Assembly (NCBI RefSeq): GCF_035593985.1
Contig: NZ_CP141587.1
Coordinates: forward strand, 2,044,001-2,108,000
Reading direction: 5' to 3'
Length of the DNA: 64,000 nucleotides
Origin: Sphingomonas sp. LY29
GTDB taxonomy: Bacteria; Pseudomonadota; Alphaproteobacteria; Sphingomonadales; Sphingomonadaceae
The position numbers and the translations under genes were made by a program. The notes under the pieces were generated by a model that worked only from the letters and a program-made list of their open reading frames with translations, was not told where the DNA came from and made no database searches. Position 1 is the first letter of the stretch; the number at the start of each line of letters is the position of its first letter. This document shows, piece after piece, positions 1 to 64,000 of the stretch.

Positions 1-2
1 GC

Positions 3-908
3 GCGCTCGCGCTCCCCAAGGTGCCCGAACACATGGTCGTCATCGGCGGCGGGGTGATCGGGCTCGAGCTTGGAAGCGTGTGGCTTCGGCTTGGCGCGAA
101 GGTCACCGTGGTCGAATATCTCGACCAGATCCTGCCCGGCATGGACGAGGAAGTGCGCAAGGAAAGCGCCAAGATCTTCAAGAAGCAGGGCTTCGACATC
201 AAGACCGGGACCAAGGTCACCGGCGCAAATGTGTCGGGCGGGAAGGCGACGCTGACGGTCGAACCGGCCAAGGGCGGGGAGGCGTCGACGATCGAAGCCG
301 ATGCGGTGCTCGTCGCCATCGGTCGCAAGCCGAACACCGACGGCCTTGGCCTCGACAAGGTCGGCCTGTCACTCAACAAGCGCGGGCAGATCGACACCGA
401 TCACGACTTCCGCACCGCGGTGCCGTCGATCTGGGCGATCGGCGACGTCATCCCCGGCCCGATGCTGGCGCACAAGGCTGAGGACGAAGGCATTGCCGCG
501 GCCGAGAATATCGCGGGCCAGACGGGAATCGTGAACCATGCGGTGATTCCGTCGGTGGTCTATACCCACCCCGAGATCGCGGGCGTCGGCCTCAGTGAAG
601 AGCAGGCCAAGGAGGCCGGGCACGAGCTGAAGGTCGGCAAGTTCCCGTTCATGGCGAACAGCCGCGCGAAGACCAATCGCGACACCGACGGTTTCGTGAA
701 GGTGATTGCCGATGCCAAGTCCGACCGCGTGCTTGGCGTGTGGATCATTTCCAGCCTTGCCGGAACGATGATCGCGCAGGCGGCGCAGGCCATGGAGTTC
801 GGCGCGACGTCGGAAGACATCGCCTACACCTGCCACGCGCATCCAACGCACGCCGAGGCGCTGAAGGAAGCGGCGATGGCGGTGCAAGGCAAGCCGATCC
901 ACATCTGA
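3..908 (+). CDS. lpdA: Dihydrolipoyl dehydrogenase (E3), 3' part; 5' end outside window
   Basis: This is the C-terminal two thirds of an FAD/NAD disulfide oxidoreductase that reoxidises dihydrolipoamide in a 2-oxo acid dehydrogenase complex. The frame is open from base 3 (residues ALALPK before a GTG at 21), so 21 is not the true start and the gene is cut by the window edge. Visible are the NAD-binding loop GGGVIGLELGS, the second FAD motif AIGDVIPGPMLAHKAEDEG and the C-terminal catalytic His-Glu pair (HAHPTHAEA). The redox CxxxxC motif would lie upstream. A second, complete E3 lies at 25530 beside pdhC. This copy may therefore belong to the 2-oxoglutarate dehydrogenase complex, but the upstream genes are not visible, so that is inference. 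Confidence 0.93.
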   Translation, partial: ALALPKVPEHMVVIGGGVIGLELGSVWLRLGAKVTVVEYLDQILPGMDEEVRKESAKIFKKQGFDIKTGTKVTGANVSGGKATLTVEPAKGGEASTIEADAVLVAIGRKPNTDGLGLDKVGLSLNKRGQIDTDHDFRTAVPSIWAIGDVIPGPMLAHKAEDEGIAAAENIAGQTGIVNHAVIPSVVYTHPEIAGVGLSEEQAKEAGHELKVGKFPFMANSRAKTNRDTDGFVKVIADAKSDRVLGVWIISSLAGTMIAQAAQAMEFGATSEDIAYTCHAHPTHAEALKEAAMAVQGKPIHI

Positions 909-1149
909 TCCCGGCACAGCGTCGATCGCCGCCGGCTCGCGCGATGCGCGGGGCGCCGCGAAACTGCGTTCATCGATTGCTAACCCTGTCTGGAAAGCTC
1001 CCGCTTACGACTGAGGCATTAACCTCGGTTAGATAAAGTCGTGGCGTTCTCCATCTGTGCCGTTAGACACGGGCGCCAGATGATTCGCGCGGGGCGCCGG
1101 GGCATGGCGCCGCATCGCGGGGAGTGGATGCGTTAACAGGGAGAAGATC

Positions 1150-1851
1150 GTGGGTCTGCGAAGTTCGCTGCGCCGCTACCATGTGTGGCTTGGCTGGCTG
1201 GTGGGCGTGCCGATGCTGTTTTGGACGGTGTCGGGATTGGTGATGGTGGCCCGGCCGATCGAAGAGGTCCGCGGCACCGACCTGCTGAAGCCAGTCGTGC
1301 CCATTTCCTCGACCGCCGGCTTCACCGCCCCTGTCATCCAGGGTCGCTCCCTCACGCAGATGTCGCTTGAAAGCCGCGCCGCAGGCCCGCGCTGGATTGT
1401 CCGCTTCGCCGATGGCGACGCGCGGCTGGCCGATCCGGCGACAGGTCGGCTGCTTCCACCGCTTGGCGCGCCCGAAGCGGCGCGCGAAGTTGCCGCGCGC
1501 TATGCCGGCACCGCGACGGTCGCGGGTACCAGCCGAGTCGCCGCCGACTCCCCGCCGCTCGAGCTTCGCCGTGCCATGAACGGCTGGCGCGTAGCGATGA
1601 GCGATGGGACGCACTTCTACGTTGACAGCGGATCGGGCGAGATCGTTGCTCGACGCACCAAATGGTGGCGAGTCTACGACTTCATGTGGGGCTTGCACAT
1701 CATGGACCTTGAGGGCCGCGAGGAGACCGACAACCCGTGGGTCGTCACCTTCTCCGCGCTGTCGCTGGCGATGGTCCTGCTTGCGCTCGTGATGATGCCG
1801 CTCACCATCCGCCGCAAAGGCAAGCGGCGCAAGCCGGTCAGTTCAGACTAA
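1150..1851 (+). CDS. PepSY-domain membrane protein
   Basis: This 233-residue inner-membrane protein has one transmembrane helix near residues 11-35 and another near 198-220, with a periplasmic PepSY-like region between them (DGTHFYVDSGSGEIVAR). PepSY-associated TM proteins occur in iron-uptake and reductase settings, but nothing nearby fixes a substrate. The start is GTG at 1150, placed 3-5 bases after GGGAGAAG, a good ribosome binding site. It ends convergent with sppA and overlaps it by 14 bases. The 241-bp gap before it (909-1149) holds no gene; a short inverted repeat TAACC-TC-GGTTA lies at 1020-1031 with no assigned role. The family call is good; the function is unknown. Confidence 0.8.
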   Translation: MGLRSSLRRYHVWLGWLVGVPMLFWTVSGLVMVARPIEEVRGTDLLKPVVPISSTAGFTAPVIQGRSLTQMSLESRAAGPRWIVRFADGDARLADPATGRLLPPLGAPEAAREVAARYAGTATVAGTSRVAADSPPLELRRAMNGWRVAMSDGTHFYVDSGSGEIVARRTKWWRVYDFMWGLHIMDLEGREETDNPWVVTFSALSLAMVLLALVMMPLTIRRKGKRRKPVSSD

Positions 1852-3706
1852 GCCACCGCGCCACCCAGCTCCGGTCGGCGTCGCTCAACTGCGGCGCCGC
1901 CGATGTCGGCGGGCAGGACAGGCAGCGCGCCTGGATGGTCGGACCCGACATGATCATCTGAAGGTCGGCGATCGCGCGGACCAGCAAAGCTTCCGGCGCC
2001 GGCGAGAGCGTGGCCAACGCGTCGGCGGGTGCCTCGGCATCGTCCTCTTCCTCGCTCGCGAACGATTCCATCAGCGTGTCGGCGAAGCTCTTTTCCTGAT
2101 CGAGATAGGTGAGACCGCGCTCGTCCTCGCCAAGCTTGGCAAGCTCAGCAGCCTTGGCGATCGCCTCGTCCATGTCGCCGAAGCCGTCGACCAGCCCAAG
2201 TTGGCGCGCCGTTCCGCCGTCCCACACTCGGCCCTGCGCGATGCGGTCGATGTCGGCGGGGGTCTTGCGGCGCGATTGGGCAACGATCGCCAGGAAACGG
2301 GTGTAGATTTGCTCGACCCCCGCCTGAATCAGTGCGCCCGCGGCTTCCGATGGGCCGTTGAGCAGGTCGGGTTCTCCCGACAGCGGGGTCGTCTTCACGC
2401 CGTCGGCGCCGACACCCAGCTTGGCGAGGCTGCCCTGGAAGCTGGGCAAAACACCGAACACGCCGATCGACCCGGTGATGGTCGACGGTTCGGCAAAGAT
2501 GTAGTCGCCCGGCGTCGCGACCCAATAGCCGCCCGACGCGGCGACGTCGCCCATCGATACGACCACCGGGATCTTGCGCTGCTTGGCCTTCAGGATCGAC
2601 TGACGGATACGCTCAGACGCAAGGGCCGATCCGCCCGGGCTGTCGACGCGGACGACAAGCGCTTTCAGATTGCCCTTGGCGACGCCCTTGTCGATCGCGT
2701 CGGCGATGGTTTCGCCGCCCGCGCTGCCGGGTCCGGCGGTGCCGTCGACGATCGTCCCGGCAATGGTGACGACGCCGATCGGTCCCTTGTCTTCGGTAAC
2801 GGCCTGTTCGCGGTAAGCGGCAAGGCCGATGCGCTTGTAGCCGTGCGCGGTCTTGTCGTCCTTCCCGCCAAGCTCGGCGAGGCGCGCCTCATATCCGCCG
2901 CGCTCGCCGATGCGATCGATCAGCTTCAACTGGAGCGCGGCCTGCGCTAGGTCGCCGCGCGCGGCGCGGGTGACACCGACCGGATCGGCCAGCATCCGCG
3001 AGAGGCCACCAGCGGCGGCGGGGCGCGCGCGGGCGATATCGTCGCGCCACGTCTGGAGCAGCGCGTCGCCCAAAGCCTGCGCATTTTCGCGCGCCTCGGG
3101 CGACATGTCGTTGCGGGTATAGGGCTCGACCGCCGACTTGTAGGTTCCGACGCGATAGATGTTGGCGGTCACGCCAAGCTTGTCCATCAGCCCCTTGTAA
3201 TAGAGGTTGTTGCCGCCGGGGCCGGCAACCGCCAGCGCGCCGAGCGAGGGCATCCAGATTTCGGACGCGTGCGCCGCCAGCTGGTAGCGATCGTCAGTGT
3301 ATCCAGTTGCGAAGGCGACGACAGGCTTGCCGCTTTTGCGAACCGCGTCGAGCGCCTGGCCGAGCGACGCGAGCGAGGCCTGCCCGCCGCCGAGGAATCC
3401 GTCGAGGTCAAGCGCGACGGCCTTCACCCGGTCGTCATCGCGCGCCTTGTTCAGCGTGGCGACGAGGTCGCGAAGCTGATGTTCGCGGGTCATGGTGCCG
3501 CCGGCGAGGGTCGAGAAGGGATCGGGACGCGACGCCTGTTCGACGATCACGCCGTCGAGATCCATCGCCAGCACGCCGTCCTCGATCGCGGTCGGGCGTG
3601 AGGACAGCGCCGCATAAAGCAGGCCGAAGAACAGGAGCATGAAGACGAGGACCAGCGCGTCCTTTACGCCGACCAGCAACTTCCACACCGCACGAACGAA
3701 CCGCAT
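1838..3706 (-). CDS. sppA: Signal peptide peptidase SppA, 67K long form
   Basis: This is a membrane-anchored serine protease that degrades cleaved signal peptides. The 622 residues begin with one hydrophobic anchor (about 10-35), followed by two tandem SppA/peptidase S49 halves, the length of the E. coli long form. The catalytic Lys lies in GTYKSAVEP (about K190) and the nucleophile Ser in GDVAASGGYW (about S391), so both members of the Ser-Lys dyad are present. The ATG at 3706 was chosen because GGAGAAGC lies directly before it; an in-frame TTG at 3718 would put that site inside the gene. The last 40 residues contain a CLSC motif and run past the usual family end, overlapping the neighbouring PepSY gene tail to tail. 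Confidence 0.93.
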   Translation of the reverse strand: MRFVRAVWKLLVGVKDALVLVFMLLFFGLLYAALSSRPTAIEDGVLAMDLDGVIVEQASRPDPFSTLAGGTMTREHQLRDLVATLNKARDDDRVKAVALDLDGFLGGGQASLASLGQALDAVRKSGKPVVAFATGYTDDRYQLAAHASEIWMPSLGALAVAGPGGNNLYYKGLMDKLGVTANIYRVGTYKSAVEPYTRNDMSPEARENAQALGDALLQTWRDDIARARPAAAGGLSRMLADPVGVTRAARGDLAQAALQLKLIDRIGERGGYEARLAELGGKDDKTAHGYKRIGLAAYREQAVTEDKGPIGVVTIAGTIVDGTAGPGSAGGETIADAIDKGVAKGNLKALVVRVDSPGGSALASERIRQSILKAKQRKIPVVVSMGDVAASGGYWVATPGDYIFAEPSTITGSIGVFGVLPSFQGSLAKLGVGADGVKTTPLSGEPDLLNGPSEAAGALIQAGVEQIYTRFLAIVAQSRRKTPADIDRIAQGRVWDGGTARQLGLVDGFGDMDEAIAKAAELAKLGEDERGLTYLDQEKSFADTLMESFASEEEDDAEAPADALATLSPAPEALLVRAIADLQMIMSGPTIQARCLSCPPTSAAPQLSDADRSWVARWLSLN

Positions 3707-3821
3707 CTGCTTCTCCAATTTCCGTTAAATGGCGCCTAGCCCAGCGACTTGGCTTGGCCCAAGGCTTTTCGACCAATGGGGACGGCTGGCACGGCGGGGG
3801 AAAGCTGCTACCTGCGCGGCG

Positions 3822-5198
3822 ATGCCCTCCGCTTCTCCCTGGACCGCCGAGTTTAAGGCGACGCTTTCGCTGGCGTGGCCGCTGATCCTCGCCAACCTGA
3901 CGATGGCGGCGATCCAGGCGACCGACGTGGTGCTGATGGGCTGGCTGGGGCCGCGCCCGCTGGCGGCATCGGCGCTGGGGCTCAATCTCAACTTCGCGTT
4001 CAGCCTGATCTGCCTTGGACTCGTCACCGCCTCGTCGCCGATGATGGCGACCGCGCTCGGCCGCAGCCGTGCAAACCTGCGCGAAGTGCGCCGGACTTTC
4101 CGCCAGTCGCTGTGGCTGATCGTGACCGTAGTTCCGCCGATCTGGCTGCTGTTGTGGAATGCCGAGCCGCTCATTCGCGGGCTGGGGCAGGACCCGGGCC
4201 TCGCCGCCGACGCCGCCCTGTTCCTCAAGGGCTATATGTGGTCGCTTCTGCCGTTCCTGGTTTTCCAGGCGATGCGCAACTTCGTCTCGGCGCTCGAACG
4301 GCCGGGCTGGATCCTGTCGATCAGCCTCGTCGGGATCGTGCTCAACGCATTGCTCGGTTACGGCCTGATCTTCGGCCATTTCGGCCTGCCCGAACTGGGG
4401 ATCATCGGCGGCGGCCTGGCGAGCAGCATCGTCTGGTTCCTGCTCGCCATCGCGCTTGGCGTGGTCATCGTACGTGATCGGCAATTCCGCCGTTTCCACG
4501 TCTTCGCGCGCTGGTGGCGGCCCGACTGGCCGCGCTACCGGCGGCTGTGGCGGCTTGGCCTGCCGATTGGCCTGGCGATGGGCTTCGAAGGCGGGGTGTT
4601 CAGCGCTGCCGCTTACCTGATGGGTCTGATCGACGCCGAGAGTGTGGCCGCGCACGCGGTGGCGCTGCAGATCGCGGCGCTGTCGTTCATGGTGCCGTGG
4701 GGACTGGCCCAGGCGGCAACGGTTCGCGTCGGCCTGTTCCTGGGACAGGACGACCGCGCCGGGATCGGACGCGCCGGCTGGGTCGCGTGGACGATGGGAG
4801 TCGTGTTCATGGCAGCGATGGCGCTGGTCATCTGGCTGGTCCCGCGCGACCTGATGACCATCTTCCTCGACGACACGCCCGCCAACGCCCGCGTCATCGC
4901 GCTGGGCGTCACCTTCCTCGGCATCGCCGCGATCTTCCAAGTCGTCGACGGTGCGCAGGTCGTCGGCGCCGGCATGCTGCGCGGGCTCCACGACACCCGC
5001 GTGCCGATGATCTTCACCTTCATCGGCTATTGGGCGATCGGCATCGGCGCGGGGGCGTGGCTTGCTTTCGCGCAGGATTGGAACGGCGTCGGCATCTGGA
5101 CGGGGCTCGCGATCGGCCTCGCCATCGTCGCAGCGCTGATGCTGTGGCGCTGGAACCGGCGCGAGGCGTTGGGACTCGTCGGCGTCCACAAAATCTGA
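3822..5198 (+). CDS. MATE family multidrug/cation antiporter
   Basis: This 458-residue inner-membrane protein has about 12 predicted helices in two related halves, the normal size for the MATE family of Na+- or H+-coupled exporters. The first half opens with [20 protein letters not shown], a typical MATE helix 1 holding an Asp that separates it from other folds. The in-frame ATG at 3729 would add 31 residues without hydrophobic or family character, so [11 protein letters not shown] at 3822 is preferred; no strong ribosome binding site is visible for either start. It diverges from sppA and is followed by the groESL promoter. The substrate cannot be told from sequence; NorM and DinF-type proteins are the nearest named relatives I can suggest. 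Confidence 0.88.
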
Positions 5199-5210
5199 TC
5201 GGCCGCGCCA

Positions 5211-5239
5211 TTGACGGGATTGGGGGTCGCTCCCATATG
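5211..5239 (+). promoter_or_regulatory. Probable groESL promoter
   Basis: TTGACG at 5211-5216 and CATATG at 5234-5239 are separated by 17 bases, directly upstream of the CIRCE element and about 75 bp before groES. The -10 side reads CCCATATG, which also resembles the heat-shock sigma-32 type -10 of alphaproteobacteria. Which sigma factor is used cannot be decided by eye. Confidence 0.5.
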
Positions 5240-5249
5240 CCGTCCATCG

Positions 5250-5276
5250 CTGGCACTCGCGTGATGGGAGTGCCAA
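5250..5276 (+). promoter_or_regulatory. CIRCE operator (HrcA binding site)
   Basis: The arms CTGGCACTC (5250-5258) and GAGTGCCAA (5268-5276) form an inverted repeat with 8 of 9 bases paired and a spacer of exactly 9 bases. This matches the CIRCE architecture TTAGCACTC-N9-GAGTGCTAA bound by the HrcA repressor. It lies between the putative promoter and groES, so repression of groESL outside heat shock is the expected role. hrcA itself is not in the window. Confidence 0.88.
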
Positions 5277-5314
5277 GCGCCCAACATCAATCGAATGACA
5301 AAGGGTCAAGCACC

Positions 5315-5602
5315 ATGGGTTTCAGGCCGCTTCATGATCGAGTCCTCGTCCGCCGCGTCGAGGCCGAGGAAAAGACCGCTGGCGGGATCATCATCCCCGA
5401 TTCGGCCAAGGAAAAGCCGCAGGAAGGCGAAGTCGTCTCGATCGGCACCGGCACTCGCTCGGAGACTGGCACGATCACGCCGCTCGACGTCAAGGCCGGC
5501 GACCGCATTCTGTTCGGCAAGTGGTCGGGCACCGAGGTCAAGGTCGACGGCGAAGACCTGATCATCATGAAGGAAAGCGATATCCTCGGGATCATCGGCT
5601 GA
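5315..5602 (+). CDS. groES: Co-chaperonin GroES
   Basis: This 95-residue co-chaperonin forms the heptameric lid of the GroEL folding chamber in the cytoplasm. The N-terminal signature [20 protein letters not shown] covers the start of the beta-barrel and the mobile loop that docks on GroEL (GGIIIPDSA follows), and the C-terminus ESDILGIIG is typical. The ATG at 5315 follows AAAGGGTCAAG; the reading frame stays open far upstream, but the family start is unambiguous. It is followed 47 bp later by groEL and preceded by a CIRCE element, so the pair forms a heat-inducible HrcA-controlled operon. Confidence 0.98.
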
Positions 5603-5637
5603 CCTCCTCGCTACGCAATAACTCAACTACAGTTTGA

Positions 5638-7296
<1,659 letters not shown>

Positions 7297-7323
7297 AAGT
7301 CCGGCTACTCAGCCAATGAAATG

Positions 7324-7356
7324 GGGTCGGGGAGCGAACGCTTCCCGGCCCTTTTT
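7324..7356 (+). terminator. Rho-independent terminator of groESL
   Basis: A GC-rich stem (GGG-t-CGGGGAGCG paired with CGCTTCCCG-g-CCC, loop AA) is followed by five T at 7352-7356, 27 bp past the groEL stop. Confidence 0.88.
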
Positions 7357-7364
7357 CGTGGGTC

Positions 7365-7577
7365 TTAGTCGGTGATGTTGTCGTCGGCGCGGTGACGCGG
7401 GGCGGCGGTGTTGGCCTCTTCTCGCGGCGCGTCGCGATCGGCCATCGTGTCGAGCATCCGGTCAGCCTCGTCGAGTTGCGCGGTTTGCGCTTCCGTCGGT
7501 GCCTCGACCTTTTCGCCGCGATCGCACGCGGCGAGCGCGAGTGCCATCAGGGGCAGGATCAGTCGGCGATTGGGCAT
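7365..7577 (-). CDS. Small lipoprotein, unknown function
   Basis: This 70-residue protein has a signal peptide ending in a lipobox (LALAAC, Cys at about 18) and then a short hydrophilic, Ala/Glu/Asp-rich mature part. It should be a lipid-anchored envelope protein; I do not recognise the family. It lies downstream of a second small lipoprotein on the same strand, but a strong terminator separates them. There is no clear ribosome binding site before the ATG at 7577, and a TATAAG box 6 bases upstream could give a leaderless transcript. The coding evidence is the coherent signal peptide and lipobox. Confidence 0.62.
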   Translation of the reverse strand: MPNRRLILPLMALALAACDRGEKVEAPTEAQTAQLDEADRMLDTMADRDAPREEANTAAPRHRADDNITD

Positions 7578-7592
7578 GCGAGACTTATAAAC

Positions 7593-7625
7593 AAAAAAGG
7601 GCCGCCCGCGCTAGGCGGACGGCCC
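7593..7625 (-). terminator. Rho-independent terminator (minus strand)
   Basis: Read on the minus strand, the stem GGGCCGtCCGC / GCGGgCGGCCC with loop CTAG is followed by TTTTTT. It lies just past the stop of the lipoprotein gene ending at 7659. Confidence 0.85.
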
Positions 7626-7658
7626 CGACCGCGTCCTGACGGACGCAATCGTCGATGA

Positions 7659-7919
7659 TTACATCGAGTTGTCGACGGCTTCCGCGCCATTCTCGAGCGC
7701 TTCACCGGTGTTCGCAACCGCATTGCCAGTGGCGTCGGCGGCGTTCTCAACGGTGTTGCCGGCATCGTCCAGCGCGTTGTCGACGGCGCTTTCGGCCGCC
7801 GCAGCGTCGTTCTCGACGGCGTTTTCGACAGTGGTGTTTTCGATGGCGTTCTCGGTCTGGGTTTCGCACGCGGCCAGGCCAAGCGCGAGGACCGCAACGG
7901 TCAGTGCAACCTTCTTCAT
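7659..7919 (-). CDS. Small repeat-containing lipoprotein
   Basis: This 86-residue lipoprotein has a signal peptide MKKVALTVAVLALGLAAC with lipobox Cys at 18. The mature part is built almost entirely from short Asn/Glu/Ala repeats of the kind NAIENT, VENAVEN, VDNALDDAGN, VENAADATGN, which should form one long acidic amphipathic helix. Such repeat lipoproteins are common in sphingomonads as hypothetical envelope proteins; the role is unknown. AAGGAATGGAA lies before the ATG. The terminator at 7593-7625 ends its transcript. It is divergent from the methionine-cycle regulator at 8124. Confidence 0.72.
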   Translation of the reverse strand: MKKVALTVAVLALGLAACETQTENAIENTTVENAVENDAAAAESAVDNALDDAGNTVENAADATGNAVANTGEALENGAEAVDNSM

Positions 7920-8087
7920 GATCGTTCCATTCCTTGCTTTTAAAGGGCGGCCTCCTCGCGAAGGACCGTCCCAGCTTGGCCCGCCGCCGAGGCATCGGGC
8001 CAGCGCGCCGAAATATAGACGCGGGTGCCGTCACGCAATCGTCATTTGCGACGAATCGAATTTTGGCATTTCAATGGCAGTGGTTGA

Positions 8088-8115
8088 TTGACCGATATAA
8101 AGATATGTTTATATC
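8088..8115 (+). promoter_or_regulatory. Promoter with embedded 22-bp palindromic operator of the methionine operon
   Basis: TTGACC (8088-8093) and TATATC (8110-8115) are spaced by 16 bases. The bases from 8094 to 8115 form a perfect inverted repeat, GATATAAA and TTTATATC around GATATG, which fills the spacer and the -10 box. A third related half-site (CCTTATCC) continues to 8120. Binding here would block RNA polymerase directly. The architecture suits an ArsR-family dimer and the SahR-type motif of proteobacterial methionine genes as I remember it. Confidence 0.72.
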
Positions 8116-8123
8116 CTTATCCG

Positions 8124-9092
8124 GTGTCTGACGAACTCTCTCTAGCCGTATTTTTCCAGGCGCTGGCCGATACCAGCCGTCTGCGGATCATCGCGTTGCT
8201 GCGAGCGATGGAGCTGTCGGTCGGGGAGTTGGCGCAGGTGCTGGCCCAGAGCCAGCCGCGCGTCTCGCGCCACGTTCGCATCCTTTCCGAGGCGGGGCTG
8301 GTCGATCGCCGCAAGGAAGGAAGCTGGGTCTTCCTGCAACTTGCCGATGCGGCGCGCACCGCGCCCCTGTTTGATGCAATCGATCGCTGGTCTGACGAGC
8401 GCGCCGCCGCGCTGTTCGCGGCCGATGCCGCCCGGTTGGAGGCCGTCCGCGCCGATCGCGCCGAAGCCGCCCGCCGCTATTTCGAAGCGCGCGCCTCGGC
8501 GTGGGACAGCATTCGCTCGCTTCATGTCGCCGACAGCGAAGTCGAACAGGCGATCGCCGACTTGCTGACCGATGAGCCGATCGGCGCCTTGCTCGACATC
8601 GGGACGGGCACGGGCCGGATGCTCGAATTGTTCGCGCCGTCCGCCGACAGCGCGATCGGGATCGATCGATCGTCGGAGATGCTGCGCCTGGCGCGCGTGA
8701 AGCTGGAGGAGGCGCAAATTGCGCGGGCCAGCCTTCGCCAAGGCGACATGTATGCCTTGCCGCTGGCCGACGGCAGCGCCGACAGCGTGATCCTTCACCA
8801 GGTCCTTCATTTCGCGCAGCAGCCCGCGGCGGCGATCGCCGAGGCGGCGCGCGTGATGGCGCCGGGAGCGCGTCTGCTGGTCGTCGACTTCGCGCCGCAT
8901 GAGCGCGAGGATCTTCGCGAGCGGGACGCGCACCTTCGGCTTGGTTTTGCCGACGATGCCATGCGCGGCTGGTTCGCGGCGGCGGGGCTGAAACTGGACC
9001 GAATTGAACGATTGGAAGGCGGCGAATTGTCAGTGATTCTTTGGCGTGGTCGCCGTCCGGGCGTGCGTCGGCGCGAAAAGGTGGCGGCATGA
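8124..9092 (+). CDS. ArsR-family regulator fused to SAM-methyltransferase-like domain (SahR-like)
   Basis: This 322-residue two-domain protein has an N-terminal winged helix of ArsR type (about 1-90, recognition helix SQPRVSRHVRIL near 43-54). A class I methyltransferase fold follows (about 125-305), with the SAM/SAH-binding motif LLDIGTGTGRML near 157-168. It heads an operon with metF and metH, overlapping metF by ATGA. The likely role is a repressor of the methionine cycle that senses S-adenosylhomocysteine or SAM with its methyltransferase-like domain, as described for SahR. The GTG at 8124 is chosen because family homology begins there. It has no ribosome binding site and sits about where transcription should begin, so a leaderless message is likely. 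The TTG at 8088 is the -35 box. An active methyltransferase cannot be excluded. Confidence 0.85.
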   Translation: MSDELSLAVFFQALADTSRLRIIALLRAMELSVGELAQVLAQSQPRVSRHVRILSEAGLVDRRKEGSWVFLQLADAARTAPLFDAIDRWSDERAAALFAADAARLEAVRADRAEAARRYFEARASAWDSIRSLHVADSEVEQAIADLLTDEPIGALLDIGTGTGRMLELFAPSADSAIGIDRSSEMLRLARVKLEEAQIARASLRQGDMYALPLADGSADSVILHQVLHFAQQPAAAIAEAARVMAPGARLLVVDFAPHEREDLRERDAHLRLGFADDAMRGWFAAAGLKLDRIERLEGGELSVILWRGRRPGVRRREKVAA

Positions 9093-9991
9093 ACCGCGAG
9101 GCTCGCCAGGCGCTAGCCGACCATGCCCCGCTGTTCGCCGCGGCGCGCGGCGACATCGCCGTCAGCTTCGAATTCTTCCCGCCGAAGTCGGACGCGATGA
9201 ACGAAACGCTGTGGCGCTCGATCGAGACGCTGGCGCCTCTCAAGCCGCGCTTCGTCTCGGTCACCTATGGCGCTGGCGGCTCGACCCGTGAGCGCACCCA
9301 CGCGACCGTCGAGCGGCTGGTCCGCGAAACGGACCTGGCGCCCGCCGCGCACCTGACCTGTGTCGGTGCAAGCCGCGGCGAGATCGACGACATCGCCCGC
9401 GCCTATTGGGATTCGGGCGTTCGACACATCGTCGCGCTTCGCGGCGATCCGAGCGAACCCGGGCAGGCCTATGTCCCGCATGAGCAGGGCTACTCGAACG
9501 CCGCCGAGCTGGTCGCGGGTCTCAAGAAGATCGGGCCGTTCGAGATTTCGGTCGCTGCCTATCCCGAGGTTCACCCCGATTCGGAATGTCCGGACAGCGA
9601 CCTCGACAATCTGTTGCGCAAGATCGACGCGGGCGCCGATCGCGCGATCACGCAATTTTTCTTTGCCGCAGAGAATTTCTTCCGCTTCCGCGACCGCGTC
9701 GCCGCGCGCGGCGTGGATATCGAGATCGTCCCGGGCATCCTGCCGATCAGCAACGTCGCGCAGACGCGCAAATTCGCCGGACAGTGCGGCGCCGAGATCC
9801 CGGCGTGGATGGACCATATTTTCGAAGGCCTCGACGATCTCCCCGCCGCGCGCGCGCTGGTCGCCGCGACGATCGCGGGCGAATTGTGCGGCCAGCTTTA
9901 TGCCGGAGGCGTTCGCGATTTCCATTTCTACACGTTGAACCGGGCAGAATTGGCCTACGCCATCTGTCACATGCTGGGGGTAAGGGCATGA
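9089..9991 (+). CDS. metF: 5,10-methylenetetrahydrofolate reductase
   Basis: This 300-residue FAD enzyme reduces methylene-THF to 5-methyl-THF, the methyl donor used by MetH encoded directly downstream. The N-terminal motif SFEFFPPKS, the substrate-loop region HIVALRGDP and ITQFFF near residue 188 are MetF hallmarks, and the length suits the bacterial single-domain form. The start ATG at 9089 overlaps the stop of the regulator gene (ATGA), and its own stop overlaps the metH start in the same way, implying translational coupling along the operon. Confidence 0.97.
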   Translation: MNREARQALADHAPLFAAARGDIAVSFEFFPPKSDAMNETLWRSIETLAPLKPRFVSVTYGAGGSTRERTHATVERLVRETDLAPAAHLTCVGASRGEIDDIARAYWDSGVRHIVALRGDPSEPGQAYVPHEQGYSNAAELVAGLKKIGPFEISVAAYPEVHPDSECPDSDLDNLLRKIDAGADRAITQFFFAAENFFRFRDRVAARGVDIEIVPGILPISNVAQTRKFAGQCGAEIPAWMDHIFEGLDDLPAARALVAATIAGELCGQLYAGGVRDFHFYTLNRAELAYAICHMLGVRA

Positions 9992-11030
9992 GTGCCGCCG
10001 ATACGCTGAGAGCCGAGGCGGCCAAGCGCGTGCTCGTCAAGGATGGTGCCTATGGCACGATGATCCAGGCCGAACGGCTGGACGAGCAGGATTTTCGCGG
10101 CGGTCGTTCCTTCACCCACGACCAGAAGGGCAACAACGATCTCCTCAACCTGACGCAGCCGCAGATCGTGGCGGCCATCGCCTCGCGATTCGTCGATGCG
10201 GGCGCTGATATTCTCGCCACCAACACGTTTAACGCCAATCGCATCAGCCAGGCCGATTACGGGGCCGAGGCGCTGGTCGCCGACATCAACCGCTCGGCGG
10301 CCAAGCTGACCCGCGAAGTCGCCGACAAGGCCAGCGCGGTCGACGGGCGCAAGCGTTGGGTTGCGGGCGCGCTTGGGCCCACCAACAAGACGCTGTCGCT
10401 ATCACCCGACGTCAACGATCCCGGCTATCGCGAAGTCGATTACGCCACCGTCCGCGCCGTCTATCGCGAACAGATCGATGCGCTGGTGGAAGGTGGGGTC
10501 GACTTCATCCTGATCGAAACGGTCTTCGACACGCTCAACTGCAAGGCCGCGATTTCTGCTACGCTCGATGCCGAGGCCGACCTTGGCCGGCCGTTGCCGA
10601 TCATGATTTCGATGACGCTGACCGATCTTAGCGGTCGCAACCTGTCGGGTCATACGGTCGAGGCCTTCTGGGCCAGCGTCCGCCATGCGCGGCCGGTCAC
10701 GATCGGCCTCAATTGCTCGTTCGGCGCGGCGCAGCTTCGGCCGCACCTCGCTTCCCTTTCCGGCCAGGCGGACACGCTGATCATGGCCTATCCGAATGCC
10801 GGTTTGCCCAACGACCTTGGCTGCTACGATGAGGCCGCGGAGGAAACCGCGGCACAGGTGTCGCAGTGGTTGGAGAGCGGGCTGGTGAACATTGTCGGCG
10901 GATGCTGCGGGACCACTCCCGCGCATATCGCCGCCATCGCCGGGGCGACGCGCGATTGCACGCCGCGCGCCGTCCCGGCGTCACCGACCCGCACCGTTCT
11001 TGCGGGCCTCGAACCGATGATCCTCGCCGC

Positions 11031-11034
<4 letters not shown>
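9988..11034 (+). CDS. metH: Methionine synthase, homocysteine-binding subunit (MetH N-terminal half)
   Basis: This 348-residue protein corresponds to the homocysteine/zinc domain of cobalamin-dependent methionine synthase. The zinc ligands are the Cys in GLNCSFGAA and the Cys pair in GGCCGTTP near the C-terminus. The start region DGAYGTMIQ is typical. The other MetH domains are encoded by the next gene, whose start overlaps this stop by ATGA. The two-polypeptide organisation is the known split MetH of many alphaproteobacteria. The split falls at the domain border and both halves have intact ends, so it is not a frameshifted pseudogene. Confidence 0.95.
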
Positions 11035-13643
<2,609 letters not shown>

Positions 13644-13671
13644 CCGGGTGGCGCGGGGTAGCGCGGCGGCG

Positions 13672-15660
13672 ATGATCGCACGGCTCCTCCTGCTTTGCGC
13701 CATGCTGATGGCGACGCCCGCGCTCGCGCAGGTCGCGCCGCGTCAGAATGCGATCGTGCCCGAACTGGTGGTCGAGCATGCCGCGCGGCCCGGCGGCGAG
13801 GTCGAGCTTGCCATCCTGATGCGCACCAGCCCTGGCTGGCACGGCTATTGGTCCAATCCCGGCGACGCCGGCCTGCCCATGAGCATCGAGTGGCAGCTTC
13901 CGCCGGGCGCGAGCGTCGGGCCGCTGCGCTATCCCGTGCCGGGCAAACTGCTCGTCGCCGACATCGTCAATCATGTCTTCGAGCGCGACTATGCGATCCT
14001 CACGCGGCTGCGGCTGCCCGCGGGCGTCAGCGGTTTCGTGCCGATCCGGGCGACCGCGACATGGCTGGCTTGCACCGACCAAGTTTGCGTGCCGGAGAAG
14101 GGCGAGTTTTCCGCGACTGTGCCGATCGGACCGGCGGGGGCGTCGGACGCTCGTTTCGACGGGTGGCGCCGGGCACTGCCACGGCCTCTATCGAGTCCGG
14201 CGCGTTTCCAGATCGACGGCGATCGCCTGCGCATCGCAATTCCCTTGCCCGCCAGCGTCGAGTTGGACCAGCCGATCTTCTTCCCCTCCGAAGATGGGCC
14301 AATTGATTATCCCGCGCCGCAAATCTTTCGGCGGGACGGCGACACGCTGATCGCCGACCTCAAGCGGCGGCGCGGCGAGCCCGGACGGCTTGGCGGCGTC
14401 CTGGCGCTGGGGGATGGGCGAGGGCTGGAGATCGACGCGGTACCGGGGGCGGTGTCGACGGACGGCAAATTGCTTGGGTCGGTCGAGGCGGGAGCGGTCG
14501 TGCTCGCCATCCTCGGCGCGTTGGTCGGGGGCATGCTCCTCAACCTGATGCCGTGTGTTTTCCCGATCCTGGCGCTGAAGGCGCTGCACCTCGCCAAGGC
14601 GGGCGGGGACGAACGCGCCTCGCGCCGCGATGCGCTCGGCTATGCGCTCGGCGCGGTGCTCGGCACGGCGGCATTGGGCGTCGCACTGCTTGCGATCCGG
14701 GCGGGCGGAAGTTCGGCGGGGTGGGCGTTCCAGCTTCAGGACCCGCGTACCATCGTCCTGCTCCTGCTGCTCGCGACCGCAATTACGCTCAACCTGCTGC
14801 GGCTGTTCGAACTGCCAGCGGTGGGGACCGAGGCGCGCCCGACCGGCAGCATTGGCACCGGCGCTTTGGCGGCATTCGTCGCAACGCCGTGCGCGGGGCC
14901 GTTCCTTGGTGCGGCACTCGGCACCGCGCTTCTTCTTCCGGCGTGGGGCTCGCTTGCCGTGTTCGCCGCGCTCGGGCTGGGCATCGCGCTCCCTTTCGTT
15001 GCGGTCGCCTTCATCCCCGCGCTTCGCCGCCGCTTGCCCAAGCCCGGTCCATGGATGGTTCGACTGCAGCGCTTCCTTGCCATTCCGATGGCTGCGACCG
15101 CTGTCGGATGCCTGTGGCTGTTATGGCGACAGGCCGGGACTCAGGGACTGCTGATCGGGCTCGCGGGCGTCGCGATTCTCATCCTGTTGCTGGCACTCGT
15201 CGGTCGTCGGCAGCGCGGCGGCAAGACGGCGATGTGGGCACTTCCGGCGGCCGCGCTTGTTGCCGTCGCCGGTGCGGTGGCCGTTCCCGCCGCCGACATG
15301 ACCACCGCCCGTATCCCCTTGGGCGCGGAGAAGTGGAGCGAAGCCGCGGTCGCTCGGACATTGGCGAGCGGCAAACCCGCCTTCGTCTATTTCACCGCCG
15401 ACTGGTGCCTCAGCTGCAAGGCGAACGAGGCGGGCGCGATCGAGCGCGAGTCGACGCGTGACGCCTTTCGCGAAGCGGGCGTGAAGGTGCTCGCCGGCGA
15501 CTGGACCAACGGCGATCCCGCGATCACGCGCTTCCTCGAAACGCGCGGCCGCGCGGGCGTTCCGCTTTACCTTTGGTACGATCCGGGCGCCGAGCCTGAG
15601 GAGCTTCCCCAGATCCTGACTCCGGCGATGCTCAGCGAGCGGGCGTCGCGCCGGCGCTAG
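13672..15660 (+). CDS. DsbD/ScsB-like thiol:disulfide interchange protein
   Basis: This 662-residue inner-membrane protein should move reducing power from the cytoplasm to periplasmic thiols. A signal peptide (about 1-20) is followed by a periplasmic DsbD-alpha/DsbC-like domain (about 25-255). An eight-helix DsbD beta core follows, with its redox cysteines in NLMPCVFP and ATPCAGPF, then a C-terminal thioredoxin-like domain with WCLSC (about C579 and C582). The layout suits the ScsB/DsbD group used for copper tolerance or cytochrome maturation. The start at 13672 is set by the signal peptide; no good ribosome binding site is seen. It lies 28 bp after metH and overlaps the convergent amidohydrolase gene by 29 bp. 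Confidence 0.9.
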   Translation: MIARLLLLCAMLMATPALAQVAPRQNAIVPELVVEHAARPGGEVELAILMRTSPGWHGYWSNPGDAGLPMSIEWQLPPGASVGPLRYPVPGKLLVADIVNHVFERDYAILTRLRLPAGVSGFVPIRATATWLACTDQVCVPEKGEFSATVPIGPAGASDARFDGWRRALPRPLSSPARFQIDGDRLRIAIPLPASVELDQPIFFPSEDGPIDYPAPQIFRRDGDTLIADLKRRRGEPGRLGGVLALGDGRGLEIDAVPGAVSTDGKLLGSVEAGAVVLAILGALVGGMLLNLMPCVFPILALKALHLAKAGGDERASRRDALGYALGAVLGTAALGVALLAIRAGGSSAGWAFQLQDPRTIVLLLLLATAITLNLLRLFELPAVGTEARPTGSIGTGALAAFVATPCAGPFLGAALGTALLLPAWGSLAVFAALGLGIALPFVAVAFIPALRRRLPKPGPWMVRLQRFLAIPMAATAVGCLWLLWRQAGTQGLLIGLAGVAILILLLALVGRRQRGGKTAMWALPAAALVAVAGAVAVPAADMTTARIPLGAEKWSEAAVARTLASGKPAFVYFTADWCLSCKANEAGAIERESTRDAFREAGVKVLAGDWTNGDPAITRFLETRGRAGVPLYLWYDPGAEPEELPQILTPAMLSERASRRR

Positions 15661-17278
15661 CCCAGACCTTCTTGCCCCCGACCCACGTTTCAAGGACCTT
15701 CGCCGCGGCGACGTTGGTCGGCGCTGCCGTGGTGATGTCGCGGTCGACCAAAATGAAATCGGCGTAGCGACCCGGTTCGAGCGCACCGAACTTGTCCTCG
15801 GCAAACCCGGCATAGGCCGCGTCGCGGGTGAAGCCCGACAGCGCTTGCTCGACGCTGACCTTGTCCTGCGGGCGCCATCCGCCGGCGGGCTGACCCGAAG
15901 GATCCTGGCGGCTGATCGCTGCGGCGAGGCCGGGGAAGGGGTTGGGGGCTTCGACCGGGAAGTCGGACCCGAACGCCAACCGCGCGCCGGTGCGCGCGAT
16001 GGTCTGCCACGCGTAAGCGCCGTCCAGGCGCTGCGGCCCCAGCCGTGCTTCGGCCATGGTGCGGTCGCTGGTCTGGTGGGTCGGCTGCATCGACGCGATG
16101 ATCCCCGACTTGGCAAGCCGCGGCAGGTCCTTCGGATCGAGGACCTGTGCATGCTCGATCCGCCAGCGACGGTCTCCGGTGTAACGGGCGCTCATGCCTT
16201 CGAAGGCCGTGATGACCTGCTGATTGGCGGCGTCGCCGATGGCGTGGATCGCAACCTGAAATCCGCCCGCGGCGGCCTTGCCGGCACGATCGCGAAGCTG
16301 GGCATCCTGGATGAGGCTAAGCCCGCGCGTATTGGGCATGTCATGGTAGGGCGCCTTCAGCCACGCGCCACGCGAGCCGAGCGCGCCATCGGCGTAGATC
16401 TTGATTCCCGCCATCCGCAAATGCCCGTCATGGAGCCAGGCGGTCGGCTTTTTGCCCGCCGCGCTGGCAAGCGCATCGAGATCCGAGGCATAACTCATCA
16501 CACGCACCTTGAGCGCGCCGCGCTGTCCTGCGCGCTGCATCGTCCGCCAATCGTCGACGGTGGTGCCCATGTCCGCCGCGGCCGTGACTCCGACCGACAG
16601 CAGAAGCTCCTGCGCTTTGGCCAGCGCCGCATCGCGGTCGGCAGTGCTCGCGCCAGGAATCTTGCGGTCGACCAAGGCGGTCGCGGCGTCGACGAACAGG
16701 CCGTTTTCGATCCTGCCGCCTGATGGTGCCTTGGTCGCGGCAGTAATGCCCGCGGCCTTCAGCGCGGCCGAGTTGCCGACCGAGGCGTGTCCGTCGACTC
16801 GCTCCAGCCACACTGGACGATTGTCGACCGCTGCGTCGAGGTCGGCGGCAGTCGGGAAGCGCGCGTCGCTCCACAGTTCCTGGTTCCAGCCGCGCCCGCG
16901 GATCCAGCCCTTGCCGGGATTGGCCGCCGCATATTCGCGCAGCCGCTGCTGCAGTTCGGCGATCGACTTGGTCCCCGTCAGATCGAGTTGAAGCGCCGCG
17001 GTGCCGAGGCCCATGACGTGGCCGTGCGCGTCAACCAGCCCCGGCAGCAGGGCGCGGTAGCCCGCGTCAATCCGCGTCGTAGCATTCGGCCGCGCCTCGC
17101 CTTCGGCCAGCAGGCGCACCACCTTGCCGTCGTCGCCGATCAACAGGCCGGTGAAGCGCTGAAGCTTCCCCGAGGCATCGACTTGAACGCCTTTGGCATT
17201 GTCGATCAGCGTGTCGGCGAGTGCCGGCGTTGCGGCGGTGGACAGGAGGGCGGCGAGGGTGAGGGCGGTGCGTTGCAT
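15632..17278 (-). CDS. Secreted amidohydrolase, YtcJ-like (amidohydrolase 3 family)
   Basis: This 548-residue protein starts with a cleavable signal peptide (MQRTALTLAALL...ALA) and continues as a metal-dependent amidohydrolase. The metal motif is DAHGHVMGLG, characteristic of the YtcJ-type branch, and later come HAIGD and the Asp in FGSDFPVE. These enzymes hydrolyse C-N bonds in cyclic or N-acyl substrates; the substrate is not predictable here. The ATG at 17278 gives the most compact signal peptide; an in-frame ATG at 17296 would add six residues and is equally possible. It is divergent from ilvA, with a gap of about 55 bp. Confidence 0.87.
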   Translation of the reverse strand: MQRTALTLAALLSTAATPALADTLIDNAKGVQVDASGKLQRFTGLLIGDDGKVVRLLAEGEARPNATTRIDAGYRALLPGLVDAHGHVMGLGTAALQLDLTGTKSIAELQQRLREYAAANPGKGWIRGRGWNQELWSDARFPTAADLDAAVDNRPVWLERVDGHASVGNSAALKAAGITAATKAPSGGRIENGLFVDAATALVDRKIPGASTADRDAALAKAQELLLSVGVTAAADMGTTVDDWRTMQRAGQRGALKVRVMSYASDLDALASAAGKKPTAWLHDGHLRMAGIKIYADGALGSRGAWLKAPYHDMPNTRGLSLIQDAQLRDRAGKAAAGGFQVAIHAIGDAANQQVITAFEGMSARYTGDRRWRIEHAQVLDPKDLPRLAKSGIIASMQPTHQTSDRTMAEARLGPQRLDGAYAWQTIARTGARLAFGSDFPVEAPNPFPGLAAAISRQDPSGQPAGGWRPQDKVSVEQALSGFTRDAAYAGFAEDKFGALEPGRYADFILVDRDITTAAPTNVAAAKVLETWVGGKKVWASAGATPAR

Positions 17279-17333
17279 GGCGCAACGACTAACCATTGTT
17301 CGAGGGGCAGGGAAGGGCTAGTCCGGCGCCCGC

Positions 17334-18551
17334 ATGACCAACCATCCGACGCTCGACGACATCCGCGCCGCCGCCCGTGCCATCGACGGCGCCGTGATCC
17401 GCACCCCCATCCGCCACAGCCGCACCTTGTCCGACATTATGGGCGCAGAGGTCTGGCTGAAGTTCGAGAATCTGCAGTTCACCGCGGCCTATAAGGAACG
17501 CGGCGCGCTCAACAAATTGCTGCAACTGACGCCCGAGGAGAGGACGCGCGGCGTGGTCGCAGCCTCCGCCGGCAACCATGCCCAGGCGGTCGCCTATCAC
17601 GGGCGTCGGCTCGGCATTCCGGTCACCATCGTGATGCCGACCTCGACCCCGACCATCAAGGTGACGCAGACCGAAGGCCATGGCGCCAACGTCGTCCTTC
17701 ACGGCGAGCGGTTCGACGACGCGCATGCCCATGCGAAGTCGCTCGAGGAGGAACGCGGCCTCGTCTTCGTCCATCCGTTCGACGATGCAGCGGTCATCTC
17801 CGGCGCGGGGACGATCGGGATCGAGATTCTCGACGATGTGCCCGACCTCGACATGCTCGTCGTTCCCATCGGCGGGGGCGGCCTGATCAGCGGGATCGCC
17901 ACCGCGGCCAAGGCGCTCAAGCCGGGCATTGAGGTCGTCGGGGTCGAGGCCGAACTCTATCCGTCGATGAAGAACGTCGTCGAAGGCGGCCATGGCGCGA
18001 TTGGAGGCGACACGCTGGCCGAAGGGATCGCCGTCAAGGAGCCGGGGCAGCTGACGCGGTCGATCATCGCCAAGCTGGTCGACCGGATCGACCTGGTGCC
18101 CGAAAAGGACATCGAGCATGCCGTCGCGCTGCTGGTGGGGATCGAGAAATCGGTGGTTGAGGGCGCGGGAGCGGCGGGTCTCGCGGCGATGTTGGCCAAC
18201 CCCGATCGCTATAAGGGACGCAAGGTCGCGACGGTGCTGTGCGGCGGCAATATCGATACGCACTTGCTCGCCAACGTGCTGGTGCGTGAGTTGGTTCGCT
18301 GCGGCCGCATCGCGCGGCTGCGCATCGCCGCGCAGGATCGCCCCGGCGCACTCGCCGCGATCACCGCCAAGTTCCACGAGTGCGGCGTCAACATCATCGA
18401 GACGAACCACCACCGCATTTTCACCCGCCTCCCGGCCAAGGATACGGTGATCGAAGTCGAGTGCGAGGCACGTGATGCCGAGGCGGTCGACCGCCTCGTG
18501 GAAGCGCTCGAAAAGGCCGGGTTCGTCGTCGAGCGCGCAGAGCTCGATTAA
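17334..18551 (+). CDS. ilvA: Threonine ammonia-lyase, biosynthetic/catabolic TdcB-type with ACT domain
   Basis: This 405-residue PLP enzyme converts threonine to 2-oxobutyrate, the first step towards isoleucine. The PLP lysine is in AAYKERGA (K54), the cofactor phosphate loop is [10 protein letters not shown] and a glycine-rich [10 protein letters not shown] follows. Residues from about 325 to 405 form one ACT domain ([19 protein letters not shown]), expected to bind an amino-acid effector. The single ACT domain and length fit the short form rather than E. coli IlvA with two ACT repeats. No other branched-chain gene is nearby. Confidence 0.93.
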
Positions 18552-18676
18552 CCGCCCTCCGTCCCTTTCCGGAACAGGCTCATTCATTAACCCTCTTTTC
18601 AGGGCACGACCTCTTTTCAACCGCGTTTACCGGTCGCATAAAGACTTTCGTAACCATTGATTGGAGGCCGGCCAGG

Positions 18677-19483
18677 GTGAGCGCGCCATTTCGCTTCCCG
18701 AAATTCTTCGTCACCAACCCGAGCCCGTGCCCGTACCTTCCGGGCAAGGTCGAGCGGAAGGTGTTCACGGAGCTTAACGGTCGCAACGCTGGGGAGTTGA
18801 ACGAGGCGCTCGGCCGCATCGGCTTCCGCCGTTCGCAATCGGTCGCCTACAGGCCCAGCTGCATCGATTGTTCGGCCTGCGTATCGGTACGGGTCAAGGC
18901 CGACGTCTTCACGCCCAATGCCACGCAGCGAAAACTGATCCGTCGTCACGCCGACCTCGAAGTCAGCGCGTGCCGGCCGTGGAGCACCGAGGAGCAGTAC
19001 GCTCTCCTGCGTAAATATCTCGCCGACCGGCACCCCGGCGGCGGCATGGCAGAAATGGACGAGCATGACTTCGCCGACATGGTCGAGCAGACCCCGGTCC
19101 GCACCTATGTCATCGAGTATCGCGAGCCGTCGGTCGACGGGCGCCCGGGCAAGCTCGTCGGCGCCTGCCTCAGCGATCAGCAGGGCGACGGCCTCAGCAT
19201 GATCTACAGCTTCTACGACGTCGGCGAGGGTGCCCGAAAGGGTCTCGGCACCTTCATCATCCTCGACCACATCATTCGCGCCGCGCGCGCCAGCCTGCCG
19301 TTTGTCTACCTTGGCTATTGGGTGCAGGGGTCGGACCGCATGGCGTACAAGGCCACGTTCAAGCCGATGGAACGCCTCGGCCGCGACGGCTGGCGTCCGA
19401 TGGACGAAGTCGACGCGCCCGATGAGGCCGCCGACCGGCAACTGCCAGCACGAAGCCCGCGCCGGATTCTCGTCGATGCCTGA
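18677..19483 (+). CDS. bpt: Aspartate/glutamate leucyltransferase Bpt (N-degron pathway)
   Basis: This 268-residue aminoacyl-tRNA-protein transferase of the ATE1/Bpt family moves leucine from Leu-tRNA onto N-terminal Asp or Glu, marking proteins for ClpS/ClpAP. The N-terminal cysteine cluster with CPYLPG, the pair in [13 protein letters not shown] and the GNAT-like core ([31 protein letters not shown]) are family signatures. The start is GTG at 18677 after GGCCAGG, a modest ribosome binding site. The 125-bp gap before it holds no gene. clpS is not visible in this window. Confidence 0.94.
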
Positions 19484-19852
19484 TCAGCGCGGATGCGCGG
19501 AGGCGAGGGCGATTCCCGCGAGGTTCTGCGTTCGTTTGACGTGGCGGATTGGGGGCAGGTGGTCCTCGCTTAATGCTTCCAATGCGCCCGCATGACCTTT
19601 GCATGATAAGGTCACCGGCGCTCTACCGCCCGCCTGATCGACGACATCAAGGGCGTCGCCAAGCAGAATGATGTCATCGAGACCGAGAAAACGGGCCACG
19701 CTGACCCCGTAGAGAAGCGCAAGCCACTCGGCCTCGAGCCGATCGCCGTTCCCCAGTTTGCGCACGACGAAAGCCTCACCGCCGACAACGACCGCAATTT
19801 CCATTTCGCCGCCGCGGAAACCTCCGTCGAAATAGACCTTTCGCCGCTTCAC
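19484..19852 (-). CDS. RNase H-fold protein with altered active site
   Basis: This protein of about 122 residues has the RNase HI layout: an Asp in VYFDGG, a Glu in LEAEWLAL, an Asp in LLGDALDV and a terminal VKRTQNLAGIALA. The last position is normally Asp (NxxADxLA) but is Gly here, so catalytic activity is uncertain. I believe sphingomonads share this form, which would make it a conserved variant and not decay. The start is uncertain: GTG 19852 has GAGG upstream, whereas TTG 19867 lies on the T-run of the ctrA terminator. It could be a ribonuclease HI or a nucleic-acid-binding relative. It is convergent with bpt. Confidence 0.75.
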   Translation of the reverse strand: MKRRKVYFDGGFRGGEMEIAVVVGGEAFVVRKLGNGDRLEAEWLALLYGVSVARFLGLDDIILLGDALDVVDQAGGRAPVTLSCKGHAGALEALSEDHLPPIRHVKRTQNLAGIALASAHPR

Positions 19853-19869
19853 CTCGGCCTCGTGCAACG

Positions 19870-19903
19870 AAAAACGGCGGAGCGATCGCGCGCCCCGCCG
19901 TTT
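19870..19903 (-). terminator. Rho-independent terminator of ctrA
   Basis: Read on the minus strand, ACGGCGGgGCG and CGCtCCGCCGT form a stem around CGCGAT, followed by five T, 23 bp past the ctrA stop. The next minus-strand gene begins immediately after it. Confidence 0.88.
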
Positions 19904-19925
19904 GTAATTTTATGCTTCGTCAGGA

Positions 19926-20636
19926 TCAGGCGACCGCCGCCTCGGGCGTCACCACGTCGCCTTCGGCATCGCGCAGCACATAGCCGCGGCCCCAGACGGT
20001 TTCGATGTAATTGTCGCCGCCGCACGCCAGGCTCAGCTTCTTGCGCAGCTTGCAGATGAAGACGTCGATGATCTTGAGCTCGGGCTCGTCCATGCCGCCG
20101 TAGAGATGGTTGAGGAACATTTCCTTGGTGAGCGTGGTGCCTTTGCGGAGCGAAAGCAGCTCCAGCATCGCATATTCCTTGCCGGTCAGGTGGACGCGGC
20201 TGCCGTCGACTTCGACCGTCTTGGCGTCGAGGTTCACGGCGAGCTTGCCGGTGCGGATGACCGACTGGCTGTGGCCCTTCGAGCGGCGGACGATGGCGTG
20301 GATGCGCGCAATCAGCTCGTCGCGATGGAATGGCTTGGTCACATAATCGTCGGCGCCAAAGCCGAGCGCGCGGACCTTGCTGTCCATTTCGCCGACACCC
20401 GAAAGGATCAGAACCGGCGTCCCGACCTTCGCGGTGCGAAGCTTCTTCAGCACGTCGTAACCATGCATGTCGGGCAGGTTGAGATCGAGCAGGATGATAT
20501 CGTAATCGTAGAGCTTGCCGAGGTCCAAGCCCTCTTCGCCCAAGTCGGTGGTGTAGACGTTGAACCCTTCGGTCCCAAGCATCAGTTCGATGCTCTTGGC
20601 GATCGTCGCCTCGTCTTCGATCAGCAGTACCCGCAT
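19926..20636 (-). CDS. ctrA: Cell cycle response regulator CtrA
   Basis: This 236-residue OmpR-type response regulator is a master transcription factor of alphaproteobacteria that controls cell-cycle, division and motility genes. The receiver domain (1-120) has the phospho-acceptor D51 in [15 protein letters not shown], and K-PF is intact in [11 protein letters not shown]. The winged-helix domain (about 125-225) contains the CtrA signature [14 protein letters not shown] and GRGYVL. The ATG at 20636 follows GAGGGG; a GTG three codons upstream is less likely. Three near-consensus CtrA boxes lie upstream, suggesting autoregulation. In sphingomonads CtrA is often non-essential and linked to motility (family knowledge). 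Confidence 0.97.
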
Positions 20637-20690
20637 TGATTGCACCCCTCGTCAGGCCGCCGATCGGTCGCGTCAGGTAGTTGCGCGTCC

Positions 20691-20765
20691 TTAACGACGT
20701 CTAAGCGTCCATTAACCATGCAAGATGTGACGGCAAAAGGTTAATAGTGCGTAAAGGTCAGTTAA
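20691..20765 (-). promoter_or_regulatory. ctrA promoter region with three near-consensus CtrA boxes
   Basis: Each box departs from TTAA-N7-TTAA by one base. On the minus strand they read TTAA-N7-TTAC at 20751-20765, TTTA-N7-TTAA at 20741-20755 and CTTA-N7-TTAA at 20691-20705. A possible promoter on the same strand is TTGCCG-N16-TAATGG (about 20710-20737), between the boxes. The first two boxes overlap. Confidence 0.6.
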
Positions 20766-20830
20766 GATCGGGCAATGTTGCTTGTGCGCAACGGTGGACT
20801 TGTCGGGTGGTCACGGCCAAAGGAGCCGCC

Positions 20831-21502
20831 ATGCATCTCGAAGACCGCATCATATTCATCGACGGCGACAACATCGTCATCGACAAGCCCGCCGGGCTTC
20901 CCGTCGACGCGCCGCGGCTCGGCGGCGATTGCATCGAATTTCGGATTCAGGAACTGATGTTAGGCTTCAAGCGCCCGCCGACGCCGATGCACCGGCTGGA
21001 CCAAGACACGTCGGGTTGCCTGTTGTTCGCGCGCAACCCGCGCGCCCGCGCCGAAAGCCAGGCTGCGTTCGAAAGCGGCGCGGTGGAAAAATACTACCTT
21101 GCGGTCCTCGGCGCCGAGATCGAGGGCGACGAAGGCACGATCGACCTGCCACTGGCCAAGACGAGCAGCGCGGAAGCCGGCTGGCGGATGATCGGCGATC
21201 CCGACGGCAAGCTGGGCGGCAAGTCCGCCAAGACCCGCTGGCGAAAGTTGGGCGTGCGCGACGGCAAGACGATGGTCGAGTTTCGCCCGCTGACCGGCCG
21301 CACGCACCAGATCCGCGCGCATGCCCGCGAAGGCCTAGGCGTCGGCATCGTCGGTGACCGTGTCTACGGCTATCCGGGCGGCGAGATGCTGCTTCACGCG
21401 TCGCGGCTGGTCGTTCCGCGCGGTGCCAAGCCGACGATCGACGTGACCGCGCCGCTGCCCGACCGCTTCGGGGAATGGACCGATGCCGCGCGAGATTCCT
21501 GA
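20831..21502 (+). CDS. RluA-family pseudouridine synthase
   Basis: This 223-residue RNA pseudouridine synthase has the catalytic Asp in HRLDQDTSGCLLFA (D57) and the RluA-family end GRTHQIRAHA. It lacks an N-terminal S4 domain, like RluA and TruC-type proteins, so the RNA target (rRNA or tRNA) cannot be assigned. The ATG at 20831 lies 6 bases after AGGAG. The stop overlaps arfB by 20 bases, followed by msrC, so the three genes are translationally linked. ctrA is divergent from it. Confidence 0.92.
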   Translation: MHLEDRIIFIDGDNIVIDKPAGLPVDAPRLGGDCIEFRIQELMLGFKRPPTPMHRLDQDTSGCLLFARNPRARAESQAAFESGAVEKYYLAVLGAEIEGDEGTIDLPLAKTSSAEAGWRMIGDPDGKLGGKSAKTRWRKLGVRDGKTMVEFRPLTGRTHQIRAHAREGLGVGIVGDRVYGYPGGEMLLHASRLVVPRGAKPTIDVTAPLPDRFGEWTDAARDS

Positions 21503-21884
21503 GGATGCGCTGAGCGAAAAATTCCTCGCCGCGACCGGGCCGGGCGGTCAGAATGTCAACAAGGTCGCGACCGCCTGTCAGCTTCGCTGCAACGTCTTTC
21601 GCCTTGGCCTCAGCCCCGACGTCTATGCGCGGCTGAAGGTCATCGCGGGAAGCAAGATGACCAGCGGCGGCGAATTGCTGATCACCGCGCGCCGCTATCG
21701 AACGCAGGAGGCCAATCGCGAAGATGCCCGCGCCCGGCTGGCGGCGATAATCGAGGATGCCCATATCGTGCAGGCGAAGCGCCGCCCGACGCGGCCGAGC
21801 CGCTCGGCGAAGGCCAAGCGCGTCGATGAAAAAAAGGGTCGCAGCGAAATCAAGCGCGGCCGCGGGAAAGTGAGCCTGGACTGA
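21483..21884 (+). CDS. arfB: Peptidyl-tRNA hydrolase ArfB (ribosome rescue)
   Basis: This 133-residue release-factor-like protein rescues stalled ribosomes. The GGQ tripeptide at 21-23 hydrolyses peptidyl-tRNA, and the C-terminal tail (from about 98) is rich in Lys and Arg, as needed to enter the empty mRNA channel. It lacks the codon-recognition domains of RF1 and RF2. The start lies inside the pseudouridine synthase gene (20-nt overlap) and the stop shares one base with the msrC start (TGATG). Confidence 0.95.
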   Translation: MPREIPEDALSEKFLAATGPGGQNVNKVATACQLRCNVFRLGLSPDVYARLKVIAGSKMTSGGELLITARRYRTQEANREDARARLAAIIEDAHIVQAKRRPTRPSRSAKAKRVDEKKGRSEIKRGRGKVSLD

Positions 21885-22363
21885 TGTACGACTTCAAGAT
21901 TGCCGCCGCGGACAAACCGTCGCTCTATGCCGAGCTCGCCGCCGCGCTCGAGAGCCTGGTCGCGGGGGAACCCGACGGTATCGCCAACATGGCCAATGCC
22001 TCGGCGCTGATTGCCGAAAGCCTTCCCGACCTCAACTGGTCGGGCTTTTATCGCAACGTCGACGGTGAACTGGTGCTTGGGCCTTTCCAGGGGCGCGCAG
22101 CGTGCATCCGCATTCCGTTCGGCAAGGGCGTGTGCGGCGCGGCGGCGGCGAGCCTGGAAGCGCAGCGCGTCGTGGATGTCCACGCCTTCCCCGGCCACAT
22201 TGCCTGCGATGCTGCCAGCCGCAGTGAGCTGGTCGTGCCGATCGTTCGCGATGGAGAACTGCTGGCGGTTCTCGACCTCGACAGCCCGACGCCCGCTCGG
22301 TTCGATGCCGAGGATGAGGCGGGCTGCGTCCGGCTCGCCGCGATCATGGCGACCGCGATCTAG
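21884..22363 (+). CDS. msrC: Free methionine-(R)-sulfoxide reductase (GAF type)
   Basis: This 159-residue GAF-domain enzyme reduces free Met-R-sulfoxide with thioredoxin. The three family cysteines are present as C74, C84 and C108, with the same 10- and 24-residue spacings as the C84/C94/C118 set of the E. coli enzyme. The motifs WSGFY and LDLDSP are typical. It is translationally coupled to arfB. It overlaps the convergent universal stress gene by 4 bases. Confidence 0.93.
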   Translation: MYDFKIAAADKPSLYAELAAALESLVAGEPDGIANMANASALIAESLPDLNWSGFYRNVDGELVLGPFQGRAACIRIPFGKGVCGAAAASLEAQRVVDVHAFPGHIACDAASRSELVVPIVRDGELLAVLDLDSPTPARFDAEDEAGCVRLAAIMATAI

Positions 22364-22818
22364 CTCAGATTTTCAAGCTGCTCGTCGGTCAGTCCGCCGG
22401 GGATGATCATCAGCGGGCAGGGCAGCTTGCCCGCATCGGTGCCGGTGAAATCGGCGACGATCGGCCCAGGGCTTCCCGAGGGCGCAGCACCAAGCACCAG
22501 CGCCGCGACATCGTCGCGCGTGCCGACATAGGCGCGCACGACGGTCACGGGGTCGCCCTGCTTGACGACAATCTCCGGCTTCAGGCCCGCCGCGTCCATG
22601 ATCTCGCCGACCGAAGCGGCCACGCTGGCCTCGATGCGAAGGCGCTGTTCTTCCTCGATCGCGGCCTGCACGCCGCCCCATTGAACGAAGTCCTGCGGTT
22701 TGACGACCGCGAGCACCTCGACCGAGCCTTGAGTCTTGGCGGCGCGGCGCGCGGCGAAGCGCAAGGCGACGCGGGCCTCCGCGCTGTCGTCGATCACCAC
22801 CAGATAGGTGCGTGCCAT
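22360..22818 (-). CDS. Universal stress protein (UspA family)
   Basis: This 152-residue single UspA domain is a cytoplasmic nucleotide-binding stress protein. The N-terminal strand YLVVIDDSAEARVALRFA and the ATP-binding style loop GAAPSGSPGP near residue 110 are visible, although the loop departs from the strict G-x2-G-x9-G pattern. AGGGGGT lies upstream of the ATG. It is transcribed divergently from pdhC with a 139-bp gap. Which stress it serves cannot be told. Confidence 0.9.
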   Translation of the reverse strand: MARTYLVVIDDSAEARVALRFAARRAAKTQGSVEVLAVVKPQDFVQWGGVQAAIEEEQRLRIEASVAASVGEIMDAAGLKPEIVVKQGDPVTVVRAYVGTRDDVAALVLGAAPSGSPGPIVADFTGTDAGKLPCPLMIIPGGLTDEQLENLS

Positions 22819-22957
22819 CTTCGTTACCCCCTGCGGATGAACGCTGCGTCAATCGGGCGATGCTGGCAAGCAAGGCAAGCTAATTTGGTCCGACCCTTGA
22901 CCCCGCCCGCCGCTTTGGCGTTTGTGCCGCGACGAGTCCGAACCGAAAAGAGCACCC

Positions 22958-24265
22958 ATGCCGATCGAACTGAAAATGCCCGCTTTGTCGCCGACCATGG
23001 AGGAAGGCACCCTTGCCAAATGGCTGGTCAAGGAGGGCGACGCCGTCTCCTCGGGCGATATCCTAGCAGAAATCGAGACCGACAAGGCGACGATGGAGTT
23101 CGAAGCGGTCGACGAAGGCACGATCTCGAAAATCCTGGTCGCCGAAGGCAGCGACGGGGTGAAGGTCGGGACCCCGATCGCCATTCTGTCGGCGGAAGGC
23201 GAGAGCGCCGACGCCGCGCCGGCACCCGTCGCCAAGCAGGAAGAGTCGGCGCCCAAGGCCGAAGCGCCCGCGCCCGCTCCGCCGGCGAAGGGTGGCGGTG
23301 AAACGCCCGCCGCCCCGGCAGCCGCTGCGGCCGCGACGCCTGCCCCGGCGAAGCAGTCGGGCGATCGGATCAAGGCCTCGCCGCTCGCGCGCCGTCTTGC
23401 CGAGGCACAGGGAATCGACCTTGCCGGCATCACCGGCACTGGACCTGGCGGCCGTATCGTTCGTGCCGATCTTGGCGAAGGCGCAGGCGGCACGGCTGCG
23501 GCGCCGCGCGCTTCCGAACCGACTCTGGTGGCATCGTCTGCCCCGGCCGCTCCGGCGAAGCCGTTCGAAACCGACATCCCGCATGAAGCGGTCAAGCTCA
23601 GCAACATGCGCAAGACGATCGCGCGCCGCCTGACCGAATCGAAGCAGCAGGTCCCGCACATCTATCTAACCGTCGACATCCAGCTCGACGCGCTGCTCAA
23701 GCTTCGCGTCGAGCTTAACGCGGGCCTGAAGGCGCGCGGGGTCAAGCTGTCGGTCAACGACATGCTGATCAAGGCGCTTGCTCTCAGCCTGATCGAAGTG
23801 CCCGAATGCAACGTCAGCTTCGCGGGCGACACACTGATCAAGTACAGCCGCGCCGACATTTCGGTTGCGGTCAGCATCGAGGGCGGGCTGATCACCCCGA
23901 TCGTCGCCAACGCCGATGCCAAGGCGATCAGCGCGATCAGCAAGGAAATGACTGACCTCGCGGGCCGCGCGAAGGAGGGTAAGCTGCAGCCCGAGGAATA
24001 TCAGGGTGGCACTGCAAGCCTGTCCAACATGGGCATGTTCGGGATCAAGCAGTTCGAAGCCGTCATCAACCCGCCGCAAGGCATGATCATGGCGATCGGC
24101 GCGGGCGAGAAGCGTCCCTACGTCATCGACGACAGCTTGCAGATCGCAACCATCATGAGTGCTACCGGCAGCTTCGACCACCGCGCCATCGACGGCGCCG
24201 ACGGGGCCAAGCTGATGAAGGCGTTCAAGGCGCTGGTGGAGAACCCGCTCGGGCTGGTGGCGTAA
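22958..24265 (+). CDS. pdhC: Pyruvate dehydrogenase E2, dihydrolipoamide acetyltransferase
   Basis: This 435-residue E2 core of the pyruvate dehydrogenase complex has one lipoyl domain with the lipoylated Lys in [11 protein letters not shown] (K43), an Ala/Pro-rich swinging linker (about 85-135), and a peripheral-subunit-binding domain ([17 protein letters not shown], about 140-175). The catalytic domain has its active His in [11 protein letters not shown] (about H408). The ATG at 22958 fits the family; the upstream extension is not homologous. The E1 genes are not in the window; the E3 gene lies 1.3 kb downstream on the same strand. Confidence 0.96.
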
Positions 24266-24274
24266 CTCGCCAGA

Positions 24275-24646
24275 ATGCGTGACCGCATTCCACTCATCCG
24301 CATCACGGCCATGCCGTCCGACACCAACCCTTATGGCGGGGTGTTCGGGGGGTGGTTGATGAGCCAGATGGGGCTTGCCGCCGGAAGCCTCGCGTCGCGT
24401 ACCGCCAATGGCAAGTGCGTCGTCGTTGCCGCGACCGATCTTTGCTTCCCCGGCGCACCGAGCGTGGGGGATGAAATTAGCGTTTACGCCGAAATCGAAA
24501 AGCAGGGCCGCACCTCGCTGACCATCCGCGCCGAGGTCGAGGGCCGCGAGCGGGACGGCGAGCGCACCTTTGCGGTCGCCAGCGGCACCTTCACCTTCGT
24601 CGCGCTGGGCGCCGACGACAAGCCGCGGCCGGTCGCCGCCGGATGA
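24275..24646 (+). CDS. Acyl-CoA thioesterase, hotdog fold (YciA-like)
   Basis: This 123-residue single hotdog domain has the pattern RITAMPSDTNPYGGVFGGWLMSQM, with the Asp/Asn and Gly residues conserved in YciA-type acyl-CoA thioesterases, and a later ATDLCFPGAPSVGDEI. It should hydrolyse acyl-CoA in the cytoplasm. It starts 9 bp after pdhC and overlaps the following membrane protein gene (ATGA), so it may be part of a pdhC-lpdA operon. Chain-length preference is unknown. Confidence 0.87.
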   Translation: MRDRIPLIRITAMPSDTNPYGGVFGGWLMSQMGLAAGSLASRTANGKCVVVAATDLCFPGAPSVGDEISVYAEIEKQGRTSLTIRAEVEGRERDGERTFAVASGTFTFVALGADDKPRPVAAG

Positions 24647-25443
24647 ATGAGGCGCTGCGCGACGCAGGCGTGAGCGGACAGATTGTCGTTACGGCCTATC
24701 TCGCGCTGATCGCGGCTGGGTTGGTCCTCGCCGTGGGCTCGACGCTGATCGGCCGGATCGTCGGCAAGAAGACGCGCATTCCTGACCCGTTCGAAGCGCT
24801 CATCGGGATCGGGGTTGTCATCGGCATTCCCGGCGCGTTCGCGGCGGCAGCGGCGTTGTTCGTCACGCCACTACTGCTCGCCATGCCGCTTCCGCTCGCG
24901 GGCTGGCTGCTGATCGCCGCCTTTTCGCTCTTTGGTTTCTGGGGATCGGAAAGCAGCGGGGGCGAGATGGGCGGCTGCACGAAGATGATCGGGATTAGCC
25001 TTTCCGCGTATGGACTATTATGGGCCGGCACCGCGATCCTGCTTGCCCACCCGCAGGCCGGCGATTTCGGGACCTTCCTTCGACCCATCCTCATCGCCGC
25101 CCCGCTTGGAATCTTCCTCGGCAAACAAAGCCGCGGCAAGAAGGCAAAGCAGACGATCGGCTTCACGCTCCTGTTCGCCCTGCTCATTGCCGTCGCCTTC
25201 CTGCCGGTCGAGGACGGCTTTGCGGCCAACCTGCTTCCGACCAGCGACTGGCTGCGCTTCCCAATCGCGGGCGCGGTCGCGTTCGGTATCTGGCCGATCG
25301 TCACGATTCCGCTTGCCCGGCTCCTCGGCAAGCGCCTTGTTAAGTGGAAGGAGCGGTGGCGAACGAGTCTCGCCCTCGGTCTGGTGGGCGCGGCGTTTGG
25401 GTTGGCCTGGGCGGGGCTTCGTGCCTTATTCGCGTACCTTTAA
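24643..25443 (+). CDS. Polytopic membrane protein, unknown function
   Basis: This 266-residue protein has about seven or eight hydrophobic helices and a short positively charged loop (KQSRGKKAKQ). I do not recognise the family. Its start overlaps the thioesterase stop by ATGA and it ends 86 bp before lpdA. It is thus embedded in the pyruvate dehydrogenase E2-E3 interval and is probably co-transcribed with it. A loop with GSESSGGEMGGCTK between helices 3 and 4 contains its only cysteine. No transport motif is visible. Confidence 0.72.
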   Translation: MNEALRDAGVSGQIVVTAYLALIAAGLVLAVGSTLIGRIVGKKTRIPDPFEALIGIGVVIGIPGAFAAAAALFVTPLLLAMPLPLAGWLLIAAFSLFGFWGSESSGGEMGGCTKMIGISLSAYGLLWAGTAILLAHPQAGDFGTFLRPILIAAPLGIFLGKQSRGKKAKQTIGFTLLFALLIAVAFLPVEDGFAANLLPTSDWLRFPIAGAVAFGIWPIVTIPLARLLGKRLVKWKERWRTSLALGLVGAAFGLAWAGLRALFAYL

Positions 25444-25529
25444 GTGCGATCGCGGCTTCCCGATCCCCTTGTGACCTGTCGCCGGCGCAGCTAGTCGCAG
25501 TTGACCGTCAATCGCTGGGATCATCTGCC

Positions 25530-26945
25530 GTGGCCACTTCCTACGACCTCATCGTCCTTGGCTCGGGACCCGGCGGTTACGTCGCTGCGATCCGCGCCAG
25601 CCAGCTTGGCCTGAAGACCGCGATCGTCGAGCGCGCCGAACTGGGCGGCATCTGCCTCAACTGGGGCTGCATTCCGACCAAGGCGCTGCTGCGATCGGCC
25701 GAGGTGTTCCACCAGATGCAGAATGCCAAAGCCTACGGACTTGCCGCCAGCGGCGTATCGGCGGACCTCGCCGCGGTGGTGGCGCGCAGCCGCGGGGTGG
25801 CGAAGCAGCTCAACCAGGGCGTCACGCACCTGATGAAGAAGAACAAGATCACGGTGCATGCGGGCATCGGCGTGCTGACCGCACCGGGCAAGCTGACCGT
25901 GACCGGCGGCGACGGGAAGAAAGAGGACCTTAGCGCCAAGCACATCATCGTCGCCACCGGGGCACGGGCGCGCGACCTGCCGTTCGCCAAGGCCGACGGC
26001 GAACGCATCTGGACCTATCGCCACGCGATGACGCCGAAGGAAATGCCGACCGACCTGCTGGTGATCGGGTCGGGGGCGATCGGGATCGAGTTCGCGTCCT
26101 TCTACAACGACATGGGCGCCAAGGTGACCGTGGTCGAGATGCTCGACCGCATCGTGCCGGTCGAGGACGAGGAAATCAGCGCCGCCCTCGAAAAGTCGCT
26201 GACGAAGCAAGGCATGACGATCCTCACCGGCGCTGGTGTCGAGGCGATCAAGGCCGACGCCAAGGGCATCGCCGCGACGATCAAGACCAAGGACGGCAAG
26301 AGCGGCGAGCAGCGCTTCAGCCATGTCATCGTCGCGGTGGGCATTGTGCCGAACACCGAGAATATCGGGCTTGAGAAGCTCGGCGTGACGATGGCTCGCG
26401 GCTTCATCCAGATCGACGACATGTGCCGCACCAACGTGCCGGGCATCTCCGCGATTGGCGACGTCGCGCCGGGTCCGTGGCTGGCGCACAAGGCAAGCCA
26501 TGAGGGCATCATCGCGGTCGAGGCAATCGCGCAGGCACTTGGCAACAGGGACGTGCACCCGCACGCGATGGACAAGCGCAACATCCCCGGCTGCACCTAC
26601 TGCCATCCGCAGATCGCCAGCGTCGGCCTGACCGAAGCGAAGGCCAAGGAAGCGGGCTATACCGTCAAGGTCGGCAAGTTCCCGGCGATCGGCAACGGCA
26701 AGGCGATCGCGCTGGGGGAGGTCGAGGGCTTCGTGAAGACCGTGTTCGACGCGAAAACCGGCGAACTGCTCGGCGCGCACATGATCGGCGCCGAAGTGAC
26801 CGAACTGATCCAGGGCTATACGATCGGCAAGACAGCCGAGCTGGTCGAGAGCGATTTCGCCAACACCGTCTTCGCTCATCCGACGTTGAGCGAAATGATG
26901 CATGAGAGCGTCCTCGCCGCCGAAGGGCGCGTGATCCACATATAG
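25530..26945 (+). CDS. lpdA: Dihydrolipoyl dehydrogenase (E3 of pyruvate dehydrogenase)
   Basis: This complete 471-residue E3 flavoprotein has the FAD loop GSGPGGYVAA, redox cysteines in GGICLNWGCIPTK (C42 and C47), the NAD loop GSGAIGIEFAS, and the His-Glu base pair in HPTLSEMMHE (about H450 and E455). It reoxidises dihydrolipoamide on the pdhC-encoded E2. The start is GTG at 25530, as the family begins with MATSYDLIVLGSG; the open frame further upstream is an extension. The Trp between the cysteines (CLNWGC) differs from the CLNVGC of many E3s and is, to my knowledge, frequent in the PDH-linked class of alphaproteobacteria. Confidence 0.96.
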   Translation: MATSYDLIVLGSGPGGYVAAIRASQLGLKTAIVERAELGGICLNWGCIPTKALLRSAEVFHQMQNAKAYGLAASGVSADLAAVVARSRGVAKQLNQGVTHLMKKNKITVHAGIGVLTAPGKLTVTGGDGKKEDLSAKHIIVATGARARDLPFAKADGERIWTYRHAMTPKEMPTDLLVIGSGAIGIEFASFYNDMGAKVTVVEMLDRIVPVEDEEISAALEKSLTKQGMTILTGAGVEAIKADAKGIAATIKTKDGKSGEQRFSHVIVAVGIVPNTENIGLEKLGVTMARGFIQIDDMCRTNVPGISAIGDVAPGPWLAHKASHEGIIAVEAIAQALGNRDVHPHAMDKRNIPGCTYCHPQIASVGLTEAKAKEAGYTVKVGKFPAIGNGKAIALGEVEGFVKTVFDAKTGELLGAHMIGAEVTELIQGYTIGKTAELVESDFANTVFAHPTLSEMMHESVLAAEGRVIHI

Positions 26946-26995
26946 ACGGGCAGGCGGATGGCGTTACGGTGATTTCCAAACAAGGGGGAATCACC

Positions 26996-28285
26996 ATGCG
27001 CCAATTGCTCGCCGTCGCCGCCTCGCTGATCGCGCTCGCTGCACCGGCGTCCGCCGAACGGTCGGTGGTCACCGCCGATCGCTATCTCGACGTCTTGACC
27101 GGCCGCTATGTCGAGCATCCCGCGATTTTCATCGGCGACGACGGGCGCATCACATCGATCGCCGACGCGCGCACGGTTCGATGGGGCGCCGACGTCCGGC
27201 ATATCAATATGGCTGGGCGGACTCTGGTGCCCGGATTGATCGACATGCACGTCCACCTCGACGGCCCAGCCGACATCGGTGGCTATCGCGGTCTCGAGTT
27301 CACCGACAGCTTCTGGCAGGCGACTGCGGTCGGTAACGCGCGCGCCATGCTCGACGCGGGCTTCACGACCGTCCGCAACGTCGGCGCGGGCAATCGCAAC
27401 GACATCGGGCTGAAGCAGGCGATCGAAAATGGCTATGCGGTCGGGCCTCGGATTGTGCCAGCGGGTCACTCGCTCGGCGCGACCGGCGGCCATTGCGACA
27501 GCACCTTTCTGCCGCCCAGCCTGGAAAAGCCCGAAAAGGAAGAAGGCGTCGCCGACGGGGTCGAGGAATTCCGCTATCAGGTTCGCCGCCAGCGCAAGTT
27601 CGGCGCCGAAGTGATTAAGGTTTGCGCGACGGGCGGCGTCTTCTCCCGCAATACCGAGCCGGGCCAGCAGCAAATGACTGAGGCCGAGCTTCGTGCGGTC
27701 GCCGACGAGGCGCATCAGTGGGGGCTTCGCGTCGCCGCGCACGCGCATGGCGCCGACGGGATCAAGGCAGCGATCCGCGGCGGCATCGACACGATCGAGC
27801 ATGCCAGCCTGGTCGATGCTGAAGGCATTCGCCTCGCCGCCGCGCGAACGCGTCCGGTGTGGTTTTCGATGGATATCTACAACACCGAATATACGCAGTC
27901 GGAGGGCAAGAAGAACGGCGTGATGGAGGACAACCTCCGCAAGGATCGGGAGATCGCGCAGATCCAGCGCGACAATTTCCGCACCGCGCATCGCGCCGGG
28001 GTTCGAATGGTGTTCGGGTCGGATGCCGGGGTCATGCCGCATGGCCAAGTCGGTCGCCAGTTCGCGACGATGGTCAATTACGGGATGAAGCCTGTAGAGG
28101 CGATCCAGGCGGCGACCCGCAACGCCGCGCAAGCGTTGGGCCGCGAGCGCGATGTCGGAGCGATCGCGGTCGGGCGCTATGGCGACATGGTCGCGGTCGC
28201 GGGCGATCCGCTGCAGGACGTGCGGCTCCTCGAGGCGCCCACCGCCGTGGTGAAGGGTGGCCGCCTGATCGAACGCGCGCGCTGA
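26996..28285 (+). CDS. Secreted metal-dependent amidohydrolase / prolidase-like
   Basis: This 429-residue protein has a signal peptide (1-20, ending SASA-like PASA) and an amidohydrolase TIM barrel. The metal ligands are H85 and H87 (DMHVHLDG), K208 (probably carboxylated, VIKVCATGG), H249, H269 (IEHA) and D343 (GSDAG). This pattern matches the imidazolonepropionase/Xaa-Pro dipeptidase branch. GGGGGAA lies before the ATG at 26996. It is a paralogue of the protein at 29143; the two flank a DUF3140 gene and a cupin gene. A periplasmic peptidase or lactonase role is plausible; the substrate is unknown. Confidence 0.9.
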   Translation: MRQLLAVAASLIALAAPASAERSVVTADRYLDVLTGRYVEHPAIFIGDDGRITSIADARTVRWGADVRHINMAGRTLVPGLIDMHVHLDGPADIGGYRGLEFTDSFWQATAVGNARAMLDAGFTTVRNVGAGNRNDIGLKQAIENGYAVGPRIVPAGHSLGATGGHCDSTFLPPSLEKPEKEEGVADGVEEFRYQVRRQRKFGAEVIKVCATGGVFSRNTEPGQQQMTEAELRAVADEAHQWGLRVAAHAHGADGIKAAIRGGIDTIEHASLVDAEGIRLAAARTRPVWFSMDIYNTEYTQSEGKKNGVMEDNLRKDREIAQIQRDNFRTAHRAGVRMVFGSDAGVMPHGQVGRQFATMVNYGMKPVEAIQAATRNAAQALGRERDVGAIAVGRYGDMVAVAGDPLQDVRLLEAPTAVVKGGRLIERAR

Positions 28286-28330
28286 ACCTCAGGCCGTTTC
28301 GCGCATTCTTCCGCAAAATGGAGATCCGCG

Positions 28331-28687
28331 ATGGCTGAAACGACGAGCGACGAGAAGGCGGACATTCGCAAGGACTTTGCCGAGGCGGTGAACATCGGCC
28401 CGGCCGAGCTGGAAAAATGGCTCGACAGCGACGACAGCAAGTCGGTCGGCTGGAAGGGCGAGGACGGCGACGGCGGCGGCGAAAGCGTCGGTCATGCCAG
28501 CGGCCGGCACATCCTCCGGATTAAGGCCAAAAAGGTCGCGGACCTGACCGCGGACGACTATACCCACATGAAGAAGGTGGTCGGTTATGTTCACCGCCAC
28601 TTGAAGCAGCGTCCCGCCCACCCCGAGGACTCGCGCTGGCGCTACAGCCTGATGAATTGGGGCCACGATCCGATGAAGAAGGACTGA
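28331..28687 (+). CDS. DUF3140-domain protein
   Basis: This 118-residue soluble protein matches what I know of DUF3140: KDFAEAVNIGPAELEKWL, then ESVGHASGRHI, then HMKKVVGYVHRHL and the end RWRYSLMNWGHDP. The function is undescribed; the domain is often found in short DNA-binding-like proteins of actinobacteria and proteobacteria. GGAGATCC lies before the ATG. A cupin gene starts 3 bp after its stop, so the two are co-translated. Confidence 0.82.
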   Translation: MAETTSDEKADIRKDFAEAVNIGPAELEKWLDSDDSKSVGWKGEDGDGGGESVGHASGRHILRIKAKKVADLTADDYTHMKKVVGYVHRHLKQRPAHPEDSRWRYSLMNWGHDPMKKD

Positions 28688-28689
28688 CC

Positions 28690-29091
28690 ATGCGCGGCTA
28701 CCACGACAATATCGAGCGGCAGACCTTGGACAACGGCGACTTCCGCTGCGTGCTCTACACCGGCAAGCATCTGCAACTGGTGCTGATGACGCTGCAGCCG
28801 GGCGACGAGATCGGTGCCGAAACCCACGACGGGATCGACCAGTTCTTCCGCTTCGAGGAAGGCGAGGGGACGGTCGACCTGGGTGACGAGCAGGTCGCCG
28901 TCGGAGACGGCAGCGCCGTCGTCGTTCCTTCGGGAGTCAGGCATAATGTCCGCAACACCGGCGACGTGCCGCTCAAGCTCTATTCGATCTACGCACCGCC
29001 CGAACATCTCGACGGCGTCGTCCAATCGACTAAGGCGGAGGCCGATGCGCGCCATGCCGACGAGGAATGGGACGGCAAGACCACCGACTAG
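28690..29091 (+). CDS. Cupin-domain protein
   Basis: This 133-residue single cupin barrel has cupin motif 1 seen as GDEIGAETHDGIDQFFRFEEGEG and motif 2 as VPSGVRHNVRNTGD, giving His, Glu and His candidates for a metal. The first His of motif 1 is kept (THDG), so metal binding is likely. The start ATG at 28690 overlaps GGACTGACC, 3 bp after the DUF3140 stop. It may be an isomerase, a dioxygenase or a binding protein; nothing decides between them. Confidence 0.87.
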   Translation: MRGYHDNIERQTLDNGDFRCVLYTGKHLQLVLMTLQPGDEIGAETHDGIDQFFRFEEGEGTVDLGDEQVAVGDGSAVVVPSGVRHNVRNTGDVPLKLYSIYAPPEHLDGVVQSTKAEADARHADEEWDGKTTD

Positions 29092-29142
29092 TTGCGTCGG
29101 CGGCGGCTCGCTCTAAGCTCCCCTCGAAACGGGGGAGCGAAC

Positions 29143-30432
29143 ATGGGCATTTCGATCAAGCGCTGGATGGCGGCGGCTGCGTGGATAGCGGCCGGTCCGG
29201 CTTTGGCGGCACCGACCTACATTCATGCCGACCGCGTGATTGCTGTTCCCGGCCAACCGGTGCGCGGTGCATCGACGATCATCGTCGATGCCGGTCGGAT
29301 CGTGTCGATCCAGAACGGGCATCTCGCGCCGCCGTCGGGCGCCACGGCGATCGACCTTCGCGGCAAGACCGTGCTGCCCGGACTGATCGACAGCCATGTT
29401 CATCTGAGCTCCGATCGCGGCGGGGAAGCAGGGCTACTGTCCTTCGTCCGCGAAGAGCCGCAGATGAATGCGCTCGAGGCGCAGATGAACGGAATGAAGA
29501 CGCTCCGCGCGGGCTTCACGACCGTTCGCAACCTGGGTGACGAGGGCGCGACGCTCGCCTTGCGCGAAGCGATCAAGCGCGGGTGGGTGCAGGGGCCGCG
29601 GATCGTCGACGCCGCGAGCAGCATTTCAACCACGGGCGGTCATATGGACGGGCGAGGAGGGCTTAACGACGACCTCGTCGCCCATCTCCCCAGCCCGGAG
29701 AATCTTTGCGACGGTGCCGACGATTGCCGCAAGGTCGTCCGCCGGCAGATCGACCGCGGCGCCGACGTGATCAAGTTCGCGACTACCGGCGGAGTGAACA
29801 GCGGGACCGGCCTTGCCACGCGAATGAACGAGGCGGAGGCAAAGGCGCTGGTCGAGACCGCGCACGCCTATGGCCGCAAGGTCGCGGTCCACGCCCACGG
29901 CGCCGACGGTATCAAGCTCGCGCTCCGTGCCGGGGCCGATTCGATCGAGCATGGGACCGTGATGGACGACGAAATCGTCCGGACGATGAAGCGGCAGGGC
30001 ACTTACTATGTTCCGACGCTGTCGACCGTGAACGGCTATCTGGAGCGGCTGGCGGCCGATCCCAATGCTTACGCGCCGGACGTGAAAGCGCAGATCGACT
30101 GGCGGATCGGGATCACCGGCCAGTCGCTGGCAAAGGCGGTGCCGGCCGGCGTCAGGATCGCTTTCGGGACCGACGCCGGAGTCAGCAAGCATGGCCGCAA
30201 CGCCGACGAGTTCGAACTACTGGTGAAATACGGCATGACGCCAGTGGAGGCGATCAAGGCGGCGACGGTCAATGCCGCCGACCTGCTCGGCCTGTCGCGC
30301 GAAGTGGGAACGATTGAGCCCGGCAAGAGCGCCGACCTCATCGCGGTGACCGGCGATCCGATGACCGACGTCAAGATCCTGAAAAAGGTCGATTTCGTGA
30401 TGGCGCGTGGCAAGGTCGTCGCGCTCGACTGA
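29143..30432 (+). CDS. Secreted metal-dependent amidohydrolase, paralogue of the 26996 gene
   Basis: This 429-residue protein has a signal peptide (about 1-23) and the same ligand set as its neighbour: H85 and H87 (DSHVHLSS), K211 (VIKFATTGG), H250, H270 (IEHG) and an Asp in GTDAGV. The identical length and almost identical ligand positions argue for tandem duplication followed by divergence. GGGGGAG precedes the ATG at 29143. It is convergent with dctA and touches it directly. The likely class is Xaa-Pro dipeptidase or imidazolonepropionase-like; the substrate is unknown. Confidence 0.9.
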   Translation: MGISIKRWMAAAAWIAAGPALAAPTYIHADRVIAVPGQPVRGASTIIVDAGRIVSIQNGHLAPPSGATAIDLRGKTVLPGLIDSHVHLSSDRGGEAGLLSFVREEPQMNALEAQMNGMKTLRAGFTTVRNLGDEGATLALREAIKRGWVQGPRIVDAASSISTTGGHMDGRGGLNDDLVAHLPSPENLCDGADDCRKVVRRQIDRGADVIKFATTGGVNSGTGLATRMNEAEAKALVETAHAYGRKVAVHAHGADGIKLALRAGADSIEHGTVMDDEIVRTMKRQGTYYVPTLSTVNGYLERLAADPNAYAPDVKAQIDWRIGITGQSLAKAVPAGVRIAFGTDAGVSKHGRNADEFELLVKYGMTPVEAIKAATVNAADLLGLSREVGTIEPGKSADLIAVTGDPMTDVKILKKVDFVMARGKVVALD

Positions 30433-31767
30433 TCAGGGATCGACTTCGCCCGGCGGAAGGTCGGTGACCGGTGGCAGCTTGCCGGCGAGTGCGGCGTTGA
30501 ACTGGTCGCGATCAAGGCGGCCCTCCCACCAGCTGACGACGACCGTTGCGACGGCGTTGCCGATGAAGTTGGTGAGGCTCCGGCATTCGCTCATGAAGCG
30601 ATCCACGCCTAGGATCAGCGCCATGCCCGCGACCGGAACGCTGGGCACGATCGAGAGTGTCGCGGCCAAGGTAATGAAGCCCGCGCCGGTGACCCCGGCG
30701 GCACCCTTCGACGAGAGCATGGCGACGCCAAGCAGCAGCGCCTGCTCGCCCAAACTCAATTCGATCCCGGTTGCCTGCGCGATGAACAGGGCCGCGAGCG
30801 TCATATAGATGTTGGTGCCGTCGAGGTTGAAGCTGTAGCCGGTCGGGACGACGAGGCCGACGATCGACTTGGGGCAGCCTGCGCGCTCTAGCTTTTCGAT
30901 CAGGCTGGGGAGGGCGCTTTCGCTCGACGAGGTGCCGAGGACCAGCAGCAGCTCGGCCTTGAGATAGGCGATGAGCTTAAAGATCGAGAAGCCCGCGATG
31001 CGCGCGACGAGGCCGAGGACGACCAGCACGAACAGCAAGGACGTGATGTAAAATGTCGCGACCAATGCGGCGAGGTTGCCAAGCGTTTCGATGCCGTAGG
31101 CGCCGATGGTGAAGGCCATCGCGCCGAACGCACCGACCGGCGCCGCGCGCATGACGATCGAGACGACCTTGAACACGGCGATCGCGGCGTCGTCGAGGAA
31201 GCCGAGCAGCCGCTCGCCGCGCTCCCCGATGAGCGCGAGCCCAGTGCCGAAAAGGATGGCGACGAACAGGGTCTGGAGGATGTTGCCCGCGGCCAGGCCC
31301 GAGAGAAAGCTGTCGGGAATGATGCCCAGCAGGAAGCCGGTCAGCGTCGAATCGTGCGCCTTGGCGGCATAATCGGCGACCTTGGTGCCATCGAGGGTGG
31401 CGGGATCGATGTTGAGGCCCGCGCCGGGCTGGATGAGATTGCCGACGAAGAGGCCGACGATCAGCGCCAGCGTCGAGAAGAACAGGAAGTAAGCGAACGC
31501 CTTCAGCGCGACCCGTCCGACCGCGGCAAGGTCGCGCATCCCGGCGATGCCGGTGACGATGGTCAGGAAGATGACTGGCGCGATGATCATCTTGACCAGC
31601 TTGATGAAGCCGTCGCCGAGTGGCTTCATCGCCTCCCCGGTCTGCGGCGCGAAATGGCCGAGCAGGACCCCGGCGACGATCGCCAAAAGAACCTGAACGT
31701 AAAGCTGGCGATACCAGGCAATTCGGGCGGCGGGGGCCTCGCTGGCCTTGGCGGTGGACGGCAACAT
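30433..31767 (-). CDS. dctA: C4-dicarboxylate transporter DctA (DAACS family)
   Basis: This 444-residue inner-membrane symporter takes up succinate, fumarate and malate. The family signatures are [20 protein letters not shown] near residue 60, the serine-rich hairpin [13 protein letters not shown] and the substrate-site helix [17 protein letters not shown]. The frame is open far upstream to 32454 over rpsL, but homology begins at [12 protein letters not shown], giving ATG 31767. The gene diverges from the ribosomal operon. DctBD regulators are not seen here. Confidence 0.94.
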
Positions 31768-31812
31768 CGGTCGATGATTGGGCGTTTCGGCCAGTGCGCG
31801 TAAACCCCGATT

Positions 31813-31833
31813 CGATGCTGCGGCGCAGCATCG
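31813..31833. repeat. Perfect 9-bp inverted repeat in the dctA-rpsL intergenic region
   Basis: CGATGCTGC and GCAGCATCG around GGC form a hairpin-capable element in the 291-bp gap between dctA and rpsL. It has no T-run, so it is not a terminator. It lies 46 bp upstream of the dctA start and just before a putative rpsL promoter. It could be an operator for dctA; the role is unproven. Confidence 0.5.
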
Positions 31834-31839
31834 CCACCG

Positions 31840-31868
31840 TTGACGAGGCGGGTGAGAATGCGTAATGG
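31840..31868 (+). promoter_or_regulatory. Putative promoter of the str operon
   Basis: TTGACG (31840-31845), 17 bases, then TAATGG (31863-31868) give a good housekeeping match, leaving a leader of about 180 nt before rpsL. The rest of the gap shows no other coding or structural signal beyond an upstream inverted repeat. Confidence 0.5.
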
Positions 31869-32058
31869 CCCGCTCGTCCGCAGGGCTTTCCGCGATTCTT
31901 CGCGCAAGACCACGGGCAAGAGCTGAACATTGCTCCACGACGCGAAGGCCGGTGACCGCAAGGCTCGCCGCACTTCGCGCATTCGTTCTTTTCGGGCGAA
32001 GTTGCGGGGCAAAAGTAACCGTCGGGGTCTGCCCGGCATTTAAAAAGGTGAAGGCTTC

Positions 32059-32430
32059 ATGCCGACGATCAACCAGCTGATCCGCAAGGGTCGCGACCCG
32101 CAGAAGGCCAAGTCCAAGGTCCCTGCGATGGAACAGAACCCCCAGAAGCGCGGCGTTTGCACGCGCGTCTACACGACGACCCCGAAGAAGCCGAACTCGG
32201 CTCTGCGCAAGGTGGCCAAGGTTCGCCTGACCAACCAGCGCGAAGTCATCAGCTACATTCCGGGCGAAGGCCACAATCTTCAGGAGCACTCGGTGGTCCT
32301 GATCCGCGGCGGTCGTGTGCGCGATCTTCCGGGTGTGCGCTACCACGTACTTCGCGGCGTGCTCGACACGCAGGGCGTGAAGGACCGGAAGCAGTCGCGT
32401 TCGAAGTACGGCGCCAAGCGCCCGAAGTAA
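32059..32430 (+). CDS. rpsL: 30S ribosomal protein S12
   Basis: This 123-residue decoding-centre protein has the streptomycin-related loop [19 protein letters not shown] with the wild-type Lys (PKKPN), and [19 protein letters not shown]. The ribosome binding site AAGGTGAAGG lies before the ATG. It is the first gene of the str-S10-spc cluster, preceded by a candidate promoter. The wild-type residues at the classical streptomycin-resistance sites suggest sensitivity at this target. Confidence 0.99.
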
Positions 32431-32488
32431 GGTTGATCGCTGGCCGCGCCGCATTTGCCGGCGTGCCGCTCGCTAAAAGGAATTTGCC

Positions 32489-32959
32489 ATGTCCCGTCGT
32501 CGTCGCCCAGAAAAGCGCGTCATTCTTCCCGATCCCAAGTTCGGGGACATCACCCTGTCGAAGTTCATGAATTCGGTCATGCTCGACGGCAAGAAGTCGG
32601 TCGCCGAGAGCATCGTCTACGGTGCGCTCGAAACCGTCGAGACCCGCCTGAAGAAGGACCCGCTCGCGGTGTTCCATGAGGCGCTGACCAACATCAAGCC
32701 GGGCATCGAAGTCCGCAGCCGCCGCGTCGGCGGTGCGACCTACCAGGTCCCCGTCGAAGTCCGCGACGTCCGCGCCCAGGCGCTGGCGATCCGCTGGCTG
32801 ATCACCGCAGCGCGCGCCCGGTCGGAAAAGACCATGGCCGGCCGTCTGTCGGGTGAACTGATGGACGCGTCGCAGAATCGCGGCAACGCGGTCAAGAAGC
32901 GCGAAGACACGCACCGCATGGCGGAAGCGAACCGCGCCTTCTCGCACTATCGTTGGTAG
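32489..32959 (+). CDS. rpsG: 30S ribosomal protein S7
   Basis: This 156-residue head-assembly protein of the 30S subunit starts [10 protein letters not shown], contains [12 protein letters not shown] and ends [13 protein letters not shown] as in other alphaproteobacteria. AAAGGAATTTGCC precedes the ATG. Two hairpins lie in the 106-bp gap to fusA. Confidence 0.99.
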
Positions 32960-33014
32960 TCATCCCGTCGGCTGGGGCCGACAGGTGGCGCTGGTAGAAA
33001 ACGTCACTATATTC

Positions 33015-33041
33015 AGGGGGATCGGCTTCCGGCCGATCCTC
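33015..33041 (+). promoter_or_regulatory. Hairpin in the rpsG-fusA leader
   Basis: GGATCGGC and GCCGATCC pair across a TTCCG loop, extended by flanking G:C pairs. A second stem (GTCGGC-TGGG-GCCGAC) lies just after the rpsG stop. There is no T-run, so an mRNA processing, stability or autoregulatory structure is more likely than termination. Confidence 0.45.
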
Positions 33042-33065
33042 CAACAGACTTAAGGAAGACCAGTC

Positions 33066-35159
<2,094 letters not shown>

Positions 35160-35181
35160 GCGGAAATTAGTCGCTAAGGGC

Positions 35182-35205
35182 GCGCTCGCACATCAGGGCG
35201 AGCGC
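35182..35205 (+). promoter_or_regulatory. Hairpin between fusA and tuf
   Basis: GCGCTCGC and GCGAGCGC form a perfect 8-bp stem with an 8-base loop in the 81-bp fusA-tuf gap. There is no T-run. It may tune tuf expression relative to fusA. Confidence 0.45.
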
Positions 35206-35240
35206 CGCCCGGTTACCTTTAAGAGAAGAAGAGGCGTAAA

Positions 35241-36431
<1,191 letters not shown>

Positions 36432-36443
36432 TATAGGGCGCAT

Positions 36444-36478
36444 CGCCGCGCGATTCTCGGGAACGGGGACGCGCGGCG
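36444..36478 (+). promoter_or_regulatory. Hairpin between tuf and rpsJ (S10 leader region)
   Basis: CGCCGCGCG and CGCGCGGCG form a perfect 9-bp stem with a 17-base loop just after the tuf stop. A run of T at about 36544-36549 follows further downstream, after a second weak GCGGCG/CGCCGC pairing. Partial termination before the S10 genes is possible but not convincing. Confidence 0.42.
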
Positions 36479-36606
36479 TGCAACCAAAGTTTCACGGGTA
36501 AGGCGGCGTATCGACCTTAGGGTCTTGTCGCGCCGCTGATCCCGTTTTTTGTTGCCCCAACCGCCTCGGCGGTGACGGGTTTGGCTCTTTCGCATCGGTA
36601 GTGGAC

Positions 36607-36918
36607 ATGGAAACGCAGAATATCCGGATTCGCCTGAAGGCTTTCGACCATCGTGTGCTTGACCAGGCAACCGGGGACATCGCCGACACCGCTCGGCGCA
36701 CCGGTGCCCTCATTCGCGGACCCATCCCGCTGCCGACGCGCATCGAGAAGTTCACCGTCAACCGTTCGCCGCACGTCGACAAGAAGTCGCGCGAACAGTT
36801 CGAGGTCCGCACCTACAAGCGCCTGCTCGACATCGTTCAGCCGACGCCGCAGACGGTCGACGCTTTGATGAAGCTCGATCTCGCTGCAGGGGTGGACGTC
36901 GAGATCAAGCTGGCCTAA
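36607..36918 (+). CDS. rpsJ: 30S ribosomal protein S10
   Basis: This 103-residue protein is the same length as E. coli S10/Nus[20 protein letters not shown] and [15 protein letters not shown] are invariant features. It works in the 30S head and in antitermination as NusE. The ATG at 36607 is the family start; a GTG two codons upstream is ignored. A 244-bp gap separates it from rplC, unusual for an S10 operon. Confidence 0.97.
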
Positions 36919-37113
36919 AGGGCTGGCACCGCGACCAAGATTCGGTCGCCCGATCCTGAATTAAGGGTCGACGCAACGCTCCTCGAAGGGGCGACGCAAC
37001 GGATCACAGGGATACCGCAGGACGCTTCACAGCATCCTGGACTGCGTCCCCCGCATCCTGCCTCACGGCGGGAATGGCCCAAGCGGGGCGATGCATATTT
37101 TAACGGGCCGCAC

Positions 37114-37143
37114 GCCCGCGATCGCTCAGACGCGAACGCGGGC
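37114..37143 (+). promoter_or_regulatory. Hairpin upstream of rplC
   Basis: GCCCGCG and CGCGGGC pair with a 16-base loop, ending just before the AGGAG ribosome binding site of rplC. It is part of the 244-bp rpsJ-rplC gap. That gap also holds a direct repeat CGACGCAACG (near 36969 and 36991) and no coding frame that looks real. Confidence 0.45.
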
Positions 37144-37162
37144 CTCTGTAGGAGCATGGATC

Positions 37163-38041
37163 ATGCGCACTGGCGTGATCGCGAAGAAAATGGGGATGAC
37201 CCGCCTGTTCCAGGCGGACGGGCGCCACGTGCCTGTCACGGTTCTCCAGCTTGAAGACGTTCAGGTCGTCGGCCGCCGCGAGATGGATCGCGATGGCTAC
37301 ACCGCTGTCGCCCTCGGCGCCGGCAAGGCGAAAGCCAAGAACGTTGCCAAGCCGCAACGCGGAGCCTTCGGCAAGGCCGAAGTCGAACCCAAAGCCAAGG
37401 TCGTCGAATTCCGGGTCGCCGAGGATGCACTCCTCGACGTCGGCGCGACCATCACCGCCGACCACTTCGTCGCGGGCCAGCTGGTCGATATCCAGGGCGT
37501 GACCCAGGGTAAGGGCTTTGCCGGTGCGATGAAGCGCTGGAATTTCGGTGGTCTGCGCGCAACCCACGGCGTTTCCGTGTCGCACCGTTCGCACGGTTCG
37601 ACGGGTAACCGCCAGGATCCGGGTCGCGTCTTCAAGAACAAGAAGATGGCCGGCCACATGGGCGCCCGCAACCGCACCCAGCAGAACCTCGAGATCGTCC
37701 GTACGGACGCCGCTCGCGGTCTTCTGTTCGTCAAGGGCTCGGTGCCCGGGTCGAAGGGTGGCTGGTTGACGGTCGCCGACGCCATCAAGCTGCCGCGCGA
37801 CGAGCGCGCTCCTTATCCCGCGGGTCTCCTTGAGAACGCGAAGGAAATCGAGACCGAGACGGCGCCCGCGGGCTTCGTCGAGGAAGCGGCCGTTCACGAA
37901 ATTCCGGCGCTGCCGGGTGACGACGAAGTCGCGGCGATCGCTGCCGAGCAGGAAGCTGGCGCGGCCGAGGCCGAGACCAATCAAGAGAACTCCGACGCAG
38001 CGGGCGACAAGCCGGCCGCCGACGAGAGCAAGGAAGGCTAA
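37163..38041 (+). CDS. rplC: 50S ribosomal protein L3 with acidic C-terminal extension
   Basis: This 292-residue protein has the L3 core [16 protein letters not shown], then the glutamine-methylation region [24 protein letters not shown] and [14 protein letters not shown]. About 60 residues are added after the family end (E. coli L3 is 209): an Ala/Glu/Asp-rich acidic tail ending ADESKEG. AGGAG precedes the ATG at 37163; the upstream in-frame extension has no homology. It is the first gene after the large gap in the S10 part. Confidence 0.97.
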
Positions 38042-38044
38042 CCC

Positions 38045-38677
38045 ATGAAGGTCAAGGTTCAGACCCTCAGCGGCGACGCGAAGGCCGGCGACGTCACGCT
38101 CGACGATGCCGTGTTCGGCGTCGAGCCGCGTGCCGACATCCTGCACCGCGTCGTGACGTGGCAGCTTTCGAACCGTCGCGGCATGGCCCGCGCGGCTCGC
38201 GAGCGGTCGGACGTCGCCCGCACCGGCAAGAAGTTCGGCAAGCAGAAGGGCGGCGGTACGGCTCGTCACGGCGATCGCCGCGCCCCGATCTTCATCGGCG
38301 GCGGCAAGGCCCATGGCCCGCGCGCTCGCCTGTTCACGCTCGGCCTCAACAAGAAGGTTCGTGCGCTGGGCTTGAAGATGGCGCTGTCGGCCAAGGCGCA
38401 GGGCGGCCAGCTGATCGTTGTCGACAACCTCGACATGGACGGCGACGCCAAGACCAAGGCGCTGGTCGGCAAGATCGGTTCGCTCGGCTTCGGCAAGACC
38501 GCACTGGTCATCGACGGCGATGCGCTGAACGTCGGCTTCGCCCAGGCGTCGTCCAACCTGCACGGTATCAACCTGATGCCGGCGATGGGCGCGAACGTCT
38601 ATGACATCATGCGCCACGAGACGCTGGTCCTGACCCGCGCCGCGGTCGAAAAGCTGGAGGCCCGGTTCAATGGCTAA
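38045..38677 (+). CDS. rplD: 50S ribosomal protein L4
   Basis: This 210-residue protein has the exit-tunnel loop region [39 protein letters not shown], and [16 protein letters not shown] at the end. In enterobacteria L4 also represses its own operon. The start lies 3 bp after rplC, and the end overlaps rplW by 8 bases. Confidence 0.98.
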
Positions 38678-38987
38678 GAAGCCTGAAACCAAGGCGGTGG
38701 ACATCCGTCACTACGACGTCGTCCTGGCGCCGCACATCACCGAAAAGTCGACCATGGTGTCGGAATATAATGCGGTGGTATTCAAGGTGGCCGGCACTGC
38801 GTCGAAGCCCGAGATCAAGGCGGCGGTCGAGGCGTTGTTCAACGTCACCGTGACCAACGTCAACACGATCGTGACCAAGGGCAAGACCAAGAAGTGGAAG
38901 GGCACGCCCTACCGCCGGTCGGACGTCAAGAAAGCGATTGTCACGCTGGCCGCCGGTCAGACGATCGACATCACGAGCGGGATCTAA
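38670..38987 (+). CDS. rplW: 50S ribosomal protein L23
   Basis: This 105-residue tunnel-exit protein docks SRP and trigger factor. [22 protein letters not shown] and [20 protein letters not shown] are typical. It overlaps rplD by 8 bases and ends 6 bp before rplB. Confidence 0.98.
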
Positions 38988-38993
38988 CGAGCC

Positions 38994-39827
38994 ATGGCAC
39001 TCAAGCAATATAAGCCGACGAGCCCGGCCCGCCGTGGCCTGGTTCTCGTCGACCGGTCGCAGCTTTGGAAGGGCAAGCCCGTCAAGGCGCTGACCGAAGG
39101 CAAGACCAAGACCGGTGGCCGCAACAACAAGGGTCATGTGACCTCGCGCGGTATCGGTGGCGGTCACAAGCAGCGCTATCGCATCGTCGATTTCAAGCGT
39201 CGCACCTGGGACGTCTCGGCCACGGTCGAGCGGCTCGAGTATGACCCGAACCGTTCGGCGTTCATCGCGCTGGTCACCTATGAGGGTGGCGAGCAGGCCT
39301 ACATCATCGCGCCGCAGCGTCTGGCCCCTGGTGACAAGATCGTCGCGGGCAAGAAGGTCGACGTGAAGCCGGGCAATGCGATGGAAATCGGCCAGATGCC
39401 GGTCGGCACCATCGTCCACAACGTCGAGCTGAAACCCGGCAAGGGCGGCCAGATCGCACGTGCCGCCGGCACCTACGTTCAGGTCGTCGGCCGCGATAAG
39501 GGCATGGTGATCGTTCGCCTCAACTCGGGCGAGCAGCGCTACATCCGCTCGGATTGCATGGCGACCGTCGGGGCGGTGTCGAACCCGGACAACGGCAACA
39601 CGACGCTGGCCAAGGCCGGTCGTACCCGCTGGTTGGGCAAACGCCCGCTGACCCGCGGCGTCGCCAAGAACCCGGTCGACCACCCGCACGGCGGTGGTGA
39701 AGGCCGGACCTCGGGCGGCCGTCACCCGGTCACTCCGTGGGGCAAGCCGACCAAGGGTGCGCGCACCCGTCACAACAAGGCGACCGACAAGATGATCATC
39801 CGGTCGCGTCACGCGAGGAAGAAATAA
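38994..39827 (+). CDS. rplB: 50S ribosomal protein L2
   Basis: This 277-residue core 23S rRNA-binding protein starts [17 protein letters not shown] and contains [21 protein letters not shown] near the peptidyl-transferase centre, with the conserved His. The stop shares one base with the rpsS start (TAATG). Confidence 0.99.
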
Positions 39828-40102
39828 TGGCTCGCTCCATCTGGAAAGGTCCGTTCGTCGAACTTTCGCTGCTGAAGAAGGCGGAAGCCGCTCAGGAAGC
39901 AACGAAGCGCGCGCCGATCAAGACCTGGTCGCGTCGCTCGACGATCCTGCCGCAGTTCGTCGGCCTGACCTTCAACGTCTACAACGGCCGCAAGTTCGTG
40001 CCGGTGTCGGTCAACGAAGACATGGTCGGCATGAAGCTTGGTGAGTTTGCGCCCACGCGCTTTTTCCCGGGCCACGCAGCCGACAAGAAGGGCAAGCGCT
40101 AA
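39827..40102 (+). CDS. rpsS: 30S ribosomal protein S19
   Basis: This 91-residue head protein starts [16 protein letters not shown] and contains [22 protein letters not shown] and [12 protein letters not shown]. The ATG at 39827 is coupled to rplB (TAATG), and its stop is likewise coupled to rplV. The frame upstream of 39827 is inside rplB. Confidence 0.98.
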
Positions 40103-40479
40103 TGTCCAAGCAATCCGCTCCCCGCAAGGTTGGCGACAAGGAAGCGCTGGCCGTCGGCACCATGATCCGTGGTTCGGCGCAGAAGCTCAACCTGGTTGCG
40201 CAGCTCATCCGCGGTCGCAAGGTCGAGGAAGCGCTCAACATCCTGAAGTTCTCGACCAAGGGCATGGCGCCCGAGGTTGCAAAGGTGCTCGCTTCGGCGG
40301 TCGCCAACGCGGAGAACAACCACAACCTCGACGTCGATGCGCTCATCGTCACCGAGGCGTCGGTCGGCAAGTCGATCACGATGAAGCGCTTCGCGACCCG
40401 TGCGCGTGGCCGCTCGACGCGGATCGAGAAGCCGTTCAGCCGTCTTCGCGTCGTCGTGTCCGAGCAGGAAGAAGCATAA
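40102..40479 (+). CDS. rplV: 50S ribosomal protein L22
   Basis: This 125-residue tunnel protein has [20 protein letters not shown] and the long beta-hairpin [23 protein letters not shown]. It is the site of macrolide-related mutations in other species; nothing unusual is seen here. Both ends overlap the neighbours by one base. Confidence 0.98.
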
Positions 40480-41186
40480 TGGGTAACAAGAGCTCTGCGA
40501 TCGGCCTGCGCCTGCAGATCAACCGCACCTGGGACAGCCGCTGGTTCGCCGAAGGCCAGGATTATGGCCGTCTGCTGCTCGAGGATCTCAAGATCCGCCA
40601 GCACATCTTCAAGATCCTGCCGCAGGCCGCGATCTCGAAGGTGGTGATCGAGCGCCCGGCCAAGCTTGCCCGAATCAGCATCTATGCCGCGCGCCCTGGC
40701 GTGATCATCGGCAAGAAGGGTTCGGACATCGAGAAGCTGAAGAAGATTCTCGGCAAGATGACCTCGAGCGAGGTGAGCCTCAACATCGTCGAAATCCGCA
40801 AGCCGGAAATCGATGCGCGCCTGGTGGCGCAGGGGATCGCCGACCAGCTGGAGCGCCGTATCGCGTTCCGCCGTGCCATGAAGCGCGCCGTTCAGTCGGC
40901 GATGCGTCTGGGCGCCGAGGGCATCCGCATCAACTGCGGCGGTCGTCTCGGCGGCGCGGAAATCGCGCGCTCGGAATGGTATCGCGAAGGTCGCGTTCCG
41001 CTGCACACGCTGCGCGGTAACGTCGATTATGCCGAAGCGCAGGCACACACCGCTTACGGTGTTTGCGGCGTCAAGGTGTGGGTCTTCAAGGGCGAGATTC
41101 TCGGCCATGACCCGCTCGCTCAGGATCGCCTCATGATGGACGCTCAGACGTCGGGCGTTCGCCCGATGCGCGACGACCGTCGCTAA
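40479..41186 (+). CDS. rpsC: 30S ribosomal protein S3
   Basis: This 235-residue protein has the KH domain [25 protein letters not shown] and the C-terminal S3 domain with [25 protein letters not shown]. It is a component of the mRNA entry channel. The ATG at 40479 is coupled to rplV. Confidence 0.98.
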
Positions 41187-41198
41187 GGAATTTGTGAA

Positions 41199-41630
41199 AT
41201 GCTGCAACCGAAACGCACCAAATTCCGCAAGGCCTTCAAGGGCCGGATCCATGGCAACGCCAAGGGCGGCACCGAACTGAACTTCGGCGCCTTCGGCCTG
41301 AAGGCGATGGAGCCGGAGCGGATCACCGCGCGCCAGATCGAAGCGGCTCGCCGCGCGATCACGCGTCACATCCGCCGTCAGGGCCGTTTGTGGATCCGTA
41401 TTTTCCCGGACGTGCCGGTGTCGTCGAAGCCTGCCGAGGTCCGCATGGGCAAGGGTAAGGGTTCGCCGGAGTTTTGGGTCGCCCGCGTGAAGCCGGGGCG
41501 TATCCTGTTCGAGCTGGACGGCGTGCCCGGTCCGCTCGCCAAGGTGGCCTTCGAACGCGCAGCCGAGAAGCTGCCGATCAAGGTCAAGGTCGTCGCCCGC
41601 CTGGGCGAAACGATGGTCGTGGAGGACTAA
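41199..41630 (+). CDS. rplP: 50S ribosomal protein L16
   Basis: This 143-residue protein starts [19 protein letters not shown] and contains [27 protein letters not shown], the region near the A-site tRNA. AAGGAATTTGTGAA precedes the ATG. The next gene, rpmC, starts at the next base after its stop. Confidence 0.98.
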
Positions 41631-41852
41631 GTGGCGAAGAAGCAGACCGAGAAAAAGGTCGACCTCAAGGTTGCGACCGACGACCAGTTGGCGTCGCAGC
41701 TGGGCGATCTGAAGCGTGAGCAGTTCAATCTGCGCTTCCAGGCCGCCACCAATCAGCTGGAAAAGCCGGCCCGGGTTCGCGTGGTGCGCCGCACCATCGC
41801 TCGTATCAAGACGCTGCAGACCGCTCGCTCGCGCGACGCGGCCAAGGCGTAA
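41631..41852 (+). CDS. rpmC: 50S ribosomal protein L29
   Basis: This 73-residue two-helix protein has [42 protein letters not shown], typical of L29. The start is GTG at 41631, directly abutting the rplP stop; GTGGAGGAC of the rplP end serves as ribosome binding site. Confidence 0.96.
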
Positions 41853-41865
41853 GGAGACTATTGAG

Positions 41866-42237
41866 ATGCCTAAGCGCGTCCTCACCGGCACCGTGGTGTC
41901 CGACAAGGGTGACAAGACGGTGGTGGTTCGTGTCGAACGCCGGGTGAAGCACCCGCTGTACGGCAAGATCATCAAGCTGTCGAAGAAGTACCATGCTCAC
42001 GACGAAGGCAATGCCTACAAGTCGGGCGAGCAGGTGCGCATCGAAGAGTGCGCCCCGGTCTCCAAGCTGAAGACCTGGAACGTGATCGATCGCGTCGGCG
42101 CCGCGCCGATGCAGGTCGACGAGATTGCGGACGTCGACGTGTCGAAGCCGGTCAAGGCCGCGCCCGAGGCGACCCCGTCCAAAGCCACCAAGGCAGCCAA
42201 GGCGAAAGCCGACGCGGCCGAAGCAACCGACGCATAA
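41866..42237 (+). CDS. rpsQ: 30S ribosomal protein S17 with Ala/Lys-rich tail
   Basis: This 123-residue protein has the S17 core [34 protein letters not shown] up to about residue 85. A tail of about 35 residues rich in Ala, Lys and Pro follows, which typical S17 (80-90 residues) lacks. AAGGAGAC precedes the ATG at 41866. It lies between rpmC and rplN in the standard order. Confidence 0.97.
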
Positions 42238-42252
42238 GGAAGGACTGACACC

Positions 42253-42621
42253 ATGATTCAGATGCAGTCCAACCTTGAGGTTGCCGACAATTCCGGCGCG
42301 AAGCGCGTCCAGTGCATCAAGGTGCTGGGTGGGTCGAAGCGCCGCGTGGCCGGCGTCGGCGACATCATCGTCGTCTCGGTCAAGGAAGCCGCCCCGCGCG
42401 GTCGCGTGAAGAAGGGTGACGTCCACCGTGCAGTGATCGTCCGGACCGCCAAGGACATCCGCCGCGCGGATGGCTCGGTGATCCGCTTCGACACCAATGC
42501 GGCCGTGCTGGTGAACAAGAACGAAGAGCCGATCGGCACCCGTATCTTCGGGCCGGTGGTTCGTGAATTGCGCGCGAAGAAGCATATGAAGATCATCAGC
42601 CTCGCGCCGGAGGTGCTCTAA
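42253..42621 (+). CDS. rplN: 50S ribosomal protein L14
   Basis: This 122-residue protein contains [27 protein letters not shown] and [23 protein letters not shown]. It forms an inter-subunit bridge and the docking site for RsfS. AAGGAAGG precedes the ATG. This is conventionally the first gene of the spc part of the cluster. Confidence 0.99.
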
Positions 42622-42623
42622 CC

Positions 42624-42947
42624 ATGTCCGCTGCGAAGATCCGCAAGGGTGACACGGTCGTCGTCCTGTCCGGCAAGGACAAGGGCAAGACCGGTGAAGT
42701 CACGGCATCGCTCCCCAAGGACGGCAAGGTCGTCGTCAAGGGCGTGAACGTCGCGACTCGTCACAAGAAGCCGACCCAGGAAAACCCCCAGGGTGGCCTG
42801 GAGCGTCGCGAAGCGCCGATGCACGTCTCGAAGGTCGCGATTGCCGACCCGAAGGACGGCAAGGCAACGCGCGTTCGGTTCGAGACGTCGAAGGACGGCA
42901 AGAAGGTCCGCGTCGCGGCGCGGTCCGGGGAGAAGATCGATGGCTGA
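42624..42947 (+). CDS. rplX: 50S ribosomal protein L24
   Basis: This 107-residue protein has the KOW motif [19 protein letters not shown] at the N-terminus and [20 protein letters not shown]. It initiates 50S assembly. It begins 2 bp after rplN and overlaps rplE by 8 bases. Confidence 0.98.
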
Positions 42948-43533
42948 AGCCAAGAAGCAGGGTGAGGCTTATCAGCCGCGCCTGCGCAAGGATTACGACG
43001 AGCGCATCGCCAAGGCGATGACGGAGAAGTTCGGCTACAAGAACAAGCTGGAAGTTCCGCGTCTCGACAAGATCGTGATCAACATGGGCGTCGGCGAGGC
43101 GACCCAGGACAAGAAGAAGGTCGAGCAGGCCGCCGCCGAGATGGAAAAGATTGCTGGCCAGAAGCCGGTGATCACCAAGGCGAAGACCTCAATCGCGCAG
43201 TTCAAGCTGCGTGAAGGCATGCCGATCGGCTGCAAGGTGACTCTTCGTCGCGAGCGGATGTACGAGTTTCTCGACCGCCTCGTGACGATCGCCCTGCCGC
43301 GCGTCCGGGATTTCCGTGGCCTCAACCCCAAGTCGTTCGACGGCCGTGGCAACTATGCCATGGGTCTCAAGGAGCAGATCGTGTTCCCAGAGATCAACTA
43401 TGACCAGATCGACAAGGTCCGGGGCATGGACGTCATCATCACCACCACCGCGAAGACGGACGAAGAAGCGCGCGAACTGCTGCGTCTCTTCAACTTCCCG
43501 TTCCCCGCGGACGAACAGAAAGAAGCCGCGTAA
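42940..43533 (+). CDS. rplE: 50S ribosomal protein L5
   Basis: This 197-residue central-protuberance protein binds 5S rRNA. The core [14 protein letters not shown] and [22 protein letters not shown] are typical. The short N-terminal stretch [19 protein letters not shown] is slightly longer than E. coli L5 (179). The ATG at 42940 lies inside rplX. Confidence 0.98.
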
Positions 43534-43555
43534 GCGGCGTTGGAGAACTTAAGTC

Positions 43556-43861
43556 ATGGCGAAACTGAGTTCCGTGAACAAGAACGAGGCGAGGCGTAAG
43601 CTCGTCGCGAAGACCGCGGGAAAGCTGGCTAAGCTCAAGGCGAAGGCAAACGACACTTCGGTCGACGAGACCGAGCGTCTGATCGCGCGCCTGAAAATGG
43701 CGGAGCTGCCGCGCAACGGCAATCCGACCCGCATCCGCAACCGTTGCGAACTGACCGGTCGGTCGCGCGGCTTTTATCGCAAGTTCCGCCTCTCGCGGAT
43801 CATGCTTCGGGAAATGGGCAACAAGGGCCTGATTCCCGGTCTCACCAAGTCGAGCTGGTAA
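43556..43861 (+). CDS. rpsN: 30S ribosomal protein S14 (zinc-independent)
   Basis: This 101-residue long-form S14 lacks the CxxC zinc motifs of the short form; it has [26 protein letters not shown] and ends [10 protein letters not shown]. It sits in the 30S head. GGAGAACTTAAGTC precedes the ATG. Confidence 0.98.
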
Positions 43862-43871
43862 GGGTACGCTC

Positions 43872-44267
43872 ATGCCGATGACTGATCCGTTGGGTGATAT
43901 GCTCACCCGCATCCGCAATGGCCAGCAGGCGCGCAAGGATTCGATCCTGACGCCGGCATCGAAGCTTCGTGCCAATGTGCTCGACGTGCTTCAGCGCGAA
44001 GGCTACATCCGCGGTTACTCCGAGGAAGAACTTGCAGGTCACAAGGGCCTGCGGATCGAACTCAAATATTTCGAGGGCCAGCCCGCGATCCAGCATCTGG
44101 CTCGCGTGTCGAAGCCCGGTCGCCGCGTCTATTCGGCGTCGAGCGAACTGCCCCGCATCCGCAACGGCCTCGGCATCACGATCGTGTCGACCCCCCGTGG
44201 CGTGCTGTCGGACGCAGAAGCGCGCGACCAGAATGTCGGCGGCGAAGTGCTGGCGGAGGTGTTCTAA
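43872..44267 (+). CDS. rpsH: 30S ribosomal protein S8
   Basis: This 131-residue protein starts [21 protein letters not shown] after three residues and ends [22 protein letters not shown]. In E. coli S8 represses the spc operon. The stop shares one base with rplF (TAATG). Confidence 0.98.
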
Positions 44268-44803
44268 TGAGCCGCATCGGTAAAAAGCCGGTCGCGATGC
44301 CTTCGGGCGTTAGCGCCAACGTCGAGGGCCAGACCCTGACGGTGAAGGGGCCCAAGGGCACCCTGTCGATGCCCGTGATGGACGACCTCGTGACCTACAC
44401 CATCGAGGACGGCCAGATCAGCGTGAAGCCGGTCAACGCCTCGCAGCGCTCGCGCGCCGCCTGGGGGATGCAGCGTACCAACGTGCAGAACCTGGTCACC
44501 GGCGTGACCGAGGGCTTCTCGAAGGTTCTCGAGATCAACGGCGTCGGATATCGTGCACAGGCTCAGGGCAAGAACCTGAAGCTTCAGCTCGGCTACAGCC
44601 ACGACGTCAATGTCGCGGTGCCGGAAGGTCTTGAGGTCAAGACCCCCGACAACACCACCGTCGAGATCAGCGGGATCGACCGCCAGAAGGTCGGACAGCT
44701 GGCCGCCGAGATTCGTCGCTGGCGCAAGCCGGAGCCCTACAAGGGCAAGGGCATCAAATATCGCGGCGAGTATATCTTCCGCAAAGAAGGCAAGAAGAAG
44801 TAA
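44267..44803 (+). CDS. rplF: 50S ribosomal protein L6
   Basis: This 178-residue two-domain protein starts [15 protein letters not shown] and contains INGVGYRAQ and [23 protein letters not shown] at the end, close to the sarcin-ricin loop. It is coupled to rpsH and followed 3 bp later by rplR. Confidence 0.99.
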
Positions 44804-44806
44804 GCC

Positions 44807-45160
44807 ATGGCGAAACTTTCCATCTTCGACCGCCGCCGTCGCCGCGTCCGTACCGCGCTCAAGGCGCGTGCTTCGGGCAAGCCGCGCCTGTCGGTTCACC
44901 GTTCGGGCCGTCACATCTACGCACAGCTCATCGACGATGCAGCGGGCAAGACCATCGCGTCGGCCTCCAGCCTCGACAAGGATCTGCGCAAGGATGGCGG
45001 CGCGACCCGCGACTCTGCCGCGACTGTCGGCAAGACGCTGGCCGAGCGTGCCAAAAAGGCGGGTGTCTCCGCGGTCGTGTTCGATCGTGGTGGCTTCCTT
45101 TTCCATGGCCGGGTGAAGGCCCTCGCCGATGCCGCTCGCGAAGGCGGACTGGAGTTCTAA
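44807..45160 (+). CDS. rplR: 50S ribosomal protein L18
   Basis: This 117-residue 5S rRNA-binding protein has [20 protein letters not shown] and the end [28 protein letters not shown]. It abuts rpsE with no gap. Confidence 0.98.
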
Positions 45161-45904
45161 ATGGCTGACGAGAACCAAACCCCGCAGGCTGACGCCGCGC
45201 CCGAAGCCGCTGCTCCTGAAGCAGCAGCCCCCGCAGCAGCGCCCGAGGGCCGTGGACCGCGTGGCGGCCGTGGCCGTGGCGGACCCGGTGGCGGTCGCGA
45301 CAATCGCGGCGGCGGAAACCGTGGTCGCCGTGACGATCGTCGCGGCGGACGTGGCGGCGACGACGACGGCGAAGAGCTGATCGAGAAGCTGGTGCACATC
45401 AATCGCGTGTCGAAGACGGTCAAGGGCGGTAAGCGCTTCGGCTTCGCCGCGCTGGTCGTGGTCGGCGACGGCAAGGGCCGCGCCGGTTTCGGTCACGGCA
45501 AGGCGCGCGAAGTGCCGGAAGCCATCTCCAAGGCCACTGCGGCTGCGAAGAAGGCCATGGTTCGCGTTCCCCTTCGCGACGGTCGTACGCTGCACCATGA
45601 CGGCAACGGTCACTTCGGTGCCGGCAAGGTCACGGTTCGCTCGGCTCCGTCGGGTACCGGCATCATCGCCGGTGGTCCGATGCGCGCCGTGTTCGAAAGC
45701 CTTGGTGTCCACGACGTGGTCACCAAGTCGGTCGGCACGTCGAACCCGTACAACATGATCCGTGCGACCTTCGAGGCGCTCAAGGAACAGACCAGCCCGC
45801 GCAGTGTCGCGCAGCGTCGTGGCAAGAAGGTCGCCGACCTCCTTGGCCGTGGCGGGCTCGACAAGGCCGAGGCCGAAGCGACCGCCGAAGCGGTCACGGA
45901 GTAA
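45161..45904 (+). CDS. rpsE: 30S ribosomal protein S5 with RGG-rich N-terminal extension
   Basis: This 247-residue protein has the S5 core starting near residue 70 ([24 protein letters not shown]), through [15 protein letters not shown] to the C-terminus. About 70 residues precede it: an Ala/Pro/Glu-rich stretch (about 8-28), then RGG and GRG repeats mixed with Asp (about 30-68), like RNA-binding disordered tails. E. coli S5 has 167 residues in total. The ATG abuts the rplR stop, so the extension is genuinely translated unless internal initiation occurs. The unusually high GC of this stretch reflects Gly/Arg codons. Confidence 0.95.
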
Positions 45905-45909
45905 TCAGC

Positions 45910-46086
45910 ATGGCCACCATCAAGATCACGCAGACCGGTTCGCCGATCCGCCGTCACAAGACCCAGCGCGCGACGCTGGTCGGCCTTGGCCTCAACAAGA
46001 TGCACCGCACGGTCGAGGTCGAAGCGACCCCGGAAGTGATGGGCCAGGTTCGCAAGGTCGCGCACCTGCTCAAGGTCGAAAACTAA
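45910..46086 (+). CDS. rpmD: 50S ribosomal protein L30
   Basis: This 58-residue protein reads [19 protein letters not shown], then a core with [21 protein letters not shown] and an end HLLKVEN. The length and pattern match bacterial L30. It begins 5 bp after rpsE, and a 71-bp gap separates it from rplO. Confidence 0.97.
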
Positions 46087-46157
46087 ACATCAACCGGATG
46101 GCGGTGGGCGTCGTGCCCGCCGCCTCCAGCGCGAAATAAGCGAAAGCGAGTGCACAC

Positions 46158-46718
46158 ATGACGATCAAGCTCAACGAACTCCGCGACAATCCCGGCGCCC
46201 GCAAGGACCGCGTCCGCGTCGGCCGCGGCATCGGCTCTGGTGTCGGCAAGACTGCCGGCCGTGGTCAGAAGGGGCAGAAGAGCCGCTCGGGCGTCTCGAT
46301 CAAGGGCTTCGAGGGCGGCCAGATGCCGCTCCACATGCGGATCCCGAAGCGCGGCTTCAACAACATCTTCGCCAAAGATTTCGCCGAAGTGAATCTGGGC
46401 GCGATCCAGAAGATGATCGATGCCGGCAAGCTTGAAGGCACGGGCACGCTCGACCATGCCGCGCTGAAGGCCGCTGGCCTGGCACGCGGTGGCAGCGACG
46501 GAGTCCGCCTTCTCGCCAAGGGCGAACTGACCAGCAAGGTCAGCTTCAAGGTTTCGGGCGCGTCGAAAGGCGCGATCGAGGCGGTCGAGAAGGCTGGTGG
46601 CAAGGTCGAGGTGATGCAGGTCGTCACCGCCGCCGAAAAGGCCGCCGCGAAGAAGGGCAAGGCCCGTCTCGCGCGCATCGCCGCCAAGGACGAAAAGAAC
46701 GCGGCAAAGAAGGCGTAA
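46158..46718 (+). CDS. rplO: 50S ribosomal protein L15 with Lys/Ala tail
   Basis: This 186-residue protein starts [28 protein letters not shown], with the glycine-rich [23 protein letters not shown], and then the L15 core. The last 40 residues are Lys/Ala-rich ([29 protein letters not shown]) beyond the roughly 144-residue E. coli protein. A terminator-like hairpin follows. Confidence 0.97.
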
Positions 46719-46772
46719 CGTCGCCTTGTTTCACGCGGGGGGCTTCGCAGCGACGCCTCAGTGACTATATCG

Positions 46773-46813
46773 GGCGGCGGGGGGCTTCGGGCCTGCCGCC
46801 GCCTGACTTTTTT
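46773..46813 (+). terminator. Terminator-like hairpin between rplO and secY
   Basis: GGCGGCGG and CCGCCGCC pair at the base of a stem that closes on a TTCGG loop, followed by TGAC and six T. It lies inside a single-direction operon, so it may be a partial terminator or attenuator that lowers secY-adk relative to ribosomal protein mRNA. Confidence 0.7.
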
Positions 46814-46826
46814 CTAGGGATACTTC

Positions 46827-48197
46827 ATGGCATCCGCAGCCGAACAATTGGCCGCCAACATTTCGCTGGCAAGCTTCACCAAAGCCACCGAGCTCAAGAA
46901 GCGCCTGTGGTTTACGCTCGGGGCGTTGATCCTGTTCCGCCTGCTGTCGTTCGTGCCGATTCCCGGTATCGATCCCCGCGCGCTAGCCTCGCTATTCCAG
47001 ACGCAGCAGGGCGGCGTCCTCGATTTCTTCAACACCTTTTCGGGCGGCAGCCTGGAGCGCATGTCGATCATCGCGCTCGGCGTCATGCCCTACATCACCG
47101 CCTCGATCGTCGTTCAGCTGGGCGGCACGCTCTACGAGCCGTGGAAGCAGCTCAAGAAAGAGGGTGAGGTCGGGCGCAAGAAGCTCAACCAGTACACTCG
47201 CTACCTGACCGTGCTTCTGACGACGGTGCAGGGCTATTTCATCGCGGCCGGCCTCGAAGGCCTTGCTGCGACCCAAGGCATCTCCGCGGTTGTCGAGCCC
47301 GGAACTTTGTTCCGCGTCGCCGCGACCGTCAGCCTCGTCGGCGGTACGATGTTCCTCATGTGGATCGGTGAACAGATCACCAGCCGCGGCATCGGCAACG
47401 GCGTCTCGCTGATCATCATGGCGGGCATCGTCGCCACGCTGCCGCAGACGCTGGCCCAGCTGTTCGAAGGCGGTCGTACGGGCACGATGGACCCGCTGCT
47501 CGTGTTCGGCATCGTCATCGCCGTCGTCGCGCTCGTCCTGTTCATCTGCTTCATGGAGCGCGCCCAGCGCCGCGTCCTGGTGCAATATCCAAAACGGCAG
47601 ACCGCGCGCGGCACGATGCAGCAAGAGCGCAGCCACCTTCCGCTCAAGCTGAACACCGCCGGCGTCATCCCGCCGATCTTTGCGTCTTCGCTGCTGCTGA
47701 TGCCGTTGACGGTGCTGCAGTTCGCGGGCGGCGGTGCGACCGATACCGACAGCGCGTCGAACGACTTCCTGATCACCGTCACCACCTACCTGCAGCACGG
47801 CGCCCCGTTGTACCTGCTGCTGTATGCCGCCGGGATCATCTTCTTCTGCTTCTTCTACACCGCGGTGCAGTTCAATTCGGAAGAGACGTCGGAAAACCTG
47901 AAGCGCCACGGCGGCTTCATCCCTGGCATCCGCCCGGGCAAGGCGACCGAGAATTATTTCGATTACCTGCTCAATCGGATCACGGTGATCGGCGCCGCCT
48001 ATCTCGTCACCATCTGCCTCATCCCGGAAATCGCGTTGAGCCAGGCGGGCGTGCCCTTCTACCTTGGCGGGACGAGCTTGCTCATCGTCGTCAACGTGAC
48101 CATGGATACGGTCAGCCAGATCCAGAGCCATCTGATCGCGCACCAATATGGTGACCTGATCAAGAAGGCGAAGCTCAAGGGCGGACGTCGCCGCTAG
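46827..48197 (+). CDS. secY: Protein translocase subunit SecY
   Basis: This 456-residue ten-helix channel of the general secretion pathway has the early helix region GALILFRLLSFVPIPGIDP, NGVSLIIMAGIVA, the cytoplasmic loop ERAQRRVLVQYPKRQ and the C-terminal loop GGFIPGIRPGKAT before the last helices. It is the classic SecY downstream of rplO. TCTAGGGATACTTC before the ATG includes AGGGA. Confidence 0.99.
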   Translation: MASAAEQLAANISLASFTKATELKKRLWFTLGALILFRLLSFVPIPGIDPRALASLFQTQQGGVLDFFNTFSGGSLERMSIIALGVMPYITASIVVQLGGTLYEPWKQLKKEGEVGRKKLNQYTRYLTVLLTTVQGYFIAAGLEGLAATQGISAVVEPGTLFRVAATVSLVGGTMFLMWIGEQITSRGIGNGVSLIIMAGIVATLPQTLAQLFEGGRTGTMDPLLVFGIVIAVVALVLFICFMERAQRRVLVQYPKRQTARGTMQQERSHLPLKLNTAGVIPPIFASSLLLMPLTVLQFAGGGATDTDSASNDFLITVTTYLQHGAPLYLLLYAAGIIFFCFFYTAVQFNSEETSENLKRHGGFIPGIRPGKATENYFDYLLNRITVIGAAYLVTICLIPEIALSQAGVPFYLGGTSLLIVVNVTMDTVSQIQSHLIAHQYGDLIKKAKLKGGRRR

Positions 48198-48228
48198 TCA
48201 CCGGCGCGAACAGGGGAGCGTTTCGACC

Positions 48229-48873
48229 TTGGACATCATTCTTCTCGGACCTCCCGGCGCGGGCAAGGGGACACAGGCGCAGCGCCTGCAGACCAATCGC
48301 GGCATGATTCAGCTGTCGACGGGCGACATGCTTCGCGAAGCGGTTGCCAAGGGCACCCCGACCGGGCTGAAAGCCAAGGCCGTGATGGAAGCAGGCGAGC
48401 TGGTCAGCGACGCGATCGTGTCAGCGCTGATCGGCGAGCGGCTCGACAGCGCCGAGGGTCATGGCGCGATCTTCGACGGCTTCCCGCGGACGCAGCATCA
48501 GGCCGAAGCACTCGAGATCCTGCTCGGCGAACGCCGTCGCAAGCTAGACTATGTGATCGAACTGGTGGTCGACGAAGAGGCTCTCGTAACGCGCATCACC
48601 GGTCGCTTCACCTGCGCCAAGTGCGGCGCGCCGTACCACGACCAGTTCCATACCCCGCGCGTCGAAGGCACGTGCGACAATTGCGGGAACCACGAATTCA
48701 AGCGCCGGCCCGACGACAATGAGCAGACCGTCCGGACGCGGATGGCCGAGTATCGCGCGAAGACCGCGCCGATCTTGCCATTCTATCGCGACAAGGGGCT
48801 CGTCCGTCAGGTCGACGGCATGGCCAGCGTCGAGGCCGTCGCGGCCGCGATCGACGCGATTCTGGATTCCTGA
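48229..48873 (+). CDS. adk: Adenylate kinase with zinc-finger-type LID
   Basis: This 214-residue enzyme interconverts ATP + AMP and 2 ADP. It has the P-loop LGPPGAGKGTQ, DGFPRT and a LID with four cysteines (CAKC, then CDNC, about C127 to C150). These should bind zinc, as in the long bacterial form. The start is TTG at 48229, after AGGGGAGCG, 31 bp downstream of secY. It ends the ribosomal cluster here; rpsM is not downstream. Confidence 0.97.
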   Translation: MDIILLGPPGAGKGTQAQRLQTNRGMIQLSTGDMLREAVAKGTPTGLKAKAVMEAGELVSDAIVSALIGERLDSAEGHGAIFDGFPRTQHQAEALEILLGERRRKLDYVIELVVDEEALVTRITGRFTCAKCGAPYHDQFHTPRVEGTCDNCGNHEFKRRPDDNEQTVRTRMAEYRAKTAPILPFYRDKGLVRQVDGMASVEAVAAAIDAILDS

Positions 48874-48939
48874 CCTCGCATCATTGCGAACGCCGGCGGA
48901 TCGAGGCACTCTCTCTTCGTTAAGGGGGGAGGATCGACC

Positions 48940-49464
48940 ATGCGCACGCTGTTGATCGCTGCCGGCATGCTGGCGGCCACGCCGGCATCGGCCGAGGTGC
49001 TGTCGGCCAGTACCAATGGGTTCGAAATCCGGCACTCGGCCAATCTCGTCATCCCGCAAGCGCGCGCTTACGCCGCGTTCGGACAAATTTCCCAATGGTG
49101 GTCGAAAGACCATAGCTATTCGGGCGACGCCTCGCGCCTATCGCTGCAACTGCGCCCCGGCGGCTGCTTCTGCGAAACGCTCGACGGGGGTGGTGGCGTT
49201 GAGCATCTGCGCATCGCCTATCTCCAGCCCGGCGAGCGCGTCGTCATGACCGGCAGCCTCGGCCCGCTGCTCTACGAGGGCACCAGCGGCGCGATGGACA
49301 TTCAGTTCGAAAAGATCGCCGGCGGGACACGGATCGTGATGACTTATCGCGTGGCAGGCTTCGCGCGGGGCAATGCGGCGACGATCGCACCGGCGGTCGA
49401 TCAGGTCCTGGGGGAGCAGATGAAGCGGCTGCGAATATTCGCCGCCGGATCGGGCCGGCGCTAG
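48940..49464 (+). CDS. Secreted SRPBCC (START/AHSA1-like) protein
   Basis: This 174-residue protein has a signal peptide (1-18, ending ATPASA) and an SRPBCC fold: IPQARAYAAFGQISQWWSKDHSYSGDASRLSLQLRPGG and a C-terminal helix LGEQMKRLRIFA. It should be a periplasmic hydrophobic-ligand or lipid-binding protein. No partner is evident. GGGGGGAGG precedes the ATG. It overlaps the convergent folA by 4 bases. Confidence 0.83.
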   Translation: MRTLLIAAGMLAATPASAEVLSASTNGFEIRHSANLVIPQARAYAAFGQISQWWSKDHSYSGDASRLSLQLRPGGCFCETLDGGGGVEHLRIAYLQPGERVVMTGSLGPLLYEGTSGAMDIQFEKIAGGTRIVMTYRVAGFARGNAATIAPAVDQVLGEQMKRLRIFAAGSGRR

Positions 49465-49952
49465 GCGCGCACCAAGCTGACCGTGCGCCACGACGGCGTG
49501 TCGCCGGTGGCCAGATGATCCTCGCTCGCGACTTCGTGCCAGCGCTCGCTCGATCGTAGGTCGGGCATCGACACGTCGCCTTCGACCGTTTCGAGCACTT
49601 CGGTCAACTCGATATGATCGGCGATCGGCTCGAATAGGGCGAAGATCGCTGCGCCGCCGATGACTGAAATCGGCGTGTCTCCGGCAAGCGCGATCGCGCC
49701 GTCCACATCGTGCGCCACTTCCACGCCCTCGTGGCTCCAGTCGGCGTCGCGCGTCATTACGATGTGGCGGCGGCCGGGCAGGATGCCGGGCAGGCTGTCG
49801 AACGTCTTGCGCCCCATGATCATCGCGCTGCCCATGGTCAGCGCCTTGAACCGCTTGAGGTCGCCGGGGATGTGCCACGGTAGGTCGTTGTCCCGGCCGA
49901 TGACGCCGTTAATGGCGCGGGCAAGGACGATGGTGATGGGGGGGCGGGTCAT
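49461..49952 (-). CDS. folA: Dihydrofolate reductase
   Basis: This 163-residue enzyme reduces dihydrofolate with NADPH. IVLARAINGVIGRDNDLPWHIPGDLKRFKALTMG holds the active-site Asp and the Trp of the classic ALA-x-N-x-x-IG-x-D-x-x-LPW motif, then MGRKTFDSLPG and ISVIGGAAIFALF. AGGAGGGG precedes the ATG at 49952; the longer open frame to 50021 has no family character. No thyA neighbour is seen. It is also the target of trimethoprim in bacteria. Confidence 0.96.
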   Translation of the reverse strand: MTRPPITIVLARAINGVIGRDNDLPWHIPGDLKRFKALTMGSAMIMGRKTFDSLPGILPGRRHIVMTRDADWSHEGVEVAHDVDGAIALAGDTPISVIGGAAIFALFEPIADHIELTEVLETVEGDVSMPDLRSSERWHEVASEDHLATGDTPSWRTVSLVRA

Positions 49953-50002
49953 GACCCCTCCTACGCTTGCGGGGGCGGCGGCGGCAAGCGTAGGGAAGGG
50001 CG

Positions 50003-51406
50003 ATGAACCCGGCCCAGGCAAGTTTAATCGAACAGGCGCGGGCGCGCCTCGGGCAACGGATCGCGATCACCGATGCGGCGGATATCGAACCATGGCTGAC
50101 CGACTGGCGCGGGCGATGGACGGGCCGGGCGGAGGCAATCCTTCAGCCCGGATCGACCGACGAAGTCGCCGCGCTGGTCGGGATGGCGGGAGAGGCGAAC
50201 GTCCCGTTCGTTCCGCAGGGTGGCAACACCTCGATGGTGGGGGGCGCCACGCCACCCGAGGATGGATCGGCGCTAATCCTGTCGCTTCGTCGGATGAACC
50301 GAATTCGGAGCATCGACCGCTCCGCCATGCGCGCCGTCGCAGAGGCGGGCGTCATCCTGCAGAACTTGCATGGCGCCGCGGCGGGCAAGGGGCTTCGCTT
50401 TCCGCTGACGCTCGGGGCGCGGGGCAGTGCGACCGTTGGCGGGCTCGTCTCGACCAACGCCGGCGGAACGCAGGTCCTCCGCTTCGGACCGATGCGCGCG
50501 CTGGTCGAGGGGGTCGAGGCGGTCCTTCCCGACGGCACGATCCACGATGGGCTCGGCGGTCTCAAAAAAGACAATCGCGGCCCCAGCATCGACCAACTGC
50601 TGATCGGGGCGGAGGGAACGCTGGGCATCGTCACCGCAGCGCGACTTCGCCTGGTCCCGGCGGCAAGCGGTCGGGCGGTTGCTTGGCTTGGGCTTGCGAG
50701 CCCCCAGGTAGCGCTCGATGCCCTCCGCGCGCTCGAAGGGCAGAGCGACCGGATCGAGGGATTTGAACTATTACCTGCGGAGTCGCTCGATGCCGCGATC
50801 GGGCATTTGCCGGGCGCACGAGCGCCGCTCGACGGCCGGCACAAGTGGCATGTGCTGGTCGAGATGACCGGCGCTGACGCTGCCGAGACCCTTCCGAACT
50901 TGCTCGCGCCTTTGATCGACTCTGGCCTTGTCGGCGACGCGACCATCGCTTCGAGCGAGGCGCAGGCCGAGGCTTTCTGGCGCTTGCGGGATGGATTGTC
51001 GGAAGCGGAGAAGGCGGCATACGGGCCCGCCACGCAGCACGACATCAGCGTGCCGGTCGAAGCAATGCCGCGCTTCATGACCGACGCCGCCCGCGCGGTC
51101 GAACAAGCCTTCCCCGGCACCCGCGCCTCCGGCTTTGGCCACCTTGGCGACGGCAACGTCCATTTTCACGTCCGCGCCGGATCGCGCGCCGACGACGGAT
51201 GGCTTGGCCGCGAGGGTGGAGCCGTGTCGCGCTTCGTCCACGATCTCGTCGCTGCGGCGGGCGGATCGATCAGCGCGGAGCATGGAATCGGCCAGATGAA
51301 GCGCGACGAACTGGCCCGCCTCGACCCTGTCCGTGTCGCCCACATCCGCGCGATCAAGGCCGCGCTCGATCCGCGCGGCCTGATGAACCCCGGCAAGCTG
51401 GTCTAG
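50003..51406 (+). CDS. FAD-linked oxidoreductase, D-2-hydroxyglutarate/lactate dehydrogenase-like
   Basis: This 467-residue flavoprotein of the GlcD/VAO type has the FAD-binding PCMH region (EAILQPGSTDEVAALVGMA ... GNTSMVGGATP, and GGLVSTNAGGTQVLRFG) and a C-terminal FAD-oxidase domain with the metal and substrate motifs HLGDGNVHFH and SAEHGIGQMK. This layout fits D-2-hydroxyglutarate dehydrogenase (D2HGDH/SerA-partner) or a D-lactate dehydrogenase; D2HGDH is the more likely. AGGGAAGGGCG precedes the ATG. It ends 7 bp before the convergent GH3 gene. Confidence 0.85.
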   Translation: MNPAQASLIEQARARLGQRIAITDAADIEPWLTDWRGRWTGRAEAILQPGSTDEVAALVGMAGEANVPFVPQGGNTSMVGGATPPEDGSALILSLRRMNRIRSIDRSAMRAVAEAGVILQNLHGAAAGKGLRFPLTLGARGSATVGGLVSTNAGGTQVLRFGPMRALVEGVEAVLPDGTIHDGLGGLKKDNRGPSIDQLLIGAEGTLGIVTAARLRLVPAASGRAVAWLGLASPQVALDALRALEGQSDRIEGFELLPAESLDAAIGHLPGARAPLDGRHKWHVLVEMTGADAAETLPNLLAPLIDSGLVGDATIASSEAQAEAFWRLRDGLSEAEKAAYGPATQHDISVPVEAMPRFMTDAARAVEQAFPGTRASGFGHLGDGNVHFHVRAGSRADDGWLGREGGAVSRFVHDLVAAAGGSISAEHGIGQMKRDELARLDPVRVAHIRAIKAALDPRGLMNPGKLV

Positions 51407-51413
51407 GAAGCGC

Positions 51414-53702
51414 TCAGGCCGTCAGTTCAAACGAAAAGTGGACACCCTCGGCTTCGGCCGACGGCGCGATCCAGGTTTCGAACGTCCCCGGCTCGATCAC
51501 CGGCCGATTGTCTTGGCCGATGAAGGAAAGGTCGGACCGGGCTAGGCGAAACGTCACCACTTCCGACGCGCCGGGAGCGAGCGCGATCCGCTTGAACGCC
51601 TTCAATTCGCGGACCGGGCGCGTGATGCTGGCGGTGCGGTCGCGAATGTAGAGTTGGACGACTTCTTCGGCCGCGCGCTTGCCGCGATTAGTGACTCGCG
51701 CTCGAAAGGTGAGGTCGCCCGCTCCGTTCCAGTTCTTCGCGCCGGTCTCGACCGCCGAATAGGCAATGTCGCCGAAGGTCAGGCCGTGGCCGAACGGATA
51801 AAGAGCGGTGTTCGTCATTCCCCGGAAGCGCGCCTTATATTCCTGTAGCGGCCCTGTCGTCGCTGCGGGCCGACCGGTCGGCTTGTGCGCGTAATGGTAG
51901 GGCTGCTGGCCCGACGCGCGCGGGAAGCTGACGGGCAGGCGACCCGATGGAGCGTGGTCCCCGAAGAGGATGTCGGCGACGGCCGGCCCGGTTTCCGACC
52001 CCAAGAACCAGGTGATCAGGATCGCCGGTGCCGCCGCGACCGCACCATCGAGCGCGAGCGCACGACCGTTCTTGAGGACGACCACCACGGGCTTTCCGAC
52101 CGCCGCGACTGCCTCGGCGAGCGCTCGCTGCGCATCGGGAAGGCCGATGTCGGTACGCGACTGCGCCTCCCCCGACATATTTTCGCTTTCGCCAAGCGCG
52201 AGGATGACGACGTCGGCGTCGCGCGCAGCCGTCACCGCGGCCTCGATCCCGCCAGCGATCGGGGCCTCGACGCCCGACCCTTCGACCACGACGAGCGAAG
52301 CGCGATCGCGAAGGGCGGCACGGACGCCGGTCGCCAGATCGACCGCCTGCTTATTGTCGCCATAGACGCACCATGGGCCGTTGAGGTCGTGCTGCCCGGC
52401 CGCGAACGGCCCGATCAGCGCGATCCTTGTGCCCGTCTTGGGGAGTGGAAGGAGGGCGCCGTCGTTCTTCAGCATGACGATTGATTTGCGCCCGGCCTCC
52501 CGCGCCAACAACAAGCTGCGCGGAGTTCGCGAGCGCGCCTTCTCGCGCTTCTCGTCGATGCGGCGGAAGGGATCGTCGAACAGGCCGAGCATCGCCTTCA
52601 TTGCCAGCACGCGGCGCACCGATTGGTCCACGCGAGCCATCGGCACATCGCCACTGGCGACGAGGCTTGGCAGATGCTGGCGGTAGAAGCCGCTTTGCAT
52701 GCTGATGTCGACCCCGGCGAGGAAGGCGAGGCGGGTTGCATCGCGGGCGTCGCGGGCGAAGCCGTGCGCGATCAATTCTTCGTCTCCGGTGTAGTCGGAC
52801 ACGACCAGCCCACTGAACTGCCACTCATCACGAAGGACTTTAGTCATCAGCCACTCGTTCGCCGTGGCGGGGATGCCGCTGATCTCGTTGAATGCGGCCA
52901 TCGTCGTCAGGGCCCCCGCATCGAACGCGGCCTGAAACGGCGGGAAATAGACTTCGCGAAGAGTGCGTTCGGATACGTCGACCGTGTTGTAGTCGAGCCC
53001 GGCTTCGGCCGCGCCATAAGCGGCGAGATGCTTGGCGCAGGCCATCATCGTATCGCGCGATTTCAGCGTCGAGCCCTGGAAGCCGCGCACGCGCGCCGCG
53101 GCGAAGAGGTTGGCGAGATGGACGTCCTCGCCCGCCCCCTCGACACCGCGACCCCAGCGCTGGTCGCGCGCAATGTCGACCATCGGCGCGAAGGTCCAGT
53201 CGACCCCGGCGCCCGCCGCTTCATATGCGGCGGCTTCGGCGGTTCGACGGGCAAGATCGGGATCGAAGCTGGCGACTTCGGCCAGCGGCACCGGGAAGAT
53301 GGTGCGGTGACCGTGAATGATATCGGCGGCGAAGATCATTGGAATCTTGAGCCGCGACTCCCGGACGGCGACAGTTTGAAGCAGCTTGTGCGCACGGGCG
53401 CCGTTGGCATTGAAGACGCCGGTCAGCAGCCCGCGACGGGCTTCGTCGAGCTGCTGAGGAAAGCTGCTGTTCGACGGCGGGTTGAGCGCCGCCGCGAGCG
53501 TACCGCCCCAGGCCGACGCCATCAGCGTCAACTGGCCTGCCTTCTCCTCGATTGTCATCGACGCGATCAGGCGATCGACGAAGGCGGGGACGGCGGCGCG
53601 CTCGGCCGCCTGCAGCAGCGCACGGGCCGGGCTCGCTGCCCAAGCCGCGACCGCACCCATGCCCATCAGCGCCGCGCGCCGCGAAAGTTCGGTATCAAGC
53701 AT
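51414..53702 (-). CDS. Glycoside hydrolase family 3 (beta-glucosidase BglX-like), Tat-exported
   Basis: This 762-residue secreted glycosidase has a twin-arginine pair (R8-R9) and hydrophobic run (MGMGAVAAWAASPARA), which look like a Tat signal. A GH3 N-terminal barrel has its nucleophile in GLVVSDYTG (D303), followed by KHLAAYG and the C-terminal alpha/beta sandwich plus a fibronectin-like end (PVRELKAFKRIALAPGASEVV). BglX-type enzymes split beta-glucosides or xylosides in the periplasm; the exact sugar is unknown. No TonB receptor or sugar regulator is adjacent, so it is not part of a visible utilisation locus. There is a gap of 46 bp to the pump genes, on the same strand. Confidence 0.92.
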   Translation of the reverse strand: MLDTELSRRAALMGMGAVAAWAASPARALLQAAERAAVPAFVDRLIASMTIEEKAGQLTLMASAWGGTLAAALNPPSNSSFPQQLDEARRGLLTGVFNANGARAHKLLQTVAVRESRLKIPMIFAADIIHGHRTIFPVPLAEVASFDPDLARRTAEAAAYEAAGAGVDWTFAPMVDIARDQRWGRGVEGAGEDVHLANLFAAARVRGFQGSTLKSRDTMMACAKHLAAYGAAEAGLDYNTVDVSERTLREVYFPPFQAAFDAGALTTMAAFNEISGIPATANEWLMTKVLRDEWQFSGLVVSDYTGDEELIAHGFARDARDATRLAFLAGVDISMQSGFYRQHLPSLVASGDVPMARVDQSVRRVLAMKAMLGLFDDPFRRIDEKREKARSRTPRSLLLAREAGRKSIVMLKNDGALLPLPKTGTRIALIGPFAAGQHDLNGPWCVYGDNKQAVDLATGVRAALRDRASLVVVEGSGVEAPIAGGIEAAVTAARDADVVILALGESENMSGEAQSRTDIGLPDAQRALAEAVAAVGKPVVVVLKNGRALALDGAVAAAPAILITWFLGSETGPAVADILFGDHAPSGRLPVSFPRASGQQPYHYAHKPTGRPAATTGPLQEYKARFRGMTNTALYPFGHGLTFGDIAYSAVETGAKNWNGAGDLTFRARVTNRGKRAAEEVVQLYIRDRTASITRPVRELKAFKRIALAPGASEVVTFRLARSDLSFIGQDNRPVIEPGTFETWIAPSAEAEGVHFSFELTA

Positions 53703-53748
53703 TCGGCGCGTCTATCATCGAAGCAGGGGTCGCCGAAACCCTGGTGCG

Positions 53749-55149
53749 TCAGGTCGCGCCGCCACCCAGCGCGATGTAAAGCGCGACCAGATTGTCCGCC
53801 TGCGCGCGCTGCAACTGGATCAATTGTTGCTCGGCTGCGAACAGGTTGCGCTCGGCATCGAGCACTTCGAGATAGGATGCGACGCCCTCCCGATAGCGAA
53901 GCCGAGCGATGCGCGCGATCTGGCGAGCCGCGGTCAGTCCGCGCGTGCCGGACGCCACTTGCTCGGCATAATATTGCCGCCCCGCGAGAGCGTCCGAGAC
54001 TTCGCGGAAGGCCCCTTGCACGGTAACCTCGTAGGTGGCGACGGCGATGTTCTCACGCGCCTGAGCCACCGTCAGGTTGCCGCGATTACGGCCTCCGTCA
54101 AAAATCGGCAGGCTGATCGACGGCCCGAAGCTCCACGTTAGGCCATCGCTTCCGAAGAGTGAGCCGAGCGCGGTCGAGGCGAAACCGGCAGCGCCCGTGA
54201 GCGAGATCGACGGGAAGAAGGCGGCACGGGCCGCGCCAATGTTGGCGCGCGCGGCGCGAAGCCGCTCTTCGGCGGCGAGGACATCGGGCCTCGCGACGAG
54301 CAGGTCCGATGGCAGGCCAGCGGCAAGCGCGGGGACCGCCGCCTGCTGGGCGAGCGTGAGCGGTTGGGGAAGCGGGGCCGCGACGGGTCCGCCAACCAGC
54401 AGCGCGATAAAATTGTCGCCTTGCGCCTTGGCGAGGCGAAGGCCCGATGCCTCGGTCTCCGCCTGCGTCAGCAGCGATTCCGCCTGGCGATAGTCGAGCG
54501 CAGACGTCACCCCCGCATCCAGGCGTCGCTTGCCGATCCGTACTGCTTCGCGACGGCTGCGCACGGTCGCGTCGGCCAGTGCGATCCGCTCGTCGGCCTC
54601 GCGCGACGCGAAATAGGCACTGGCAACGTCACGGACGAGCGACAAACGGAAGGCGCGCTGCGCCTGAATCGTCGCGAGGTATTCGCCGCGTGCCGCCTCC
54701 GACAGATTGCGGACCCGACCCCAGAAATCGAGTTCGAAACCCGACACCGCGACCCCGACCGAATAGCGGTTAGTGGTCTCCGGCCCGGTCAGGCCCGGTG
54801 CGCGCGAGCGAGTGACGTCGCCACTGGCGCCGACCGTCGGTAGCCGCTCGGCATTCTGGATGCGGTACTGGCCGCGCGCCTCCTCGATCCGGGCGACCGA
54901 GACGGCAAGATCGCGATTCCGGACCAGTGCTTGCGCGACGAGCGCCTCGAGCCTCGGATCGACGAGGAACTGTGACAGGCGAACGTCGGTCGCGCGCTGT
55001 CCCGGCTGCTTGTCGCCGGGGAATGCGGCCGGATAGTCGCTCGCGGTCGGCAGCGCCGGACGCACGTGCGGCGGTGCGAAGTTGGCGCATCCGGCGAGCA
55101 GGCTCGCGGCGCCGAGGATGGCCAGCTTACGCAACGCTCTGCGCTCCAT
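53749..55149 (-). CDS. Outer-membrane efflux lipoprotein (NodT/OprM family)
   Basis: This 466-residue outer-membrane factor of a tripartite RND pump has a signal peptide and lipobox (LLAGC, C21), then two TolC-like repeats with the typical VRPALPTASDYPAAF opening and the later end of the second repeat EVLDAERNLFAAEQQLIQLQRAQ. It makes the outer-membrane exit duct. The ATG at 55149 overlaps the end of the pump gene by 23 bp; starts at 55176 or 55194 would overlap more. It is third in the minus-strand operon adaptor-pump-channel. Confidence 0.92.
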   Translation of the reverse strand: MERRALRKLAILGAASLLAGCANFAPPHVRPALPTASDYPAAFPGDKQPGQRATDVRLSQFLVDPRLEALVAQALVRNRDLAVSVARIEEARGQYRIQNAERLPTVGASGDVTRSRAPGLTGPETTNRYSVGVAVSGFELDFWGRVRNLSEAARGEYLATIQAQRAFRLSLVRDVASAYFASREADERIALADATVRSRREAVRIGKRRLDAGVTSALDYRQAESLLTQAETEASGLRLAKAQGDNFIALLVGGPVAAPLPQPLTLAQQAAVPALAAGLPSDLLVARPDVLAAEERLRAARANIGAARAAFFPSISLTGAAGFASTALGSLFGSDGLTWSFGPSISLPIFDGGRNRGNLTVAQARENIAVATYEVTVQGAFREVSDALAGRQYYAEQVASGTRGLTAARQIARIARLRYREGVASYLEVLDAERNLFAAEQQLIQLQRAQADNLVALYIALGGGAT

Positions 55150-58100
55150 CGGTCGGGCTGGACGGGGGCACGTCATGCATATGCGCCTTTTCATGCGGGG
55201 ACGGCGGGCGGCGCTTGGTCAGCCAGCGACGCACCGCGAAGTAGAACAATGGAATGAAGAAGATGCCGAGGAAGGTCGCCGACAGCATCCCGCCCATCAC
55301 GCCGGTGCCGACCGCTCGACGTCCGGCCGCGCCGGCGCCGCTGGCAATGACCAACGGGATCATCGCCGACAGGAACGCCAGGCTGGTCATGATGATTGGG
55401 CGAAGCCGCAGCTTCACCGCCGCCATTACTGCGTCGAAGGTCGATTTGCCCTCGGCCTCCTGCTCGATCGCGAACTCGACGATCAGGATGGCGTTCTTGG
55501 CCGACAGGCCGATGATCGTGATCAGGCCGACATTGAAATAGATGTCGGCGTTATACCCGCGCAGCATCGACAGCAGCACTGCGCCAAGCATCCCGATCGG
55601 CACCACCAGCAACACCGCGACCGGCACCGCCCAGCTTTCGTAAAGCGCCGCGAGCAACAGGAAGACGACGACCAGCGACAGGCCGAGCAGTAGCCCGATC
55701 TGACCCGCAGATTGCTGCTCCTCATAACTGATGCCGGTCCATTCGAACGCGAACCCGGCGGGAAGCTGGCTTGCCAGTTTCTCCATCTCTGCCATCGCCT
55801 CGCCGGTCGAAATTCCCGGTGCGGGTTCGCCCGAAATCGTCATGGCGGGATAGCCGTTGTAGCGCTGTAATTGCGGCGGCGCGGCGCTCCATTCGACGCT
55901 GGCGAAGGAACCGAACGGCACCATCTCGTTGGTTGCGCTGCGCACCTTCAGGTCGAGGATGTCCTGCGGCGTCATGCGATGCGCGGCGTCGGCCAGCATC
56001 AGCACGCGCAGCACGCGGCCTTCACGCGAGAAGTCGTTAACGTAGGCGCTGCCGAAGTTGATCGCGAGCGTCGCGTTGACGTCGGCGATCGACAGGCCGA
56101 GCGCGCGCGCCTTGATGCGGTCGATATCGACCTTCAGCTGCGGGGCGTCCTCCTGCTCCTCGGGGCGGACACCGACCAGCAGCGGGTTCTGCGATGCGCC
56201 GCCGAGAAGCTGGTTGCGCGCGGCCAGCAGGGCCGGATAGCCGTTGCTTCCCCGGTCCTGCAGCTTGAAGGTGAAGCCGCTCGCGGTGCCCAATTCCTGG
56301 ATCGCAGGCGGGCTCAGCGAGAAGACGAACGCTTCCTTGATCCCGCCGAACACGCCCATCGCCTTGCCGGCCAGCGTATCGGCACGATTTTCCAGGCCCT
56401 GACGCTCTTCCCATGGCTTGAGCGGAATGAACGAGATGGCGTTATTCTGGCCCTGGCCGAAGAAGCTGAAACCGCGGACCAGCACGACGTTGGCGGTCTG
56501 CTCCTGCTTCATGAAGTAATCGACGACCTGATCGGCGGCCGCGCCGGTGCGCTGCGTGGTGGCGCCGGGCGGGGCCTGAATGACGGTGATGAGGTAGCCC
56601 TGATCCTCCTGCGGAAGGAAGGACCCCGGAAGGCGCGCGAACAGGACGAAGGTCAGGCCGACCAATAGGGCGAACACGCCGAGCCAACGCAGCGGCACGG
56701 ACAGGATCTTGACCACCGACCCTTCGTAGCGGCTCGTCACCCGCGCGAACCAGCCGTTGAACCCGGCGAAGAAGCGATCGACGCGCTGGCCGATCGCGCC
56801 GCTGCGATGGGTGTCGTCGTGCGGCTTCAGGAACGACGCGCACAGCGCCGGGGTCAGCGTCAGCGCCAGCAGCGCCGAGAAGGCGATGGAGATGGCGAGC
56901 GTTAGCGCGAACTGGCGGTAGATGCCGCCGGTCGTGCCCGGAAAGAATGACATCGGCACGAACACCGCGATCATCACCAGCGTGATGCCGATGATCGGCG
57001 AGGTGATCTGACTCATCGCCTTCACCGTCGCCTCGTAGGGCGGCAGCTTTTCGTCGCGCATGATGCGCTCGACATTCTCGATCACGACGATCGCGTCGTC
57101 GACGAGGATGCCGATCGCCAGAACCATGCCGAACAGCGTCAGCACGTTGATCGAGAACCCCGCGAGCCACAGGCCGAGGCAGGCACCGGCGAGCGCGATC
57201 GGAACGACGATCGAGGGGATCAGCGTCGCACGCCAGTTCTGCAAAAACAGGAACATGACGATGAACACCAGCACCATCGCCTCGACCAGCGTGACGATGA
57301 CTTCCTCGACCGAAATCTCGACGAACGGAGTGGTGTCGTAGGGGATCGACCAGGCGACGTCCTGCGGGAAGGTCGTCGACAATTCGGTCATGCGCGCCTT
57401 GACGCCCTCGGCGGTCGCCAGCGCGTTCGCGCCGGGGGTCAGCTGGATCGCCATGCCCGCCATCGGCTTGCCGTTGAGTTCGGACGAGAAGAGATAGCTT
57501 TCCGCGCCAAGCTCAACGCGCGCGACGTCGCCCAGCGTCACCGCCGACCCGTCGGGGTTGGCGCGCAGGATGATCGCGCGAAACTGCTCCGGCGTGGTGA
57601 AGCGGCCTTGGGTGGTGATGATCGCGTTGAGCTCGGTCCCGCCCGACAGCGGCTGGTCGCCAAGCTGTCCGCCTGCGGTCTGGCTATTCTGCTCCTGCAC
57701 CGCGCCGAGCACTTCGGCGGGCGACATCGCGAAGCTCGCCAGCTTGTCGGGGTCGAGCCAGATGCGCATCGCGTAACTGGGCGAGAAGGACTGAACGTTG
57801 CCCACGCCCTCGACGCGGCGAAGCTCGTCGACCACCTTGGTGTTGGCGAAGTTGCCGATCTCGAGCGACTGCATCTGGCCGCTCTTCGAGGTCAGCGCGA
57901 CGATCATCAGGAAGCCGGCGTTGGCCTCGTTGACCTGCACGCCTTGGCGCCTGACCTCCTCGGGAAGTCGTTGCTCGACGCGGCGAAGCCGGTTCTGAAC
58001 GTCCATCTGCGCGCGGTCGATGTCGGTACCCGCGGCAAAGGTCAGGTTGATCGACGCAGTGCCGTTCGACTGGCTGTTCGACGACATGTAGAGGAAGCCC

Positions 58101-58321
58101 TCGATGCCGTTGAGCTCCTGCTCGATGACCTGCGTGACATTCTGCTCAAGCGTGCTGGCGTCGGCGCCGGGATAGGTGACGTTGATCGTCAGCGACGGCG
58201 GCGCCACCGACGGATATTGCTCGATCGGAAGGCCGCGAAGCGCGATCACGCCCGCGATCAGGATTCCGAGCGCAATGACCCACGCGAAGACGGGCCGGTC
58301 GATGAAGAAGCGAGGGGTCAT
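55127..58321 (-). CDS. RND multidrug efflux transporter, HAE1 (AcrB/MexB-like)
   Basis: This 1064-residue trimeric proton-driven drug exporter of the inner membrane has 12 helices and two large periplasmic loops. The N-terminus MTPRFFIDRPVFAWVIALGI is typical. The proton-relay pair of aspartates lies in helix 4 in GILVDDAIVVIENVERIM. The porter regions and the end with FVPLFYFAV-like FFIPLFYFAVRRWL are intact. It follows the adaptor gene by 12 bp. Substrates cannot be named; AcrB, MexB and TtgB are the nearest models. Confidence 0.97.
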   Translation of the reverse strand: MTPRFFIDRPVFAWVIALGILIAGVIALRGLPIEQYPSVAPPSLTINVTYPGADASTLEQNVTQVIEQELNGIEGFLYMSSNSQSNGTASINLTFAAGTDIDRAQMDVQNRLRRVEQRLPEEVRRQGVQVNEANAGFLMIVALTSKSGQMQSLEIGNFANTKVVDELRRVEGVGNVQSFSPSYAMRIWLDPDKLASFAMSPAEVLGAVQEQNSQTAGGQLGDQPLSGGTELNAIITTQGRFTTPEQFRAIILRANPDGSAVTLGDVARVELGAESYLFSSELNGKPMAGMAIQLTPGANALATAEGVKARMTELSTTFPQDVAWSIPYDTTPFVEISVEEVIVTLVEAMVLVFIVMFLFLQNWRATLIPSIVVPIALAGACLGLWLAGFSINVLTLFGMVLAIGILVDDAIVVIENVERIMRDEKLPPYEATVKAMSQITSPIIGITLVMIAVFVPMSFFPGTTGGIYRQFALTLAISIAFSALLALTLTPALCASFLKPHDDTHRSGAIGQRVDRFFAGFNGWFARVTSRYEGSVVKILSVPLRWLGVFALLVGLTFVLFARLPGSFLPQEDQGYLITVIQAPPGATTQRTGAAADQVVDYFMKQEQTANVVLVRGFSFFGQGQNNAISFIPLKPWEERQGLENRADTLAGKAMGVFGGIKEAFVFSLSPPAIQELGTASGFTFKLQDRGSNGYPALLAARNQLLGGASQNPLLVGVRPEEQEDAPQLKVDIDRIKARALGLSIADVNATLAINFGSAYVNDFSREGRVLRVLMLADAAHRMTPQDILDLKVRSATNEMVPFGSFASVEWSAAPPQLQRYNGYPAMTISGEPAPGISTGEAMAEMEKLASQLPAGFAFEWTGISYEEQQSAGQIGLLLGLSLVVVFLLLAALYESWAVPVAVLLVVPIGMLGAVLLSMLRGYNADIYFNVGLITIIGLSAKNAILIVEFAIEQEAEGKSTFDAVMAAVKLRLRPIIMTSLAFLSAMIPLVIASGAGAAGRRAVGTGVMGGMLSATFLGIFFIPLFYFAVRRWLTKRRPPSPHEKAHMHDVPPSSPTDGAQSVA

Positions 58322-58333
58322 GGGCTCGTCCGA

Positions 58334-59509
58334 TCAGGCGGCGGGGCGGGTAGCGGGACGAGCCGCAGAGGCGGGAACGCCCGCCGGCCTCGGCTTGGCG
58401 ATCGTCACCGGCTGACCCGGCATCGCCTTCTGCTGGCCGTTGACGATCACGCGGTCGCCGACCTTCAGGCCTTCGAGGATCGCCCAACGGTCGCCCTGCA
58501 TTTCGCCAAGCTTCACCTTGCGCACTTCGACGAGGTTCTTGGCGCCGACGACCATGACGGTCGCGCCGTCGGACGTCAGCTTCACCGCGCGCTGCGGGAT
58601 GGCGATGCCGTTGGGGCGGGTGCCGGCGAGGATACGTGCACGAACGAACTGGCCCGGCAGGAGCAGACGGCCCGGATTGACAAATTCGGCGCGAAGCGCG
58701 GCGGTGCCGGTGGCTTCGTCGATCGCTAGGTCCAGGAAATCGATCTGACCGCTGAACGGATAGATGCTGCCGTCTTCGAGCACGAGGCGAACCGGTACGC
58801 GATTTAGCGAGGGCAGGTTGAGCGCACCCGACGCGATCGACTGGCGGAGCGCGAGCAGGTCCGAAGAGCTTTGCGAGAAATTGATGTAGACCCGGTCGAT
58901 CTGCTCGATGGTGGTGAGCAGGGTGCCCTGCGCGGCGCTGGCGAGCGCGCCTTCGGTCACCTGCGCCCGGCCGACGCGGCCCGAGATGGGAGCCGTCACG
59001 GTCGAATATCCCAGCATCAGGCGCGCGGAATCGACTTGGGCGCGGGCATTGGCGACATCCGCCTGCGCGGTCCGCTGGCTGGCGATCGCGGCGTCATATT
59101 CCTGCCGGCTAATCGCCTGCTCGCCGACCAGGCCGCTGTAGCGGCGGACGACCTGTCCGGCATTGGCGGCCGACGCCTGAGCCCGCGACAATTGCGCGCT
59201 GGCGGCATTGGCGTTGGCGCGCATCTGGCGCGGATCGATCTGGAACAAGGCGCGGCCCGCGCCGACATCGGTGCCTTCTTCATACAGGCGACGCTGGATG
59301 ATCCCGTCCACGCGCGCACGGACTTCAGCAGTTCGGAACGCCTGCACGCGGCCCGGCAATTCGACGACGTTCGAAATGGGCTCTGCCCCGACGGTGATCG
59401 TCGTCACTTCGGGCGGCGGCGGGGCGGGGGGCGCCTCTTGTCCGCACGAAGCAAGCAGCAATGCGGCGGCGACTGCCACGGCCGAACCGTGCAATTTCAG
59501 AAAGCGCAT
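58334..59509 (-). CDS. RND efflux periplasmic adaptor (membrane fusion protein)
   Basis: This 391-residue lipoprotein (lipobox LLASC, C22) links pump and outer-membrane channel. The lipoyl-like halves (VVELPGRVQAFRTAEVRARVDGII and APISGRVGRAQVTEG), a coiled-coil hairpin of about 60 residues and the beta-barrel domain are in the usual AcrA order. AGGGATATAC precedes the ATG at 59509; the frame upstream runs into the promoter. It is first gene of the operon and divergent from the TetR gene, with the palindromic operator between them. Confidence 0.95.
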   Translation of the reverse strand: MRFLKLHGSAVAVAAALLLASCGQEAPPAPPPPEVTTITVGAEPISNVVELPGRVQAFRTAEVRARVDGIIQRRLYEEGTDVGAGRALFQIDPRQMRANANAASAQLSRAQASAANAGQVVRRYSGLVGEQAISRQEYDAAIASQRTAQADVANARAQVDSARLMLGYSTVTAPISGRVGRAQVTEGALASAAQGTLLTTIEQIDRVYINFSQSSSDLLALRQSIASGALNLPSLNRVPVRLVLEDGSIYPFSGQIDFLDLAIDEATGTAALRAEFVNPGRLLLPGQFVRARILAGTRPNGIAIPQRAVKLTSDGATVMVVGAKNLVEVRKVKLGEMQGDRWAILEGLKVGDRVIVNGQQKAMPGQPVTIAKPRPAGVPASAARPATRPAA

Positions 59510-59569
59510 GTATATCCCTGTCGAAGTGATGTCCGCCCAGCCCCGGGTCGGTATCGTGTCGCGTAACAA

Positions 59570-59606
59570 TGGACTGCAAGTGTAATGTAAGGTACATTAC
59601 AGTCAA
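59570..59606. promoter_or_regulatory. Divergent promoters with 21-bp TetR operator (palindrome 59581-59601)
   Basis: TGTAATGTA and TACATTACA flank AGG in a perfect 9-bp inverted repeat. On the minus strand, TTGACT (59606-59601) and TACACT (59584-59579) are 16 bases apart, a good promoter for the pump. On the plus strand, TGGACT (59570-59575) and TACATT (59593-59598) are 17 apart for the regulator. The palindrome overlaps both, so one bound dimer or dimer pair would block both genes. Confidence 0.85.
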
Positions 59607-59633
59607 CACTTGTTTCCTTGGAGAGGGAATTTG

Positions 59634-60272
59634 ATGATTAATGAGGAGGTTAGCCGCGGCAAGGCTGCGTGCGCGACCCCCGATCGCCGTCTGGAACGGC
59701 GACGCGCGATGATCGAGGCGGCCGAGTCGCTGTTCCTGGAACAGGGCTATGACACCACCAGCCTCGCCGCGATCGTGAAGCGATCCGGGGGATCGCTGGC
59801 GACCTTGTACGAACTGTTCGGCAACAAGCAGGGATTGCTTCGCGCGATCATCGAGCTTCGCGACGAGCAGGATCGCTGCCCCGGCTATGGCGAAGACTGC
59901 GCGACGAAAAAGCCGAGCGAATTGCTTCGCGGCTATGCGCATCGTCTCTACGCGCATGTCACCAGCAAGCGCGCGATTGCGCTGAAGCGGATCGTCATCA
60001 CCGAAGCGCTCCGCGACCCCGACTTCGCGCGGACGCTGTACGAGGACATTCACCTTCCGTCGGTGCGCGAACTCGCTGACATCCTCCGTGCCCTCGACGA
60101 ACAGGGTAAGGCGAACATCGACGATCCGATGGCCGCCGCCGGCTTATTCTTCGCGATCGTCATGTCCGACGCCCAGATGCGGGCGCTCGTGGAAGGGGAC
60201 GATGGACTGCTCGATCCCGCCGCGCTCGACTGGCGGCTGAAACCGTTCCTGTCCTACTTCGAAATCGACTGA
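59634..60272 (+). CDS. TetR-family repressor of the RND pump
   Basis: This 212-residue TetR/AcrR protein has the helix-turn-helix in its N-terminal 60 residues (AMIEAAESLFLEQGYDTTSLAAIVKRSGGSLATLYELFGNKQGL) and a ligand-binding helical C-terminus, with no recognised ligand pocket. The ATG at 59634 follows GGAGAGG; a TTG at 59610 would add 8 residues. Its position, divergent from the pump with a palindrome between, makes it the local repressor. A C-terminal region resembling the TetR_C_33 class is plausible only. Confidence 0.93.
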   Translation: MINEEVSRGKAACATPDRRLERRRAMIEAAESLFLEQGYDTTSLAAIVKRSGGSLATLYELFGNKQGLLRAIIELRDEQDRCPGYGEDCATKKPSELLRGYAHRLYAHVTSKRAIALKRIVITEALRDPDFARTLYEDIHLPSVRELADILRALDEQGKANIDDPMAAAGLFFAIVMSDAQMRALVEGDDGLLDPAALDWRLKPFLSYFEID

Positions 60273-60276
60273 CCGA

Positions 60277-61056
60277 TCAGAAGATGGCGCGGCCGCTCTG
60301 CCATAACATGTAGGCGGCGACTGCGAAGATCAGCGTGGCGAAGATCGTCCCAAGGTGACCCGATCCCGATAGCCGCTTCGCCGCGCGCGTACCGGCGAGG
60401 CTGCCGAGGAGACCCCCGACGATGAAGACGCCCGCGAGGACCCAGTCGACCAGGCCCGAGAAGGCGTAATTGGCCGCGGTCGTGAGGCCAAAAGCGGTCA
60501 CGGCGACCAAGCTCGTCCCGACCGCGTTGATCATCGGCATCCCGGTCGAAGCGATCAGGCCCGGCACGATCAGGAAGCCGCCGCCGATCCCGAAGAAACC
60601 GGAAAATCCCCCCGTGCCCAGGCCATAGCCAAGCACCTTCGGCGCATTTTGCCGGTCGCATTCCGCGCCCTCGTCACCCACCGCCTTGCGACGGCGCAGC
60701 ATCAGGATGCCGACGACGATCATCACGATCGCGAACAAAGACAGCAGTCGTTGTCCGTCGAACGCCTTGCCGGCGGTTGAGCCCAAGAAGGCCCCGGCCA
60801 CGCCGGCCGCGGCGTAGGTCAGGCCGCAGCGCCACTTCACCGTCCCGTGCTTGGCGTGATTGACCAGACCCATCGCTGCATTCGCCGCGACCGCAAGTGC
60901 GCTCGTGCCGATCGCCACGTGCGGGTTCGACACGCCGACCAGATACACCATCAACGGCACGGCCAGGATCGATCCGCCGCCGCCCACCAAGCCGAGCGTA
61001 AAGCCGACCAGCACCCCCGAGAAAGCGCCGAGCGGCAGGTGGAGTGTGTCGATCAT
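60277..61056 (-). CDS. Sulfite exporter TauE/SafE family protein
   Basis: This 259-residue membrane protein has eight predicted helices and the two TauE-type glycine-rich repeats (LGLVGGGGSILAVPLMVYLVGVS and FGIGGGFLIVPGLIA). It probably exports sulfite or another sulfur anion from persulfide oxidation. It is the last gene of the BigR operon, 25 bp after the sulfurtransferase-like gene. Its C-terminus faces the TetR gene with a 4-bp gap. Confidence 0.9.
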   Translation of the reverse strand: MIDTLHLPLGAFSGVLVGFTLGLVGGGGSILAVPLMVYLVGVSNPHVAIGTSALAVAANAAMGLVNHAKHGTVKWRCGLTYAAAGVAGAFLGSTAGKAFDGQRLLSLFAIVMIVVGILMLRRRKAVGDEGAECDRQNAPKVLGYGLGTGGFSGFFGIGGGFLIVPGLIASTGMPMINAVGTSLVAVTAFGLTTAANYAFSGLVDWVLAGVFIVGGLLGSLAGTRAAKRLSGSGHLGTIFATLIFAVAAYMLWQSGRAIF

Positions 61057-61081
61057 GGGAGCCTTCCTGTAGGATGCGGGA

Positions 61082-61513
61082 TCAGGAAATCTGGTCGGAT
61101 GGCAGCGAAAGGCGCGCGCGGAACGGCTCGAGGTCGTACCCTTCCTTGGCGGCGATCTCGATGCGTTCGTCGACGGTCAGGCTCGCCTGGTTGGCGAGCG
61201 CCCACAGCAAGGCCGATCGTGTCCCAGTGCGGCAGAAGGCAGCAATCGGCCATGGCAGGCGGTCAAGTGCCTTGCTGAACGCCGTGACGTCGCCATCGGT
61301 GATCGCACCGGCCACCACCGGAATGTGCACGGCCTCCATGCCGCGCGCGGTGGCCGCGGCCTTGATTGCGTTCCACTCGGGCTGGTCTTCAGTCTCGCCT
61401 TCGGGTCGATTGCTGATGATCGAGCGATAGCCGCGATCGGCGAGTTCCGCGATGTCCGCCACTTCGGGCTGGGGCAGGACGCTGACGTTGGGGGTAAGAA
61501 TGGCAATTTTCAT
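61082..61513 (-). CDS. TIGR01244/DUF442 sulfur transferase or phosphatase-like protein
   Basis: This 143-residue protein of the family with a dual-specificity-phosphatase fold has the active-site loop AFCRTGTRS (C94 to R99). Similar domains are fused to or encoded beside persulfide dioxygenases (Blh), where a sulfur-transfer role is proposed. Its place between the DUF6691 and TauE genes supports a role in persulfide handling. It starts 3 bp after the DUF6691 stop. Phosphatase activity cannot be excluded. Confidence 0.85.
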   Translation of the reverse strand: MKIAILTPNVSVLPQPEVADIAELADRGYRSIISNRPEGETEDQPEWNAIKAAATARGMEAVHIPVVAGAITDGDVTAFSKALDRLPWPIAAFCRTGTRSALLWALANQASLTVDERIEIAAKEGYDLEPFRARLSLPSDQIS

Positions 61514-61516
61514 TGG

Positions 61517-61966
61517 TCAGGCTCCTTGAAGCTTTGGCCGATCCGAAGCGGATGGCAGGAAATTGTACAGCGCCATTCCCGCGAGCATGGCGGCGAGAAA
61601 CGGAAGGACGGCGAGCGGCGACAGCGCGAGCGAGGCGACGGCGGGTCCAGGGCAAAGCCCGGCAATCCCCCAGCCGATGCCGAACAGCGCCGACCCGGCG
61701 ATCAGTCGGCCATCGACATCGCGGCGATCGGGGAGCGAGAACTTCTCGCCGAACAATGGGCGTTTCATGCGCGGCTGAATCCGCCAGGCGATCGCCATGA
61801 CGATCACCGCGCCGCCCATGACGAACGCCAGCGTCGGATCCCATTGCCCGAAGACATCGAGGAATCCGCGGACTCGCGCCGGATCGGTCATCCCCGATAG
61901 GGTCAGACCGGCGCCGAAAAGCCCGCCCGGGATGACGGGCGGCACGAGCGTGCGGGCGAGGCTCAT
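61517..61966 (-). CDS. DUF6691/YeeE-YedE-type sulfur transporter half
   Basis: This 149-residue membrane protein has four predicted helices and the conserved Cys region GWGIAGLCPGPAVASLAL near residue 105, which matches the half-size YeeE/YedE (DUF6691) type. With the neighbouring gene it should form a paired transporter for thiosulfate or sulfide-like ions. The ATG at 61966 is chosen from homology; the frame further upstream runs through the neighbour. The start overlaps the YeeE gene by 4 bases (ATGA). Confidence 0.88.
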   Translation of the reverse strand: MSLARTLVPPVIPGGLFGAGLTLSGMTDPARVRGFLDVFGQWDPTLAFVMGGAVIVMAIAWRIQPRMKRPLFGEKFSLPDRRDVDGRLIAGSALFGIGWGIAGLCPGPAVASLALSPLAVLPFLAAMLAGMALYNFLPSASDRPKLQGA

Positions 61967-62397
61967 GACAGCGCTCCCATGACGGCGACCGTCGCGATGC
62001 CGGCGGCAATGAAGGTGGCGGTGGCGAGCATCGAGCGCTGCGACAGTCGGCTGACGCCGCACACGCCGTGACCGCTTGTACAGCCGCTTCCCATCCGCGT
62101 CCCGAAGCCGACGAGCAGGCCAGGGATGACCAGCACTGGCCAAGGCGCAAACTCGGAAGGAGCGAGCCCCAGCGCCAGCGAAACGATGAATGCGCCGAGT
62201 GGCAGACCGGCAAGGAAGCCCCAAGCGCTGGACATCGACATATCGCCGTGACTGATCCGGGTCGCGCGGGCAGCGATGCCCGACACACCCGCGATGCGGC
62301 CAGCGCCCAGCAACATCATCGCGGCGGCAAGGCCGATCATGATCCCGCCGACAAGGCCGTGAAGTGGCTGGGCGTCGGGAAAGGCTGCCCAGGTCAT
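61963..62397 (-). CDS. YeeE/YedE family sulfur transporter half
   Basis: This 144-residue membrane protein has four helices and the conserved GSGCTSGHGVCG cysteine loop near residue 105, the hallmark of YeeE proteins that handle thiosulfate. It is paired with the DUF6691 gene next to it. It overlaps the persulfide dioxygenase stop by ATGA. It is third in the BigR operon. Confidence 0.9.
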   Translation of the reverse strand: MTWAAFPDAQPLHGLVGGIMIGLAAAMMLLGAGRIAGVSGIAARATRISHGDMSMSSAWGFLAGLPLGAFIVSLALGLAPSEFAPWPVLVIPGLLVGFGTRMGSGCTSGHGVCGVSRLSQRSMLATATFIAAGIATVAVMGALS

Positions 62398-63320
62398 AGC
62401 TTGTTCACCGGCAATTTGAGGTAGCTTGCGCCGTCGTCTTCGGGCTCGGGCAGGCGCCCGCCGCGCATGTTCACCTGCAAGGACGGAAGAATGAGCTTGG
62501 GCATCGCCAGCGTCGCGTCGCGCTGTGTGCGCATCGCCACGAAGTCATCCTCACTGACGCCTTGATGGATGTGAACGTTTGCGGTTCGCTCGGCGAGCAT
62601 GGTGGTTTCCCACACAAAGTCGTCGCGGTTGGGCGCCTTGTAATCGTGGCACAGAAAGACGCGCGTCTCGTCGGGAAGCTGCATCAGGCGGCGTACCGAG
62701 CGATACAATTGGCGCGCATCGCCACCGGGGAAGTCGGCGCGAGCCGATCCGTAATCCGGCATGAACATGGTGTCGCCCGTGAAGAGCGCATCCCCGACGA
62801 CATAGGCCATGTCGGCCGGTGTATGGCCGGGCACGTGAAGCGCGATCAGCGGGACGTCGCCGATCATCAACACGTCGCCGTCGTCAAGCAACCGATCGAA
62901 CTGCGATCCGTCGCGCGCGAATTCGGTGCCTTCGTTGAAGATCTTGCCGAAGACGCCTTGGACCGTGACGATCTCCCGCCCGATCGCGAGCTTTCCGCCC
63001 AGCTTTTCCTGCAAATAAGGCGCGGCGGACAAATGATCCGCATGGGCGTGAGTCTCGAGGATCCACTCGACCGACAAGCCTTCGCTCTCGACGTAGGCGA
63101 TGATCGCATGGGCGGAATCGAAGCTGGTACGCCCCGACGCCTGGTCGAAGTTCCACACGCTGTCGATGATCGCGGCTTGCTTTGTCGCCGGGTCGCTGAC
63201 GACGTAGCTAACGGTGAAAGTCGGCTCGTCGAAGAAGGCCTTGACCAACGGACCGCGCGCCTCGCCCGCAACGACTGCCTGGACCTGTTCGATGGCGCGT
63301 TGGAGGGACGGGTCAGTCAT
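62394..63320 (-). CDS. Persulfide dioxygenase / Blh-type MBL-fold protein
   Basis: This 308-residue metallo-beta-lactamase-fold enzyme has the metal motif THAHADHL (H91, H93, D95, H96), then HVPGHTPADMAYVVG and the Asp of FTGDTMF. The set fits the iron-dependent ETHE1/Blh persulfide dioxygenase that oxidises glutathione persulfide to sulfite. The ATG at 63320 follows GGAGAAAAGC; the frame upstream to 63341 is not needed. It overlaps the bigR stop by 8 bases and the YeeE start by ATGA. No rhodanese domain is fused. Confidence 0.92.
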   Translation of the reverse strand: MTDPSLQRAIEQVQAVVAGEARGPLVKAFFDEPTFTVSYVVSDPATKQAAIIDSVWNFDQASGRTSFDSAHAIIAYVESEGLSVEWILETHAHADHLSAAPYLQEKLGGKLAIGREIVTVQGVFGKIFNEGTEFARDGSQFDRLLDDGDVLMIGDVPLIALHVPGHTPADMAYVVGDALFTGDTMFMPDYGSARADFPGGDARQLYRSVRRLMQLPDETRVFLCHDYKAPNRDDFVWETTMLAERTANVHIHQGVSEDDFVAMRTQRDATLAMPKLILPSLQVNMRGGRLPEPEDDGASYLKLPVNKL

Positions 63321-63654
63321 GCTTTTCTCCATTCGATTCATCCACGCCTAGCGCGGGGCAATAGAGGTCGTGGAGCGTGCCAAGCAGGGTCAGCACCTTG
63401 TCGTCGGCGACGCGGTAGAAGACCGTCTGCGCTTCCTTGCGCGTGGCGACGAGACCCTCGGCGCGGAGCTTTGCGAGATGCTGCGACAAGGCGGACTGGC
63501 TCAGCCCGATCCGCTCGACTAGCTCGCCCACAGACATCTCGCCCGCCTCGCTCAAATAGCAAAGGATGAGCAAACGTCCCTCGTGCGCGATCGACTTGAG
63601 CACCGACACCGCGACGGCCGCCTGACCGGCGAAGCGAGAAAGATCATCCTGCAT
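63313..63654 (-). CDS. bigR: BigR/SqrR-type ArsR sulfide sensor
   Basis: This 113-residue ArsR-fold repressor has the HTH GLSQSALSQHLAKLRAEGLV. The two thiol sensor cysteines C32 (LILCYLS) and C99 (LYCPALG) are 67 residues apart, nearly the spacing of BigR C42-C108, and form a disulfide or polysulfide bridge when sulfide is high. GGAGAGTCGG precedes ATG 63654. It is first gene of the operon, with its own operator upstream. SqrR is a close alternative name. Confidence 0.93.
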   Translation of the reverse strand: MQDDLSRFAGQAAVAVSVLKSIAHEGRLLILCYLSEAGEMSVGELVERIGLSQSALSQHLAKLRAEGLVATRKEAQTVFYRVADDKVLTLLGTLHDLYCPALGVDESNGEKHD

Positions 63655-63677
63655 CCGACTCTCCAAAAGAGAATACT

Positions 63678-63705
63678 AAATTAGAAAGTTCTAACTCAAT
63701 GTCAA
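63678..63705 (-). promoter_or_regulatory. bigR operon promoter with embedded operator
   Basis: On the minus strand, TTGACA (63705-63700), 16 bases, then TAATTT (63683-63678) give a strong promoter. A perfect repeat TTAGAA-AG-TTCTAA at 63681-63694 overlaps the -10 box and spacer and is the likely BigR site, AT-rich like known BigR boxes. The 95-bp gap to 63800 shows nothing else. Confidence 0.82.
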
Positions 63706-63800
63706 GGATGCCCATCGCGAGATGGAGCACAGCTGGTGGCGGACCATTGATTAACCCCGATGCCGTATTAGACATGTCGCGGTGACGCGGAGGGGGTTGC

Positions 63801-64000
63801 GTGTTCGACAAGTTGCAATTGCTTCGCCGCGGCCGGATGCGATTCCGGTTCGAGCCCAGCGCCGAACATCGCGTCGAGATCTTCGAGCGACCAGCGGACG
63901 AGCTTTCGTCCCCCGACTTGGCAAAGCTGATTGAATCCTGCCGCGCCGTGGCCCGCTCCTGCCTGGGTGGACGCGATCTCCACTACGGCCTGTTTGACGA
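63801..64000 (+). CDS. Unidentified protein, 5' part (cut by window end)
   Basis: A frame opens with GTG at 63801, 4 bases after CGGAGGGGG, an excellent ribosome binding site, and stays open to the end of the window. The 66 visible residues begin MFDKLQLLRRGRMRFRF and continue charged, without signal peptide or membrane segment. I do not recognise the family. Support is the ribosome binding site and the lack of stops; the short minus-strand frame over the same bases is its shadow. It diverges from bigR. Confidence 0.6.
   Translation, partial: MFDKLQLLRRGRMRFRFEPSAEHRVEIFERPADELSSPDLAKLIESCRAVARSCLGGRDLHYGLFD

Follow-up and report, generated by a model that had tools for sequence, protein, structure and literature searches.

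A predicted SahR operator at the core promoter of sahR in the Sphingomonadaceae points to a probably leaderless repressor message

The beginning of the regulator gene sahR raises the question of whether its message has any leader at all. In the window, which is the whole 64-kb stretch of DNA that was analysed (positions 2,044,001–2,108,000 of a 2.46-Mb one-contig genome), sahR lies on the plus strand at 8124–9092, with a GTG start at 8124–8126 and a stop at 9090–9092, and encodes a protein of 322 amino acids. The initial annotation had placed the start at this GTG without a ribosome binding site and had predicted a leaderless mRNA, and no Shine-Dalgarno core was indeed found before 8124 in the window. 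A small divergent lipoprotein-like gene is present on the minus strand at 7659–7919. It encodes 86 amino acids (MKKVALTVAVLALGLAAC...), among which Ala, Asn and Glu abound and NAVEN/NTVEN-like units recur. As this gene runs away from 7919, the segment 7920–8123 is divergent intergenic and should carry the sahR promoter.

Within this segment, a −35 box (TTGACC, 8088–8093) was predicted on the plus strand from the sequence, a consensus scan and family conservation. It is followed directly by a predicted SahR operator, GATATAAAGATATGTTTATATC, at 8094–8115 on the same strand, which fills the promoter spacer and the −10 region and which was recognised from the sequence and its conservation in the family. 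The −10 element, predicted within 8110–8117 (plus strand), can be read as TATATC (8110–8115, spacer of 16), as in the TTGACC-N16-TATATC promoter first proposed and recovered here at the same positions, or as TATCCT (8112–8117, spacer of 18). A consensus scan of 7700–8300 for one promoter type only returned TTGACC-18-TATCCT as the sole passing promoter (1 found against 0.2 expected). The operator had been described as a perfect 22-bp palindrome, which overstates it a little: the two 8-bp arms mirror each other exactly, but the pair at positions 9/14 (G8102/G8107) is mismatched, giving 10 of 11 pairs over the 22 bp. What had been regarded as a third half-site is, by comparison with the other operator sites of the genome, the centre of the full operator. 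The pattern GATATAAA-N0..12-TTTATATC has a single occurrence in the 64 kb and was found in 0 of 100 dinucleotide-preserving shuffles.

The operator ends at 8115, leaving a gap of 8 nt before the GTG at 8124. Transcription is predicted to start within 8122–8124 on the plus strand, 7 nt behind either −10 element. The earlier estimate of about 8122 is correct in lying 7 nt behind TATATC; however, position 8122 holds a C, purines being found nearby at 8123 and 8124, and the promoter passing the scan gives, with TATCCT plus 7 nt, 8124 itself. Being purines, 8123 or 8124 would be the likeliest start, and the predicted 5' UTR in the window is 0–2 nt with either −10 element. No Rfam family, riboswitches for S-adenosylhomocysteine (SAH) or SAM included, reached its gathering score within 7500–14000.

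The fusion of an ArsR-type HTH to a SAM-fold, also noted initially, was confirmed in the one protein by the ArsR HTH domain PF01022 (residues 17–61, 42.4 bits against a cut-off of 22) and the class I methyltransferase domain PF08241 (residues 157–252, well above its cut-off), with a further match to the NCBIfam ArsR/SmtB regulator NF033788 (residues 8–76, 82.9 bits against a cut-off of 55). A DxGTG[TS]G motif, which we take to be the SAM-binding glycine loop, is present in 177/177 SahR proteins of the GTDB family Sphingomonadaceae (hereafter the family). Among the 60 chains of solved structures listed, the ArsR-type and methyltransferase matches cover one domain each, with the exception of the methyltransferase 6c5b_A, a weak match (E 3.6e-5) that aligns across residues 18–300.

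As had been stated, the gene heads metF and metH, both directly downstream on the plus strand. The methylenetetrahydrofolate reductase gene metF (9089–9991) shares an ATGA overlap with sahR and is followed by the homocysteine-binding part of metH (9988–11034) and by the remaining part (11031–13643; listed as a frame of 10866–13643, with a likely ATG at 11031 overlapping the previous stop). Methionine synthase is encoded here as a split metH, in two overlapping frames joined by an ATGA at 11031–11034 (window positions 9988–13643). The names metF, metH, ahcY and metK are those we presume from recognition of their sequences. The operator motif, with no more than two mismatches, is found at three places in the genome, namely before sahR-metF-metH, before ahcY and before metK. 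It should also be noted that metK of this genome is preceded by a pair of SahR operators that overlap and are offset by 8 bp (L007:3914–3943).

An ArsR-family domain, predicted operators before the sahR, metF, metH, ahcY and metK units and a palindromic operator of about 20 bp (here 22 bp) were thus all found. The domains, the metF-metH operon and the operators before ahcY and metK agree with the published SahR core regulon, bearing out the SahR-like identity first suggested. As described by Leyn et al. (2014; PMC4239095), this regulon comprises sahR, ahcY, metH, metF and metK with a 20-bp palindrome, and was reported for 7/7 Sphingomonadales. Since the SahR regulon is in print there, neither the regulator nor its operator is new; what is new is the prediction of a leaderless message.

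SahR bound at 8094–8115 would cover the spacer and the −10 element and block RNA polymerase from sahR-metF-metH, and the matching operators would extend its control to ahcY and metK. Accumulating SAH would bind the methyltransferase-like domain and take SahR off the DNA, upon which the methionine- and SAM-regenerating genes would be made. The steps of binding, release and ligand are proposed after the SahR literature cited in PMC8877191 and PMC4239095. In Ensifer, autoregulation of sahR is supported by a sahR mutant in which sahR promoter activity is reported to be raised (PMC8877191). A regulator sensing SAM rather than SAH, in a SamR-like mode, would use the same operator and leaderless message, and the methyltransferase domain could bind either ligand; the Xanthomonadales SamR is moreover a distant SahR homolog (PMC4239095). 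The SAH hydrolase gene ahcY, however, has an operator here, and SamR regulons are described in PMC4239095 as being without SAM-cycle genes other than metK. Sensing of SAM is therefore regarded as distinctly unlikely. Transcription would begin at the first base of the start codon or no more than about 5 nt away, making the sahR message leaderless, and a SahR that is autoregulated at its core promoter, released by SAH and read from a leaderless message is considered probable.

To follow this layout in the family, 186 sahR loci with 177 distinct upstream regions were collected, 106 loci from a search of 119 genomes (30 + 76 regions, a split match of G056 being left out) and 80 named loci (the best 80 of 118). 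An operator was called where at least 14 of 22 bases matched in the 110 nt that precede codon 12. By this measure, the palindrome is conserved at homologous loci, with an operator in 168/177 family regions; shuffled regions reached 14 bases in 3/177. A −35-like box, TT[GT][AC][CAT], lies just 5' of the operator in 87/98 loci of the first set, and the position of the operator at the core promoter, as originally proposed, is likewise conserved. The start codon lies 4–14 nt behind the operator in 165/168 loci (median 9, quartiles 7 and 10) and 7–11 nt behind it in 150/168; one locus, L204, was recounted by hand from a TTG (+20) to an in-frame GTG (+8), by which 164 became 165 of 168. A Shine-Dalgarno core (GGAG, GAGG or AGGA) was found in 0/165 short-spaced loci and in 2/168 overall, both of these being wide-spaced. 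The start codons of the 165 short-spaced loci are ATG in 154, GTG in 10 and TTG in 1. With the −10 element taken as the operator end and the start 7 nt on, the predicted 5' UTR is 0–5 nt in 155/168 loci, and with a lenient promoter fit (TT at the front of the −35 and A in the second place of the −10) it is 0–5 nt in 148/166. Under a uniform rule (operator of at least 15 of 22 bases within 180 nt, no hand recount), 181 family proteins gave 166 short-spaced, 6 long-spaced and 9 without an operator. The leaderless prediction, although a computed one, has thus survived the comparative test.

The letters between operator and start codon are far less conserved than the operator itself, mean identity between genomes being 30% over the first 7 nt of the gap, 83% over the operator and 26% from −40 to −20 of the operator. 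A distance of exactly 8 nt from operator to start is shared by the window, the four relatives nearest to it in identity (L202–L205) and the same-genus L044, the gap letters differing among them. Across the family, the sahR start is 5–14 codons ahead of codon 12. L052 (from G051) has an N-terminal extension of 24 codons, its ATG still lying 8 nt behind the operator. The conservation of spacing would be more than inertia, since the gap letters have drifted and the distance has not, and the start codon appears to follow the promoter, which is what a leaderless message calls for.

These comparisons bear on two other accounts of the locus. Translation could begin further upstream, at TTG 8088 or beyond, placing the operator in coding sequence of a leadered message, and the frame in the window is open to TTG 8088. 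In 86/168 family loci, nevertheless, an in-frame stop separates the −35 from the start, and all three operator-to-start phases are found (66/58/44), which makes an upstream translation start extremely improbable and agrees with the expectation of no conserved coding region upstream of 8124. Alternatively, SahR may regulate its own gene from an ordinary leader, transcription starting 5' of 8088 at an unrecognised promoter, with SahR acting as a roadblock and translation proceeding in a non-Shine-Dalgarno manner. Such an arrangement gives no reason for the fixed spacing of 4–14 nt; the scan of 7700–8300, which covered one promoter type, yields no second promoter, and the DNA 5' of the −35 is unconserved in the family, with 26% mean identity and an information content near zero in the family alignment. 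In its favour, a second, leadered start is reported for 59 of 171 leaderless starts of S. meliloti (PMC3616915) and for about half of the leaderless units of Zymomonas (PMC7566282). An upstream start for sahR with a leader is considered to be unlikely.

A few family loci depart from the short-spaced layout. Three of the 168 are wide-spaced at 25–47 nt (L024, L060 and L063), and among five extra family loci one (L282) has a spacing of 25 nt. An operator within 110 nt is absent from 9/177 regions. Six of these (L012, L017, L022, L054, L058 and L059) have neither an operator nor a same-strand metF immediately behind them and may be paralogs, perhaps of other function; L054 comes from genome G076, which has a second copy, L060. 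L034 and L041, from one genus whose genomes measure about 2.1 Mb, still have metF downstream and carry their operator some 165 nt ahead of the start. The ninth case is L052, the locus with the N-terminal extension.

Other genes and other families served as controls. Family ahcY genes (30 loci examined) have the operator 40–108 nt upstream and a Shine-Dalgarno core in 27/28, and family metK genes have an operator in 16/30 loci at a median of 36 nt, with a Shine-Dalgarno core in 10/16. Four metK loci (L160, L169, L171 and L173) start 7–9 nt behind the SahR operator. These were not counted as leaderless, as a TTGCC box further upstream suggests an operator close to the transcription start or past it. 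Among the remaining families of the order (20 of 43 other-family matches examined), sahR is short-spaced in 1/18 operator-bearing loci with a Shine-Dalgarno core in 5/18, and in other families of the class (87 of 139 examined) it is short-spaced in 13/81 operator-bearing loci, with a median of 37 nt and a Shine-Dalgarno core in 31/81; the spacing counts leave out two loci in the order and two in the class for which the rule gave no start. The short-spaced class loci outside the family include L188, L316, L302, L329, L318, L306 and L348. The uniform rule gave short, long and operator-less counts of 1/17/2 of 20 in the order and 13/68/6 of 87 in the class. From their sequences, the ahcY, metK and other-family sahR controls are predicted to be mostly leadered.

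A FastTree phylogeny was made of 191 SahR proteins, comprising 84 from the family (80 random plus named rows, exceptions included), 20 from the order and 87 from the class. On this tree, two label changes are needed to account for the family rows and the short/long state shows 16 changes in total, suggesting that the layout marks the family, was lost a few times and recurs elsewhere. Fisher values of 4e-20 and 1e-43 ignore relatedness and serve only to describe the contrast. Nearly all sampled family members have the layout, and in the related families that were sampled it is uncommon. Two further searches lent the leaderless reading no support: a pyrimidine-purine (Y-R) start signature was the same in sahR, ahcY, metK and leadered sahR and gave no discrimination, and the genome-wide pattern TTGAC-N16..19-TANNNT-N5..9-ATG matched 2 times, with 1 match in the reversed control, thus no excess. 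This pattern cannot match sahR of the window because it demands an ATG.

The GTG start of the window counts against the leaderless reading, since every mapped leaderless start of S. meliloti, 171 in all, is reported as AUG (PMC3616915). In the acuR gene of Rhodobacter sphaeroides, changing ATG to GTG cut leaderless expression strongly, reducing but not abolishing it (PMC3017554). As a leaderless GTG is poorly translated for acuR, SahR output from the window should be low. A leaderless SahR would in general probably be weakly translated, resulting in a low repressor dosage, and metF could be started internally, helped by the ATGA overlap, which is present in 114/166 family loci. A strict Shine-Dalgarno core precedes metF in 77/166 family loci and the window has only a loose AAGG; the picture of a strong metF start is weakened by this. 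Leaderless messages have been described for related bacteria, with 119 of 2,675 start-site/gene pairs being leaderless in Zymomonas mobilis (PMC7566282).

It seems somewhat more probable than otherwise that the Sphingomonadaceae, in the GTDB sense, took up a leaderless SahR operon early and kept it, with the −35, operator, −10 and start codon fused in about 40 bp, the bound repressor covering the DNA to just before the first codon, its dosage set by weak leaderless translation and metF and metH started separately, a similar geometry having arisen separately in several other alphaproteobacterial families (13/81). The same regulator and operator, predicted to be leaderless in one family and leadered in most sampled neighbours, would offer a natural contrast in which one can ask why repressors use leaderless messages and whether these are selected for low dosage. 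For sphingomonads, the geometry would also settle which codon starts sahR and give a simple rule for locating its promoter.

No report of a leaderless sahR was found in the open-licence literature searched, supplementary start-site tables lying outside that scope, nor is one given in the parts of PMC3017554, PMC3160421, PMC3616915 and PMC7566282 drawn on here. The SahR regulon of the Proteobacteria (PMC4239095) is alike in its ArsR-family repressor, its palindrome of about 20 bp and its core targets sahR, metF, metH, ahcY and metK; it is unlike the present case in that leaderless transcripts and operator-to-start spacing are not discussed in the portions of its account used here. Autoregulated leaderless repressor operons are already known from AcuR, and the acuR-acuI-dddL operon of R. 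sphaeroides (PMC3017554) is the closest precedent, with the repressor gene first and an inverted-repeat operator overlapping the promoter. Its acuR has no Shine-Dalgarno site and a 5' RACE start exactly at the AUG, with the same predicted in relatives from other bacteria; it is followed by genes led by ribosome sites, and translation of the regulator amounts to about 7.5% of that measured for the next gene. AcuR differs in being a TetR-family protein that responds to acrylate and has a mapped start, whereas SahR is an ArsR-methyltransferase fusion of the SAM cycle for which the start is inferred. Repressors are also made from leaderless messages, as predicted for sahR, by lambda cI and the tetR of Tn1721 (cited in PMC3017554). 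Those are phage and transposon genes, whereas sahR is a chromosomal gene for a metabolic regulator, and its layout is conserved across the family.
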